Below are positions 1 through 64,000 of a stretch of 64,000 nt of DNA, piece after piece. Every line of letters begins with the position of its first letter. The first letter of the stretch is position 1. This stretch comes from Glaciozyma antarctica PI12. Its lineage: Eukaryota > Basidiomycota > Microbotryomycetes > Kriegeriales > Camptobasidiaceae. Both the position numbers and the translations under genes were made by a program. The notes under the pieces are model-generated. The model searched no databases and was not told the DNA's origin. It was given only the letters and a program-made list of their open reading frames with translations. Location: the NCBI GenBank assembly GCA_002917775.1, contig KZ627162.1:22961-86960 (forward strand), given 5' to 3'.

Positions 1-423
1 ACTTTGATCGTCGACGTCGGTGACATTCGCGACGTCTGCCTCGAGCCCTGGCGATCCGACTACCTCATCGGCGCGCACTACAACCCCGCGCTCGGTGGTA
101 TGTGTATCATGGCAGGAACGCAGCGGTTCGTTCCCTCTCGCTCCCCCCGAGAGCTCAGAACTGACGAAGCTTCGCAGAGGGGACGTCGCCATCATCAACC
201 TCAAGGATCCTGGACACTGGGTGCTAGAGCAAGTGCTTCCTGGAGTTGGCGGACGTACGCTGGGAGGCTCTGGACACGCTGATATCGTGCGGTGTGCGTA
301 CTTGGACTCGAAGGTGAGTCTTGGAGGTTCTCCGCGCAAGGCCAGTCGCTGATGCTGCGTTGTGCAGACGTCCACGGTTGTTACGGGTGGAGAGGATGGC
401 AAGGTGTGCCTGTGGTCAGTGTA
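1..423 (+). repeat. Left arm of a long inverted repeat
   Basis: Positions 1-423 match the reverse complement of 21738-22178. The only difference I found is an 18-bp tandem duplication in the right arm. Homology continues to the left window edge, so the true arm is longer. It covers exons and introns of the WDR89-like gene, so it arose from DNA rather than from a processed transcript. Confidence 0.9.
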
Positions 424-424
424 A
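1..424 (+). CDS. WDR89-like WD40 protein, 3' part only (left copy)
   Basis: This is the C-terminal part of a WD40-repeat protein whose 5' end lies outside the window. Two WD-like blades are visible; the last ends GGEDGKVCLWSV followed by TAA at 422-424. Introns interrupt the frame near 110-170 (donor after the GGM codons) and 312-366. The coding sequence is essentially identical to the 3' end of the minus-strand gene at 21.7-23.1 kb, which reads as a WDR89 homologue; WDR89 is a poorly characterised WD40 protein. This copy lacks the 18-bp duplication found near the end of the right copy. Homology stops inside the stop codon, so the 3' flanks differ. It converges on VPS5 with about 170 bp between stops. 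Confidence 0.7.
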
Positions 425-591
425 TGATTTGCACTAGACTGCAGTTGCGAGAAGGATCTGCGTGGGTTGCGAGCTCCAGCTTCGTCCCTCCTCCCCACTC
501 TCTCAACTGCTCCACGGTCCCAAAAACCTCGAGTCTCTCCAGCTCCGCAGATGCCATGCATATTACAGGTATTGCGAGCTCAACAAAGGTA

Positions 592-3500
592 TCACGACGA
601 CGGTGCGCCCCCCACCACCGGCGTCGAAGTGTTCGCCCCCGCGGCTCTCAACAGGAGATCGTAATACGCTTGCCACGTCGTGACGACCTGCGCAAAGAGC
701 TAATCAGTACCACGTCGACCGAACGAAGAACACGCCACATACCTCGCGTTGCCGCAGAAGCATCCCCTCGACGTAGTCCTCGACCGCCTTCTTGAAGTCC
801 TCGACCTTCTCCTTGTCGAACCGCGCCATCTCAGCCTTGGTGAGGTTGCTGACGTCCTCAAAATCTTGCTTCGCATCCAGCGTCTTACGCTCAGCCTAGT
901 TTGCGAAAACAAGGCATGAGCTACCATCCTTGAGAAAGCGTCGAAGCCTGGCTAGGCAGGAGAGGGACGTACGTCGGTGATCTCGGAAAGCGAGAGACCC
1001 AGTAGCTCCGAATGAGTTCGCCCGGACTTCTTCGACTTCTCGTGAGCGATCCTTGCTTTGCGAAGGTTCGACTCGGCGGCTTGCCAGGCGTGATATGACT
1101 TGATACGCGCGCCAAAGACGAGCTGCCCTCGATCGTCAGCTCAATCCTAAGAGCCAGAGTGAACGAAAACGAACCTTGACACTCCCGCAAAGTCGAGCGT
1201 ACCCTTCCGCGACGCTCGTCAAGCCCCCAATCTGCTCCTCGCTGATACTCTGCTGCTCGCTCAGCTCCCGCAGCCGCCGTTGAACCGAGGCAGCTTGCTC
1301 GAGCGCGCCTCGTAGCGGGCCTGAGAGGTCGCACTGCGATAGCCCAAGTAAGGCGGACTGGAGCTCGCCGAGGGAGGTTTGGAGTGTCGTGCGAACTTTG
1401 GCGGCGCTCGTGAGGGAGACGATGAGGGCTCGAAGTTGCGTTTCGAAGGCGTCCAGGGTTTGTCGGCGGGTGTCGAAGTACTGCGAACAGCGGGTCAGCG
1501 TGAAGCAAGATCCCTCGACTCGGTACGTACCTCGTCGAACTCTACGAACTTGGGGCCAGAGATCGAGCTCCCGAGACTGCCGAAGAAGCCCTTGCTCTCA
1601 GCCGGCGAGTCCATCTTCCGCTGCTTGATCTATCGCGAGAGTCAGCTCCATCCTCGCAGCTCGCAAGCTCGCACTCACATCGACCGAAAACGAATCGCTC
1701 TCCAGGAACAAGCGGAGGTCCGGATCGCCGACCAGCATTGGGTGCGAGACGATCTTCATCAGCGCAGATTGAAGTGCCGAGCGTCGGTTCTCAACAAAGT
1801 CGGACCCGAAGCGTCCTGCGGGAAGCCTGGTGAGCTGCGAAGCGGAACAACGCGAGAGAGAGCAAACGCACCCATCGCACTCTTCTCGGGCATGCCAGGC
1901 ACGATGACGCCGGGGTTGTTGAGCGTGAGAGTATCGAAGAGCCATAGGAAGTGACTGAATCGACGAAGGACGGAGAACTCTGGTTTTCGGAACGCGGAGG
2001 ACGTCGTCTGCGGAAGCGCGAGGTCAGCCAAAGCTCGCATGAATTTCCAGACGAATACTCACCCTTGTTCGAACGGTGTACACCGTGTGCTGCGCCGCGA
2101 CGTTGAGGCTGCTCCCAATCTTTTGCGGATCGCCGACGGTGATGATGAACGACGGACCCAGCGAGCCTCCCAGATCCGTACTCCTCGGCGAACCCTGAAC
2201 CGAGGGCATGGGGATAGAAGGGAGTGGCGGAGAGCTCAGTAGCGATGCCTGCGTATAAGCCAGATCAGCACGCGCTCTTCAACCTCCCCAAGCTCCACTC
2301 ACGTTCCCACTCGCAATACTTGCGCGCTCGCTATCAAGCCCCACCGTCCTAAGACTCTCCTCCCGATTCTTTTCCGTTGTTGGCGAGCTCGTTCCCGTCC
2401 TCATCCCCGTCCCTCCGTCTCCGTCTCGACCTCGACACTCAGGCTATAAGTTCCCCTCAAGCTATCTCCATCGTCCGTCCCGTTCCCGAATCCGTTCCCA
2501 TCATCGAAGCTGCTCCCGTTGTAGGAACGGAAGCCGCGGCTCGTGGGCGAGGTGTGCTCGAAAGGTGAGGGCTGGGGGACGGTGAGAGGGGAGGTGACGG
2601 CAGGGACGTGTGGCGTGTCGTGGAAGGTCGACTGGCCGAAAGGAGATTGTGGAGAGGTGGGAAGAGCGGATGCCGAAGGAGGAGGAGGTGAGGAAGGTGG
2701 GGTGGAGAGCGCCTTGACGTCGTCCTTCGGGGGAGTAGCTGGTGCGGATTCCGTCGGTGCTGAGACTTCGTCGGCGACGTTGAGGACCTCCAATCGCCCT
2801 TCCAAATCTTTCACGCTGCTCGGAGTTGCCTCCCTCCCGGGCCAGCCGGAGCTGGCGTCGATAGTCCCATCGCTCGTATCCATCGGACTGACCATCGAGT
2901 CGTACGCCTCGTTCGTCGCCGAAGTCTCGGAGGCAGCGAGGGAGGAGGCTTTAGACCTGTAGTATTCGTTGGGAGTGAGGGATTCGGGCGGAGGAGATTG
3001 CGAGGGAGATGGAGGAAGAGGAGTGGCGGAGGCGGTGGTGAGAGCTGCGAGGACGGGAGGAGCGATGGTGGCGGTGGGCGTCTCGTCGATGGGTTGAGGC
3101 GTCGAGACGGAGGTGGCGATAGGAGTAGGTTCTTCGGATTCGGAGGGAGTGGGAGCGTCGGTGATGGAGGAACGGACGGCGATATCGATCGTAAGGGCTG
3201 GTGATGGTGCAGTCGCAGCTTCCGTTGTAGTCGCAGGAGCTTCCGCCACCGGAGGCGGCAGAACCTTTGGCGCTTCCACCTTCGACTCCGGCTTAGGAGT
3301 CACCTTGGGCACAGGCTTGACCTCGTCCTCCTCGAGTCCCAAGAGCGCCGCCAGCGGACCTCCGACCGACCTCTTCCCGATCGATGATACCGGCAACACA
3401 GGCGCATTGTTATGCAGCGTAGGTCCTCCCTCGCCCATACTCGCTTCCCGCCTGAACGTCGGCAGGATAGGCTTCTCCTCCCCCAGCAGCGCCGCTACGA

Positions 3501-3948
3501 TATCCGCCTTGCTCTGCTGTCGTCCGTGTCCGAAGCGCGCGCCGGCCGTCGGGGAAGAGGGAGGAGAGCCGAAGGGGGTTTGGTTGTCGAGTTCTGGAAG
3601 GGAGAAAGGCTGGCTGGCAAGGGGAGAGGGGGACGTAGGTTCAGGCTGAGGAGTGTAGGCGTAGTCGGGGGACGCAGGTCGCGGGGCTTGAGATGGTGTT
3701 TCCGGCTCCGGCGCGTTCTCCCTCGTAAATCGCTGTTCAAAGGGCGGAGAGGCGGGAGGTTGGGAGGGAGGGGAGTAGGCCTCTGGCGCGTAGATGGCGC
3801 GGGACGACTCCATGTCGGCGAACGGGTTCGTGGCGAGTTCTTCATCGGGGGAGGGGTACGAGTAGGGGGTAGAGCTCTCGCTTAGAGTGGTCGGTTGGCG
3901 ATTGAGCAGGTCCTCAAAGTCCGAGTCCTCGTCGCGAAAGCCCGACAT
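592..3948 (-). CDS. VPS5: Retromer sorting nexin Vps5 (SNX1/2 family)
   Basis: Vps5 binds endosomal phosphoinositides and, with Vps17, forms the membrane-bending half of retromer for endosome-to-Golgi recycling. A long disordered Ser/Pro-rich N-terminus (about 500 residues) begins at MSGFRDEDSD. The PX domain (FIITVGDPQKIG, RRFSHFLWLFDTL, LRLFLESDSF) follows, then a BAR domain starting IKQRKMDSPAESKGFFGSL and ending with TWQAYYDLLLRAAGAN. At least seven short introns separate the PX/BAR exons. ATG 3948 was chosen because the frame upstream has no ATG. Near 2401-2447 the N-terminal frame must change to reach the exon ending SERASIASGN, and I found no convincing intron there, so a small indel or an unusual intron is likely. 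Family assignment is secure; the exact N-terminal model is not. Confidence 0.9.
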
Positions 3949-4567
3949 GCTGCTGGGATCCTCGTGTAGCTGTACCTGGAACAACGAGCAACGCGGTCAG
4001 CTACCGTTTCCATGGTCGCTTCAATGGTTATATTGGAGCAGCAGCCGTCCCTGAGCCTTCCTCTGAGCCTCCAGACTGGCACGTCGTCCGGGAGAGGCCT
4101 GAGAGCGGGGCAGCAGCCAGCAGACCGCCACGATAGGCTCCAGCAGCGACTGCCCGCTCTTGCAGGCTCCACAGTCCCGCACAAGCTGTCTTATCAGCTG
4201 TCCCAGTCCCCAGCAGCCGCGATAGCCACCCGCGCTCCCTCGCTGCTCCAACCAGCTCGAATACGCCTCGACCGCTTACCGAGTGAAGAAGAGACTGCGC
4301 TGGTGTTGATAGGCGAATGGGTGCTGCTGGTAAGCGGGTGCTTCTTGCGAGAGGAGAGTCGGAGGTGAGGCGGTGAGGAGGAGGTGCAAGACCAACACGG
4401 CCCGACCTCTCCCCACGAGCCGCTTTCCCTCTCAGTACGAGCTCATTCAACGGCGTGGGGGGTATAATATCTGTGCAAGCAAGGGTATAACAATACGAAT
4501 CCCACCCTCCTAAGCGCCCCCAACAGTCGTCTTCCCCCTACTCGAGCTCCCACTCCCCACACTCCCG
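3949..4567. other. Intergenic, VPS5 upstream / SLC35F downstream
   Basis: About 620 bp separating the VPS5 start from the stop of the downstream minus-strand transporter. It should contain the VPS5 promoter. Open frames here have poor codon bias and no recognisable domain. An AT-rich patch lies near 4470-4500. Confidence 0.5.
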
Positions 4568-6599
4568 TCACTCCCACTCAACAACGCGACCCCCTCTCCC
4601 GTCCCCTCCTCCGCTCCCGTCTCCCGTAACCCCCCCCACAATAGCCTCAATCTCCTGCTCCGCCATCGCCAAATCCATCAGCCCATTCGCGACGAACGAA
4701 CCGAGCACGAGCGCCCCGCCGAGGTAGAGCTTCCAGCCGCCCAGTTGGGTGCCCCGGTAGATATCGCCGGCCATGGCGAGGGGAATGGTGAGGGAGATAC
4801 CGAGGGTGACGGCGAGGGGGGAGGTCATGAGCATTGCTCGGAGGTAGAGGGCGTCCGAGACCTGTTTTGCGAAGTCAATCCGGGTCTGAGGAGAGAGCGG
4901 GAGGAACGTACGAAAGTGATGGCAGCGTTGATCGCGATACTGGCCCAGAGCTTCCCGCCGTGTGGCCATTCCCAGATCTCGACGCCCGTAAAGTGGAGCA
5001 CGAGCCCGAGCGGCCAGATGAGGAGGATGTTGAACAGCCCCACGAAGCCAAAGAACAGAGTCATCGACACACGAGTCTCGTTGCGAATTCGAACTTTGAG
5101 GAGAATCACGTAGAAGGCGTAAGCGAGGGCGGAGGTGAGAGCGAGGGCATCGCCGAGGAGAGGGGAGGTAGGGAGGTTGTGGTCGGGGGAAGGGCCATTG
5201 GGGAGGTTGTTCCCTGGTGCAAGGATGTCGTGGTCGGATTTCGAGACGATGATAACGCCGATCACGCTGCGAGGAGAGGTCAGTCGTTGAGACTGGTTCT
5301 GAAGCGAGAGGACGCACCTGAAGATGACGCTCCCGAACTTGGCGGAAGTAAAGCTCTCCACGCCAACGCAAGATCCTACAGCGAGCGTAAAGAAGCCTGC
5401 GATCCCATCCCTCGTCAGCCCAGTCCTCGGCGGAAGAAATACTTCGCAGAAACGCACCACTCATGCTGCTCAAGATCGTCGTGCTGCTCACGCTCGTATA
5501 CCCCAACGCAGCGTTCATTGACCAGTTTGCCGAAAACCTGCACGTATTACGTATCAGCGAAGGCCTTCCTGACTCTCAAACGGACTCACCAAAGACCGCA
5601 GAACATCAAAGCCAGTGCCGCCGTCTGGTTCGTCGTCAAAGGCGGATCAGTGCACACGACTGAAAGTGGCCGAGCACCGCGTGTACGCGACATTGACCGT
5701 GACTGCGAGCGAGCTCGGAAGGAGAACTGTGTGCAGGTGATCAGCCCAATCCTCATTCCGCTTGGGCAGGAAGGCGCACCTCGGGTCGAATGTACGCCAC
5801 GCCATTTTCATCCACGTATGATCCCACAGGCAGGTATCCACTGCGTCCAGGAACGGTTAGCGCTCCCTCCTCCGCTGGCAGAAGAGACCTCCTACTCACG
5901 TCGCCAGCTCATCATTGCTCTTCGCCGAGCCGCTGCTCCCGTACCCCGCCAACGCAGCCCCCTGTGCGGGCTTATGCATAAGATGCTTGTAGACCGGTCG
6001 AACGAGGTAGATAGTGAAGCTGCTCGTGCATAGGTAGGTTATCAAGAATGGTTTGCTGCAGAGAGGAGTGAGCGAGTGCGGCCTAGGAAGGGACGGGCGA
6101 ACGTACTTGTACGACATGGAGGTGAACATGGACTGCAGAAAAGTGGATCAGCTTGCTGTCCCTGAGGGAGGAGCCTTCCTCGCCAGTCGTGTGCTGCGCC
6201 AGCGCCTCCCCGCACCCTCAGCATCGAGACCGCCTTCCTCCGTCCTCCCTCCCCTCTGTCCCGCTTCTCCACCCCTTCATAGCCACCGACATCCTCACTA
6301 TCCCTCCTAGCGCCACAGTCCTTCCCTGTCCCGACCCGCCGGGACGCTTTGAGTCGACCAAAGGAAGAACCGCTGCTGCTGCCTAAACGCCTATCCGGAG
6401 CGCTTCAACTCACGTTCATAATAAAGGAGGACTGTCCCACAAGTCTGATCAGCTTCCGTCCCCCGCGTGCAAGGCTGGTGAGGCTCACCGACACCCAAAG
6501 GAAGACGATGCCGAGAAGGAGCGTCGTACCCAGGAGGTACTGCCTCCTCGGGTCCTTGCCGCCTGGCAGGATTGACGGGTTGACTTCCAGAGTGAACGA
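4568..6599 (-). CDS. SLC35F-type (DMT superfamily) membrane transporter
   Basis: This is a multi-pass transporter of the drug/metabolite superfamily, close to SLC35F proteins and yeast vacuolar-membrane YML018C/Thi74; its substrate is unknown. The first membrane helix (YLLGTTLLLGIVFLWVS) is followed over small exons by SSFIMN, MFTSMSYK and KPFLITYLCTSSFTIYLVRP, the characteristic family start. Later segments include GIAGFFTLAVGSCVGVESF, LGDALALTSALAYAFYVILL, TLFFGFVGLFNILLIWPLGL and LAVTLGISLTIPLAMAGDIY. A hydrophilic Gly-rich tail ends with VVEWE and TGA at 4568-4570. The 5' limit given is the first clear exon boundary. The frame stays open to 6764 without an ATG, so a start exon further upstream is missing from this model. 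Confidence 0.8.
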
Positions 6600-7062
6600 C
6601 TGTTGGTTGTTGAAGAGCCACGAGGGCCGGCAAGTCGGATCAAGAGACGCGAAGGGAGGATAACGCAGTGAGCACGCGAAGACGACTTCGCAAGGGGCGA
6701 CTGCTGTCCCCAGGGGCAAATCGTCCTTCTTCTTCTCTCCTTTTTTTGAGAAGCAATATCGCAAGTGGATTAACAGGTAAAGTATGACAAGGAGAGTTGA
6801 TGCAAGATGACGGAGAGGATACCAAAAAGACTGCAGGGAAAACTACAACCTCGCTGCCGACCTCACGAACTCCCCAGGCAGCTCCAACGACAACGAGCAC
6901 GACGACGAGTGCAGAAACGCAGACAAATTCGGCCAACAGCAGCCTCCACCTCATCACAACCTTCCTCTTCCTCCTTAATCCATCTGCCAAATGCATCAGC
7001 CCTTCGCACCCTCGCTCACCGAGCCCAAAACCAAACTCACGCTCCCCTCCCCGAATCCCCTC
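6600..7062. other. Intergenic or unresolved 5' region of the SLC35F gene
   Basis: About 460 bp that should hold the start exon and promoter of the SLC35F-like gene, on the minus strand. A hydrophobic minus-strand frame (6640-6996) has an ATG and a Val-rich stretch, but it does not join cleanly to the transporter exons, so I did not call it. Confidence 0.35.
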
Positions 7063-8120
7063 TCATGCACTTCCTTTTCTCTCCCCGCAAAAAATTGTTG
7101 GACCCTTAAGTTGCTCCCTCATCAACTCCTCCACCATCTCCCCAAACACTCTCTGCGGCTGAACGTCCCACTCCCTCCGCGGGTTCCGTGTAGGAGACGC
7201 GCGCGAATCACGCTCTTGAATCCACGTTCTCCGAGGAACATGTCGGATGTCGTTATTTGAGTCAGCACGAATCAGAAGCGGCAAAGTAGAAAAGACTAAC
7301 GTTGAAGTCTCGAGAAGGCGATTGTAGGTGGCGTTGCGAGCGGCCGAGGTTAGGTGGCCCGTCTCAGTCTGACCGCCTGTAGCTGAGGCGCAGAGAATAC
7401 ACCGCCAAATCTCCCAGAAAGCACCTCGAAAGGTCAAAAAGAGCAACTCACCGGCCAGAGAAAAATGCATGAGCGAGGCGATGATCTGAAGCGAGTACCT
7501 CCAGAAGACAGCCTGCCCCTCCGCCAAGCTCGGCGTCGAATGAAAGCGATCAATCCTCTCCATTGCCTCGCTCGGCTTAGCATCCCCCGTCGACCGCTGT
7601 TCCTTGTCCTTGAGAGGCGGAAGCGCCGTCACTCCCGCCGGAGGTTCGCAATTGACGGCGTTCCAGAATTCGCTGATGATGGGGTGAACGGCGGGGAGTC
7701 GGAGAGCCGATTGAATCGCTTCGTAGGCATCTTGACCGCCTGAGAGATCGAGGTAGGTGACGAGGGCGTCTGCGAGAGGGTCGGAGAGCTGGCGAAGGGA
7801 GGCGACGGAGCTGGGGCGAAGAGTCTCGTCGGTGACTTTGGTGATCAAGTCCCAGCGCCGGATGATGATGGAGTCGGCTTCAGCTGGGAAAGGGCGTTAG
7901 CGAAGGGAGGAAGCACGAAGAGCGGTTCTGCTTGGCGTGCGGCCCAGAGCTCCCTCAGAGGCCCGCGCTGGAACTTCGGCGAGACGCCGACACGACCAAG
8001 TCCCTTAGCGATACGAAACTCAGACGGGGCAGGGAGGACGAAGGACAAGGGGAAAGGGGGGAATAGACAGCGAAAAAGGCCAGACCTGCAGCACCACGTA
8101 CGCAGCCGGAATGACAAACG
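7063..8120 (-). pseudogene. Degraded mpaB / rubber-oxygenase-like gene
   Basis: The readable centre (7470-7850) resembles the catalytic-domain family of rubber oxygenase (latex-clearing protein) and fungal mpaB. It includes TDETLRPSSVASLRQLSDPL, a block around HPIISEFWNAVN, and GQAVFWRYSLQIIASLMHFS. An exon with TSAARNATYNRLLETS follows. After that the family pattern RLLHGTR and REWDVQP is present, but the two pieces lie in different frames, and the C-terminal half expected of this haem-dependent family is absent. No ATG precedes the N-terminal part in frame. Together these points suggest a truncated, decaying gene. Its 5' end faces the broken Zn2Cys6 regulator at 8484. It could instead be a divergent gene with misread introns. 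Confidence 0.5.
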
Positions 8121-8483
8121 CGGGCTGCGATCGCAGCGGAACCTCAGATCTTACTCCCCCGGATCCTCTGTGTCTCTTCTTTCCTTTGTACCTCTCCACT
8201 GCTTGCTCGTCGTGCCTGCTGCTCTCCAGGAGGATGAGACGTTTTGGGGTGGGGCTGAAAATAGCCTCCTTGGCTGTGAAAACCGCGCGGCTTGGGAGGC
8301 GGTGCTCTGCTGTTCTGCCGTTTAGTTCTTCTCTGAACGCCTTTGAACGCCCTGAACGCCTCCAACTCGACTGAAGGTGTCCAGCATCCCTGCGCTCTAC
8401 CGCCCTCGCCTCGCCTACCACATCACCGTTCTCGCCGCTCGCCCGCGCCGCCTTCCGGCCCAGCTCCGCTCCCCACTTTTGCG
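8121..8483. other. Divergent intergenic region
   Basis: About 360 bp between the oxygenase-like remnant and the Zn2Cys6 regulator remnant, which point away from each other. It would have been a shared promoter. No clear motif was recognised. Confidence 0.4.
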
Positions 8484-11297
8484 ATGACCCGGAACGGGAA
8501 ACAGCTGGACGAGGATCAAGACTTCAAGCCAGAGGTGCCCGCGAGGAAGAAGCGCAAGGGAGGGAGGGGATCAGTGGCGTGCCTGCTCTGCCGCGTGAAC
8601 AAGGCTTCCTGCGACCTCAAAGCTCCTGCAGGTCGCGCTCTCTCCGGGGGCACGAACGGGCGAGCTGATCGTCCTCTTTCTTCCACAGTGCGGAAGCTGC
8701 ATTGCCAAGGGACACTAGTGCTCGTGCTCGCTCACGAATCTGCTTTGGTAGTGAGTTCTTCTCCCTCCCTCGTCGCCGGAACAGCGGAGTGCGGGGAATG
8801 ACTAGGCTAACTTCTAGTTTTCTCCAGCGAAAACCCTGAGGACGCTCCTGCCTCGAAGCTCAAGGCCTCAGTCGACCGCCTCGAAAACCTCGTGCTCGCC
8901 ATCCGCGCCGGCTCCTCTCCCAGCGGCAGTCCTCGACCAGGCGGCAGTCCACGCACCAGTGTCCACGGATCTTCCGAACCTTCCTCCTCGACTTCTGCGA
9001 CCTCCTCCCCCGTTATCGACCTTCGCCTCGCCAACACCACCGCTGATGCTGAAGTCATAAGCCGGTTGATCCTCGGGAGCGACGTAGGAGGCCACGTCTC
9101 TCCAGGCGTAGATCTTCGCGCACTCGTCAACGAGGTCCGTACTCTTCACCTCCTTGCTCTCCCACCTCCTGACTCCTCTCTACGGAAACAGCTCCAATTC
9201 GCAGAACCCAGCACCGCAATTCAACCCCTCTCCCACCTCGCTGAACCCACATCCCTTCAAACCCGGCCCTCTCCCGAATCCTTCGCCTAAATAATGCCAA
9301 ATAATGCCAACGCGTCGCCAAGCGTCCGAAGCGATCGCAGTCTTCTTCGCGCGCGTCAACTCGCTCTTCCACGTCGTCCATCGGCAGCGGTTCGAGGCGC
9401 AGTGCGTCGCGTTTTGGGCGTCGCAGAGTCCGCCAGATCCGCATTGGCTCGCAACGTTTCTTTGTGTTGCGGGGAATGGACTGCTCGCCATGTCGGATAA
9501 TGAGGCGTTGTCGAGTCAGATGCCGACGGGGGATGGGAAGGGTTTATTGGCGCGATCGTGGCTTGACGGAGCGCTACAGGCTCTCGTCTTCGGAGGTGAG
9601 TCTCGTAGTGTGACGAGTGAGAGTCCTGGAGTGGAGTTAACGAGCGTTCTGCGCAGACTTTGTCAAGAGTCCCTCGGTCGAAGCGATTCGGGCGGTCGTT
9701 CTCCTCAATCAGTTTTGGACGGCATGGCAAGGAGGAGCCAACTTGCAGGCTGCGATCATCTTCAACACGACCGTTATTTCGGCCGCTTTCGAGCTCGATA
9801 TGGTTCGTCCTTGCAGCTTGTTCTCAGCCCGAGCGACTGCTGACCCCCCTCACAGCATCGAGATCCTGACGAGCTAGACCGTGGGTTCAGTCCTCTCGAA
9901 GCGGAAGAGCGGAGAAGGATCTTCTGGGGTCTCTTCAGCAGCGATACGTGAGCTCATCGCGCTCCTCTCACTTGCGCCCGCTAAAACGCACTATTCGCAG
10001 GCTCGCACGAACCTTTCTCGGCAAATCCTACGCTCCCCTCGACTGCACGAGCATATCGACCCGTCAACCCTCTCACCTCCCCGACGAAGCCTTCACCGCG
10101 AACGGCGATTTCGACTTCTCCTTCACTCCCCGCCCCAACACTCCCACCACCTCCATCGTCGCTCTCCACTCCATCTCGCTCGTCCTCTGCAAGATGTCAA
10201 AACTTTTCGCCAACACCCGTCGTCCCTCCTCCGCCGATATCGCACGACTACACGAGGATCTCCAGGTCGTCGAAGTCGCCCAGACTCCGGTTCTATTCAA
10301 TGAGACGCTCGAGATGGCGGGGACTAAGATGGCGGTGCAGGCGATGTTGGCGTATGCGTACGTGCGGCTGCATAGGAGCTGTTTGGGGAATGGGATGGTG
10401 GATGGGATGGTAAGACGGACGCGGTGTGGCATCGTGCGATCTGTCTCCAGCATTCCAGTGCGTACTTTTTCCGCTCGGAATGAGGTACGCGGGACTGATA
10501 GTTGAGCGCGTGCAGACGCTCTGATTGCCTCGGTTACCGCTATCGAGGATTGCGGAGCTGCTGAGAAACTACTCGCTTCCGTCGCTATCGTCAGCGCCGC
10601 CATCACTCTCGCCATCGACTTGCGAGGTGAGTCCTCCCTTCCTCAAACTCCTCAAGCAGTTCTTGACGACTAGCTTTCACAGATTCTCCCTACTCCCCAC
10701 AAACGAACGACACTCGCGCACGCCTCGCAAACCTCATCACCACCTTCGAGTCGGATCCCTGGTCGTCGCGCGTCCTTCTTCGAGGAGCAACAATCCTTCG
10801 CCACCTCACTCTCATCTCACAAGACCGCCAGCCCTCAGGCCTAACTGGCCCCGCTCCCTCCTTCATCGGCATGGGCAACAGTCGCTCTGCCAGCTCCGCC
10901 TCGAGCGGAAGTCCGAGCATGGTCGACACGCCTCCTTCCTTCCTCCTCCCGAATCAACCCAACCCCGTGCGTCCCTCCTCTGCGTCCACTCGTTCGTCGC
11001 TAACACCTCGCACAGAATCGCCGTACGTCCGACCAAGGGAGCCTCGACTACTACATCTCTCCCTACGCCTCTGGCGACGCGCAAAACCCCTTCACAGACT
11101 CATTCGACGAGGCCTTCTACCCTCTTTCTATTGACCCTCGTGCGGGACAGTTCTCGCCGAACCAGTACCTCCTCAAGTTCGGCAGCGAGGCGATCCTACC
11201 GAGTCCGCTTCTGCGGCCGTGGTTGGCTTCGACGCAGGTGGGGGACTTTGAGTGGACATCGGAGCCTGTATCGAATCACGAGCTGTTTTGTTCGTGA
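8484..11297 (+). pseudogene. Zn2Cys6 fungal transcription factor, multiply disrupted
   Basis: The start MTRNGKQLDEDQDF leads into a Zn2Cys6 cluster (ACLLCRVNKASCDLK, intron, CGSCIAKGH). The codon before the final cluster cysteine is an in-frame TAG at 8716-8718. Beyond it come the family's NLLWYENPEDAPASK linker, a Ser-rich region, and the regulatory middle domain (FHVVHRQRFEAQCVAFW, RRIFWGLFSSDT, SAYFFRSE, ITLAIDLRG), ending HELFCS. Further breaks are a 10-bp tandem repeat at 9293-9312 that shifts frame before MPTRRQAS, a one-base shift near 10410 between GMV and KTDAVWHRA, and a stop after FFRSE. Four independent lesions argue for a real pseudogene rather than one sequencing error. In life it would have been a nuclear DNA-binding regulator, possibly of the neighbouring oxygenase. 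Confidence 0.65.
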
Positions 11298-11654
11298 TTG
11301 TTGGGCGTGTATTACGGACTCTCGCGATGGACATTCCACAGACACTCTCATGGCTAGCTACCCCTCCCTCTCCCCCCATGAATACGCGGATACCTTACAG
11401 ACACTCACCATTCCTGATACCTCTCCATTTGAGTATACACACTGTCGAAGTTCAAGCTCGCGCCGGGATTCGAGCTGCTCGCCAAGTCGGAACAGCTTCG
11501 ACTCTTGCCCTCACCCCTTCGCTGGAGCAGCGACGACTACCGCCTTCAGCTTCTCTCAAGGCGGTACTCCAGCCCCCGTACTCTGTCAGCGCCGCCATCA
11601 CTTCTGAACACCACCAGCGCGCCACCTCTCGTCCTCCCGCCTCCCGCAGGCGTG
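11298..11654. other. Intergenic, upstream of the MFS gene
   Basis: About 357 bp between the regulator remnant and the MFS start codon. Frames are open but ambiguous. It presumably holds the promoter and 5' UTR of the transporter. No motif recognised. Confidence 0.4.
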
Positions 11655-14600
11655 ATGCCTCTCCCCTCCTCCTCCCCCGCCTCCCACCAAATCCTCACAT
11701 CCTTCGATCCTCTGCAACCTCCTCCCCTCCTCCCCGACGATTCCTCCCTCCCCGACGAGCCAACCGCCTCGACCTCCTCCGCCGCTCCCATCTCCTTCAA
11801 GCGCCGCACGCCCTCTCGCAGCACGGGCGTTCGCACAGGTCTCCTCGGTGGGATCCTCTCGCGCAGTAACGAGGACACAGCGGACAAGGTCCCTCCTCCC
11901 GCCCTCAGTCGCCCTGACGCGCCGAATCGGATCGCCCTCCCTTCCTCGCCTTATCGGAGCGCGAACGACAGTGCAGTCGAGAGCGATGACGAGCTTGCGG
12001 AAGGGCAGAAGACGCCTACGCTGGGAGGTCGAGGGAGGTGGGCGTTCAAGCAGCGCGCGACGAGTGGAGTGGGCAAGGGCGTGCCGGGAGCATCGTTCGG
12101 CGCGCAGGGGGCGAAGCTGCCGAGGTTTAGCAGCAAGTGGGAGGGGAACCCTCAGTCGCCCGGTGGGAGGAATAGGATGCTCTCGCCTGGGGGGAGAGGG
12201 TCGCCGGGTGGGAGAGGTGGCTCGCCTGGGTCGGGAGGACCGATGTCTCCACCGCTCGAGATCCTCAGTACTCCGCTACCGACGATTCCGATCATCGTGC
12301 TGTGCATTGCGATGTTTGGAGAGTTCCTCTGCGCGAGTACCTCTTCGCCGTTCCTGTACTTTATGATAGATGAGTCTTCGCGTCGCGGTTCGGAGAGTGC
12401 GGGGACTGACTTCGCGCTGGTCTTTACAGGACTTTGGCGTCGGCAAGGGTCCAAACGGAGGTGGAGAGGCTGCAGTTGGCTTCTGGACGGGAATCGTTGG
12501 GTTCGTCGCATCTTTATCGAGAAAGAGCTCGCACTGACCCTGCACGATCCAGTGCGGCATTCTTCCTCTCGCAGTTCCTCACCTCGCTCCTCTGGGTCTC
12601 GGTGGCGGAGAAGCACGGTCGTCGTGCAGTACTCTTCACGAGTCTCCTCGGCAACGCCCTCGCACTGTGTGCTTTCGGTACGAGCAAGAACCTCGGCACC
12701 GCCATCCTTTGCAGGCTGGCAATGGGACTCTTCAACGGTCAGCTGGTCTCAAGCTTTGACGTTGAAATTGAGAGCTGACATTTCGATCGCAGGCGCGGTG
12801 GGAGTTGCTCGAAGCGCGGTCCAAACGATCTCGGATCCGTCGAACGAGAGCCGCGCTTTGACGTACATGGCGTTGTGCTGGGGCTTGGGCGGTATTGTAG
12901 GGAGCGTGATTGGTGGGCTCGCTGAGAATCCTGTGCGTCGATTCCCACACTGCGCCTTGTCGACGCTCGCTGACCGCCTCCTTTAGATCCGCAACTACCC
13001 CTCCCTCTTCACCAACTCCCCATTCTTCACTTCACTCTTCACTGCCTACCCCTACCTCCTCCCTTGCCTCCTTGCCGGATCAGTCACCTTCACCGGCGCC
13101 ATTCTCTCCCTATTCCTCAGCCCCGACGGCGGGCCTCGCGAAGGCGGCATCCACCTTCCGACCGAAAAAGAGGTCGAACGCGCCGCCTCCTCTGCCGCCG
13201 CTCTCCCTCGCAACCTCGTCAAGCGTATCTCGACTCACTTTCGAGGCGGCGCCGCCATCTCCCTCCAGTCCTCCCCTCCCGATCGCGTCCCTCTCCATCG
13301 ACCCGGCAGCGGTCTCACGTCGCCCGAACCCGAGCGGGAGAGGAACCCCTTCGGTTTGCGACGAGCGTCGGCGAAGCAGAGCGGATACGGGAGCGTCTTC
13401 AACCCGCTCGCCATCTCAGGCATGTCGAGGAGAACGAGTGGAGCGGGAAGCGCGTACGGCTACGATTCGGGAACGAGGTTTCCTGGGGGACGGAGGAACA
13501 CTGGGAGGTCCGGTTTCAGGAACGCCTCGGTCGCGACGACTACTCGCTATGCGCCGGATTACGACGACGAGCATCAGGACTTGACGTTCGCTCAAAGGTG
13601 AGCTGGCTCGATTCCGTTGTTCTATCAGCCCTGCTGACTCTCCCTCGCAGGCTTCTTCTTGCCAACGATCAAGCAATCTTCGGCATCTCGGACCTCTGGG
13701 TAGCTCAGGCGACGCAGGCGGACGACCAGTTCAGCCAAGTCGACTACGACGAAAGCGTCTTCGAGGACGACGAGTCTCGCATCGATCTCGACGGCGACGA
13801 AAGCGAGCACGAGCCCGACTTCTTCGGTTTCGGTACAGGTCGCTCGAGTACCTACGAGGACCTACGAGGACAGGCGGCGCAGCAGGATGAGCTTCGGGCA
13901 CGCTACGACGGCGCTCCTCGTGGATCTCCCTCGCTCAACGTCCCTCGGAACCGACCGGAATCGAAGAGGTCCCCCTCGCGCGAACGGGTGGCTTCGCACG
14001 GGGGCAGGCATCGTCGCGATAGCGTCGTCTCGTCGCGCGGACCCGCCATCTTCGCCAATACGGGACTCAACCCTCAGTCGCTCGGATCTGCGGCTGCTCT
14101 CCTCTCGCCTCCGATCAAGGACGCGCCGGAGGATTCGGCGTTCAACCCTATGACTGCTATTCCGGAGATGCGACCTGCCAGCATCATCGAGCACGACGTC
14201 AATGCCGACGTTGAGAACCTCGAGGAGAAGGTCCCCGTTCCGCTCTTGCGACAGCTGCCGCTGGCGATGATTGGACAGTACGCACTTCTTGCGCTTCACG
14301 GGACTGTTTGCGACCAGGTATGAGCTCGTCCGCGCTTCGAAGTCGTGCAAAGCTGAACCGTTTCATGCAGATCTTCGTGTGCGTTCCCTGCAGCCAGTGA
14401 CACGTTTTGGAGCTGACGGTGTCCTTGTCCAGGTCGTTCATCGTTACGCCGGTGCCGAGTGGAGGCTTGGGTCTCAAGGCGGCCAACTACGCGCTGCTCG
14501 TCTCGCTCATGTTCTTTTTCTCCATGCACGTTTGCCTCGCTCGCGTCGAAAGCTCTCGCACTGACTTGTCTGCGATTAAGGATCTGGCAGTTCCGTTTCT

Positions 14601-15263
14601 ACGGAAACGTAGGACCTCCCGGCGGCAGCCTCTCTCATCTCGCGATGTGCGTTCAGGTCTCGCTCGCTTGTGAAGAGTCGTCGATACTAATCTACTTGTC
14701 GCAGGTTCCGACTGGGTCTCGCCCTCTACATCCCAGTGTACATGCTGTTTCCTGAGCTTCGAGGCTTACTCCGCGAGGACGGGAACAACTGGGTAATGCT
14801 GGGGATGACGCTGCTGAGCGCGATTCGCTACCTCGCCAGCACTTGTTCCTACACCGCAGTCATGGTGAGCTCTTCCTTCCTCTCTGGCGCCAGAAGCGAG
14901 CTGATCGACGATGCGCAGGTCCTTATCAACGCCATGTCGCCTCCCCATCTCGTGCCGCTCTCGAATGGGCTCGCTCAGTCGGCCGTCTCGCTGGCTCGCT
15001 TCATCGGTACGCTCGCTCTCTTTCATACGTTGGATCGCTCGCTGACGATCTGCGCTTCAGGACCCATCCTTGGAGGTACCATTTGGGCTGCTTCCATCGC
15101 CGACGGACCGAATGCGCACCCTTGGCCCTTCAACTTTGCCGCCGGTTTCGTGGCGATCAGCGTGCGTATCCTCTCTCACCGACGAAGCACCAGCTAACGC
15201 TCCCACTGCCTCTCCTAGATCATCTGCGGTCTCGGCTTCGCACACTCTTTCAGGATCCGCTAG
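11655..15263 (+). CDS. MFS transporter, ZIFL1/YCR023C-like, with long loops
   Basis: This is a major-facilitator transporter related to plant zinc-induced-facilitator-like proteins and yeast YCR023C; the substrate is not known. About 210 disordered Pro/Gly/Ser residues precede the first helix (TIPIIVLCIAMFGEFLCA). The family block DFGVGKGPNGG and the MFS signature WVSVAEKHGRRAVL follow, then CRLAMGLFNG and LTYMALCWGLGGIVGSVIGG. A very long acidic, Ser-rich loop between helices 6 and 7 runs from about 13.1 to 14.2 kb. The C-terminal half contains IFVSFIVTPVPSGGLGLKAA, LLSAIRYLASTCSYTAVM and a final GLGFAHSFRIR. At least eight short introns are present. ATG 11655 was chosen as the first ATG of the open frame that reaches helix 1. 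Confidence 0.82.
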
Positions 15264-15525
15264 CATATCCCTCCCTCCCCAGCATCGATCGACTCTTAGT
15301 AGATTCATTCTTCGTGTTGACACCTTTCAACAGTATTTCGCATTCGTCAGCTCTTCAGCGTTCGGTACCTTGGTCGAGTCGTTGTGGGCTCAAAGCGAGG
15401 AATGCTGTTTCGTGCACAAGGTCGTTTCCATTTGCAATTCGTTGCCCCTCCTCGCTATCCCCATCACCATCACCCAGGCCATCCCTGCTCCGTCTCCTAA
15501 CGCAAGCTACGCCTCCCCATTACGC

Positions 15526-17812
15526 TCAGCACTCGAAGCTTGCGATCTCAACATCGAGGTCGGGCGACGCAATTTCGCCCGCGACGGCGCGAACGACGTT
15601 GGCGAGCTCAGTCGGTCCGCAAGCTGCGAGAAAGTTAGCATCAAAGAGACGGGTCTAAATGAAGAAGAGCGACTCGCCGACGACGAAGCTGCGATCAGGA
15701 GAATGCGCCACCACTTCGCGCACGATGTCCGCAACATCAGGTCGACCGGAATGGATGACGGCGCCACTCCCAGGAAGGCTCGCAGGCGTCGAAGCTCCAA
15801 GAAACTTCGCCTTGACGACTTCGTCCTCCGACTTGCGTTCCTCGTCCCCTTCTTGCGAGGAACAAGCGGAGGGACTCGTGTCGGGGCGAGTGACGAAGAG
15901 GTCGATGTGGAGGTCAAGCCCGGCGACGTCGGCGGCTGCGCGAACTTCTTCGAGAGTCGTATCGATCCAAGTGGCTTGGTCTTGAGTGAAGTAGAAGTCA
16001 GCGAAGCACCGAGGGAGAAAGAGAAAAGGCGCACTGAGGTGGTGAATCGCCCAAACCAGTCGGACTTGCGTTGCTGTCGCGCACTTCTCGACCGCCTTCT
16101 GCGCGATAGTGGCCAAGATCGACGAGACGTGTGTGATTCCTGAGCCACCAGCGACGAGAAGGACGGAATCATATTCCTCCGCACGAGGATCATGTCCATA
16201 AGGACCTTCAACGCTGACAGTGACCTTTGTTCCTTCGCCGACCATCTTCTCGCTAGCGAGGATATGATCCGCAAGCGCGCGAGTGATGCCATCCTTGATC
16301 CTGAGGACGAAGCGAAGTCCGTGGTCGTCGCGAGGTGCCGAGCGAGGAATGTTGCTGATCGAGAACGGGTGCGTCTGGCCGTAAAGCCACGGCTTCTTAA
16401 CGGTACGGTCGGTACCCCCAGAACGAGAGGTAGCAGTGCTGCCCTGCGCTCCAGGTTCCCGGTGGGGAAGGGAATGTGGTGGAGCATGGCGCCGTGGCAG
16501 ACCGTCGCGGTCGCTTGCAGGAGAGGACGTCGGAGGACGAGTCGAGAGTGGAAGAGGCCGGAGAGGTGGCGAACGATGCGAGTGACGCGCTCAAAGACCC
16601 ACAAAGCCGTGGCGGCGTAGACCCAGTTCATGCAGATGGGGCGATCTGGAGAACGAGGGTCAGAAATTGCGAAGAGCGGTCGAAAGGAGAAGAACGAACG
16701 GTACCACATTCCAGCGAGCATCATCGCAGCGCCGAGGACGTGCAGGATGAGGAACAGCTCGTACCATCGACCTCGCATCCAGCGAAGGCTGAACACGAAG
16801 AGCATGGTAGCTCCAACCATGGCCTGCGCGCGAGGGATCAGACAGCGAAAATGTTCAGAAAGAGGGGCGACGTACGACGATACCCATCTTGAAGTAGAGC
16901 TCCGAGTACTCCTCCTGGAGCTTCGCAGGGTTCGTCCCTTGGAGGTACTGGCCGAGTGGAAAAATCAGCGACGCCATGGAGTGGAGTAGGAATGGACTCA
17001 CGAATCCGATAAAAGCGAAGGTGTGGACGAACGACTCGAGGAAAACAATCCTGCCGAGGACCTTATGTTGGAAGCGAACCTCCTGGTACGCAATGCCTAA
17101 CTTCTCTGATCAGCTTCGCTCTCGACGGCGATCAGAAGTGCTTACCAGTGAGGAAAGACACGAGATTGTTGCGACCGGCGAGAGCGTAGAGAATAGGGAA
17201 GTTGATGACTGCGATGCGACCAATTCGTTCCGAGAAAGCTTTGACGATAGCGCTCCTCCCAGCGTCCCAGTGCAGATCCGCCTGATCGCAACCACAACCT
17301 GGCTCGCGTCAAAATACTTCAACACGCAGCGACGACTCACGAGACAGAACCCGATGTTGACGGCGGAAACTGCGGTGGTGAGGAGGAGGCGAGACCAAGT
17401 CCAGTCGGCGCCGAGGGGTCGACCAACCGACCTCCCCGCCCAAGCGTCAAAAGCGAGGAAAGCACGAACGACGACGAAGGGTTGTTGGCGGGTCGAAAGC
17501 GTCGTTGTGGTGTTTCCGCTGCCTTTCTCGCTGTTTGAGACGGACGCCTGGAGCGAAGACTTGCCTCGGCGAGAGAGGTAGCGATGAGTCCTGAGAACGA
17601 TGTTGCGGATGATGAGGAAGCCGATGATGCCAATGAAGATGTACTGGTAGTCGTACGTGATCCCTGCCGAAAAGCCAAGTCAGCGACGTCGACGAGGAAG
17701 GGAAGAAGAAAAGAAAAACCGTACGGGCGAGGAGGAGCTTCGCACGAGCTTTTGCAACCCTGGCAGACATCTGAGCGGGGGTTTGCGTCGAGGAGCCAGC
17801 GGGGGGTGCCAT
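15526..17812 (-). CDS. Ferric reductase (FRE family, NOX-like)
   Basis: A plasma-membrane-type ferric/cupric reductase that passes electrons from NAD(P)H through FAD and haem across the membrane. Helices include YDYQYIFIGIIGFLIIRNIV and LRWMRGRWYELFLILHVLGA, the latter carrying the haem-ligand histidine region. The FAD site HPFSIS lies across an exon junction. The NAD(P) site includes VEGPYGHDP, VLLVAGGSGITHV and the terminal CGPTELANVV, ending with ASFEC. The intron before CGP fits only if its donor is GC (GCGAGT) rather than GT. Start MAPPAGSSTQ is at 17812; an in-frame ATG at 17890 would add 26 residues. It is transcribed away from the MFS gene. Iron regulation is expected from the family but not shown here. 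Confidence 0.85.
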
Positions 17813-17992
17813 CGAGAGGAGCGGGAGGGGAGCGAGGAAGGTGTGAAGGAAGGAAGGGAGTTCAACACTCGCTCGACATGATCCCTGCATCCGAGCTGAT
17901 CCGAGTTATCTGATGTCTATTCCTGTAGAGAGACCCACGACAGATGTAGAACGTCCAGAGCACGTCGAATGGCGCTTGCGAGGGCGAAGTAA

Positions 17993-19030
17993 TCAAACTT
18001 GAAGCGAAAGAGGACGAGTGAGACATCTTCGCTCGCTCGGGAGTCCAACCTCTTCGCGCGCACTTGTACGCAGCTGAAGATAGCTCTGCAGGACGTAGAC
18101 GTACCGCCACGACGAGCGAGGAACCGAAGCTGGCAGAGCGCGACAAAAGAATTGGACTCCTCCTTGACGAAGCTCGTCCCTGAGGCTGCGCTGTGCCTCG
18201 TCCGGCTTTGTTGCGGTCCGTACAGACGCCGACGTCGCGACGAAAGCGAAGTATCTGGATGCGAAGAGAACGGGTGATCAGCGCAGATCAGCAGGAAGAA
18301 TTGCTCCCGCGCTCAACTACCCTCGCCGAAGGTGTCCCGCGGTAAGGCTGGTGGCGTACCGCTGGATTGGGTTAGGCAAGTTATAATTCAACGTCCTGCC
18401 TTCGCGATCATGCGAGCGAATTGAGTGATGAGAAGCTGAGGCTCGGACTTGGAAGTCCCGCTGCTGTGCGGGGAGGAGAGTCAGCAGCGTATTCGAGCCG
18501 TTCGTTCTTGCCACCAACTTCAGCTCAGAGAGTGTGCGAAACCAGAGCAGTAAAGACGTCAAGCCTGCGCAAAAGGAGCTGATTCCCGCAAGTCCAGCGA
18601 AGACGGACAGACTGCGGTCGTCGGGTCGGAAGTTGCCCCAACTGTCGTCGAGAAGGCACAACGTCCAGCCGAGTACGGAAAGAGCAGCGGGGATCCTAGA
18701 AGGCTTAGAACTCTGGAGCTAAGGCGCCTAAGAACTGAGGAAGCCAAGTGGATCGCACGTCCTTGCGACGTTCGCACCTCCTTCCGAGCGCCCGCAAGCT
18801 GTGAAATATGCGTATGTCGCTTGAGCGACCAGCAACTCGAACCGAGGAGACGAGCAGTAAGTCGACTCCGCCGAGAACAGAACGAACGTGTCGGTGAGTC
18901 CCTGAAGCAGGACAGCGTCTGCTGCCAGGCAACTGGCAAGCCGCCGGAGAGGCGAAAGCAGATGCGTTCGGTGCGGAGGCTTGCTGGAAAGCGTCACAGC
19001 TTAAGCAAGCAGAGCGGGCGTTCCCGATCT
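17993..19030 (-). CDS. Unrecognised, probably multi-pass membrane protein
   Basis: Three exons in sequence have coding-like composition. The first contains VLLQGLTDTFVLFSAE and ATYAYFTACGRSE. The second starts IPAALSVLGWTLCLLDD and contains LSVFAGLAGISSFCAGL then SLLLWFRTLSELK. The third starts RYFAFVATSASVRTA, includes RYVYVLQSYLQLRTSA, and ends with PLSLQV and TGA at 17993-17995. The hydrophobic stretches suggest about four membrane helices separated by short loops. I did not recognise the family. The start codon is unresolved: no ATG lies in frame before the first exon, so the upstream limit is approximate. It is on the same strand as, and just upstream of, the ferric reductase, about 180 bp from that gene's start; a functional link is speculation. 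Confidence 0.4.
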
Positions 19031-19330
19031 CGAGCAGGGACGGTTCGGTCCCGAGGCCACAGAGGCGTCGTTGGAGCAGATTGAGGCTGCGCCGTTCGAC
19101 CGCACTGCATCGAGCTGCTCGTTTAAGAGTCCAAGAGCAGTTCGGCGTGGTAGAAAGCCGGGGAAGGCCACCTGGCGAGAGGACAAAGTCCACCAGCCAA
19201 CATCGCTCAGCTGAAAAATCGAGACGACTCCGACGACTTCGAAGCTCCCACCACCTTTGCTCCCCACCCAACCCTCCACCAGACCAGCAACTCCCTCCAC
19301 CCCCCTCCACACCAACCCCCCTCCACCAGA

Positions 19331-19877
19331 ATGCCCGCCATCGCCCCCATCAAGGGAATGCTCGCCAAGGTCCGTTGCCCCGCCTCCCTCCGACGCGCAA
19401 GCAGATGGAGCCACGTTAGCTGACTCCTTCCTCCGCCCTCCCTCTTTCTGTCCCCACAGCACGTACGTCGTCCACCAGGAGCCTTCCTTGAGAGCGCTCA
19501 AGGAGACGAACGACGGCAGCTGACTCCTTCCCTCCCATCTCCCCTCCTCCTCTCCCAACAGACCATGACCCACCTCTCCATCGGCATCTTCGGAGGTCTT
19601 GCCGCAGGCTACGGATACTGGTGAGTCCCCCCACCCGGTCTGAACGGTGCTCGACTGGCGGTGACCAGGCCCCCGGAAACGTCCGGCACAAAGCTGATCT
19701 GCCCCCCTCCCCTCCTCAGGCACGGCATCCACCTCCCCAAGAGTCAGTCCCACCTCTTCCCTGCCTCAATCTGCCCTCCCATCGCCGCTCTGCTAACTGT
19801 CCCCCCGCTGCCAAGTTGCTCTTAGGGACGCATATTATATCCGTGCGGCGAAGGAGAAGGAGGCGGCCTCGGCTTGA
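19331..19877 (+). CDS. COX9: Cytochrome c oxidase subunit VIIa (yeast Cox9-like), copy A
   Basis: A small single-helix subunit of mitochondrial complex IV. Spliced, it gives about 58 residues, matching the family length of 55-60. Exon 1 (19331-19369) encodes MPAIAPIKGMLAK, like yeast Cox9 IAPITG. A 3-nt exon CAC follows, then the membrane helix SIGIFGGLAAGYGYW, then HGIHLPK and the C-terminal tail RDAYYIRAAKEKEAASA. Each of the four introns has its own CTGAC/CTAAC-like branch site except where noted as short. It lies directly upstream of a paralogue with the same exon plan, on the same strand. The protein needs no cleaved presequence in the known family. Confidence 0.82.
19460..19462 (+). other. 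Predicted 3-nt micro-exon (CAC) in COX9 copy A
   Basis: The triplet CAC is bounded by a CACAG acceptor and a GTACGT donor. Separate branch-site motifs (TAGCTGAC before, CAGCTGAC after) sit in the flanking introns. The equivalent place in copy B has the same CAG|CAC|GTACGTCGT layout. It adds one His and keeps frame. Confidence 0.6.
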
Positions 19878-20156
19878 AGAACGACTTGCGGGGGTTTGCT
19901 GTAGAACGGGCAGTATCGAAGGAATTCAAGAGGGGAGTTGGATCCATGAGAAGGAGTTGTCTGAGCTGAACTCGGCGGTGGGCCATCTGCTCGGATGCAC
20001 TCAACCCTTCTCGCTCGCACCGAACCCCCCAACTTCGACCCGCCTGCTCTCCTCCCCCACCCCTCTAACATCTATCTAGGCCTACACAGCCTTACACCTC
20101 CAGATCCAGCGCACCACAAGCCACTCTTGTCCACCAACAACCCCCCACCTCAAGCA

Positions 20157-20633
20157 ATGGCCGTTATCCCTCCCATCCAAGGAATGCTCAAGCGCGTACG
20201 CCTGTTCCTTCCGCGCAGATGTAACAACGGCAGCTAACCCCAACCCCTTCTCTCCCCCCTCCTCCTGACCTCCTCCTCAACAGCACGTACGTCGTCGAGG
20301 ATTCATCCGACCTCTCGGACCTTCCGACGGTCTCAGCAGCAGCTAACCCAGGGCATCCCCCTTGCAGGCGTTCCAGCACATCACTATCGGCATCGTGTCG
20401 GGCCTCGTCGCTGGCTACACCTTCTGTACGTCCGGTCATCGAGGAAGGCGGGGCAGAGGAGGGACGGAGGACGGCCGCTGACGACTTTTTGCTCTAGGGT
20501 ATGGCTTCCGCATGCCTGGTGGTACGCTCTTCGCTCTCTTTGGTATCTGTGGGGGCTGACTGCCGTTCTCGAAAAAGTCCACCGCAGAGACCAGCATTAC
20601 GTCGACCTCGCGAAGGCCAAGGAGTCCGCTTGA
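20157..20633 (+). CDS. COX9: Cytochrome c oxidase subunit VIIa (yeast Cox9-like), copy B
   Basis: A tandem paralogue of the preceding gene. Exon 1 (20157-20195) encodes MAVIPPIQGMLKR. It is followed by the same 3-nt CAC exon, the helix ITIGIVSGLVAGYTFW, YGFRMPG, and the tail VHRRDQHYVDLAKAKESA (about 59 residues). YGF(R/H) and RRD match the yeast Cox9 pattern better than copy A does. The two copies share intron positions but differ clearly in protein sequence, so the duplication is not recent. Two expressed versions could allow alternative complex IV isoforms, as in mammals where subunit VIIa has tissue forms; that is inference. Confidence 0.85.
20284..20286 (+). other. Predicted 3-nt micro-exon (CAC) in COX9 copy B
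   Basis: CAC lies between a CAACAG acceptor and a GTACGTCGT donor. Branch-like CAGCTAAC occurs in both flanking introns. Reading through the downstream intron meets a stop (TAA), so it cannot simply be a longer exon. Confidence 0.62.
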
Positions 20634-20969
20634 GCGCCCGTATCGGAGACTATCAGACGACGAGGGGAGAGCTACTGTGGAAGGGGGGATGTGCCGAGGT
20701 TACTGGGGTGGAAGGAAGTCGTTTGTCGCCGGACGGCTGGTACGGGAAGGGCGCTGCCGCAGGGGCCTCTGCTCTGGTTCCGAACCCGACCTGCTCCCTT
20801 TCTTCCTCTTTTGTTCGACCGGCACAGAGTGATCGACCTGTGCTCGTTCAAGCTACTGCTCTAAGGCTTTTTGTCTGCTCGGGGCCTCTCCGAACATCCT
20901 CAACTGCCGACGCGACGCCCTTCTCTTTCTCCCCAACCCACCTCCTCACCCTCGCCTCTAATCCAAACC
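20634..20969. other. Intergenic
   Basis: About 336 bp between COX9 copy B and the SnoaL-like gene. No feature recognised. It presumably holds the promoter of the downstream gene. Confidence 0.4.
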
Positions 20970-21579
20970 ATGTCCCTCACCACCGCCTCCATCGCCACCA
21001 TGTTCGCGCCTCTCGCGACCCAAAACGCCTATACCTTCTTCATGGAATCAGTCGCCCCCGACGTCGTCTGGACTTTCGGTTGCCCGGGCGCGACGCACTC
21101 TCTCGCAGGGCGGTACGAAGGGTCCGACGCCTTGATCGGCTCCAATTTCGCGCGCATCGCTTCAATGGTCGCTGTGAGTTCCTTCTCCTCGTCGTGGTGG
21201 AGGAGGAGCTGATGAGGAGAGCAGGGACCGCTGGTGACTTCCCTTGAGGGGTCGGTCGTGGATGCTAGTGGGGAGAGCGCGGCGGTTATGCTCAGGACGG
21301 TTGGGGAGGCCAAGAGTGGATTGAAGGTGGATGATCGGGCGTGCTGGGTTATCAAGGCGAAGGATGGCAAGTTGGTCGAGGTGCGTTCTTTCGGCGTCGT
21401 TTGAGCGTGCAGAGCTGATGCGCGCGTGAGCAGATCACTTCATCCGTGGATTCGGCGTTCTTGGAGAAGTGTTTTGCGGGGTTTTGGGAACGAGGAGCGG
21501 GAGCTGATGGTTGGTCTCACGCAGGCTCATCGCGGAGAATAAGGAGTTCCTCGACGTGCCGCTGGAGGTTACTGCATAA
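20970..21579 (+). CDS. NTF2/SnoaL-like small protein
   Basis: A protein of about 140 residues with the layout of the NTF2/SnoaL-like cone fold, a family of small enzymes and binding proteins. The exon from ATG 20970 encodes TASIATMFAPLATQNAYTFF, the typical helix, then PDVVWTFGCPGATHSLAGRY, where WTF...G.HSLAG is the usual first strand region. Later exons give GPLVTSLEGSVVDASGESAA and a short C-terminus ending DVPLEVTA. Introns lie after MVA, after KLVE, and a very short one (about 44 nt) after FAG. Substrate and role cannot be read from the sequence. It converges on the WDR89-like gene. Confidence 0.65.
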
Positions 21580-21736
21580 GATGGTCGAGCGAGATGCTCC
21601 CTCGTGCAATCAAGTCGTTTAGAAATACTTGAGCAGCTGCGTCGCGGTCTGAGAGAGCAGTGCGAGACCAAAGACTTCGGTGCAGAGCACCTCATTCGGC
21701 GCTCAGTAGCGCCCCAAATGGATAGAGTATGCGGCG

Positions 21737-23109
21737 CTACACTGACCACAGGCACACCTTGCCATCCTCTCCACCCGTAACAACCGTGGACGTCGTAACA
21801 ACCGTGGACGTCTGCACAACGCAACATCAGCGACTGGCCTTGCGCGGAGAACCTCCAAGACTCACCTTCGAGTCCAAGTACGCACACCGCACGATATCAG
21901 CGTGTCCAGAGCCTCCCAGCGTACGTCCGCCAACTCCAGGAAGCACTTGCTCTAGCACCCAGTGTCCAGGATCCTTGAGGTTGATGATGGCGACGTCCCC
22001 TCTGCGAAGCTTCGTCAGTTCTGAGCTCTCGGGGGGAGCGAGAGGGAACGAACCGCTGCGTTCCTGCCATGATACACATACCACCGAGCGCGGGGTTGTA
22101 GTGCGCGCCGATGAGGTAGTCGGATCGCCAGGGCTCGAGGCAGACGTCGCGAATGTCACCGACGTCGACGATCAAAGTCGACTGCGAAGGGGGAGAAGTC
22201 AGCGAGGTACCTGCAGCGTGTCAAAGGGGAAGGCGTACCTCCTCCACATCCCATAGTTGAACCGTCTCAATCGACGTGACTCCCCAAGCTCCCCTCATCT
22301 CGCCCGCAACCGCACCGTCCAACGCCATCCACCCCGCATCGATCAAGCTCGCTCCGACTTGAGCAGTCGTTAGAAGCGCGTCGTCCTCGTCGACTACTCG
22401 GATGTCGTACGTATTGATGAGGCCGTCGGTAGAGGAAGACATGAGGACATGCGAGAGGGAAGGGTGGAACGAGAGGGCAGTGATGTCGTCCGAGTGGGCT
22501 TCGGTATAGGTTTGCGAGAGGGAAAGATTCCGTAAGTCCCTGCGCGTGTTCAGTCAGAATTTTCCAGAGCGAACGAACGGCGAAGACGAACCAGAGATCA
22601 ATCGCAGACTCGTGGTGATAAAGCTCGGCACCGACGGCCAGGCAAGCGAGGTCGCTGCTCTGCGAACAAGTCAAATAAGGAGCTCCCTTCTTCCCTGACT
22701 TTGTTTGCCCATCAGCGCCACTCCAGGTCCCAGCACGACAGCAGGAAGAGCGCACCCTTGAGCTTGAACGCCTCGCGCGAAAGGTCCCTCGTATCCCACC
22801 CCACTACCGTCCCATCCCTCGCCGTAGTAAACGCAGCCGTTGTCCCCTCTCCTGCTCCAGCCACCAAGCTCGTGATCCCCTTTTGTGAGCTCTTGAGCGT
22901 CGCGAGCGGTTCCAAAGTCGGAGAGAAGGCACGAATGGAGTCGTCCGAGCCAGCAAACAGGTAGCCTCGAGAGGCAGTGGGAATGACGTGGAGGACGTAG
23001 GGTGCGGTCTTGGAGGAGGGAGCAAAGGCGGCTTGAGCTGCTAGGCGGAGGGGAGTCGAGGAAGTGCTGGGAGAGAGGAAGTGCTGGGAGGAGCTCGAGG
23101 GACGGCCAT
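21737..23109 (-). CDS. WDR89-like WD40 protein (right copy)
   Basis: A WD40 beta-propeller resembling WDR89, of unknown biochemical role. Visible parts include PTASRGYLFAGSDDSIRAF, FTTARDGTVVGWDTRDL, GAELYHHESAIDLWD, LSFHPSLSHVLMSSSTDG, STLIVDVGDIRDVCLEPW and the final GGEDGKVCLWSV. Five or more short introns are present. The best start ATG is 23109 (MAVPRAPPSTSS), but a 17-bp tandem duplication at 23058-23091 throws that start out of frame with the propeller. Removing one unit in thought restores agreement, so the copy may be disabled at its N-terminus or use another start. An 18-bp in-frame duplication near the 3' end adds six residues relative to the left copy. It is divergent from RTF1. 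Confidence 0.68.
21738..22178 (-). repeat. Right arm of the long inverted repeat
   Basis: Reverse-complement match to positions 1-423, 18 bp longer because of a tandem duplication. The boundary falls inside the stop codon (TAG here, TAA on the left). The 3' flanks are unrelated. Confidence 0.9.
21777..21812. repeat. 18-bp tandem duplication
   Basis: Two adjacent copies of GTAACAACCGTGGACGTC. In the minus-strand gene this repeats six codons just before the last WD blade. The left arm has one unit. Confidence 0.93.
23058..23091. repeat. 17-bp tandem duplication at the WDR89-like start
   Basis: Two units of GAGGAAGTGCTGGGAG(A/G), differing only in the last base. Because 17 is not a multiple of three, it separates the start codon frame from the propeller frame. 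Confidence 0.85.
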
Positions 23110-23315
23110 TTGAGCTGTTCGAGCCGTTCCAACGGGTAGTGCCGCGTATCCTGAGCTCTTCGAGGTGGGATCCTGTCCTTGACCGAGTTCTAGAGGAGAG
23201 TGCCGGCGAGGGAGCGAGTTGTAGAGGGAAGAGCAGCGAGCGCGAGGACTTGGTCGTTTTCGACTTGCTCCCCAGCTTGCCTTCGTCCCTATCGCCCTCA
23301 GCTTAACACTCAGCC

Positions 23316-25383
23316 ATGGATATCGACGACGATCTCCTCGCACTCGCCGAAGGCACCTCCTCGAAGCGGAGCAAGTCCTCCAAGTCCAAGAGCACCAAGA
23401 GGAAGCGCCCCGCTCAACCTGTACCCGCTCCTGAGTACGCTCTCCTCCTCGTTCAGACGCGCAGGAACTCGGCTGATGGTGGTGCTGCAGTGACTCTGCA
23501 TCTGACATGGACATGTCGTCCGACGAAGACGAGCCGCTGGCACGAAAGGCGCGCAAGGGAGGACGTGACAGCTCGGGAGAGGGTAGCGACAACGACGACC
23601 CCGTCGACCAGTTCCCTCTCGAGGGCAAGTATATCGACGAGGCAGATCGTGCAAGGTGTGTCCATTGCAGCTGCCTGCAGCGTCAGAAGCTGACCTGGGG
23701 CCACAGGATCCTCGGCATGTCGGAGCTTGACCGCGAAGGGATCTTGGGAGAGCGGTCGGAGAAGCTGAACGCGGATAGGCAGAGGGCCGACCTGCGACGG
23801 ATGGTGCAGGAGAAGGAACGGGCAGAAGGAGGGTCGGGGCCGAGTGATGCTGTTACGAGGAGTGGGGGGAGGGAGAGGAAGGCGACGGGAGCTACGTCGA
23901 CGAAGCAGAAGACGCTGGAGAAGCTACGGAGGAAGCGTGAGGAGAAGGGGAAGAAGGCTGAGCGTAGGGTGAGCTCTCGTCGCGGTCCTGACGATGGAGA
24001 CGGGGAGCTAACTCGCTCTGTTCCCAGCACGACGACGACTCTTCCCCTCGACGACGCCACTCCTCCCACGATGCCTACACCGACGATGGGTCAGAGGAAG
24101 GAGAAGTCGATACGTACGAGGAGGTCGCGGCTGCTGTCGCCAAGGGCTCGAAGAAGGGTGGAGAGGCTGCAGGGCCGGCGGACTTGAAGGACGTGATGGT
24201 GACGAGGGCAAAGCTGGCCGAGTTCTGTGGTGCGCCTTGGTTTGCAGAATGGGTCACTGGTGCGTCTATTCTCCCTGAGCGGAAGAGCGAGCGAGGAGCT
24301 GATGTGAGGTCGGAACGCAGGCGCTTGGGTGCGATACTTGATCGGGGAGGACAACGAACGCCAGCCGGTGTACAGGCTCTGCCAGGTCACTGGTGCGTTT
24401 ATCCCTTACTGTTCTTCGGCGCGACGTCTGACACTGCGACAACGCAGCCGTCAAGGAGGAGCCTACCCGACCGTACCGATTCGAGAACGTCAACACCGAC
24501 ATACAGCTCGAGCTCGCGCACTCTAAGTCGATCCGATACTTTCCGATGGAGGGAGTTTCGAACAGTCCTTTCAGTTCGGTGCGTTGCCTTCTCCTGCGCA
24601 AGACGCCTCGCATGCTGAGTGAGCCATCGCAACAGCGCGAATTCGGACGTCTCGCGCAAACCCTCGAGGCCGAAGGAGACGCTTTACCTTTGCAAAAGGA
24701 AGTGCACAAGATTCGCGACAAGCTAGCCAAGCACACCGACTTCATCCTTACCGAGGTGCGTACTCCCGTCTCTCTCACTCCTCGCTGAGCTGACACGCTC
24801 TCGCAGGCGGACGTCTCCTCGATCCTCGCCAAGAAGGGCAACCGCCTCAACCCCGCTCAAGGCAAAGCCAAGCTCCTCATTCAACGCGATTTCGCCATCT
24901 CCACTTCGAACGACGAGCTCCTCGCCGAAGTCCAAGCCAAGCTCGCCGAATTCGACGCCCCTGCCCCTGTGCCAGGAACCGAGACGGAGGCGGAACGGAT
25001 GAAGAAGGTCAACGAGCGGAATAGGGCGAGCAACAGGGAGGAGATCAAGAGGGCCGAGTCGAGGAACCAGGATGCGAGGATCAAGCAGGCTGCTGCGCTA
25101 GCGAGGGGAGATTCAGGGATCAAGCTCGATGCGAGTGCGAGGGTCAAGACGATGACGAGGTTGACGTACGATCGGTGAGTCTCTTTCGTGTACGTGCGGT
25201 TGACGATGAGCTGACTTGCTCGCTCGCAGGGACACGCCTTCTCGCCCTTCGACTCCCCAGCCTGGAACGCCCACCAGCGGCGGCGCCACGCCACTCGCTG
25301 TTGACCAGCCGAAAGCAAAGCAGAGTCGGTTCGAAGAGCTGGTGGCGAAGCGTGTGCAGGTCGACGTCGATTTGGATTTCTGA
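23316..25383 (+). CDS. RTF1: RNA polymerase-associated protein Rtf1 (Paf1 complex)
   Basis: Rtf1 links the Paf1 complex to elongating RNA polymerase II and promotes histone H2B ubiquitylation. The N-terminus MDIDDDLLALAEG is acidic and Ser/Lys-rich. The histone-modification region (ILGMSELDREGILGERSEKL) and a basic helix (KTLEKLRRKREEKGKKAER) follow. The Plus3 domain is clear: DVMVTRAKLAEFCGAPWF, GRYLIGEDNERQPVYRLCQV, YRFENVNTDIQLELAHSKS. After it come the coiled region EVHKIRDKLAKHTDFILTE and a C-terminal helix, ending RVQVDVDLDF with TGA at 25381. About eight short introns. All parts expected of the family are present in order, and no frame problem was seen. Confidence 0.93.
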
Positions 25384-26663
25384 GCGAGCGGGGAGGGGAT
25401 TGTCAAGGAGCTGGTGTTTATTCAAGGGAGGGTGTCATAGTTTTGTTTAGCGGAAACGATACGTCGTGTAGAGAATCGAACGAGCCGTGGCCTGCCTCGC
25501 TGCGACCGAAACTCAACAACGGTCGTCGTCGTCGTCGTCTCCCAAAAAGGGGAAGCAGCACAGGTCACGAAGGTTCGTTCGTTGAGGCTTCGCCTTTCAC
25601 TTGCAATGTGCTGCGTTTCTCGCTCTCCAAGCTTCCAATTGCGAGATGTACAGTGGAGAGACTGCCAAGAACAGAGTTCCAGGTCGCGAAGCTATCGGCC
25701 CCGGCTACGTTCCTTATTTTAGGCTTCGCCTTTCACTTGCAATGTGCTGCGTTTCTCGCTCTCCAAGCTTCCAATTGCGAGATGTACAGTGGAGAGACTG
25801 CCAAGAAGGAGGACAGAGTTCCAGGTCGCGAAGCTATCGGCCCCGGCTACATTCCTTATTTTCAGCAGCCTCTGTCTTGCTCTGCCGTCATTGTTTAGCT
25901 TTGCACACGCAGCCAGCGTTTGCTGGAACCTGTACGCGATTGAAAAGTACGAACGCCGAGGACGCTGGGTCGCGTACCCACCTCCAGAACCAAACGGACC
26001 GAGGTCGACTTGTGGTCGTTTCCCTCTCCTCGTACTCAGATTGGACGTACACTAATCCACGTACAGACTGTCAACAGGGAGGCGGAGGCTACGCCGTTTA
26101 AAAAGCGACGGCACAGTCCCCCTTCGCAACTAGCTTCGTTTTTGTTAGGGTGACCCCTCCGAAGGACAACAAGTAGTCCGAGGATCGAGAAAGATGCACT
26201 CTTCGGCGGTTGTGCACACCCCGGTCCGCTTCATTTCGAGAAGAAGAGGTTCGGCAGCGAGGTTGACCCTGCAGAAAGTTGAAAGCCTGGGCCAAAAAAT
26301 GTGGTCGACCTCAATCTCTCCTCCCGCTCCAGGTTCCTTCCTCCTCCCCGCCTCTGCTGCTCGACCATTCTGCTCTGCTCTCCTCGGAAGCGCGCGAGCT
26401 CAGCGTGCTTGGACAGCGTGATGGGGCCCCGAGCTTTCGCCACAATCTCGACGGCACCGCCCGTTCTGAGACGCTGGGCTTCCTGGGACTCCTCGAGGTT
26501 CGTTCGTCGCTTGGCAATCCTCCCTTGAGTTCGGTACGGCTCCTCCTGCTCGACGAAACCGAGAGGTGGGGGAGTGGGAAGGGGTGGGAGACCCTGCGCA
26601 GGCCCACAGTTTAAGAGGAGGTCGTTCCTGGTTTCGCTGTTGGTTCTTCAACAGTTGGGCAAG
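25384..26663. other. Long intergenic region
   Basis: About 1.28 kb between RTF1 and the transporter remnant. It holds a (GTC)6 run at 25522-25539 and a tandem repeat at 25585-25862. The rest shows no convincing gene. It may include the former promoter of the transporter remnant. Confidence 0.5.
25585..25862. repeat. Tandem direct repeat, two units of 136 and 142 bp
   Basis: Unit 1 (25585-25720) and unit 2 (25721-25862) both begin AGGCTTCGCCTTTCACTTGC and end near CCGGCTAC(G/A)TTCCTTATTTT. The second has a 6-bp insertion (GCCAAGAAGGAGGACAG against GCCAAGAACAG). The units are otherwise nearly identical, so the duplication is recent. No coding function seen. Confidence 0.92.
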
Positions 26664-28000
26664 ATGTCTGCTCTCAAGAACGCAGAGTCGATCCCATAAG
26701 ACCACAAGGCTGCCCTCTCTCACAGCTCCGACACCGACAATGGCGCCGTCGAGTCGCAGCCAAAGTTTGATCCTGCGTTTGAAGCCGCTACTCTGTACGT
26801 GCTGTCCCTTTCCCCCTCGTCCAGTGCTATGTGCTAACGTGTAACGCTCTTCACAGGAGCCAGATTGACCGTCGTCTTCTGATCATCCTCGGCGCAGTCT
26901 AGTAAGGTGTTCCCCCTCGCCCCCCGAGTTTAGGCGCTGACGCCCGCGTTTCTCTCCAGCGCCATCTCGCTCATCGACCGCACAAAAAGCTCTGGGCCTT
27001 CTCTTTCAGTCTTCAGTTAGTTTCCATTCGTGCCTTGCCGACACCCGATTTTCTGACTCGCCTCCCCCCAGTGTGCTCGACTTTGCCCGCGTACGCTTTC
27101 GCCTACTTCCTCCCCGTCATTCTCGCTGGAGGAGGATACTCGACCGAGCTCTCCCTCATCCTCTCCGCACCCCCGTACGTTTTTGGTGCCATCTACACTT
27201 TCGGCGTAAGTCCAGTTCGCTTTTTGCTCTGCTCGGCGCAGCTCGCTAACCTCCTTGTCGCCGCCTTCAGATTGCCTACGCCGCCGACAAGACTCGCAAG
27301 CGTGAACTCTTTATCGCCGTCAACGCCACTGTCTGCTTCATCGGACTCCTCATCATGGCGTACGGTGACAAGATCGGTGTTCGCTACATGGGTGAGTGCG
27401 AGTGAGCCTTTTCCTCGATTCCTTCCCGCTGACGACTTGCACAGGGTCTTTCCTCGCGATCGCTGGATGCCAATGCAACGTCCCTAGTGCCCTCCCCTAC
27501 CAGGCCAACAACGTCACCTCGTGAGTTTCTCCAGCGCCTGCGAACCTCGCATTCCAGAACTGACGACCTCGCTCTCTCCAGCCACTCCAAGCGTGCCGTC
27601 TCCTCGGCCCTTATCATCGGCTTTGGAGGTATCGGAGGCATCATGGCTTCCACCGTCTGTACGTCTTCCTCTCCCTCTCCTCTCCGTTGCGAAGCTGACC
27701 TCTTTGTTCCCCAGACCGCCAGGTTGACTTCCCCGTTCTTCCCTCATCCTCGTCTCTCCTTAAATACCAACTGACCCTCCCCAAATCGGCAGAAGTACCT
27801 CATCGGCCTCTGGACCAGTACGTCCCTCCTTCTCCTCCGCTCCTGAAAGCTCGCTACCGCCCTTCGCAGCGATCGGATGCCAGATCCTCATCTTTATCCT
27901 CCTCGGTGTCCTCTCGTGGCACTTTAAGGCCTCGAACAAGGAGGTTCTTGCGGGTAGGAGGGTGCTCGAGGGCAGGCCTGGATTTTTGTACACCCTGTGA
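26664..28000 (+). pseudogene. Allantoate-permease-type (Dal5 family) MFS transporter remnant
   Basis: The reading MSALKNAESIP meets an in-frame TAA at 26697-26699. The same frame then continues as DHKAALSHSSDTDNGAVESQ and PKFDPAFEAATL, typical of this anion:cation symporter family. The first helix begins RRLLIILGAVYAISLIDRT. It is joined directly, in another frame, to KKLWAFSF and STLPAYAFAYFLPVILAGGG, which belong to the second half of the transporter. Roughly helices 2-6, about 250 residues, are missing. The C-terminal half (LFIAVNATVCFIGLLIMAYG, GSFLAIAGCQCNVPSALPYQ, GFGGIGGIMAST, ILIFILLGVLSWHF, GRPGFLYTL) is otherwise well preserved with short introns. An early nonsense codon plus a large internal deletion make this a fairly sure pseudogene. 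Family members carry ureides or other organic anions. Confidence 0.78.
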
Positions 28001-29273
28001 GCGAAGCGACGCAGAGCTCTCCGTGAGCGTGCGAAGGCTTGGTTCGAGAGCGAGGATTTTTAGTTGTGCTTTGAAATACCGTTTCTTACGATGAGCCAGC
28101 TCGGCAGGAGGAGGGGAGGGAGTGGAGCGGTGGGGCGAGGGCGGTCTGAGAGCGGTGTGTTGTTTGAGAACTCTGTGATTCTTGAGCGCTGTGGACTCGA
28201 GGAGGAACTACGAACCGGCTTCAAGCAAGGCTTAGAACGAGAGCGCAGAGGGATTCCTCCCAACGAAGCAGAAAATTCGCCTGCGAAGTCAAAACCCCCG
28301 CGGACTTGTGGGGAATTTCGAGCTTTCAGCAGTCCGCTTCGTCCTGGTTGCGCTTTGTGCGCCTGCGAGGAGAGCAAGAATGGCTAGTTCAAGGGCACGG
28401 CGACGAGGTTAGCTTGGAAGAAAGATAGACCGGGACCAGCCGGGGATGCGTCTGGAGGAGGCGCAACGAGGAGAGGGGAGCTGGGACTCGTTCAGCAGTC
28501 CTGCTGGGCAGCGTTACACCTCCCTGTACGAGTTTAAAGACGTCGGAGAGAGCAGGAAGCGCCAGAGGAACTTGTGGCCTGGGCTGAGGCAGCGGAGGCA
28601 TCGATTTCGCCCACGCCGCCTGAAGTCTTCCCACTCCGAGACCCACCGCTGACCCCAGCTGGAGCTCAGATCTCCACCGTAACCTTCTCCGCACGCCGAC
28701 TAGACGACAGGACAGCCCTCAGGCAGCCTCAGACAGCTCGCGCCCACCTTTGGCGTCGCGGTCAGCATCGAGCAGTCCCGTTTGGTGAGTGGAGCGTTTC
28801 TTCCTGGCCCAGGCCGACAGCTGACCGCCTTTGCTGGTCTTCAGCTCCTTCCCTGGACAGCTCCCACCTACTCTATTCGGCCTCAGCCCTTACCCCGCCC
28901 TTCTCTCCCCTCCGTGTCCTCGGCGGAATCAGCTCCGATTCCAACCTTGCCCTCTCCGCCCATCGACCTCGTCACCGTCTTGATCGCCCAGTCTCTCCAG
29001 ATCCACTCTCTCTAGAGTGCTCGAGTGTTCTCCTTCGCCCGGACCTGGGGCCAACCCTGAAACGCTCTCCGAACTGTGAGTCCGAGACCACCCCTCCCAG
29101 AGTCCGCCACTGATCGTCTCCCCTTCTGTGAGCGCAGAGGGAGTTTATCTACTCGTACCCCGCACAGTTCTACGAACAGGACCAGCTCCACTACCAGCAC
29201 CTCTCGCAAGAGAAACGACACAGCCACCTCCTCGTCCCCCGCCCCTTCGACCCTCCCTTTCCCTTCGAACGGA
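28001..29273. other. Intergenic / 5' leader of the REG1-like gene
   Basis: About 1.27 kb. A possible leader exon ends near 29060 (GANPETLSEL, then GTGAGT) and would splice to about 29140, giving an open N-terminal extension in frame with the downstream CDS, but no ATG was found for it. The rest shows no recognised gene. Confidence 0.4.
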
Positions 29274-32195
29274 ATGACCCACGTCCTCAGCTCTCCTCCT
29301 CTCCTACCCACCTCCGCCATTCCCATGCCGCCCGTAGCACACTACCGGGCTCCGTCCCCTCCTCCCCTCGACGCGCCTCTCCTCGACAACTCCCCTTCGT
29401 CCTCTCCGCCTTCCGCCTCGGAGCCCTCGACCCCCGTCAACCACAGTCACTCGAACGTCGTCCCCGCCTACCCCTATAACGTCTCGATGCTCCCGCAGAC
29501 GCACAATGGACCGACTCCGGACGACCTGGGCATCACGACCCACCTGCCATCGATCTGCGTCGACTACCTCTCGCACGATTGGGAGGAGGATGATATCTGG
29601 ACGAGCTGGAAGGCCATGACGAGGCACAAGAGCGAGATTGCGAACGGGGTGAGGCTGGAGAACGCGAGTTGGCGGACCTGGGCGAAGCAGCGTGGCAAGC
29701 TCAAGACGATCAGTCCCGAGACCCTCAACTGGTGCGTTGCTCTCGAGTGCTCGTAGGATGGGAGTAGCTAACGAATGTGGTGGACTGCAGGCTCAAGGAC
29801 AGCGACGTGACCTGGCTTTACGGACCTCTTCACACCGCCATCCACGCCGTCCCGCCTCCCCGCATCGCAACCGCCAGCGAGCGACTAGGTCTCGAGCCTC
29901 TACGATCCCTCTCCGACTCGAAGAAGGTCCGGGACAAGAAGCCTCCCCCGATCACCAAGCCCATCCTCAAGTACCGCTCCCTCTCCGACATCCTCCTCCC
30001 TGCCGGCAGCCCCGCCTCTCCCATCCTCGAGCACGTCGGGATGGACTTCGATTCGAGCGCCGCCTCCATCTCCTCCAAGTCGGACTCAAACCTCGCACGG
30101 ATGGGCCTGAACCGCAAGCGGTCGCCGGTCCATTCGCCGCGTGAGCTGTCGCCGGACCGCGCGATGATGTCCGACTCGTCCTCGTCGAACGCGTCTCGGA
30201 ACGGCGACACGAAGCGCCACATCAGCTTCAATCACCGCGTCGAGCAGTGCATCGCCATCGACTCGACCAACCCCGCGCAGAAGTACCCGACGATGAACTC
30301 GGGATCGGAGGACGACGGGGACGACGAGGACGACGTCTTGACGTTCAAGTCGAGCTCGAGCCCGCGCGTCGCGTCCTTTGGGCCGTCGGCGATGAGCGCA
30401 GCGCATGCACGGTCGTATTCGAACCGAGCTGAGCCGCACACGATCTCCTGGCTAGGACCGACGACGCTCAAGAGCGTCGAGCTGTACCCCGCGCCGTCCC
30501 CTGCCGTCGTCTATCAGAACGAAGCCGACTCGCCGGCGAGCAGGCAGGGCTATGGCAAGGCGGTGGTGACGTCCAAGCCGCAGGAGGAGGAGGAGCCGCA
30601 GGCGGGGCGGCAGCAGGCGAGTCGGAGAGCGATGTATGACTACTCTGCGACGGGAGGACCGACGAGCCCGTGGGACGCGGACGACGACGAGGACTATGCG
30701 ATGGGGTTTGACTACTTTACGGGACCGGACGTCGGCGTCGGGGACGAGTACGATATGGCCCAGTACGGCTCTCAGCACGTCAACAACTACCAGTCCAACG
30801 CGCCGGCGGCCTACCACTCCAACGGACCCTACTCGCCTTCCTCCCCCTACGCCCCCTCTCCCTCGCACTCGAGCGTCACCTCGACCGAGTCCTCTCCGAA
30901 CCACTCGCGCCGGTGCTCCAACACGCCCACCCCGAAATCTCCCTCCGGCTCCACCCCTCCCTCCCCTTCTTCCTCCGTCCCCTCAGGCGGCATTCGAGGC
31001 CCCCACGCTCCGCCCGTCACCAAGGACGCCGTCCCGCCGAAACGGTCGATCCTCAAGAATCGGTCGCGCGAAAGCTCCGTCTCGCACGACGAACCTGCTC
31101 ACCCCTCCCAGTCCGCCCACTTTGGCAGCGCTTCTCTCTCCACCTCTCCCCCCTCGTCCTCCCCTTCGCCCACCTCGGCCTCCCCCGAGACCTCCCCTCA
31201 CGCATCGTCGTCCTCCCTCGCCGCCGTCATGGCCTCAGCTGGCATCCCTCAGGCCGTCCATATGCGCTCAGGACCCACCGGGATCCGCCGCGTTAGCTCC
31301 GAGGAAGTCGTACGCGAAGCTCGAGGACGATCGACGAGTCGAGGATCGTCGTGCTCGCTTGAGCGGAGCGCGTCGGCGGATCGAAGGAGCAGCTCGAGCA
31401 TCTCTCCCTCGTCGAGCTACTCGCCTCCGATCTCTGTCGGGCCCCCGGCACGCCCGGTTGGGACGTTTGGTCGGCAGGAGAAGGGGAGGGGAGCAGTGGA
31501 TTCCCTCCAGCTCGTTGGGAGGGTCGTTGATTGGAGGGAGCCTGCCGGATTTGCCGGAGGCGTCGAGCGAGAGTGAGACGGAGACGGTTAGGGCTCAGCC
31601 GGTGGAGGACGTCGTCGTCGAGGCGCACGAGCATACGCGCGCCAGGAGGCTCAGCAACGACGGGTCGGAAAGCGGCGAGATTGAGCAAGTCGAGGATGTC
31701 GTCCTCCACTCGCCGGAGGGGACGACGACCTCGCTCATCACTCCTCCTCCCCTCGTTCCTGCGCCTACGACCTCCGGCCCTCCGCGGTACCGCCAGCCTT
31801 CGCCCGGGACGCCTACGACGTCGACGAACGACGAGGAGGGACAAGGGAAGCACGTCGAGACGCCTTCGCTTTCGGGCTCGCCGGCGCTCGATCCTGCGGA
31901 CCTGGCGGCGGCGACTTGGTCCGACGAACTTGCCGTCGCACCCTCGTACGCTCGGCGTTCCCTCCTGCGTGCGGCGCGCGGAGGACACGCGAGTGGGGGA
32001 CTCGAGAGGGTGGAGAGTCGCAGGTCGATCGATAGTGGGCGAGGGTCGACGGGCGGAGACGATTATGGGTTCGGGTATTACGATGGGGAGGGGGAGACGG
32101 GGATCGTCGGGAGAACGTTGGAGGTGGCGGGGACGGCGACAGATCTGCTGGGAGCGATCTCGAAGGGGATTTGGAACCTCGGGAGGAGGTCGTAG
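29274..32195 (+). CDS. REG1: REG1-like protein phosphatase 1 regulatory subunit
   Basis: Reg1-type proteins target PP1 (Glc7) to the Snf1 kinase and so control glucose repression. The diagnostic DUF1752 block is intact: CVDYLSHDWEEDDIWTSWKA, then WRTWAKQRGKLKTISPETLN and WLKDSDVTWLYGPL across one intron. The second hallmark is KRHISFNHRVEQCIAID. The rest is long, disordered and Ser/Pro-rich. The C-terminus GRTLEVAGTATDLLGAISKG ends with TAG at 32193. Between about 31440 and 31500 the frame must change to join this tail, without a clear intron, so an indel or non-canonical splice is possible. ATG 29274 is the first ATG in frame; an upstream extension without ATG exists. Confidence 0.8.
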
Positions 32196-32766
32196 GGCGC
32201 GCTCGCTTGGCTTCTTTCATCTTACAGACCCCATATCCTTACAGCTTAGTTCTCTTACACCACTCACCCTTTCGAAGTTGCTTGCACACGCTCCGTTTCT
32301 TAGATCCACACGAACCCTTCGTTCGATATAGCTACACCTTCCTCTTTCTCCCGCATGTTCCTGGTACTAGTATTCCTGTATAATTCCAAGATTCTTCGTG
32401 ATCGCACTCGAGTGGGAGCTGTTCGAGAGGAGACCAGAGCCAGAGCGGAGTCCGCTGGGGGAGGAGCGGTGCGCCTGGAGGACTTCGACTTTCGCGGAGT
32501 CAGGTTCGTCTTGCTCCCAGCTCCCTCCTCCGCCTTGGTTGCTCGCACAGGACAGCCTACACGCGCCTTAGGTCGCCAGCTCTCTCCTCAGCAAGCCGCC
32601 TTCGCGCCAGCACCGCGCCTTTTGCCGTCGTCGTCCTCTACTCCTCTGTTCCCCCGCGCCTTCCTCCCACGACCACTCCCTCTCCCGCAACTCTCCAAGG
32701 ACTCGCGTCCTCTTCCACCTCCTTCCTTCACGCGCGCGCTCCCGCCGCAAGCAACTCGCGACAAAC
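32196..32766. other. Intergenic, REG1-like 3' / PRP4 5'
   Basis: About 570 bp between two plus-strand genes. It begins with a T-rich stretch likely to include the REG1-like 3' UTR and ends with pyrimidine-rich sequence before the PRP4 start, common in upstream regions here. No gene recognised. Confidence 0.45.
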
Positions 32767-34692
32767 ATGGCCGTGAGTCGCCTCTCCTGCTCAACCCAGC
32801 TCCTCGCTAACCACACGCTCGCGCACAGGAGATGGATATCGACTTTGACGACCTCGTAGACCAGAACCAGGACTACACCTCCGCCGAAGCGCACCCCGAG
32901 ACGGCTCGCATCCTCTCTGAGCTAGACCGCAAGGTCTCTGCGCGCCGCATCGCCGTTCCGACCAAAGACCTGGACGTGCGGATCCGACTTCGGGAGATGC
33001 GGGAGCCTATCTCGTTGTTTGGGGAGCGGCCGGAGGATAGGAGGGATCGCTTGAGGGAGGTGATCAGCATGAGCAGGGACAGGGATGTCAGGATGGATGA
33101 GAGTGATGAGAGCAGCGACAGCGGGATTGAGGACGAGGAGAAGGAGGAGGAGTTCTACACAGAGGGGACGATGGAGCTCAAGAAGGCGAGGAGGGATATC
33201 GCAGAGTTCTCTATTGAGCGGTGAGTGCGTGTGGGGAGGCAGGGAGCTGGGAGCTGATGAGCTGGCGTTGCGCAGGGCACGGAAACGACTCGCAAGGCAG
33301 CGACTGGAGACGGGGCTGCCGCTGGGACGACTTATCGACGTTCGGAGGGCAGTGTTTGCGGAGCTCAAGTCGTTCACCAACCTCGGATCCCAGATTGGCG
33401 ACACTCGCGCGCTCTCCTCCCTTCGCTTCTCCCCCGACTCTTCCATGCTCCTTACTTCGTCGTGGACTGGAACCGCAAAACTCTGGAGCGTCCCGACGTG
33501 CAAGGAGATCAAGACCATCAAAGGTACGTTCGCGCGTGCGGAAGGAGCGAGGAGACGAGCTGATGAACGCGTGGTGCAGCCCACAAGGAGCGGATAGGAG
33601 GAGTCGCATGGCACCCTCAAGCCACGCTTTCGCAGAGCCGAACCGCCGCCAACTTTGCCACCAGCGGAGCCGACAACGACGTCAAGATCTGGGGTCTCGA
33701 CGGGTCGGTCCTCTCCTTTCGCGTCGCGCTTCACAAGCTGACGTTCGCGCTCGCAGCGACGCACCTCTCCAAACTCTCACCGGTCACTCTTCTCGCGTCT
33801 GCCGAATCGCGTTCCACCCTTCGGGCAAGTACATCGGTTCGGCGTCCTACGACGGGACTTGGCGACTTTGGGACGCGGAGCGAGGGGGAGAAGAGTTGCT
33901 GCTGCAGGAGGGGCACAGCAAAGAGGTGTACGCTATCGCTTTCCAGGACGACGGAGCGTTGGTGTGTACTGGGTGAGCTGCTGTGCACGACTTGGCCGGG
34001 ACGTTGCTGATCGAGTTGGGGCGAGCAGTGGTTTGGACTCAATTGGACGCGTGTGGGATCTTCGCTCGGGCAAGACGGCGATGGTGCTGGATGGGCACGT
34101 CAAGGACATTCTCGGCATCGACTTCTCTCCCAACGGGTGCGTCCCTTTCTCCGCCCTGCGAGCGAGCGCCACTGACGCGCGTCGCAGCCACCAAATCGCC
34201 ACCGGCTCCAACGACGACACCGTCCGAATCTGGGACATGCGCTCTCTCAAATCCATCTACACGATTCCAGCACACAAGTCCTCTGTCTCGGACGTCAAGT
34301 TCTTCCACACCTCCTCCTCCTCTCTCCCCACCGGCTCGACCCCCGTTCCGCGCGGGTTCGCCAAGCTCCCCGTCTTCGCCGACGACGTGCGGGATCCGGT
34401 TGAGAAGGATGGCGAGAAGGTCGACATGCCGCTCACGGGGAGCTTCCTCGTTTCGAGCGGGTACGACGGGTTGATCAAGGTTTGGAGCGCGGACGACTGG
34501 CAGTTGATCAAGTCGATGACGAGCGACGCGGCGGGCAAGGTTATGAGTGTTGACGTCTCGCCTGGTGAGTTGTTTCGTTTGGTGTGGTGTGAGGTGGGAG
34601 CTGATGGTGTTGCAGATGCGAGGTTCATGGCGAGCGCCGAGTACAGTCGGACGTACAAGCTGTGGAGCTCACCGAACGTCGATTTGGAGTAG
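32767..34692 (+). CDS. PRP4: U4/U6 snRNP protein Prp4 (PRPF4 homologue)
   Basis: A spliceosome component that binds the U4/U6 di-snRNP with Prp3. Exon 1 is only ATGGCC; after one intron the protein continues [16 protein letters not shown]. The SFM motif ([20 protein letters not shown]) and the helix [19 protein letters not shown] match the family. A seven-bladed WD40 propeller follows: [120 protein letters not shown] and a last [12 protein letters not shown]. Stop TAG is at 34690-34692. About seven short introns. The frame is consistent throughout. Confidence 0.93.
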
Positions 34693-35180
34693 TGGGGATG
34701 TAGCAAAGGAGCTCGGTACCATTGGGGCGTTCTGATCTGTCTGCTCCGTCTACTCTGCTCTCGTTCTTTTCGCGACGTTGTTGTCCGCGGAAAAAGGAGC
34801 GGGGTCTTCGCTGCCAGTCAGTATTTTTTTTCGCTGGGCTTCCGACGACACAAGCTGACCTTCCTAGCAGGCTTCGTTGAATCCTCTCCTGCACTTGAAT
34901 TCTTCGCCGACGAGTCAGTTTTTCTGCGAGATCCGAAGGCGGAGCGAGCGCGGGCTTCCGCTGCATCTCGCTAAGACGGACGTCCGTGCGTCGAGCAAGG
35001 TCCTTTCGAGGTGAGCTCTCTCTCCTGGATTCTACCACGTCGTCGTCGTCTAAGCGCCGCAATCGACGCATTCGATCACCTCGTGGACGCTCGACCTAAA
35101 GGCGTCAAGCAGGGTGAGCTCCTTCTTTCGTCCCCAGCGCCACCTCCACGGACTCCTTGCTAACCCGCTTTGCTGAAGCA
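34693..35180. other. Intergenic
   Basis: About 490 bp after PRP4. Splice-like signals (CAG at 34870, GTGAGC at 35010, CAGGGTGAGC at 35109) suggest non-coding leader exons of the next gene. A T-run lies at 34827-34834. No coding exon was established. Confidence 0.35.
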
Positions 35181-36669
35181 ATGTTCGAACGCACCCCGCC
35201 GTCTTCTTTCGTCCGTCCTCGAGCTCTATCAGGCGTACGAGAACGCCCCGTCATCCCTTTCAGCGGAAGGGCTGCTTCGTCGACCTTCGCCGATCGACCT
35301 GCAGTGTGCAGTCCTGCCCCAACCGGTCGTCCGACTCGAAGCTTTCGTGAAGTCTCACCGTCGCGACCTTTCTCTATCCGCCAAGCTTCACCAGCACGAG
35401 CGTCGCCTTTGTCCCGGCCACCCCTTCCTTCAGGACGACCTCTCTCGGACCCAGCACCTCCCACTTCCCAATTACGCCAACTCTCGTCTTCCCCTCCTAC
35501 GCGACTTCCTCAGCATCGTTCAGGACTCTCAAGGCCGCCTTCTCCTCCTCCCCCTCGTACGTCCTTCGCGAGGCCACCTTCCCCTCCCCCGCCCTGCGCG
35601 CGTTTCGAGGCCGCCTTTGCCTTCCACCACGTTTGGACGCGCTCCTCCTCTTCGACTGCCTTCTCCGGCGCCGATGCGTCCGATGACGGTTCACCCTGAC
35701 GACGCTCAGCTCGGTCGGAGGTCTCTCAACGTGCGTTCCTCCTTTTTCCCTCCCTCGTCGATAATTGCTGACCTCGCTCGCTCTCTCAGCGTGATCCTCG
35801 CTTCACTGGTGCGAACGGCATCCTTCGCGCGCACCGCGTCCTTCCCCTCGCCTTCACCAAGCACTCCGATTCCCTCCTCTCCTACAATCGCCTCGTCTAC
35901 GCCCAATACTCCGGCACACTCCCGCCCCCCGTCCTCGCTCAAGCGCACAAGCTCCTCCTCAGCATCGTCCTCTTCGCCGACTCGCTCTTGCCGATGATGC
36001 TAGGCTTGGGAATGCTCGCGAGGAAAGGGGAGAAGGCGGCGAGGGCGCTTAGGGGGAGGAGAGCGGATAGGGAGGAATGCTTGTGCGAGTATGCGACGAG
36101 CTGGGCCGAGTGCAGGAGCGAGTGGAAGGAGTTGAACGAGCAGGAGAAGGCGCAGAGCAGGTGGATGTACGATAATTGCGAAACTCTCGCAGCGAGCGTC
36201 GACCCGTGGTCCAGTACGTTGAGCTCCCTTTCCCCTCGCTCAGCATCACTCATCATTTCTTCGACAGGGGATTCCATCTCCAAGCGCCCCGCAGAGCCCA
36301 GGACGCGACTCGCCGACCTCCCAGGGTGGATCCCTCCCTCGGTCGACTTCCTCGTCGGCACGCGCGCCGCCATCGCGCTTCAAATCGAGCAGATCTACTG
36401 CTCGCTCGCGGCGTACAGTCCTGAAGTCTGGAGTACGCCCGAGATGGGGGATCTCGGCGTCCTCGCAGAGCAATGGGCCGAAGTAGAGGAGCTTTCGATG
36501 GCAGGTGCGTCGTATCTCGCGCTCGCTCTCGCTGTGGGACTGACTCTCTTTGTCTGCAGCCATTTCGCTTATTCGCGAGAGCATCAAAAGGCTCGTTTCG
36601 ACGTCGGCGAAGAGCCCTGCGAACAACGGACCCGCGAACAACGGGGGTCGAAGGTCTCGCGGGAACTAG
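35181..36669 (+). CDS. Unrecognised protein, helical C-terminal half
   Basis: I did not recognise a family. The C-terminal part is convincingly coding. After the intron at about 35732-35790 it reads RDPRFTGANGILRAHRVLPL, NRLVYAQYSGTLPPPVLAQA, CLCEYATSWAECRSEWKELN, LADLPGWIPPSVDFLVGTRA and AISLIRESIKRLVS, ending SRGN with TAG at 36667. It looks mostly alpha-helical with a Trp-rich segment. Upstream, two overlapping frames are open: one from ATG 35181 (MFERTPPSSFV, Pro/Ser-rich, stopping at 35699) and one that joins the C-terminal half directly but lacks an early ATG. How they connect is unresolved, so the N-terminus is a guess. Confidence 0.5.
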
Positions 36670-37241
36670 GTGAGCTGTCTCGCTCTGAGATTTCTCGCGT
36701 GAGCTTTGGCGCTGATTCAGTTGGGCGTACGTAGGCTGAGAGGAGGTGGATGGACGTTTGAGCTTGATTTTGGTTGAGGGAGGGCGGAGAAGGGACTTTG
36801 AGCAATGGAACGACCTCTCACTTGATCCCATCGATCCAGCTCCTCTGTTGCATACTATACGCTTACGATGATTGTCGGGTGCGATTCGCAAAGCCGGGAG
36901 CGAGGGAACAAGCGTGAGACAGGGCGCGTGCTCGAAGGCCGACTGCTCTTGCTCTCCTTCCAACCTCTCGCGACACACTCCGGACCTTCGAAGCAGCAGA
37001 AGACGACAGCACTCACCACGCGCTCCGCCTCTCCTTCTCCCGACCCATTCGCGAGCTCAGCAGCTGGAACGAGTCGGAATCAGAAGGTAGGGAGCCGGTC
37101 CTCAGCTCGAGGGAAGCAAAGTGGCGCGTGTGGAGAGTAGAGGAGCTGGATGGAAACACACCAAGCTTCCCTGGAGCTCAAGGAGAACTGGAGAAGCTGG
37201 AGCTGACTCGTGCTTCCTCCTCGTCCAGCTGGAACTCCGCT
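36670..37241. other. Intergenic
   Basis: About 570 bp between the unrecognised gene and the first F-box/LRR gene. Both neighbours are on the plus strand. No gene or motif recognised. Confidence 0.4.
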
Positions 37242-38781
37242 ATGATCATGGAGGACGAGCCGCTCGACAGCGCTGCTCCGATACCGTTCCCACAATTATC
37301 CAGGCTATTCCAAGAGCTTGCGTGAGTCGTGCACGTCTGCTACAGCTGGTCCCGCTGACCTCCAACTCTCTCCAGAGCTTCCGAACCGCCTGCCTCCCTT
37401 CTCTCCCTCCCCACCGAGCTCCTCGTCAGGATCTTTGAGCTCTTGGTTCCTCAATTCGCACAACCAGGCGTAGACTGGGAGCATTCGTACGCGGACCTGG
37501 ACGACCTTCGCTCGCTGCAGCTTGTCGACCGGCGTCTTCACCAGATCGCGCAGCCTATCACTTGGCGTGCGGTGTTGCTCGACGGACCGGAGGACGAGGA
37601 GGAGATCGGAACAGCTCAGCTGTACCGTTCCAGTCAGGAACATGGCTTCGTTCACGCCCTCGAGTGGGCCTTGCCGAGTAACTTTGGCGCGATGAGCGTT
37701 GTCGTCCTTCCTCTCCTTTCCTCTCTCCACTCTCTTCACCTTACGACGCCAGAAGAGCACACCCTACTCCCCTCCTACCTCTCCAGCGCCTTCGCCCAGC
37801 TGCCCTCCCTCCGCCATCTCTCCCTCGTCGGTTACACGTGCTTCCAGGACGACGACTTTCGGATTGCAGACAAGATCCCCTCGCTGGAGAGCCTCGAGCT
37901 TCGTAGCCCTTGGGAGGAGGTGGGATTTGTTTGCCAGGCGACGAATTTGCGGTCTCTCTGGGTGGAACTCGATGATCACGAAATGTTAGCGACCATCATT
38001 GCGTGGTGCCTCCCTTCCCTCGAGGTGCTCCGAATCGAAGGCGCCGAGGACGAGGAAATCGGCATTTCCGAACTAGTCGCTTCTATCGAAGCCGCCGACT
38101 ACTCCGCAGAGGTCTGCACGCACTTCTTCGTGCCTTCGCAAGCGAGCTGACCCGCTCAATCACAGGATTTCGCCACCTTCCCCCTCCACACCCTCATCCT
38201 CGACAATCTCGACTCACTACACGACAACTACTTGATCAGCGGCATCACCGCACCTTCTTCCTCCACGCCGACGATCACACTCCTCAAACTCCTCCCACCC
38301 ATCCTGCGACTCGAGCTCCTCGACTGCTCCTGCGTCCTCAACAAATTCTCCTTCGCATGGTCCAACTCCTATTTCCCTACGGTCCAGCATCTCACCGTTG
38401 AAGCGCAGTACGACGAAGAAAATGGAGACCGTCCAATCCTTCAAGAAGCACGTTCTTCCCTCGCTCGCTGCGCGCTTCGCTGACTCGAGCTCCCAGAACA
38501 CCCTGCAAGGCCTGATTTCCCTCCTCGCCCCCTTCCCCTCCCTTCGGACTCTCACTATCATCGACTTCCTTCACTACCTCTCGCCTACCGCGCTCGCCGC
38601 GACGCCGATCGAGGATGTAGGATTCGAGCACAGCGCGTGCCTCGCGGCGTTGCTGGATTTCGTGAGGCGGAAGACGGGAGTCGAGATGGTTGTGTTGAGA
38701 TGGTTGCAAGTGAAGAAGAGTATTAGGTGTAGGAGGGAGGAGAGGGGGTGGAGTTGGGAGCTGTGGTGGGATCAGTATTAG
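37242..38781 (+). CDS. F-box / leucine-rich-repeat protein, copy 1
   Basis: The start MIMEDEPLDSAAPI is followed, over an intron, by an F-box: LLSLPTELLVRIFELLVPQF, then RSLQLVDRRLHQIAQPITW. F-box proteins recruit targets to SCF ubiquitin ligases through Skp1; the target here is unknown. The rest forms irregular leucine-rich repeats (LPLLSSLHSLHLTTP, LPSLRHLSLVGYTCFQDDDF, IPSLESLELRSP, CLPSLEVLRIEG, LLPPILRLELLDCSCV, FPSLRTLTIIDFLHYL). It ends WELWWDQY, TAG at 38779. Joining the exon at 38440 to NTLQGLISLL in frame needs a donor reading GCACGT (GC-AG type) after PILQE; otherwise a one-base shift is present. A tandem paralogue follows downstream. Confidence 0.75.
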
Positions 38782-39513
38782 CGAGGGGGTTGGGAAGGAG
38801 TCTTGCGTGCTGAGGATTTGCGAGGACGCCGTTTTGAGAGAGGAAGGGGGAGGTGATGTGTGAAAAGTACGAGAAGGAGCGGCGAACGTTCGAGCTTGCG
38901 AAGCCCTCGCTACCGAGCGTCGATTCTGCTGTGGTGCGGTGAGTCTTTTCAGACGTCGAATCTGAATCTCACTCAGCTGCTTCCTCAAGCTCGTAGAATC
39001 GCAAACTCGAAGCGCTCCCCTAGAGAACGGCGGTTGAGGAACCTTGGTCGGCTACTCAGGCGCAACTCGGAGAACGTTGTCGCTTTCTCTTTCTCCTTTT
39101 GTGCAGCGGTGTGCAGAGGACGGCTGAGCACCTGTTTCGAGCTGAACATAAGACGAGCAGGATGAACGACCGGGAGGAGAAGGTTTCGAAGGGGAGCGAG
39201 CGTGAAGAGGAGCTGAGCGCTGAAGCCGCTGAGGTTCGTTCTCCTTCCTCCCTCCTCCCCTCATCCGTCGTCTCAACCGCTGCACCGTCAACCTCAAGAG
39301 CAGCAACCGCAGTAGCAAGCCGTGCTCTACTCGATCTTGTGCGTCTCCTAGCCCACCGCTAGCCCCTCCCGAACAGTCAACGTCTCAGTCGCGAGGTGAG
39401 CCGGCTCCGCTTTGCAAGGAAGGAGGGGGACGGAGTTGTACGGGGATTTCATGGAAAAGGGGAGCCGCTGCTTGGAGGCGCAGGGAAGCTGACAGGCTCA
39501 CTTGCAGTTCAGC
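38782..39513. other. Intergenic between F-box/LRR paralogues
   Basis: About 730 bp. It holds short open frames with no recognised product. A possible leader intron ends at CTTGCAG just before the copy 2 start codon. Confidence 0.4.
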
Positions 39514-41070
39514 ATGAACGGTCCAGGCGACTTGCCCGACGACGAGGGCATGGCTAAACTGCTGGCCAAGATCACGGATCTCTGCCAGAAATCACCACCT
39601 CCGTAAGGCTTTCCAAAGGTCGCCAGCGAACCACTGCTGAAAGACCTCCGCGCAGAGCGGCTCACAAATCGCTGCTCTCGCTCCCCGACGAACTCCTCGT
39701 CAAGGTCCTCGAGCACCTCATTCCTCCCTTCGCGCAGCCAGGGATAGACTCGGATAGCTGTGATCAGGATCTGAGGAACCTTCGCAGGATCCAGCTCGTC
39801 AACACTCGCCTTCAGCGTATCGCGTACCCGATCACTTGGCGGGCTGTGGCCCTTTACGGGCCTGAGGATGAGGAGGAGGAGGTCGCGACGGCTCAGCTAT
39901 ACCGCGCCAAGCGGCAGAACGAGCTGATTTACGCTCTCGAGTGGGCCTTTCCGACAAAAGTCACCGCGACGAGTGTGGTCGTCCTGCCCCTCCTCTCGTC
40001 GCTCACCTCCCTCCACCTCACCGCACCCGACGACCTCCCCGACATCCCTTACTACCTCTCCAAGGCTCTCGCCCAGCTTCCTCGCCTTCACCACCTCTCC
40101 CTGATCAACTACGAAGGCTTCGAGGACGACGGTTTTCTGATCGCCGACCAGATCCCCTCGCTTGCGAGCCTTGAGCTTCGCCTCTCGGAGGACGGAATTT
40201 GGTACAGCATGAATTTCGTTTTCGGGGTGACAAACTTGCGGTCGCTTTGGCTGGCAGTCTCTACGTCCGAAGTAATGTCGGGACTCGTCGTCAACTGCCT
40301 TCCACACCTCGAATGGCTTCGAATCGACGGCGAAAAGGGCCCAATCAACATGGACGATCTAGCCAGGTCCGTCGAGGAGCGTGTCTTCATTTCCAAGGTT
40401 CGCATCGCTATCATCCTTGCTCCTCGCGGACGACCTAACGTCGAGTCTCCTTCGCAGATCTTCGTCACTTTCCCCCTCCGCACACTCATCCTCGACAACT
40501 CGACTCCTTGCACGACACGTACGGCTCCAACAACGCAGTACCCGCCACCACGCCGACGATCAACCTCATCAAGCTCCTCCCACGACTGCGACGCCTCGAG
40601 CTCCTCGATTGCTCCTGCATCCTCGTCAAGCCTTCGCCCGCCTGGGCCGCCAACTCCTTCCCCAGCATCCAGCATTTGAAGATTGGCGTTTCCTCTGGCG
40701 CCAACACTACCTCGCCGATTCTCCGATAAGTGAGTCCTCGCCATCCCACGTTTCGCTCCTCCTAACGCGCAGTGTCCGCAGGGAACCCTCCGCGGCCTAA
40801 CCTCCCTCCTCAAATCCTTCCCCTCTCTCCGCACTCTCACCCTCCCCGACTTCGTCCCTTCCCTCTCCCCCGCTCGGCTCGCCGCGACGCCGTTCGAGAA
40901 TATCGGGTTCGAGCACACGCGCGTGCCTTGCGGTGCTGCTGGATTTTGTGAGGAGGAAGACGGGGGTGGAGGAGGTCGTGCTGAAGTGGCTGAAGGAGCG
41001 GAAGAGCGTTCGGTGGAGGAGGGAGGAGGAGGGATGGAGGGGGGAGCTTTGGTGGGATGCCTCGCTGTAG
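39514..41070 (+). pseudogene. F-box / leucine-rich-repeat protein, copy 2, frame-broken
   Basis: A close paralogue of copy 1 with the same exon plan. It starts MNGPGDLPDDEGMAK and has the F-box LLSLPDELLVKVLEHLIPPF and RRIQLVNTRLQRIAYPITW. Repeats run LPLLSSLTSLHLTAPDD, LPRLHHLSLINYEGFEDDGF and CLPHLEWLRIDGEKG. Compared with copy 1, one base is missing near 40498 (GACAACTCGAC against GACAATCTCGAC), and one base is extra near 40917 (CACACGCGCG against CACAGCGCG). The stretch between them (SLHDTYGSNNAVPATTP, RLRRLELLDCSCILVKP) is therefore out of frame, although preserved in sequence. The end aligned with copy 1 is GELWWDASL, TAG at 41068. Either a young pseudogene or two assembly errors. Confidence 0.6.
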
Positions 41071-41207
41071 GGCTGGCTGTGTGAGGGCTTTGAAGGCGTG
41101 TACGGAGGTGTAGGAGCAGCAAGCAAGCAGTACCAGAGCTTGTTGAAGGACCGAAGCAGAGAGTGCTGCACCAAAAACATCCTCGCTACCTCCCTTGACT
41201 CCCGCCC

Positions 41208-42871
41208 ATGCTCCTTCGCCGTTCGTTCTCAACCCTCAGAAGAATGCAGCTCTCAATCCCCGCCCAGTCTGGCGCCAGTCGCGCCGCTACTCTCCTCTTC
41301 GCGCCCGAGGGGATCTACGGGCAGTACGTCGCGGATCTCGCTGTCTCGACCGGCGAGAAGGTGCGTTCCCTTCAAGTCTGCGCCGCTGCTCCTACTCACC
41401 TCGTTCCTCTCCTTAGCTCAGCCTAACCTCTACCGACGGCACCGTCATCACCTCCCTGCCCGCCATCGCCACCGCTCTCTTCGAAGCCGGAGGGAAGACC
41501 GCTGCCGCACTCGGACAGTCGGAGGAGGAGAAGGTCGAGGTGAAGAGCTGGTTGACCAAGGTTGGAGAGGGTGATCTCGAGATCAAGGTGCGCTGCAGGC
41601 TTTCTATCGTGCGGTGGGAGGGCAGGAGAGCTAACGGCAGCTGCACACGCAGGCGCTGGACGACTTCCTCACCTCTCGTTCCTACCTCGTCGGCTCCAAG
41701 CCCACCGCCGCAGACCTCTCCGTCTTTGCTTCTCTCCACCCCTACATCGTACGTACCCTCTCTGACCCGCGCACCGCTCGCTAACCTCCTCGCAGGCCAG
41801 CGCAACCCACACCACCCTCCTCTCCCACCCCTCCGTAACCCGGCACTTCGACCACATTCAGCACCTCCCTCTCGTCTCCACCGTCCTAGCCCGCTCAACA
41901 CTCTTCACTCCCGCGACCGTCGCTATCGACGCTGCCAACGTCCCGCTTGTTGAGATCGCGCCCGAGGTCAAGGTGAAGAAGGTCAAGGAGGGAGAGGCGG
42001 CGCCTGCGAAGGTGGTGGAGCATGTGAAGGTGGTTGAGGAGGGTTAGAGAAGAAGGTCAAGGAGAAGAAGGTCAAGGCGGATAAGCCTGCGGGGGAGAAG
42101 AAGGTCAAGGCACCGGTTGCGGCTGCTGTGATTGAGGCGCCTGCTCCTTGGATGGTGGATCTGCGCGTCGGAAAGATCATTGATGGTGCGTTCGTGTGTT
42201 TGGATCGTGTGGGTCACAGCTGACGCATTATGGGCTGCAGTTAAGCTCCACCCGGACGCCGACTCGCTCTACGTCGAGACGATTGATGTCGGAGAGCCTG
42301 AGCCCCGAACGGTCGTCTCTGGCCTCGTCAACTACATCCCCATTGAGCAGAGTACGTCCTTCCTTCTCCTTCTCCCCGCAAGAGCTAACGCCGCTCCCAT
42401 CGCAGTGCGCGGCAAGACCCTCATCACCGTCTGCAACCTCAAGCCCGCCAACATGCGCGGCGTCAAGTCCTTCGCCATGGTCCTCTGCGTTCGTCCCTCC
42501 CCTCTCCTACCTCCACTACTCCTCGCTGACATCCCACGGCACAGGCATCATCAAAGGAGGTCATCGACGGAGGACTCGAATTCGTCGACCCTCCCGCCGG
42601 TTCCGTCCCCGGAGACCGCGTCTACTTTGAAGGCTTCGAGTCCCAAACCGCTCTCGATATCCTCAACCCCAAGCGCAAGATCTTCGAGACCGTTCAGCCT
42701 GGTACGTTTCGCTTCTTTCTCGCTTTCATGTCGCTGATGAGGGGAGTAGGATTCGTGACGCTTGATTCGAGGGAGGCGGCGTGGATTGCGGAGGACAAGA
42801 CGGTGCACAAGATCGTTACGGCTAAGGGCGTGTGCATGGCACCGACGTTCGTGGGAGCGAGTCTGAGCTAG
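41208..42871 (+). CDS. ARC1: Arc1/AIMP1-like tRNA-binding aminoacylation cofactor
   Basis: Arc1 holds aminoacyl-tRNA synthetases and delivers tRNA to them. The N-terminal half is GST-like ([54 protein letters not shown]). A Lys-rich linker with repeated KKVK follows. The C-terminal EMAPII-type OB-fold includes [62 protein letters not shown] and [13 protein letters not shown] at 42869. In the linker near 42045 the frame stops (EEG then TAG) while the Lys-rich frame resumes one base off; no convincing intron explains it. The first ATG gives [12 protein letters not shown], which looks like a mitochondrial presequence; the second, at 41244, would give the cytosolic form. Confidence 0.85.
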
Positions 42872-43118
42872 GAGAGGACTGTAACCCAGGTTTCCTCTCG
42901 GATCAGGAACGCGAGCTGTACATTTCGGGAGGGCATTATCGAGGTGGATAGAAAGCTATGTGGGGTCGAGAAGATTAGAGGTTGGGCTCTGCGAGAGGCA
43001 TTAGCTGCTGGAGTCGGAATCGGCGGGGAGAGGAACGCACTGGAGCCTACGCGACCCTTCACCGTCGCTCCCGAAGCGAGCAGCATCTGCGCAACCCAAT
43101 CCATCAGTACCGGCATCA

Positions 43119-45217
43119 TCAAGCGCAATCGCGGTCCCTCTCACCATCCAGAGCTCTAAGGAGGAGGAACGAGATCAGCGACGTCTTCATGAGCTCGAAG
43201 CGAAAAAGGACGTACTGCGAGGCGTGTAAGGAGGGTACCGGTTCGCGAGCACAGGCTCAAACATGAGGGGAACCGAAGCGTACGCCCTCTGGTGCGAGAA
43301 CGTATCGAACGAAGCCTTGCCACTGCCACCACTCGTCAGTTGCGTTCACTGAAAACGAAAAGCGGGGACGAACTGGTAGTTACCTTGTCCCGAGGGACCG
43401 TGTCCACCAAACGGAAGGCCAGGGATGAGGAACTGTACGAGCGTGTCGTTCTGGACGTATCCTCCCGAGCGGGTGTGCTCGAAAACTGTGGCGGGGTGAG
43501 CTGATGAATGGGGAGGGAGAGAGAGGACGTACTGTATTTGCTGTCGGCGGTGCTGTTGGTGAAGACGTAGAGCGCGAGAGGGTTCTCGTGCGCTGAGATG
43601 TACTTTGCGATCTCCTCCTTCGTTTCGAGCGTGAGGATGGGGAGGATGGGTCTGCGTCCCTGCATCAGTACTTCCGAGATGCGAAGGCGGTGGCGCGACG
43701 AACCCGAAGATCTCTTCCTGCAGGAGCGCGTCGTCCTCCTTGACGTTGTCGACGACGGTAACTTCGATCCTGTTCGTCTCGGGGGAGGTCTTTCCGCCCA
43801 TGATGATATCTCCCTTGGTCTTCTCAAGGAGGGAAGAGAGGCCTAGCAGATCGCGCATCAGCTCTAGCTCAGCGATTCGAGCGAACGCCACTCACGAGCA
43901 AAGTGGTTCGGGGTAACAATCTTCGAGTAGTCCTCCTCCTCGAGAAGCGACTTGCCCGAGGGAGCGAACTCGGCGAGCGCAGCGTGGAAAGCGGCGATGA
44001 GCTTGGGCTTCGCAGCAGCAGAGCAGATGGTGTAATCCGCAGCGATACAGATCTGTCCACTGTTCGTGACCTTCTCTCCTTCGTCAGCTCAGTTCCAGCT
44101 TGCGAGGGCGAAGGACGGACCTTGGACCAGAGGATCCTGCGGCCCGCAGTAGCGAAATCTGCGTCGTCCAGAACGACAGCTGGGGACTTCCCGCCTAGCT
44201 CGAGAGTAATGGGCGTGCTGCATTTCGCATGCTGTTAGGGCGAACTCCGAGCGGCGAGGGACGGAAACGCACAGGTGCTCAGCAGCGGCGCGCGCGATGA
44301 TGCGTCCGACGTTTCCGCTTCCGGTGTAGAAGATGTGGTCGAACTTGCGCTTGAGGAGGTCCGTCATCTGGTCAACGGCGCCGTTGATTACCTGGTAAGC
44401 CGAAGTGTCCAGATCTTACGGTCGCTGATGAGCTAAATTTCGGCGGTTGTTGCAGCGGAAAGGACCTACACTTGGGAATGAGACGCGTGATGAGCGCAGC
44501 GACGTTGGCGGACTGCTCAGCGGGCTACAAAAGAGGTAGTCAGCTTCGCATGGAGCCACGTTCAAGTTGGAGGACGCACCTTGATGATCGCAGGGCATCC
44601 GGCACTGATAGCTCCGAGGAGAGGACCGAGGAGGAGGACTGGAAACGCAAGTTAATCAGGGGAAGGAGCTCGCTAGCGTAGCCGAGGGAGCCTACCGATG
44701 GGGACTGCGGGCGCGAAAGATCAGCATAAGGTCTCAGGATGGCACAGCAAGCACGGCAAAGAGAGGACGTACAGTTCCAGGTTCCAACGATCAAAACGAC
44801 GCCTGCGTTCGCAGAGCAGCGTCAGCTCGCCGCCCCCCAAGACGCTATCCAACGCAACGCACCCTTGGGTTCGCTGTAGACCTTAGGCCCAGCTCCCATC
44901 CACAGCAACGTCGTCTTGACACTTGCCGGTGTTGCCCAGGTCTTGACATGCGCAAATGACTCGTTGATCTCCGCCTTGATGGGATTTATTTCGGCGGTCA
45001 ACGTTTCGAAAGCAGGACGGTTCAGGTCGAGCTTGAGCGCCTCGACGAAGGCGTCCTCGTTATCTTGTACAAGGAAACCGAGCTGCTTGATCTGCGCCTT
45101 GCGCCATTCGATGGAGCGGGTGGTACCGCTGGCGAAGGTCGCTTGGACGGTGTCATAGGCGGCTTGGATCTCGGGAAGAGGGGTGTAGGTGAGCGGAGGC
45201 CATGTTGGATAGGACAT
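43119..45217 (-). CDS. Class-3 (fatty) aldehyde dehydrogenase
   Basis: It oxidises aldehydes to acids with NAD(P)+, and is closest to the ALDH3 group (yeast Hfd1, long-chain aldehydes). The start [16 protein letters not shown] at 45217 is followed by [20 protein letters not shown], the NAD-binding [16 protein letters not shown], the general base in [10 protein letters not shown], and the catalytic cysteine in [13 protein letters not shown]. Then come [14 protein letters not shown] (across an intron) and [12 protein letters not shown]. The last exons carry [20 protein letters not shown] and end RDRDCA. The intron between GPSGQG and SGKASF does not keep frame by one base with any donor/acceptor I could find. 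All catalytic residues are present. It lacks an obvious C-terminal membrane anchor. Confidence 0.87.
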
Positions 45218-45604
45218 GTTGGAGAGGACGGAGGACGGGATTGAAGCGAGGCTGCTGGAGGGGAGAACTGACTGGAGTGGAGCTGGGGGTACGTTTGCGT
45301 GGTAAGCTGTTGTGGGAAGAAGGGAAACTAGCGAGACAGCGAAATCTCGGAATTCGGCGATGTCAGCGCGGGGGCCGCGATACCAACTCCCACCTCCTCC
45401 TCCCCTTAATTCTTCTCGTTTGAGCTCCTACACGGGTGACGGACAGGTGTTCGCATCTTAGACGACTTGTAGGCGCAACAGAGAGACGCGGCTGAACGCA
45501 GAGGTCGAACCTGCGAGCTCGCGGAGTCCGACGACGAAGCTACAACCTCCTCGAGCCGATGCAGCAGCGAGTCTGTATCAACAACTTCGCATTCCACACC
45601 ACCC
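45218..45604. other. Intergenic, ALDH upstream / HUA1 downstream
   Basis: About 390 bp between two minus-strand genes. It should contain the aldehyde dehydrogenase promoter. No motif recognised. Confidence 0.45.
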
Positions 45605-46829
45605 TCAAAACACTCTTCCAGATCCTCGACAGACGCGACACTGGTCGTCGCCGAAGAAGCCCACAGTGAACCCCGCGCCGCCACATTTCCTGCAGAGCTC
45701 CCCTCCTACGACACCATCAGCTTTACTCCTCCTCGACAGCGAAACCGCACTCACCAATCCTCGGATCCCCAGGCCGTACAACCAGCGTATTCCCTCCCAT
45801 AACCGGGCGCATATTCGAATGCATGATCTGCGGCGGGGGAGGTCGAGGAGCCTGAGGTTGGGGAGGAGCGAAGATGCGGAGAGGGCGTTGGAAATTTGGG
45901 GGAGGGTCGTTGGCGGCGAAGGATAGTTTGAGAGCGCCGTTCCAGGGTTTGCCGAACTTTTCCCAGCACTGCGATGGGGGTCAGCTAGGCTTCGGATAGA
46001 GGGAGGGGGCTAGCTGGGGGTCGGATGGAGGGAGCGAGCGAGGAAGCGAGGGAGCGAGGAGGAGAGCGTACCTTGCGGCAAGGATGGGTCGGGTCGTTAA
46101 ACTGCAAAGGGAATCAGCGAAAGCACGAGCACGCGACGAGCGCAACGACGCACTTTGTAACCCGTATTCGAACACTTGGGGCACTGAGCAAGCGTCGGAG
46201 GGAAAACGAGGATACGGCCTTTGTTGAGAAGAGGTTGCCCAGGGATAGGCGTGATGGACGGAGCGTAGGTGGTCGGTGCGGCGGGTCGAGGAGGGAGAGG
46301 AGGCCCTGGTGGTGATCCTAATGGAGGAGAGAAAGAGTGCTGCTGTGGCGGGGGAGAGAACTGCTGAGGAGGAGGCGAATACGCCTGCTGAAAGGGAGCT
46401 TGACCTGGTCCAGGGCCGTAAAGGGGTTGCTGCGGTCCACCGTACTCGTACGCCTGCTGAGCCGGCCCTTCGCTGAACCCCGTTTGCTGAGGCGTGAGGT
46501 GACTTCCGTTCCAGAAGGGGAACGAGGGCGGAGAAAGGGAGGCGCCGGTGCTTTGAGGCGACTGGACGGACGGAGGAGGGGCCGCAGGTGGAGCGTACTG
46601 CCGTGGAGGAAGGGAAGGTGGAGGTTGGAAGGGGCGGAGGGGACCGTAGGCGAGAGTCTCCTCCGCTTGCGAAGGGTTGGGAACGGCTTGGTAGGCGGGC
46701 TGTGGCGCAGGCGTGAGCGGTGCTTGGTCAGGTCGGGCGAGCAGGACGAGGACGCACTGGAGGGTCGTCGGTCCCAACCTCCTCAGGATCTTGACGCCGT
46801 GAGGGGAGTCTCGGTGCAGCTGCTGACAT
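45605..46829 (-). CDS. HUA1: Hua1-like proline-rich zinc-ribbon protein
   Basis: Yeast Hua1 is a cytoplasmic zinc-finger protein linked to actin-patch assembly and Rsp5 ubiquitin ligase. From ATG 46829 the protein begins MSAAAPRLPSRRQDPEE. Splicing creates DDPPPAYQAV, a PPxY motif that binds WW domains of Rsp5-type ligases. A long Pro/Gln-rich stretch follows. The conserved core is GRILVFPPTLAQCPKCSNTG, then FNDPTHPCRKCWEKFGKPW, forming one Cys4 set, and VVRPGDPRIGGELCRKCGGA with DDQCRVCRGSGRVF, the second. Stop TGA is at 45605. The last exon uses the acceptor GTCGTAG, which restores both frame and the Cys pair. It is divergent from GPI8, with about 130 bp between start codons. Confidence 0.85.
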
Positions 46830-46961
46830 CCCTTAAGCCTGCTGAGTACGAGCAGATTGGAGTGAGTTGGCGGAGGGAGACAGCGCTGTCGCCAAGCGCT
46901 CGGGGGGTTGCCCTCTCCCCCTTCCGCTCCCCCAGACTCGACAGAGTGGAAACAGCTCGGA

Positions 46962-48438
46962 ATGCTGTCCCGCCTAGTGGGCTTGCTGTTCAGCTGCTGC
47001 GTCCTGCTCCTCGGCGTCACCGCATCGACGACGACAGCGACCAACAACTGGGCGGTCTTGGTCTGCTCCGTACGTCCTCCCTTCGATGGCTCTCCTCACC
47101 GCCAGCTAACGCGACTCAGTCCCGCTTCTGGTTCAACTACAGGGTGCGCACTCTCGCTCTCTCCAGCGAGCGCCAGCTAACCCACTCGCAGCACATGGCC
47201 AACACCCTCAGCACATGTCCGACACCCTCGCCATCTCCCTCGCTCTCCCCCCGCTAAACGCACGCAAAACAGGTACCGAACTGTCAAGAGGCTCGGCATC
47301 CCCGACTCGCAGATCATCCTCATGCTCGCCGACGACGTGGCGTGCAACCCGCGCAACCCATTCGCGGGGACGGTGTACTCGAATGCGGATCGCAAGACGG
47401 ACTTGTATGGCGAGACGATCGAGGTGGATTATAAGGGGGAGGAGGTGAATGTTGAGACGTTCTTGCGATTGCTGTCGGGTGAGTTTGGGCGCGCGGGGAG
47501 GGAGGGAGGGAGCTGATTAGTGTGCAGGGAGGTTGCCAGAGTCGACGCCGCCTTCGAAGCGGCTTATGACGGATGAGCGGTCAAACATCTTTGTCTACAT
47601 GACTGGGCATGGAGGAGACGAGTTCCTCAAGTTCCAGGACAACGAGGAGATTTCGGCGTTCGATATTGCGGATGCATTCCAGGGGATGTGGGCCAAGGGG
47701 AGGTGAGTGGAGCTCGCGGAACGATAGGAGAGGGGAGAGCTGATGGATTTGGTGCAGGTACAACGAGATCTTGTTCATGGTCGATACTTGTCAGGCAAAC
47801 ACGCTTTACACCAAATTCTACTCGCCCAACATCGTTGCGACGGGCTCGAGTGGCAAGGGCGAGAACTCGTACTCTGTGCGTCAAAGCTCTTCCTCCGCCC
47901 TGGCAGCACTAAGTACTCCTGCAGCACCACGCCGACAACGACGTGGGCGTCGCCGTCACCGACCGCTACACGCACCACGTCCTCACTTTCCTCGAAGGCA
48001 TCAACAAGACCTCCACCGTGACTCTCCAGAACCTCGTTTGTCCATCCTCCCTTCTTCGATCACCTACTAATCCCTCCCTGACACGCAGTTCGACACCTTC
48101 TCCTACGAAGTCATGCATTCCAACGCCGGCGTCCGGTCCGACCTCTTCCACCGCCCTCTCGACGAAACCCTCCTCACCGATTTCTTCGGCGGAGTCTCTC
48201 AAGTCGAGCTGTCTGATTCCCTCTTCCCAGTTCCTTCAAAACGGGGGCAGCGGCGATACCGACCGAGATCGCAGAAGGGAGCGTGCGGAGACGGCGGAGG
48301 AAGGCGGAAGAGGTGGAGAGAGTGAAGGAGGAGGGTGGAGGGAAACGGAATTGGGTGGTGGGAGGAGCGCTGGCGCTTCTCCAGATTGGGGCGCTGGTCG
48401 TTGGGAGAGTGAGGAGGAAGGGAGAGGAGGTGCAATAG
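46962..48438 (+). CDS. GPI8: GPI-anchor transamidase catalytic subunit Gpi8
   Basis: A cysteine protease-like enzyme of the ER membrane (family C13) that attaches GPI anchors to proteins. The signal peptide is [20 protein letters not shown]. The core reads [44 protein letters not shown] and [15 protein letters not shown]. The catalytic His is in [16 protein letters not shown] and the catalytic Cys in [17 protein letters not shown]-terminal membrane helix, [17 protein letters not shown] with [10 protein letters not shown] after it, ends at TAG 48436. Two frame problems remain: the exon after HMANTLS reaches YRTVKRL one base off, beside an imperfect 20-bp direct repeat at about 47190-47230, and the frame must shift between about 48200 and 48300 to reach the helix. 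The gene is essential in yeast, so assembly errors are the likelier cause. Confidence 0.88.
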
Positions 48439-48649
48439 ATGGACTATTTTGTGAGCCCTCGGGGCTTTTCGAGCTCGATTTTCTTTTGGAGAGCGCTCTG
48501 CAAGGCTTTACACTGTTTCGGGCTCTGAAAAGCAGAAGAGAACGAAAGAACTGAGCTCCTTCAGCGTCTCGGAGCGAGGAGGGAGTCGGCGCCGATTTTG
48601 TTTGTTCCGCCTTCCCTCTCGCCTCTTGCCCTCCCCCCTCCCTCACACG

Positions 48650-50113
48650 ATGCACGCCGCCAAACGGACCCCCTCGCTCTCTCGCAGCTTCTGCACCTGC
48701 CGCCCTCTCCTCGTCTCTCCCCGCCCCTCCCTCCTCAACCCCAAGCCCTCTCCCCGCTACGTCAAACCCCGACCTCTCTCCCCCGCCGGTCCTCAGACGG
48801 GCCTCTTCGTCAGCACGGCTAGCATACCCGCTATCGTGCATCGGCCTTCGCTCATCAATGAGGAGGCGGCGGGGGATTTGGTCAGGGCTTGGGGGCTGGA
48901 TAAGATGCATGATGTTACGGTGGTGGAGGCTTATGCGGGTGAGTGGGGCGTGCGCTGAGGATGGAGAGGGAGCTGATGGGACTATGGTAGGGCCTGGTGG
49001 ATTGACGAAGGCGATGCTGGATCTGAAGAACGTGAAGAAGGTCATTTCTATCGAGGAGGCGTTTAGGTACATGCCGATGCTGGAGGTGCGTCGCCGTTCC
49101 TGTGGAGCTGTGAGAAAGATGGTAGCTGAGCGCGTCGGTGTATCTAGGACCTACACGAGAGCCTGGACGACAAGAGCCGGTTAGAGATCGTTCAGGCGGA
49201 CCCATTCGCTTGGGAGACCTACTCGAAGCTCCAGGCGGCAGGTTCTCTCGCACACATCCCCAAACACTCTTGGGAGAAGGGTGAGCTCTTTCTTTCCCAG
49301 TGCAAGCAAGCGACGCAGCTGATCCCGCGCGCTACACAGTCCACCCGAGCCTCTTTCTCGCCTGCCAAAGCCCCAACACTCGCTACGGCGAACAGCTCTT
49401 CTACCAGTTCCTCGCCGCCAGTTCAGGGAAAATGTGGCTGTACCAATATGGGCGATTCGAATCAGGCTACTTGGGCCCCGACGCCTTCTGGGACGTACGT
49501 CCTCGCCTCCCCCTCCTCGCCTCCCCTCCTGACGCCGTTCCTTCGCAGAAAATCTGCGCAGAAGACGGAACGACAGCACACCACAAGCTTGCAGTCCTCA
49601 CTCACGCGCTCGGCGAGATCCACCGTACCAAAACCCTTTCCGCCCTCTCCCCCCCCGACCACTTCTTCCACCGACCGCGAGGCGACCCAGCAGCGTACTC
49701 GCCGCTCAAGGTCACGCCGCACGCCGAGGCGCTCGTGAACAACTTTGACGCGCTAGAGTTCGTCACGCGCAACATGTTTGCGGCGAAATCGCAGCCGTGG
49801 CAGAAGGCTGTGGCGTGCGTTTATGTTTCGCGTGAAGGAGGGGAAGGGAGCTGATGCGTTTTTGTGTGGCGCAGGAATTTGGCGACGGGAGCGAGCAATT
49901 TGGTGCCCAAGATGATCGCGGCGGGGCTTACGCAGGAGCCGCTCATCGTCAATAAGCTCAGTTTGAAGGACTGGGTCATCATTGCGAACGTCTTCAGCGA
50001 CTGGCCTTTCCGGCCTCAGGTATGTCCCCTTTTCTCGTTTGCTCCGAGCTCTGACTGAGACTCTTTGATCGCAGGCGCTGTTTGATGATCTGTCGTTTGC
50101 TCCCGACGCATAG
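48650..50113 (+). CDS. MTF1: Mitochondrial transcription factor B (Mtf1-like)
   Basis: It belongs to the KsgA/Dim1 rRNA adenine dimethylase superfamily; yeast Mtf1 has become the promoter-melting partner of mitochondrial RNA polymerase. The N-terminus MHAAKRTPSLSRSFCTCRPL is basic and suits a mitochondrial presequence. Family points are TVVEAYAGPGGLTKAMLDLK, the SAM-binding motif I, then KVISIEEAFRYMPMLE, DPFAWETYSKL, PNTRYGEQLFYQFLAA, LVNNFDALEFVTRNMFAAKS, LVPKMIAAGLTQEPLIVNKL and FSDWPFRPQALFDDLSF, ending SFAPDA. Spliced frames join well. Motif I keeps GxG, so residual methyl-donor binding is possible, but activity cannot be judged. Confidence 0.8.
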
Positions 50114-50277
50114 AAGAGGAATCGATGTACGCTTTGAAGGAGCTCACCACTTCTGCGCGAGAGTGCGATCTTCTTTCCAGCTTCTATCTCTGCTCGCTGA
50201 ACGAGCGCGAATCATATCTACTCGCTCTCGCTTCCTCGCTCTCTCCAGGCTCAATAAACACGTTTCTCCTCACCGAA

Positions 50278-51454
50278 CTACAGCATCGCCTCGTCAATCA
50301 CCCTCAAATATTCCTTCGTTGCGACCGCAGCGATGTTGGAAGCCGGAGCGAGGCTGACGAAAGCATGGAACGTGGCGCGCCAAGTCTGTAGACCGACGCT
50401 CACGCCCGCCTCAGCAAGGCGCGCAGCGTACAGCGGTCCCTGATCTCCGAGCGAATCGAGTTCGCACGACGAGACGTCTGCGCAAAGGAGTCAGTGGGAG
50501 TAAGGAGGAGGAGGGAAGGACGGACAGTGCGGAGGGAGGCCGGCGAAGTCGGAGGACGAGGTGGAGCGGAGAGGGGCGGCTTCGATCGCGAGCTTGGGGT
50601 CGTCGGAGCCGTAGAGGAACTTTTGGCAGTTGCGAGAGTTCTGAGCGGTCCAGATAAAGTATCCGGCGAGAGGGTGGGAGTCGGCTTGGAGGGGGTAGAT
50701 AGGGCGGTCGTCGGCGAGGATGCTGCGAGATTGTTCAGCGACTGAGCTCTGCGAAGAGGGACGTTCGGGGACGTGCCTGTCCAACACGACGATCTTGGCC
50801 TTCTTCTCGCTCTTCTTGTTGTTGAGGCGAATCGCAAGCCCAGTAGCGAGCCACGCTCCAGCCGAAGAGCCGTAGAACGCCAGCTTCGAGATGTCGACCT
50901 TGAGGTCGCACGCGTCCGAGACGAGCCAGTTGAACGTCGCCTCGACGTCGTCGAATTGAGCCGGGTGGGGATCCTCGGGCGCGAGTCGGTAGTCAGGACT
51001 GACGACGGCGTAGCCGTGCTCCGCAAAGTACGAGTACAGGGGGAGGTCCATCCTGCGTCCACCAACGCATCAGCTCCCGCCGCGTGAGTAGGGAGGAGGA
51101 TAACGCACTCTGGAGCTCCGACTACTCCTCCACCGCCGTGGAAAGCAAGGATAACAGGGACGACAGCGTCTCCCACCGGGCGAACGACCATCACGCGCAT
51201 TGGCTGCCCATTCCCGCCTGGGATCTTGAGGGCTTGGTTGACCGATACCGTCGCGGGATCAGGGAGGACGGGAGGAGGGCCAGCGGCGAGGAACGGGCGC
51301 ACGCCTTCCGCTGGGGGAACGGTGAGGTCGAATCCGGGGAAGACGGATAGGAAGGGGCGGAGCTGCCACGTACGAGCGTCAGCGCGGTCAACGACGAGGG
51401 AGGGGAGAAGCTCACCTCTGGGAGCGCGCGAGAGAATGGAGTCGAAGAAGCCAT
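50278..51454 (-). CDS. Alpha/beta hydrolase fold-3 esterase/lipase
   Basis: A hormone-sensitive-lipase-like (bacterial HSL) esterase. From ATG 51454 the protein starts MASSTPFSRALPE. The oxyanion-hole motif is VPVILAFHGGGGVVGAPEC. The nucleophile serine is in LAFYGSSAGAWLA (GxSxG). Nearby YAVVSPDYRLAPEDPHPAQF is the standard strand and turn of the family. The C-terminal part carries the acid (LDSLGDQGPLYAARLAEAG) and histidine (WRATFHAFVSL) regions; it ends VIDEAML. It has four or five short introns. No signal peptide or anchor was evident, so a cytosolic short-chain esterase is likely. The natural substrate is unknown. Confidence 0.85.
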
Positions 51455-51724
51455 GGTTACGAGGTGAGTTGGGAGAGGGAGAGCAGGGGACGCGACGAGT
51501 TCGCTGAATGATGTGGGGTTGGCGGATGCGTTTTCCGGGCTTTGTCGTGGGGAGAGCGTGATCCACTTCTGCCAGCTGTGAATCCACCCAACGCTCCACA
51601 GGGAAAGAGGAACCAGAACGATCCAGCGAACGTTTGAGAGCGCCAGCGCGTCGAGCAGTCGAATCGACACCTCCGCGGCGTTTCGCACAACATTCCTCTC
51701 GCTATTCCGCACAACAAGCTACGT

Positions 51725-52966
51725 CTACACGACCACCTCAATCCACCTTCTTTTCCGACCACTCTTGACAATCTTCCTCTCCCTCTCCTTCGCGTCCTTC
51801 CTCTTCCTCTCCGCGTCCCTCTCTTCCACACACCTCATCCTCAACCCCATTTTCCTCATCGCACCCCATCTCGTTCCCCACTCTATCGCTCCGATACATT
51901 CTAGCGCCGTACGCCAATGCCCTGGCTCCTTTCCGGGGCTGAGGAAGTGCAGGTACGAGAGATCGACGGAAATGAGGTTGGGAGTCGAGATGGCGAGCTT
52001 GTCGAGTAGGTACCGGTGCGGAGGAAGAGAGGTACGTGGGAAGGAAAGGCCGGCGAGTCGGAGGTGTCGGAGGGAGAGGAGAGGGGCGAGGACATCGGCG
52101 AGCGAGGTGTCGAGAGCGAGATTGGGCGCACCGGTGAGGGTTAAAGAGTGGAGGTGTGGGAAGGAGGGGATGTGGCGTAGGGACGAAGGGGTCGAGGAGG
52201 GAGCGGGATTTAGAAGGAGAGAGTGGAGGAAGGAGGGGGAGAGAGGGGAGAATCCGAGATTGAGTGTGGTGAGAGTGTCGGCGAAGCGATGTGGAGTCCC
52301 TCCCCAGTCCCAGCCCAGCTCCCGTGTAGCCTCCCATCGCTCCTGGTACAGTCCTTCGACCTCCCAGTCTCCCTTCTCAGCCTCCTCAGCCCCCACCTCC
52401 CTCGTCGCATCAATCCCCTCGCTCGCACCCACCTCATCATCCCTCAGCAGCTCCCTTATCGCCACCTCCCCTGACGGCGCCTCCCCCTGCGCAATCTCCA
52501 TCAACCCCTCCCTCACATGGGCCGGCAACCACCTCACCAACTCCATATAAACGCTCCCCCTCCTCTCCAGATCTCGCACCACCCTCCTCCCACACCCCCT
52601 CAGTAGACTCTCCACTCCCTCTCCCTCTCCTTCCTCCTGATCGAGGCTCCGTAACATCCGCTGATTCCGCACGCGACGTTCGGAGAGCTCTAAAGTCGAC
52701 TGACGCGAGGTGGCCGTTCGAGCGATCTGAGCGGCCCAGGAACGCGGAGCGGGGGGGCCTGCGAGCTTGAGTGCGGGCTGTTCGGAGGAGGAGGTGGTGG
52801 GGGAGGGGTGGGAGGGAGGGTGGAGGAGGAGGAGGCCTGGAGAGGTTGGAGGGGCGGGGGAGGTGAAGAGGCGAGAGGGGCGCTGTTCGGCGCGGAGACG
52901 GGAGAGGTGGGAACTCACGCCCTCTGAAGGAGGAGTGGGGGCGGAGGAGGGGTGCCGAGTTATCAT
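51725..52966 (-). CDS. Unrecognised LRR-like protein, single exon
   Basis: An uninterrupted frame of 413 codons from MITRHPSSAPTPP to the basic tail RKIVKSGRKRRWIEVVV. Its first third is disordered. A helical region with VRWLPAHVREGLMEIAQ follows. The second half reads like leucine-rich repeats: FADTLTTLNLGFSPLSPSFL, FPHLHSLTLTGAPNLALD, LLSLRHLRLAGLSFPRTSL, TPNLISVDLSYLHFLSPG. The end carries the charged helix EERDAERKRKDAKERERK. I did not recognise a named family; an F-box was not evident. The absence of introns is unusual among its neighbours. Confidence 0.65.
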   Translation of the reverse strand: MITRHPSSAPTPPSEGVSSHLSRLRAEQRPSRLFTSPAPPTSPGLLLLHPPSHPSPTTSSSEQPALKLAGPPAPRSWAAQIARTATSRQSTLELSERRVRNQRMLRSLDQEEGEGEGVESLLRGCGRRVVRDLERRGSVYMELVRWLPAHVREGLMEIAQGEAPSGEVAIRELLRDDEVGASEGIDATREVGAEEAEKGDWEVEGLYQERWEATRELGWDWGGTPHRFADTLTTLNLGFSPLSPSFLHSLLLNPAPSSTPSSLRHIPSFPHLHSLTLTGAPNLALDTSLADVLAPLLSLRHLRLAGLSFPRTSLPPHRYLLDKLAISTPNLISVDLSYLHFLSPGKEPGHWRTALECIGAIEWGTRWGAMRKMGLRMRCVEERDAERKRKDAKERERKIVKSGRKRRWIEVVV

Positions 52967-53339
52967 TGCCCGCGTGGGGTGGGGTGAAGTGAGGAAAGAA
53001 GAGAGGGTGCTTTAGAGAGCTTCGCCTACAGGGATCGCACTGTCTCTGAACGAATGAAGCAACGTCGTGTTCGATTAGCGAAGCACGCTACAGGTATATA
53101 GATGGTGGGGGCGAAAGGGAGGGTAAACGGAGGACGGGGGTGCAGCGAGGGAGCGCTTCGTTCTCCAGGAACGAACGCATCGAACGAGACGAAGGGGGAT
53201 ACAAAACTGTGCGCAAATAGGGAGTAATGAACGTCGAGTGTGCGTATAAACAGCCAAATAAGGAGCGAACTGCGCGGAGAGAACGGTCAGCTCTGCCTCC
53301 AACGATCGTCGCAAGGAGAACGCACCCGAGAGCGATTCC
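52967..53339. other. Intergenic
   Basis: About 370 bp between two minus-strand genes. It holds no recognised element. Sequence near 53095-53105 includes TATATAG. Confidence 0.4.
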
Positions 53340-54741
53340 TCAATCCCTCTCGCGAGGATCGTCGTTGACGACGCTCAGCCTCCATCCTCCAGTGCCCGAC
53401 TCATCGTAGCCATTTCCAAACGGCCCGACTTGCAACGGCGTAGGACTCGAAGGCCTAGCAACCTCCTCCTGCCCGAGTTCGCTCCCAGGCAGCGGCAGCG
53501 CACCAGGCGCATCTCCGTGTCCGTTCGACGATCCTCCAGCGACGTATGCTCGAGGAGGGGAGGGGGTAGAGCGTTGGTAGTCGATCGAGGCGGGGCCCGG
53601 AGCGAGAGGCGTGTGGGACTGGGTCGAAGCAGGTCCAGAGGCGTAGGCGCCTCCATACGAGGATGCCGGTGCGGAAGAGTACTGCGACATGCCTCCGTAT
53701 GCCGATTCAGAGTACGCGCTCGGCGGGACCGACGGGAGAGTGGGCTGGCGTCCGTTCGTTGAGGTGGAGTTGTACCTCCCCGCTCCAGCATACGCCGTCC
53801 CGACCCCCGCCGCTCCAGCCATCATCGCCGGCGCCGCGACCTCCTCCATATCCTCTCCTCCGATACTAGCGCGGCCAGTAGCGTGCGTTTGCTCGGGATA
53901 GAGGGCCGCACGATCTTCGGCGCTCGCGGCGATTTCGGGCCACTTGATGTTCTCTTGTCGGTCGAGGTTCTTGCGGCGCTTGCGGCGCATCCCAAGGCAG
54001 ACGAGGAGGAAGAGGGTGGCGAGGGCGAGGCCTCCAATGACGGAACCGGCGATAATGCCTGCGCGGGCGCCAGAGGAGAGGGAGGAGGAGGAAGAGGAGG
54101 AAGAGGAGGGGGAGCTGGTGATGGTGGGGTCAGAGGTGGAGGTAAGGGTCGTCGCGGGGAGGTCGGAAGTGACTGAGGGACGTGGAAGGTTAGCTTGTGG
54201 TTCGAGGGTTGAAGAAGAGGACGGTGGCGCACTGGTCTGCGTGCCGATGACGATGACTACCGAGTGTGTTAGTGTGTTAGCTAAAGCTCACGATCTAACA
54301 AGGGCGTAGAGCTCACCAGTCGTGGGCGTGATGACCTGGGTAACAGTCGAGCCTGCAAGAAGGCGGAACGACCCGTTAGCTTGAGAACGAGGACAGAGCG
54401 TGTACTCGGGAGGGGAAGGGGGACGCACGACTGGCGCTCGTAGTAGTCCTCTCCGTCGTCGGTTCTGTCGTTGGCTCTGGCGCGCTGGTCGTCGGCTCGC
54501 TCGTGGTCGTCGGGGCAGTCGTGGGCTCTTCGGTCGTACTGTTGTCCGCACCCCAAGTCAGCGCCCTATCCCCTCTGGCAACTCGTCTCCGCTCTCCAAA
54601 GTCCACTCACCTGATAGGCGCGGTGGTTGGCGGTCCCGCGGTGGTCGTTGCGCTGGTCCCAGCGATCCCTCGTCCAGTCGTGGACGATTCGTCGTCGTCC
54701 TCCTCCCCTTGCTGACGGCGGATCATGCGAAGAGGGTCCAT
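53340..54741 (-). CDS. Single-pass membrane protein with Ser/Thr-rich ectodomain
   Basis: From ATG 54741 (MDPLRMIRRQQGEEDD) the first half is almost wholly Ser/Thr/Pro with TTEPTTERTT-type repeats, so it is likely heavily O-mannosylated. The single helix is RAGIIAGSVIGGLALATLFL then LVCLGMRRKRRK, a typical membrane span with a basic stop-transfer. The cytoplasmic tail includes DRQENIKWPEIA and a Gly/Ser/Tyr-rich stretch, ending SVVNDDPRERD. This layout resembles fungal Mid2/Axl2-like surface sensors, but no diagnostic domain was seen, and no cleavable signal peptide is visible in the model. Four exons. Confidence 0.65.
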
Positions 54742-55478
54742 GGTTCGTGTACTGAGTATGGCCCTAGTTCGGGCGTGGTGGTGGGGTGGAAAGGAACGAA
54801 GCGCGGTGGGGCTGGAGGACACCAAGGTGCCTTGGGCTCAAAAAACCAGCCCTCCCTCGCGGCGCAGCACTGCCCAGCGATGTCATTTCACGCTGAGAAA
54901 AAAAGGGGGCGCCAGAACGCTGGAGCCCTGCAAAGAGCTCTCTTTGCATATCTACGACGCAGGAGAACGACTGGGAGCGAGATGGAAACACCGCGGACGA
55001 TTCGCCTTCAAACGTCCTCGGCGATGGGTTCGAACGCCGGAGGACGGATCGTAGCGACGCTGAAGCAAGATGCCTGGCGAGATCTGCTCGTAATGGTGGG
55101 ATTGGACGCTCGAGAGTGCCTGGGAGCGAACAGCACGACTCGAGGAATGGCGAACTGCATTCATACAGGCTCGGTCGTCCTCGGGCCGCCAACACATGCC
55201 GCCGACGCAACAAAGCTCGCTGCTTTATAGGTTGTTAGCTAAGCTGCAGATACGGGAGGAATCTTAGCAAGGCCGACTCACCTGGTCTCCTTCCCACAGC
55301 AGCAACGAGCTCTCCTCGATCTACCCCCTTCTCTTCTCCCTCATCCCTCACAGACCCAACAAGCACACAGCGAGCACTTCGCCACATCCCTCCCCCAGTC
55401 CACTCCATCTCTATCTCTTACAAAAGAACCAAAATCAGCTCCGATCCCTCCCCTCCGCCACCTTCCGATGCTCACCTC
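54742..55478. other. Intergenic
   Basis: About 740 bp between two minus-strand genes. Open frames here show no recognised product. It likely contains the promoter of the surface-type protein and the 3' UTR of PET117. Confidence 0.4.
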
Positions 55479-55861
55479 ACTCCTTCTCACACGTCTTGCA
55501 TCCAAAGTCCAATCCCTCCGCCGACGTCGGTACCTCCCCCTTTGGCGTTGGTGCCGGTGCCACGGGGTTCGATACGCCCTGCACGCCCTCCAAGAACGCT
55601 CGCTTCCGTGCTTGGTCCTCGAACTCGGCCTCACGCGCTCGTTGAGCTCGGCGGGCAGAGAGGCGGGCTTCGTCGCGGACGACCCCGGCGAACATGGTCT
55701 GGTTCGTGGCGTTAGCGAGCGTTGAGGGGGGGGAGGGGGGGAGGGGCAGAGGAGGGCAGACGCACCTCGCGCTCTTGGATCTGGAGGAAGTGCACTCCGA
55801 ATATCGTTGCGCCTGCTGCGACGACACTGGCAGCAAAGAAGACCTTGGATGCTCGGCTCAT
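55479..55861 (-). CDS. PET117: Cytochrome oxidase assembly factor Pet117
   Basis: A small mitochondrial inner-membrane protein needed for complex IV assembly, working with Cox15 in haem a synthesis in yeast. The family start is clear: MSRASKVFFAASVVAAGATI then FGVHFLQIQERE, a single helix followed by the VH.xQ.xER motif. After one intron comes TMFAGVVRDEARLSARRAQR, with the charged helix typical of Pet117. The tail FGCKTCEKE is an extension I do not know from the family; it holds two cysteines in a CxxC-like CKTC. Stop TGA is at 55479. It is divergent from the HCNGP-like gene with about 145 bp between start codons. Confidence 0.85.
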
Positions 55862-56005
55862 CAAGGCGAGGAGGGGTTGGTGAGAGTCTGTCGGGGGGCG
55901 TGGTGGGAGAACAAACGACCAAAGGCCGATCTGTGTTGCTCTTACTCTCCTCGCTCCCGCCGAACACGCCGACTTCTCCTTCCATTTCAAGGCACCACTG
56001 AACAC

Positions 56006-57112
56006 ATGCAGAGTGAGCACTCAGCTTCAACCAGTGAGCCTCAGCTAACCCCCCGCGCAGGTCTGGCATCCTACGGCTCCGACGACGAGGTCGAGCAGGA
56101 CCCTCCCAACCCCCTCGCAGGCCCCTCTACGTCCAAGCCCGCTCCTCCAGCTCAGGTACGATCCCTCTCCCTCAGCCGTAATCCGACGAGGAGGCGCAAG
56201 CAACTCCTCCCTCTTTTCAGATCCCAGCTAAGCTCGCGGCCGCTTCACCAGCTCGTACGTCCTCTCCCCTCCTCTCCTCCACCCCTCTAACCCGGCACAG
56301 CACCATCCTTGAACCGCGTCAAAGCTAGCTCAACCTTCCATTCCGGCCCCAAGCCTTCCTCCTCTCAACGCGCCGCTCCCTCGCCCACCAAGGACGGCAA
56401 GCGACGCGAATCCTCAGCCTCTCCACCGCCGTACGCTGCTCCCCCAGTCCCCGGAACCTTAAGTGCGAACGGGAGCGGGAGCGCAACGCCCACCCAAGGC
56501 ACCGGAGTCCACCTGGACAGTCTAGCGGAATTCGGAGTCCCGCCCATGGCTACAGGTCCTTGCAACCCTTCCGTCGAAGTACGTCCCTCCCTCCTCCCTT
56601 CTTGAGCTGCGCTGATCTCGCGCGGCAGGCGAAATTGGCCAACTTCCATCATCTCGCCTTGACGCGAGGACTCCATTTCAATGATTCCCTCTCCGCGAGC
56701 AAGGCGTTCCGGAACCCACGGATCTACACCAAGCTAGTCGAGTTCGTCAAAGTAGACGAGACCGGAACGAACTGGGACCCACGCATCTGGGACCCAACAT
56801 CCCTGCCCGCGGACGCGGACGCCGCTCGAATCGGTCCGTCCTTCCCCCCGCTTTCTGAATTCGAGGTGCTGATGAGGTACCGCAGCGGAACTCCAGCGAA
56901 CGAGATCGGAGACGAAAGCCTCTGCTCCAAGTGGCTCGCGTTCGGCGATCGCGTTTGCTCCGTCGAGGGGGGAGGAGCAGGCGAGGGTTAGGGAGTCGAT
57001 GGTGCGGAAGGGAGATCGTGGGGAGAAGGAGAAGGGAGGGAAGAGGAGTAGGTGGGATACGGGGGAGAAGAGGAGGGAGAGGAGTAGGAGTAGGAGTCCG
57101 AGGAGGAGGTAA
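56006..57112 (+). CDS. HCNGP/SAP30BP-like nuclear protein
   Basis: A homologue of SAP30-binding protein (HCNGP), a nuclear factor tied to splicing and transcriptional repression. The first exon is just ATGCAGA; splicing gives MQSLASYGSDDEVEQDPPNP, the usual acidic start. A Pro/Ser-rich region follows. The signature domain is LANFHHLALTRGLHFNDSLS and ASKAFRNPRIYTKLVEFVKV. The C-terminus KRSRWDTGEKRRERSRSRSP then RRR and TAA at 57110 is a short RS-like tail with the family's KRSRWD. Between KWLAFG (about 56945) and IAFAPSRGEEQARV the frame must shift by one, with no intron possible in that space, so an indel is suspected. Confidence 0.83.
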
Positions 57113-57619
57113 TGGAATTTAGGGTCGTCGGTATTTGAGTGGGGTGAGGAGTGGGATGGACTCGAGGTAGTGTTTGGGGTGCGGCGAAGGACCTTCACAG
57201 TGGGTGATCTGCTCGCTCGGAGGCGGAACCAGCCTAGCTCAGCGCGTTCACAGCGCATGATCTGCTCCCCCGGAACTGGGACCAGCCCCGTTCAGCGTGC
57301 ATTGCGAGGAAGAAGCACTGGGAAGGGAGGTGCGCGTGCGAGGAAGTGCTCGAGGAGCTGTTGTTGGTCGAGAAGCGGGACGTTCGAGGGAAAGCGGCGG
57401 TCGGGGAGCTCAGCGAAGCGTGTTTGCGGAACGAAGAGCGAGATACACGCATCCAGCGTCCTCTGTCCGTTCGCGTCGACAATGAACGCCATCGCAGACC
57501 CCATAGCGAACAGAAGCAGTGCCTTCCAGCTCAGAGCACCAGCAGCATCCCTCTCGCTCTCACCCTCGCAGCCCCCTTCAACCCCAATAAAGTCCATCTA
57601 CTCCTCAAAAGCCGGCAGC
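57113..57619. other. Intergenic between convergent genes
   Basis: About 510 bp between the stops of the HCNGP-like gene and guanylate kinase. An imperfect direct repeat is visible (GTGATCTGCTCGCTCGGAGG near 57203 and CATGATCTGCTCCCCCGGAA near 57255). No gene recognised. Confidence 0.45.
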
Positions 57620-58533
57620 CTATCCCCCTCCCGTCCCTCCCCCTCCCACCACCACCCGCTTCAGCACCTCATAAGCCCGTTCCACCTCATCATTCACGAC
57701 CACCACATCAAACGCCCCCGTCTTGGCATACTCGACCTCTCCGACTGCTGCTGCGAGGCGCGCTGCGAGGGAGGTGGGGGACTCGGTGCCTCGGCCGGTT
57801 AGGCGGGTACGGAGGGAGGAGAGGGAGGGGGGGGAGATGAAGATGTAGAGGGGGTTGAGGGAGGGGTGGTTGGATTTGATGAGTTTGACGCCCTGTAAGA
57901 GAGGGGGTTAGCGCTGTGGCGACGACGGGCTCTGGGGGGAGGTGGGAAAGGAGCTGGAGGGGAGGTGGGAGCTCAGAGCTGGGGAGCTGCGAGGGGAGCT
58001 GTGAAGGGAGGAGGGAGGAGCGCACCTGCGTATCGATATCAAGAATACACTTCTTCCCACTCTCCTTCGCGACCGCCTCTACCGCCTGCACGCTCGTCCC
58101 ATACATATTCCCACTGAACTCGGCATGCTCGATGAACCCTCCTGCGTTCGCTAGGTCCACGAAAGCCTCGCGCGTCGTGAAATGGTACGCTGTTCCGTCT
58201 ACTTCTCCGGCGCGTGGGGAGCGGGTGGTGTCTGTGCAGGGCGGGTTAGCTCGCTCGTTTTGAGGGAGGTGGGAGGGAGAGGAGGCGGTGGGGAGAGATG
58301 GCGGTGTGGAGAGATGGGAGGAGGAGGTGGGAGGAGTGTGGGAGTGGGAGGTGGGGAGGTGGGGTGACGGGACGAGGGACGGCGAGAGCAGCACGGAGAG
58401 GAGGATAGAGGAACGTACGCGAGATGCTGAAGCCAAACTTGTCGGGGTAGTCCTTGAACAGTTTGGCGAGCAGAGTCGACTTGCCCGTCCCCGAAGGACC
58501 GCAGATGACGAAGACGGAACGAGCGGCGGCCAT
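57620..58533 (-). CDS. GUK1: Guanylate kinase
   Basis: It phosphorylates GMP to GDP with ATP, an essential step in GTP supply and in cell-wall mannosylation. The start [20 protein letters not shown] holds the P-loop. Then come [16 protein letters not shown] and, after an intron, [20 protein letters not shown], the GMP-binding segment. [20 protein letters not shown] and [12 protein letters not shown] follow. The last exon begins [20 protein letters not shown] and includes the lid ([12 protein letters not shown]). It ends with a Gly-rich tail, TAG at 57620. About 200 residues, normal for the family. Three exons. Confidence 0.92.
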
Positions 58534-58848
58534 GGCTGGAGCGGGAGGTTGGCGTGGGCTTGGGAGTGGGGCGGGGGGGCGCGTACGTGCTGGGTGGGAG
58601 CTCTTGCGGGAGAGGGGACGAGGGAGAGAGAGAAGCGATGGTTTCGGCGGCTTTGGAGTTTTTGCCTGAGGGGAGGTGCGACTGGCACGGCTTGGGAGAG
58701 CGCCTACGGTGGACAAAGCAGAGCGCAGACTTGGTTACACTGCTGGACCAGGCAGGGACTCGCGTTTGAACTGGTGCACAGCGTTCATTGAGCTTGCACA
58801 CGACCCCATCTCCGTACCAGATCCTACTCCCCTCCTCCCGCACCATCT
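58534..58848. other. Intergenic
   Basis: About 315 bp between two minus-strand genes, including the GUK1 promoter. No motif recognised. Confidence 0.4.
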
Positions 58849-59655
58849 CTACTGTCCCTTCCCAAAGATAATCTCCCCAACCCTAAGCTTCGTAAACCCC
58901 AGCTTACTCCTCAACGTCCTCCTGTACCCCTTCCTCCTCTTAAACTTCTCCACCTCAAACATCTTCCCTTTGGTATGCTCCAGCACGACCAATTCCGCCC
59001 TGACCACCTCCTCCCCAAGGAAAGGCAACGAATCAGGGTGCCTCTGCCAATCCCTCGGCACGCCATCCCTCACCACGCTCCTCGCTCCAACGGGTAGGAG
59101 AAGTGGTGCCTCCCTACTCGCCGCCGAGGAGGAAGTCGACGAAGAGGGGGAGGGGAAAGCGGCGCGGAGGGTGTAGTCGCGTGACCCGACTTCGAGGATA
59201 CGGGTGAGGGAGATGGAGGTGCCCGGGGAAACGCCTTTGAGCTTGGGGACGGTGAGGACGTCGTTCGGGGTGAGGAGGTAGCGGCGGCCTAGGAGGAGGG
59301 CAGAGATGTAGTGAGAGGGTTGGGAGGCGAGGAGGGAGAGTGCCGAGGGGGTCCTGTCGTGTTCAGGTTAGTTATGGACAAGGAGGGAGAGGGAGGACGA
59401 ACGATTCGGAGGAAAGAGGGAGAGGGGAGGGAGTGAGAGTGGAGGGGTGGATGTGGGTTGGGGGAGAGGGGAGGGAGGAGGTGGAGGGTGTGCTGCTGAA
59501 GGGGCGGGATGGGCAGGAGCAAGTCGAGGTGGTGCGGAGGACGCGGGAAGAAGAGGCTACGAGGGAGGAAGAGGGTTAGCTGCTGTTCTCTCCCGAGTCT
59601 GCCCTGCCCTGGCTTAAGGGTGACTCTACCCACTGAGTGCTCTTGAGAGTGACAT
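58849..59655 (-). CDS. MRPL49: Mitochondrial ribosomal protein bL21m
   Basis: A component of the large mitoribosomal subunit. The presequence begins MSLSRAL and, after the first intron, continues SSSRVLRTTSTCSCPSRPFS, basic and Ser-rich as expected for import. The next exon carries ASQPSHYISALLLGRRYLLT and PNDVLTVPKLKGVSPGTSIS. The bL21 signature is at the end: GEEVVRAELVVLEHTKGKMF, then KFKRRKGYRRTLRSKLGFTK and RVGEIIFGKGQ, with TAG at 58849. The start ATG at 59655 directly follows a run of seven CGA triplets on the minus strand. Three exons. Confidence 0.85.
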
Positions 59656-60746
59656 CGTCGTCGTCGTCGTCGTCGTTTGGGAGAGCGTCGACGAGGAGAC
59701 CAAGTTGAAGTCGACGACGAGAGGCGATTCCCAGCGTGAGCTCGGGCCTCGAAATCGACTTCGCCTCGCTGACCGAGGTACTTTCTCTTACTCCTGCTCG
59801 TTACACCAAGTACCTTCGTAGAATCAATCCAGCGCTGTTCACCCTCAAAACGACGTGGAAACGTTTCCTTGCAGCAAGTTTAGCCTGCTCCTCTTCGTAA
59901 TTCCGCCTCCACCCGCCGTGTGAGCGAGCTGTCCGGGTCGCTTTAGCCTGTGAAGTATCAGGGAGAGCGTAAAAACCGAGACGTCTTCAAGAAGATCCCG
60001 ACCCCCGTACTGTGGAGGTCAACTGCCTCGTCTTTCCAGAGTTGCAAAGGATGAGTTCACCTTCGACCGTGCAGAACGTTAATTGGTTTTCCCGTAAGTC
60101 ACGTCAACAACAACTTGAATCCCCACAGCTTTAATCGGCTGAGCATACCGTGCATCGAACGCAGCAGGTTGTTTGCGAAGGAACAATGCAGCCTGGACGA
60201 AGATTTTGGTAGCGAGCGAGGAGAAAGAATGCGGTTCCGAGCCTTGATAAGGATTGCTCCTCACTCGTGAAAGTACTTAAGCAGCACCTTGGAGATTCTT
60301 TCAGTCCTACAACGAGCACAGAAGTGACCCGTGGGATCCGGCGACAGGGAGTCGAAGTCATCGTGAGCAGGCACTGGCAGGGGAATCGCGAGACTCGCCA
60401 GCTGATCCTTGAATTCCAAGCGCAGAAAACAGGGATCAATCGAGTAGTAGAAAGCTCAGCAGGACGCCGTTCGAAGGAGACCTTTAAGCAGAAAAAATCC
60501 AAGCGGCGAGGAGGGTCCGCGCGCCCTCGGACCTCGCGCCCTATTGAGCAGTTTCTCAACGCCTTTGGGGCTCTTGTTTCTTACCCTCAACTTCAGTTCA
60601 GCGCCCTCGCACTCCTCCACTCCTTTCCACAAGAGCCCTCTCAAGCTTCGCCCAAGGTACGCGCTCCCCCCGTCCCAAAATCTCACCCGCCCCATCTCAA
60701 CGCGCCACGTACCAACTCCCTCTCCCCAGCTCCACAACCCCCAGCA
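59656..60746. other. Intergenic between bL21m and ERG6 (divergent)
   Basis: About 1.09 kb of shared upstream DNA. A (TCG)7 run sits beside the bL21m start codon. From about 60267 a frame without ATG runs open into the ERG6 start codon. No sterol-response element was identified by eye. Confidence 0.45.
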
Positions 60747-62452
60747 ATGGCCCCTCCCAACGCCACCTCCACCGCCGTCCTCAAGCCTCTCGACGGCAAG
60801 CGTAACCTCGCCGGAATCAAGAACTACACGGCGCATTGGGACCGTGATTCGGCGCAGGACAGCGCGACGCACACGGATAACAGGAAGGAGGCTTACACGG
60901 ACGTCGTCAATGGTTACTACGATGGTGCGTCCTCACTCTGGAGTTTTTTTTTTCAGCTGGAGGAGGGGGGAGAAGGGAGGGAGTGGGGGCCCGTGGGTCG
61001 AGCTGATGCAGGTTGAGTGTGCAGGCGCTACAGAGCTCTACGAGTACGGCTGGGGAACCTCCGTGCGTCTCTTCCCTCCTCCCTCCTCCCTCTCCGCACA
61101 CCTCGACGCTGACCCTCCCAACCGACCGCAGTTCCACTTCTGCCGCTACTACAAAGGAGAGGCTTTCTACCAAGCCATCGCTCGCCACGGTTCGTCTCCT
61201 CCCCACCCCCTCTCCCTTTACAGTGCTGACAGTGACAACAGAGCACTTCCTCGCCGCCAAAACGGGTATCAAGCCCAAGATGCGCGTCCTCGACGTCGGC
61301 TGCGGTGTCGGTGGCCCAGCGCGGGAGATCGCGCGGTTCACGGACGCTGATATCGTCGGATTGAACAACAATGCGTTCCAGGTGGCGCGGGCGACAAAGT
61401 ATACGAAGAAGGCGGGGTTGGAGGGACAGGTGTCGTTTGTCAAGGGAGATTTCATGGCGCTTGCGGAGCAGTTTGGGGAGAACAGCTTTGATGCGGTTTA
61501 TGGTGCGTTCCTATCTCTCTCTTCGGAGTGGGGGGAGGGCTGATGAGTGCACACAGCGATCGAGGCGACTTGCCATGCTCCCGACTGGGAGGGCTGCTAC
61601 AACGAGATCCGCAAGGTTCTCAAGCCCGGAGGATTCGTGCGCCTCTCCCTCCTCCCTCCCCTCTCCCTCCCTCACACGCTAACGAAACGTAGTTCGGAGT
61701 CTACGAATGGTGCATGACGGACGAATGGGACGCCACGAACCCTCACCACAAGAACATCGCTCACGGTATCGAGGTGGGAGATGGGATTCCCGAGATGCGC
61801 TCTATCGCTGCGTGCCGTACTGCGCTCCAGAACGTTGGGTTCGAGATCGTTCATGAGGAGGATTTGGCGGACCGTCCTGAGTGCGTTCGCTTGTGAGCGA
61901 GGAAGGAACGAGGGCTGATGAGTGACGCAGTGATATCAAGTGGTTCTACCCCCTCGAGGGTGATCTCTCCAAGGTCCAGACCCTCTGGGACGTCGTGATG
62001 GTACGTCCTCTCCTCCTCCCTCCATCACTCGCGCTAACGCCTTCCGCAGTGCTGGTGCGCTTTCCTCCTCCGCTCTCTTCACACCGTTTCGTGCTGACGA
62101 TCGTGCACCCGCAGGCGCATGACTTGGTTCGGAAAGGTCGTTACCCAGAACTCGGTCTGGGCGATGGAGAAGGTCGGATTGGTTCCCAAGGGAACTCACG
62201 ATGTCGGAGAGGCGCTCAAGACGGCTGGTACGTCCTCCTTTCCCCACCCCACTCCATCCCTCCTATCCCCTCCTCGTCCTTCTTTCGAGCCGAACGGAAG
62301 CTAACGATGTTCGCAGCCGACGCCCTCGTCGCTGGAGGACGCGAGAAGCTCTTCACTCCCATGATGGTTCGTCCGTTCCTCTCTCGTTCGTGGATTCGTG
62401 CTGATTTCGATCGCAGCTCTTCGTCTGCCGCAAGCCTGAGAACTCCCAGTAA
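60747..62452 (+). CDS. ERG6: Sterol 24-C-methyltransferase (Erg6)
   Basis: It adds the C24 methyl group from S-adenosylmethionine to zymosterol in ergosterol synthesis, on lipid droplets and ER. The start is [17 protein letters not shown]. Then come [44 protein letters not shown] and [20 protein letters not shown] with [10 protein letters not shown], the SAM-binding motif. [20 protein letters not shown] and [13 protein letters not shown] follow. The C-terminus reads [20 protein letters not shown], then [20 protein letters not shown] and [23 protein letters not shown] at 62450. About ten introns, one flanking each side of a 5-nt exon at 62050. Frames join cleanly throughout. It is divergent from bL21m. 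Confidence 0.94.
62050..62054 (+). other. Predicted 5-nt micro-exon (TGCTG) in ERG6
   Basis: TGCTG lies between a TTCCGCAG acceptor and a GTGCGC donor. It supplies Cys and two bases of Trp, completed by G after the next CGCAG, giving M-CW-RMTW in frame. Skipping it would break the frame. Confidence 0.72.
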
Positions 62453-62992
62453 TCACGCCGACCTCCTCTCCCCCCCTTACACACAACACACAAAATCTAC
62501 ACACTCGCTTTCTCGCAATCGCTGCCTCGTCCTTTCTTTTGGAATTAGACCTCGCTTAATATACCACCCTTTCCGTCGACTGGGGTGTGAGAGCGAAGAG
62601 AGAGAGCTCCAGCGACGAGGATGCTCTGCTGAACGTTTTGTTGGTCGGTTCTCGCTCGGGAAAAGTCTCGCTGGCCGAGCTACTCTTCCTCGGTTGATCT
62701 GTAGACTGTACACACTCTTTCAAACAGCTCAAACAGCTCAGAACTGGAGAACAAGTCAAGTCGCCCCTTTGCTCGCCGGCCGACTTTTTCTCCCTCTGCG
62801 GCCCAAGCTCAACCTCTCCTTCCTCTCTCTCAACTTTCTTCGACTCCTCCCCAGCTCAACTCAACTCCTCCCCCGCCCTACCAACTCTCCCACCCCTTCT
62901 CTCAGCACCACTCCTCCCTCACCTCTCCTCCCACCGCTCAGCACTCCCTCCCCGCACCGCCGACACCTCGTTCAAAGAAAACTTCAAGCGAG
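62453..62992. other. Intergenic, ERG6 3' / MAK16 5'
   Basis: About 540 bp between two plus-strand genes. The second half is pyrimidine-rich, as expected just upstream of a gene here. No other feature seen. Confidence 0.45.
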
Positions 62993-64000
62993 ATGCAGGC
63001 CGACGATGTCATCTGGTTCGTCCCTCCGCTCGTAGTGGTGGTAGGAAGGCAGCTGATATGGGGAGAGTAGGGGCATCATCAATAGCCAGCACTGTTCTTA
63101 CAAGATCAAGTGAGTTGACGCGACAGATTGAGGCGAGGAGGGGAGCTGATGCTAGAGAGCGAAGGACTGTGACGCAGAACTTCTGTAGGAATGAATATAA
63201 TGTTACGGGATTGTGTTCGAGGCAGGCTTGCCCGCTTGCGAACAGTCGGTATGCCACGGTGAGGGAGCAAGGAGGTGAGTTGGTCGTTGTGGGAAGGAAG
63301 GGGGGGAGCTGATGGGGGTGTTGAAGGGGTGGTGTACCTCTATATGAAGACGATTGAGAGGGCGCATCTGCCGAGCAAGATGTGGGAGCGAATCAGGTTG
63401 TCAGGGAACTATACCAAGGCGTTGGAGCAGGTGCGTTTCTCTCGTCTCGCTGTGAGGAGGGAGCTGATTGGGGCGTATAGATCGATTCGAACTTGATTTA
63501 TTGGCCCGAGTTCTTGGTGCACAAGTGCAAGCAGAGGATCACCAAGATCACGCAGTACCTCATCAAGATGAAGAAGCTCAAGATGAAGGAAGCGTGCGTC
63601 CCCCCTCTTCCTTCCCTCTCCCCTCTTCCTAACCCGCAGCACAGTCCCCAACTCGTCCCTATCAAAAAGAAGCTCGAACGCCGAGAGAACGCCCGAGAAT
63701 CCAAAGCTCTCACCGCCGCCCGCCTCGAGAAATCCCTCGAGCGGGAACTCATCGCTCGTCTCAAGAGTCGTGCGTATGGAGACCAGCCGCTCAATATCAA
63801 CGAGGAAGTCTGGCGCGCGGTATTGAATCGGGAGATGGAGGCGGAGGCGGAGTTGGAGTTGGAGGCGCTGGGGATGGAGAGTGATGAGGAGACGGAGAGT
63901 GAGGATGAGGAGATGGAGGAGGGAGAGTTTGTGAGCGATTTGGAGGAGAGCGATATTGATGATTTGGAGGAGGCGTACGAGATGGATGGGGCCGAGGTAC
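62993..64000 (+). CDS. MAK16: Ribosome biogenesis protein Mak16 (3' end outside the window)
   Basis: A nucleolar protein needed for 60S subunit production. The start MQADDVIW, spliced to [13 protein letters not shown] and then [20 protein letters not shown], carries the family's Cys cluster. [45 protein letters not shown] and [20 protein letters not shown] follow, then [18 protein letters not shown]. Next is [20 protein letters not shown]. The C-terminal part becomes acidic ([18 protein letters not shown]) and runs to the window edge without a stop. At least five short introns. Start chosen by exact family match. Confidence 0.93.

Follow-up and report, generated by a model that had tools for sequence, protein, structure and literature searches.

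Each of two tandem genes for a Cox9-like subunit of cytochrome oxidase in Glaciozyma antarctica PI12 very probably contains a constitutive micro-exon of three nucleotides, CAC, which would encode His14, the residue directly before the membrane helix. This reading is drawn from the DNA sequence and from comparison with proteins in the PDB: the codon restores the length of Cox9 relative to seven PDB relatives, it lies at the sole AG-NNN-GT of the interval that separates exon 1 from the helix exon, and an identical stretch of intron surrounds it in the two genes. The original prediction of a conserved 3-nt micro-exon in both paralogues is thereby upheld. Below, we describe the genes, the evidence for the codon from protein length, from the divergence of the paralogues and from the splice signals, and the other readings that can be placed on the same sequence. 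Gene coordinates are those of the window, the whole stretch of 64,000 nucleotides that was analysed.

The tandem Cox9 genes

Gene A (19331-19877) and gene B (20157-20633) both lie on the plus strand and are each modelled with five exons for about 60 codons, giving proteins of 61 and 59 amino acids, respectively. The spliced models are single open frames with stops at 19875-19877 in A and 20631-20633 in B. In gene A, exon 1 (MPAIAPIKGMLAK, 19331-19369), which is supported by the spliced model and by homology, precedes an intron 1 of 90 nt (19370-19459; donor GTCCGT, branch-like CTGAC at 19420-19424, acceptor CCACAG), the micro-exon CAC at 19460-19462 and an intron 2 of 99 nt without an in-frame stop (19463-19561; donor GTACGTCGT, branch-like CTGAC at 19520-19524, acceptor CAACAG). 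The helix exon (19562-19620) and exon 4 (19720-19742) follow, both from model and homology, and then the last exon with its stop (19816-19877). Gene B is laid out in the same order: exon 1 (MAVIPPIQGMLKR, 20157-20195; spliced model and homology), an intron 1 of 88 nt (20196-20283; donor GTACGC, branch-like CTAAC at 20234-20238 and CTGAC at 20265-20269, acceptor CAACAG), the micro-exon CAC at 20284-20286, an intron 2 of 81 nt with an in-frame TAA (20287-20367; donor GTACGTCGT, branch-like CTAAC at 20343-20347, acceptor TTGCAG), the helix exon (20368-20425) and exon 4 (20498-20521), again from model and homology, and the last exon with its stop (20578-20633). In each gene the micro-exon is placed by motif search, by the spliced model, by a gain in homology, by a sequence block shared between the genes and by splice scores. 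The last introns (19743-19815 and 20522-20577) end in AAG instead of CAG or TAG, a feature common to both paralogues, and the last exons are accordingly placed by homology.

Both predicted proteins match seven distinct sequences in the PDB that bear the name Cox9 or VIIa, over approximately 54 residues, with best E values of 3.8e-8 for A and 3.5e-8 for B. This near full-length similarity indicates that the genes probably encode fungal Cox9 (cytochrome oxidase subunit VIIa), as had been proposed when they were first described as tandem VIIa paralogues. A Pfam match does not define the assignment: no family was found at an E value of 1 with any of the four versions of the proteins (A and B, each with and without the histidine). 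A search of the genome with protein B for a third Cox9 copy returned three matches, all of them pieces of A or B; copies split into very short exons could escape such a search.

Protein length and the histidine

The need for the extra residue was assessed by scoring the A and B proteins, with and without His14, against the PDB Cox9 sequences. All seven score higher when the histidine is present, by 3.0–3.5 bits for A and 3.3–4.0 bits for B; judging from the listed alignments, the seven represent about three different proteins, and so they are not seven independent tests. When the histidine is left out, a one-residue gap opens exactly at the micro-exon point in B and two residues before that point in A, as seen for each gene in the two alignments listed out of seven. 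With it, B aligns free of gaps in all five of the alignments listed, and A does so in two of five; in the other three, two gaps that offset each other appear later in the alignment. The relatives listed have arginine (KRR) in the His14 column. The length of Cox9 thus appears to call for the residue encoded by CAC, at a gain of 3.0–4.0 bits.

The codon could instead belong to a cassette micro-exon that is included or skipped, perhaps according to condition, to give Cox9 with or without His14. We consider this improbable, although it is the strongest of the rival readings. Skipping CAC preserves the frame in both genes, which makes a cassette form possible, and would leave an exon-1-to-helix intron of 192 nt in A or 172 nt in B with intact splice sites at both ends; the cost would be one residue and only 3–4 bits. 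A condition-dependent fungal micro-exon is described in one report (PMC11121469). Against this, the conserved column argues for inclusion, since the listed PDB relatives have a residue there and all seven score better with one. The joined introns would also be long compared with the median of 64 nt for introns predicted in this genome (lengths having been searched up to 140 nt), and the strengths of the donors, given below, favour use of the micro-exon.

A related and still less probable proposal is that both Cox9 isoforms contain a regulated switch, in which skipping would delete, in frame, one residue from a basic site where the membrane helix begins, and retention of the second intron in copy A would provide a further form with 33 extra residues. 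Were this so, cytochrome oxidase would be tunable by one amino acid. The frame relationships are as originally described: reading on past CAC meets a TAA in B, and intron 2 of A is open in frame for 33 extra codons. Retention of intron 1 leads to a stop in both genes. That retention of intron 2 in copy A would be non-lethal is conjecture.

A shared block in otherwise diverged introns

The paralogues have diverged strongly, as was claimed for them at the outset: an ungapped comparison of the first 57 residues gives 27 identities, 103 of 171 coding bases agree, and introns 3 and 4 align between the genes no better than shuffled sequences do (scores of 8 and 9; shuffle maxima of 11 and 12). The composite intron, by which we mean the whole interval from the end of exon 1 to the start of the helix exon, with CAC inside it, gives a score of 31, above the maximum of 23 from 200 shuffles. 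Within these otherwise drifted introns lies an exact shared block of 17 bases, ACAGCACGTACGTCGTC; the longest match in 2000 dinucleotide-shuffled intron pairs was 14, no pair exceeding this. There may be further noncoding likeness between A and B beside the block, given that their upstream flanks (200 bases) score 22 and so reach the shuffle maximum of 22.

The arrangement CAG|CAC|GTACGTCGT lies in the composite intron of A and in that of B, so that the lone CAC codon between an acceptor CAG and a donor, at an equivalent point of the protein, is indeed seen in both genes. The 15-mer CAGCACGTACGTCGT that spans it (19457-19471 in A, 20281-20295 in B) has two exact copies in the 19.98 Mb genome, both of them in the tandem genes, where search counts may be lower bounds. 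A separate search that allowed up to two mismatches gave three matches compared with 0.11 expected, the third having two mismatches and being unrelated to the Cox9 layout. Outside this genome, single scans for the same layout in two collections not meant for fungal genomes gave no match in viral_contigs and one in genome_contigs; the latter (L048) was taken as chance, being on a bacterial contig in which tblastn detected neither A nor B at an E value of 10. The micro-exon is probably older than the duplication that produced A and B. It had been suggested that the shared layout points to selection or to a strict ancestral constraint; special selection goes further than is needed, because a codon and two splice sites that are both required to work are constraint enough.

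It is very unlikely, and the least probable of the readings, that CAC is no exon at all, with the 172–192 nt as one intron and the block as a conserved intronic element, either a binding site for a factor or a relay for recursive splicing. In its favour, ACGTACGT is palindromic, the 12-mer CACGTACGTCGT has 16 copies in the genome compared with one for the reversed control, and of the 14 copies elsewhere, eight lack an intron-like stretch downstream. The remaining six have a branch motif and a YAG 45–140 nt downstream and thus look like donors, and for this reason a transcription-factor site was rejected despite the over-representation of the 12-mer. Moreover, the block itself consists of an acceptor, a codon and donor-like sequence, and without the histidine A and B would both be one residue shorter than their PDB relatives. 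A zero-length relay needs AG|GT directly joined, with no exon bases, and in both genes three bases intervene.

Splice signals around the codon

The splice signals were judged against introns predicted in 190 kb of the genome by requiring a GT donor, open coding-like flanks, a CTRAY motif and a YAG end. This gave 146 introns, a noisy set that is limited to lengths of 40–140 nt, to YAG ends and to the CTRAY motif; percentiles are calculated on 145, after the single intron of the Cox9 region had been removed. For the last introns of the Cox9 genes, with their AAG acceptors, the limitation to YAG ends makes percentiles meaningless. The leading donors in the set of 146 were GTGCGT (22), GTTCGT (12), GTGAGT (9) and GTACGT (8), the last count being inflated, in favour of the micro-exon donor, because most loci in the set were fetched by patterns containing GTACGT. 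The window alone has 40 predicted introns apart from those of Cox9, and here the commonest donors were GTGAGT (4), GTTCGT (3) and GTGCGT (3), with GTACGT found once. GTACGT is therefore an acceptable donor in this organism and not the commonest one. The base at position -1 is C in 45 percent of the 146 introns, and this frequency makes CAC before a donor ordinary here. In the noisy set of 40 from the window the same position holds 18 C, 15 G and seven A, unlike the usual G.

By these measures the micro-exon donor CAC|GTACGTCGT stands at the 78th percentile. No other GT in the composite intron of B scores as high, and in A only the donor of exon 1 ranks above it; compared with the exon-1 donor it is stronger in B, where the latter is at the 46th percentile, and approximately equal in A. 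In A, the micro-exon acceptor ranks first among the 13 AG sites of the composite intron. That of B is weak (28th percentile, seventh of nine AG sites), which is a point in favour of the cassette reading. Branch-like CTGAC or CTAAC motifs are present in all four flanking introns, as had been noted for the introns on both sides of the codon. Each composite intron has a single AG-NNN-GT, the one at CAC, and in both genes a one-codon shift is impossible for the donor of exon 1 and for the acceptor of the helix exon. An acceptor and a donor thus appear to flank CAC in both genes, with a branch motif in each adjoining intron and a weak acceptor in B.

A YAG followed after three bases by a donor is found at 36 places in the 190 kb, and introns are possible on both sides at three of these, namely A, B and one other. 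The third candidate, at 17080-17082 on the minus strand, was rejected as it reads as ordinary coding sequence, in a gene that we take to be ferric-reductase-like. For spacings from zero to nine bases, the number of places with possible introns on both sides was 7, 2, 0, 3, 3, 1, 1, 2, 0 and 3; with zero to seven places at the other spacings, a spacing of three is not enriched, and A and B account for two of its three places. In random segments of 192 and 172 nt, the strict pattern arose in 73 and 49 of 200,000, and the loose pattern in 70 and 54, respectively, these rates being upper bounds since the segments include overlaps with A and B. Across the genome, three pattern searches for close acceptor-donor pairs found 42, at least 114 and 12 matches, compared with 13, 25 and 1 for a reversed-pattern control, which is a loose control because its dinucleotides differ from those of the pattern. 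Among the matches listed, at least four copies of CTGACGAGAACCTCAGGTACGT are identical (C10, C13, C14 and C16) and one has a single change (C15); this is probably a dispersed repeat.

Possible order of splicing and implications

Fungal introns are short and are recognized intron by intron. If the constitutive micro-exon is real, each of the introns of 81–99 nt would be recognized singly, by intron definition, and both would be removed in turn. The three bases CAC would both follow the first acceptor directly and fill positions -3 to -1 for the second donor. As they form the exon side of that donor, the second donor would be complete, and preceded by exon 1, once intron 1 is gone. It is probable that U1 and the factors that bind the acceptor (U2AF) cannot occupy both sites at once, which suggests sequential removal of the introns.

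Should transcripts confirm the models, two paralogues of one fungal housekeeping gene would have retained a constitutive 3-nt exon, and this yeast would be a handy organism in which to study the splicing of exons too short to hold both sites simultaneously. Gene-finding software could easily miss such exons. The case would also serve as a warning that the annotation of short nuclear genes whose products are mitochondrial may be wrong by one residue.

Other probable tiny exons in the genome

The pattern searches yielded 20 scored loci, of which four were inspected (L025, L031, L039 and L085); the other 3-nt candidates are L087, L088 and L090. The top-scored 3-nt candidate, L085, proved on reading to be an ordinary exon running to its donor. 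A Cdk1-like kinase gene has a predicted 6-nt exon, AAATTC (Lys-Phe; L039:1526-1531), between introns of 59 and 70 nt, and the protein that includes it (...ADIVK-KF-TYQLIKG...) aligns without gaps to solved Cdk1 over 77 residues in the two alignments listed out of 67 matches. A maltose-acetyltransferase-like gene (L031, about 1250-1750) has a 24-nt exon and then a 7-nt exon, ATCTTAG, which is required for the frame; its product (...NTT-ILD-CADV...) aligns without gaps over 70 and 69 residues in the two alignments listed out of 11 matches. An 11-nt exon (GACTACCCCAT), placed by reading, is presumably present in a permease-like gene (L025, about 1465-1590). The genome thus seems prone to tiny exons, those of 6 and 7 nt having homology in their favour.

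Comparison with known ultra-short exons

Exons of 1–3 nt are already on record in plants, animals and fungi, and the CAC of Cox9 would be a further case. The original statement that exons of 3 nt come close to a physical limit is too strong in view of published 1-nt exons (PMC4674806, PMC8831610, PMC12940212). No report of a micro-exon in Cox9 was found among the entries listed from the open literature searched, a body that leaves most subscription journals outside; the matches for Rhodotorula concern bglA (PMC9142197) and P450 genes (PMC1184071).

In Arabidopsis, APC11 has a constitutive 1-nt exon that had been missed in annotation and was established with cDNA and reporter constructs (PMC4674806), and constitutive 1-nt exons are described more widely for plant APC11 and VPS55 (PMC8831610). 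As proposed for Cox9, a constitutive, ultra-short coding exon lies between two introns and is needed for a conserved protein. The plant exons are of 1 nt, obligatory for the frame and proven by cDNA and reporters, whereas the putative exon of Cox9 is of 3 nt, neutral for the frame and read from sequence. Micro-exon 8 of Drosophila homothorax (PMC7392893) is likewise exactly 3 bp, one codon. It is alternative, and its three bases are the start of a 48-bp alternative exon; in Cox9 B, by contrast, reading on meets a stop and a longer exon is unsupported.

Among fungi, basidiomycete bglA genes have micro-exons, the smallest of which, in the text available, are 5 and 6 bp (PMC9142197). These too are from basidiomycetous yeasts with many short introns and several micro-exons per gene; they differ in being at least 5 nt long and in another gene, the Cox9 exon being of 3 nt. 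In Fusarium, a 1-nt exon is reported, with transcript support, in 20 orthologues of one P450 family, CYP621A (PMC12940212). This case is also fungal, and there too the argument was built on a motif conserved in the protein and on an intron of excessive length. It concerns 1 nt, extends across Fusarium and includes transcripts, whereas the Cox9 micro-exon is of 3 nt and is read from the DNA of two paralogues in one genome.
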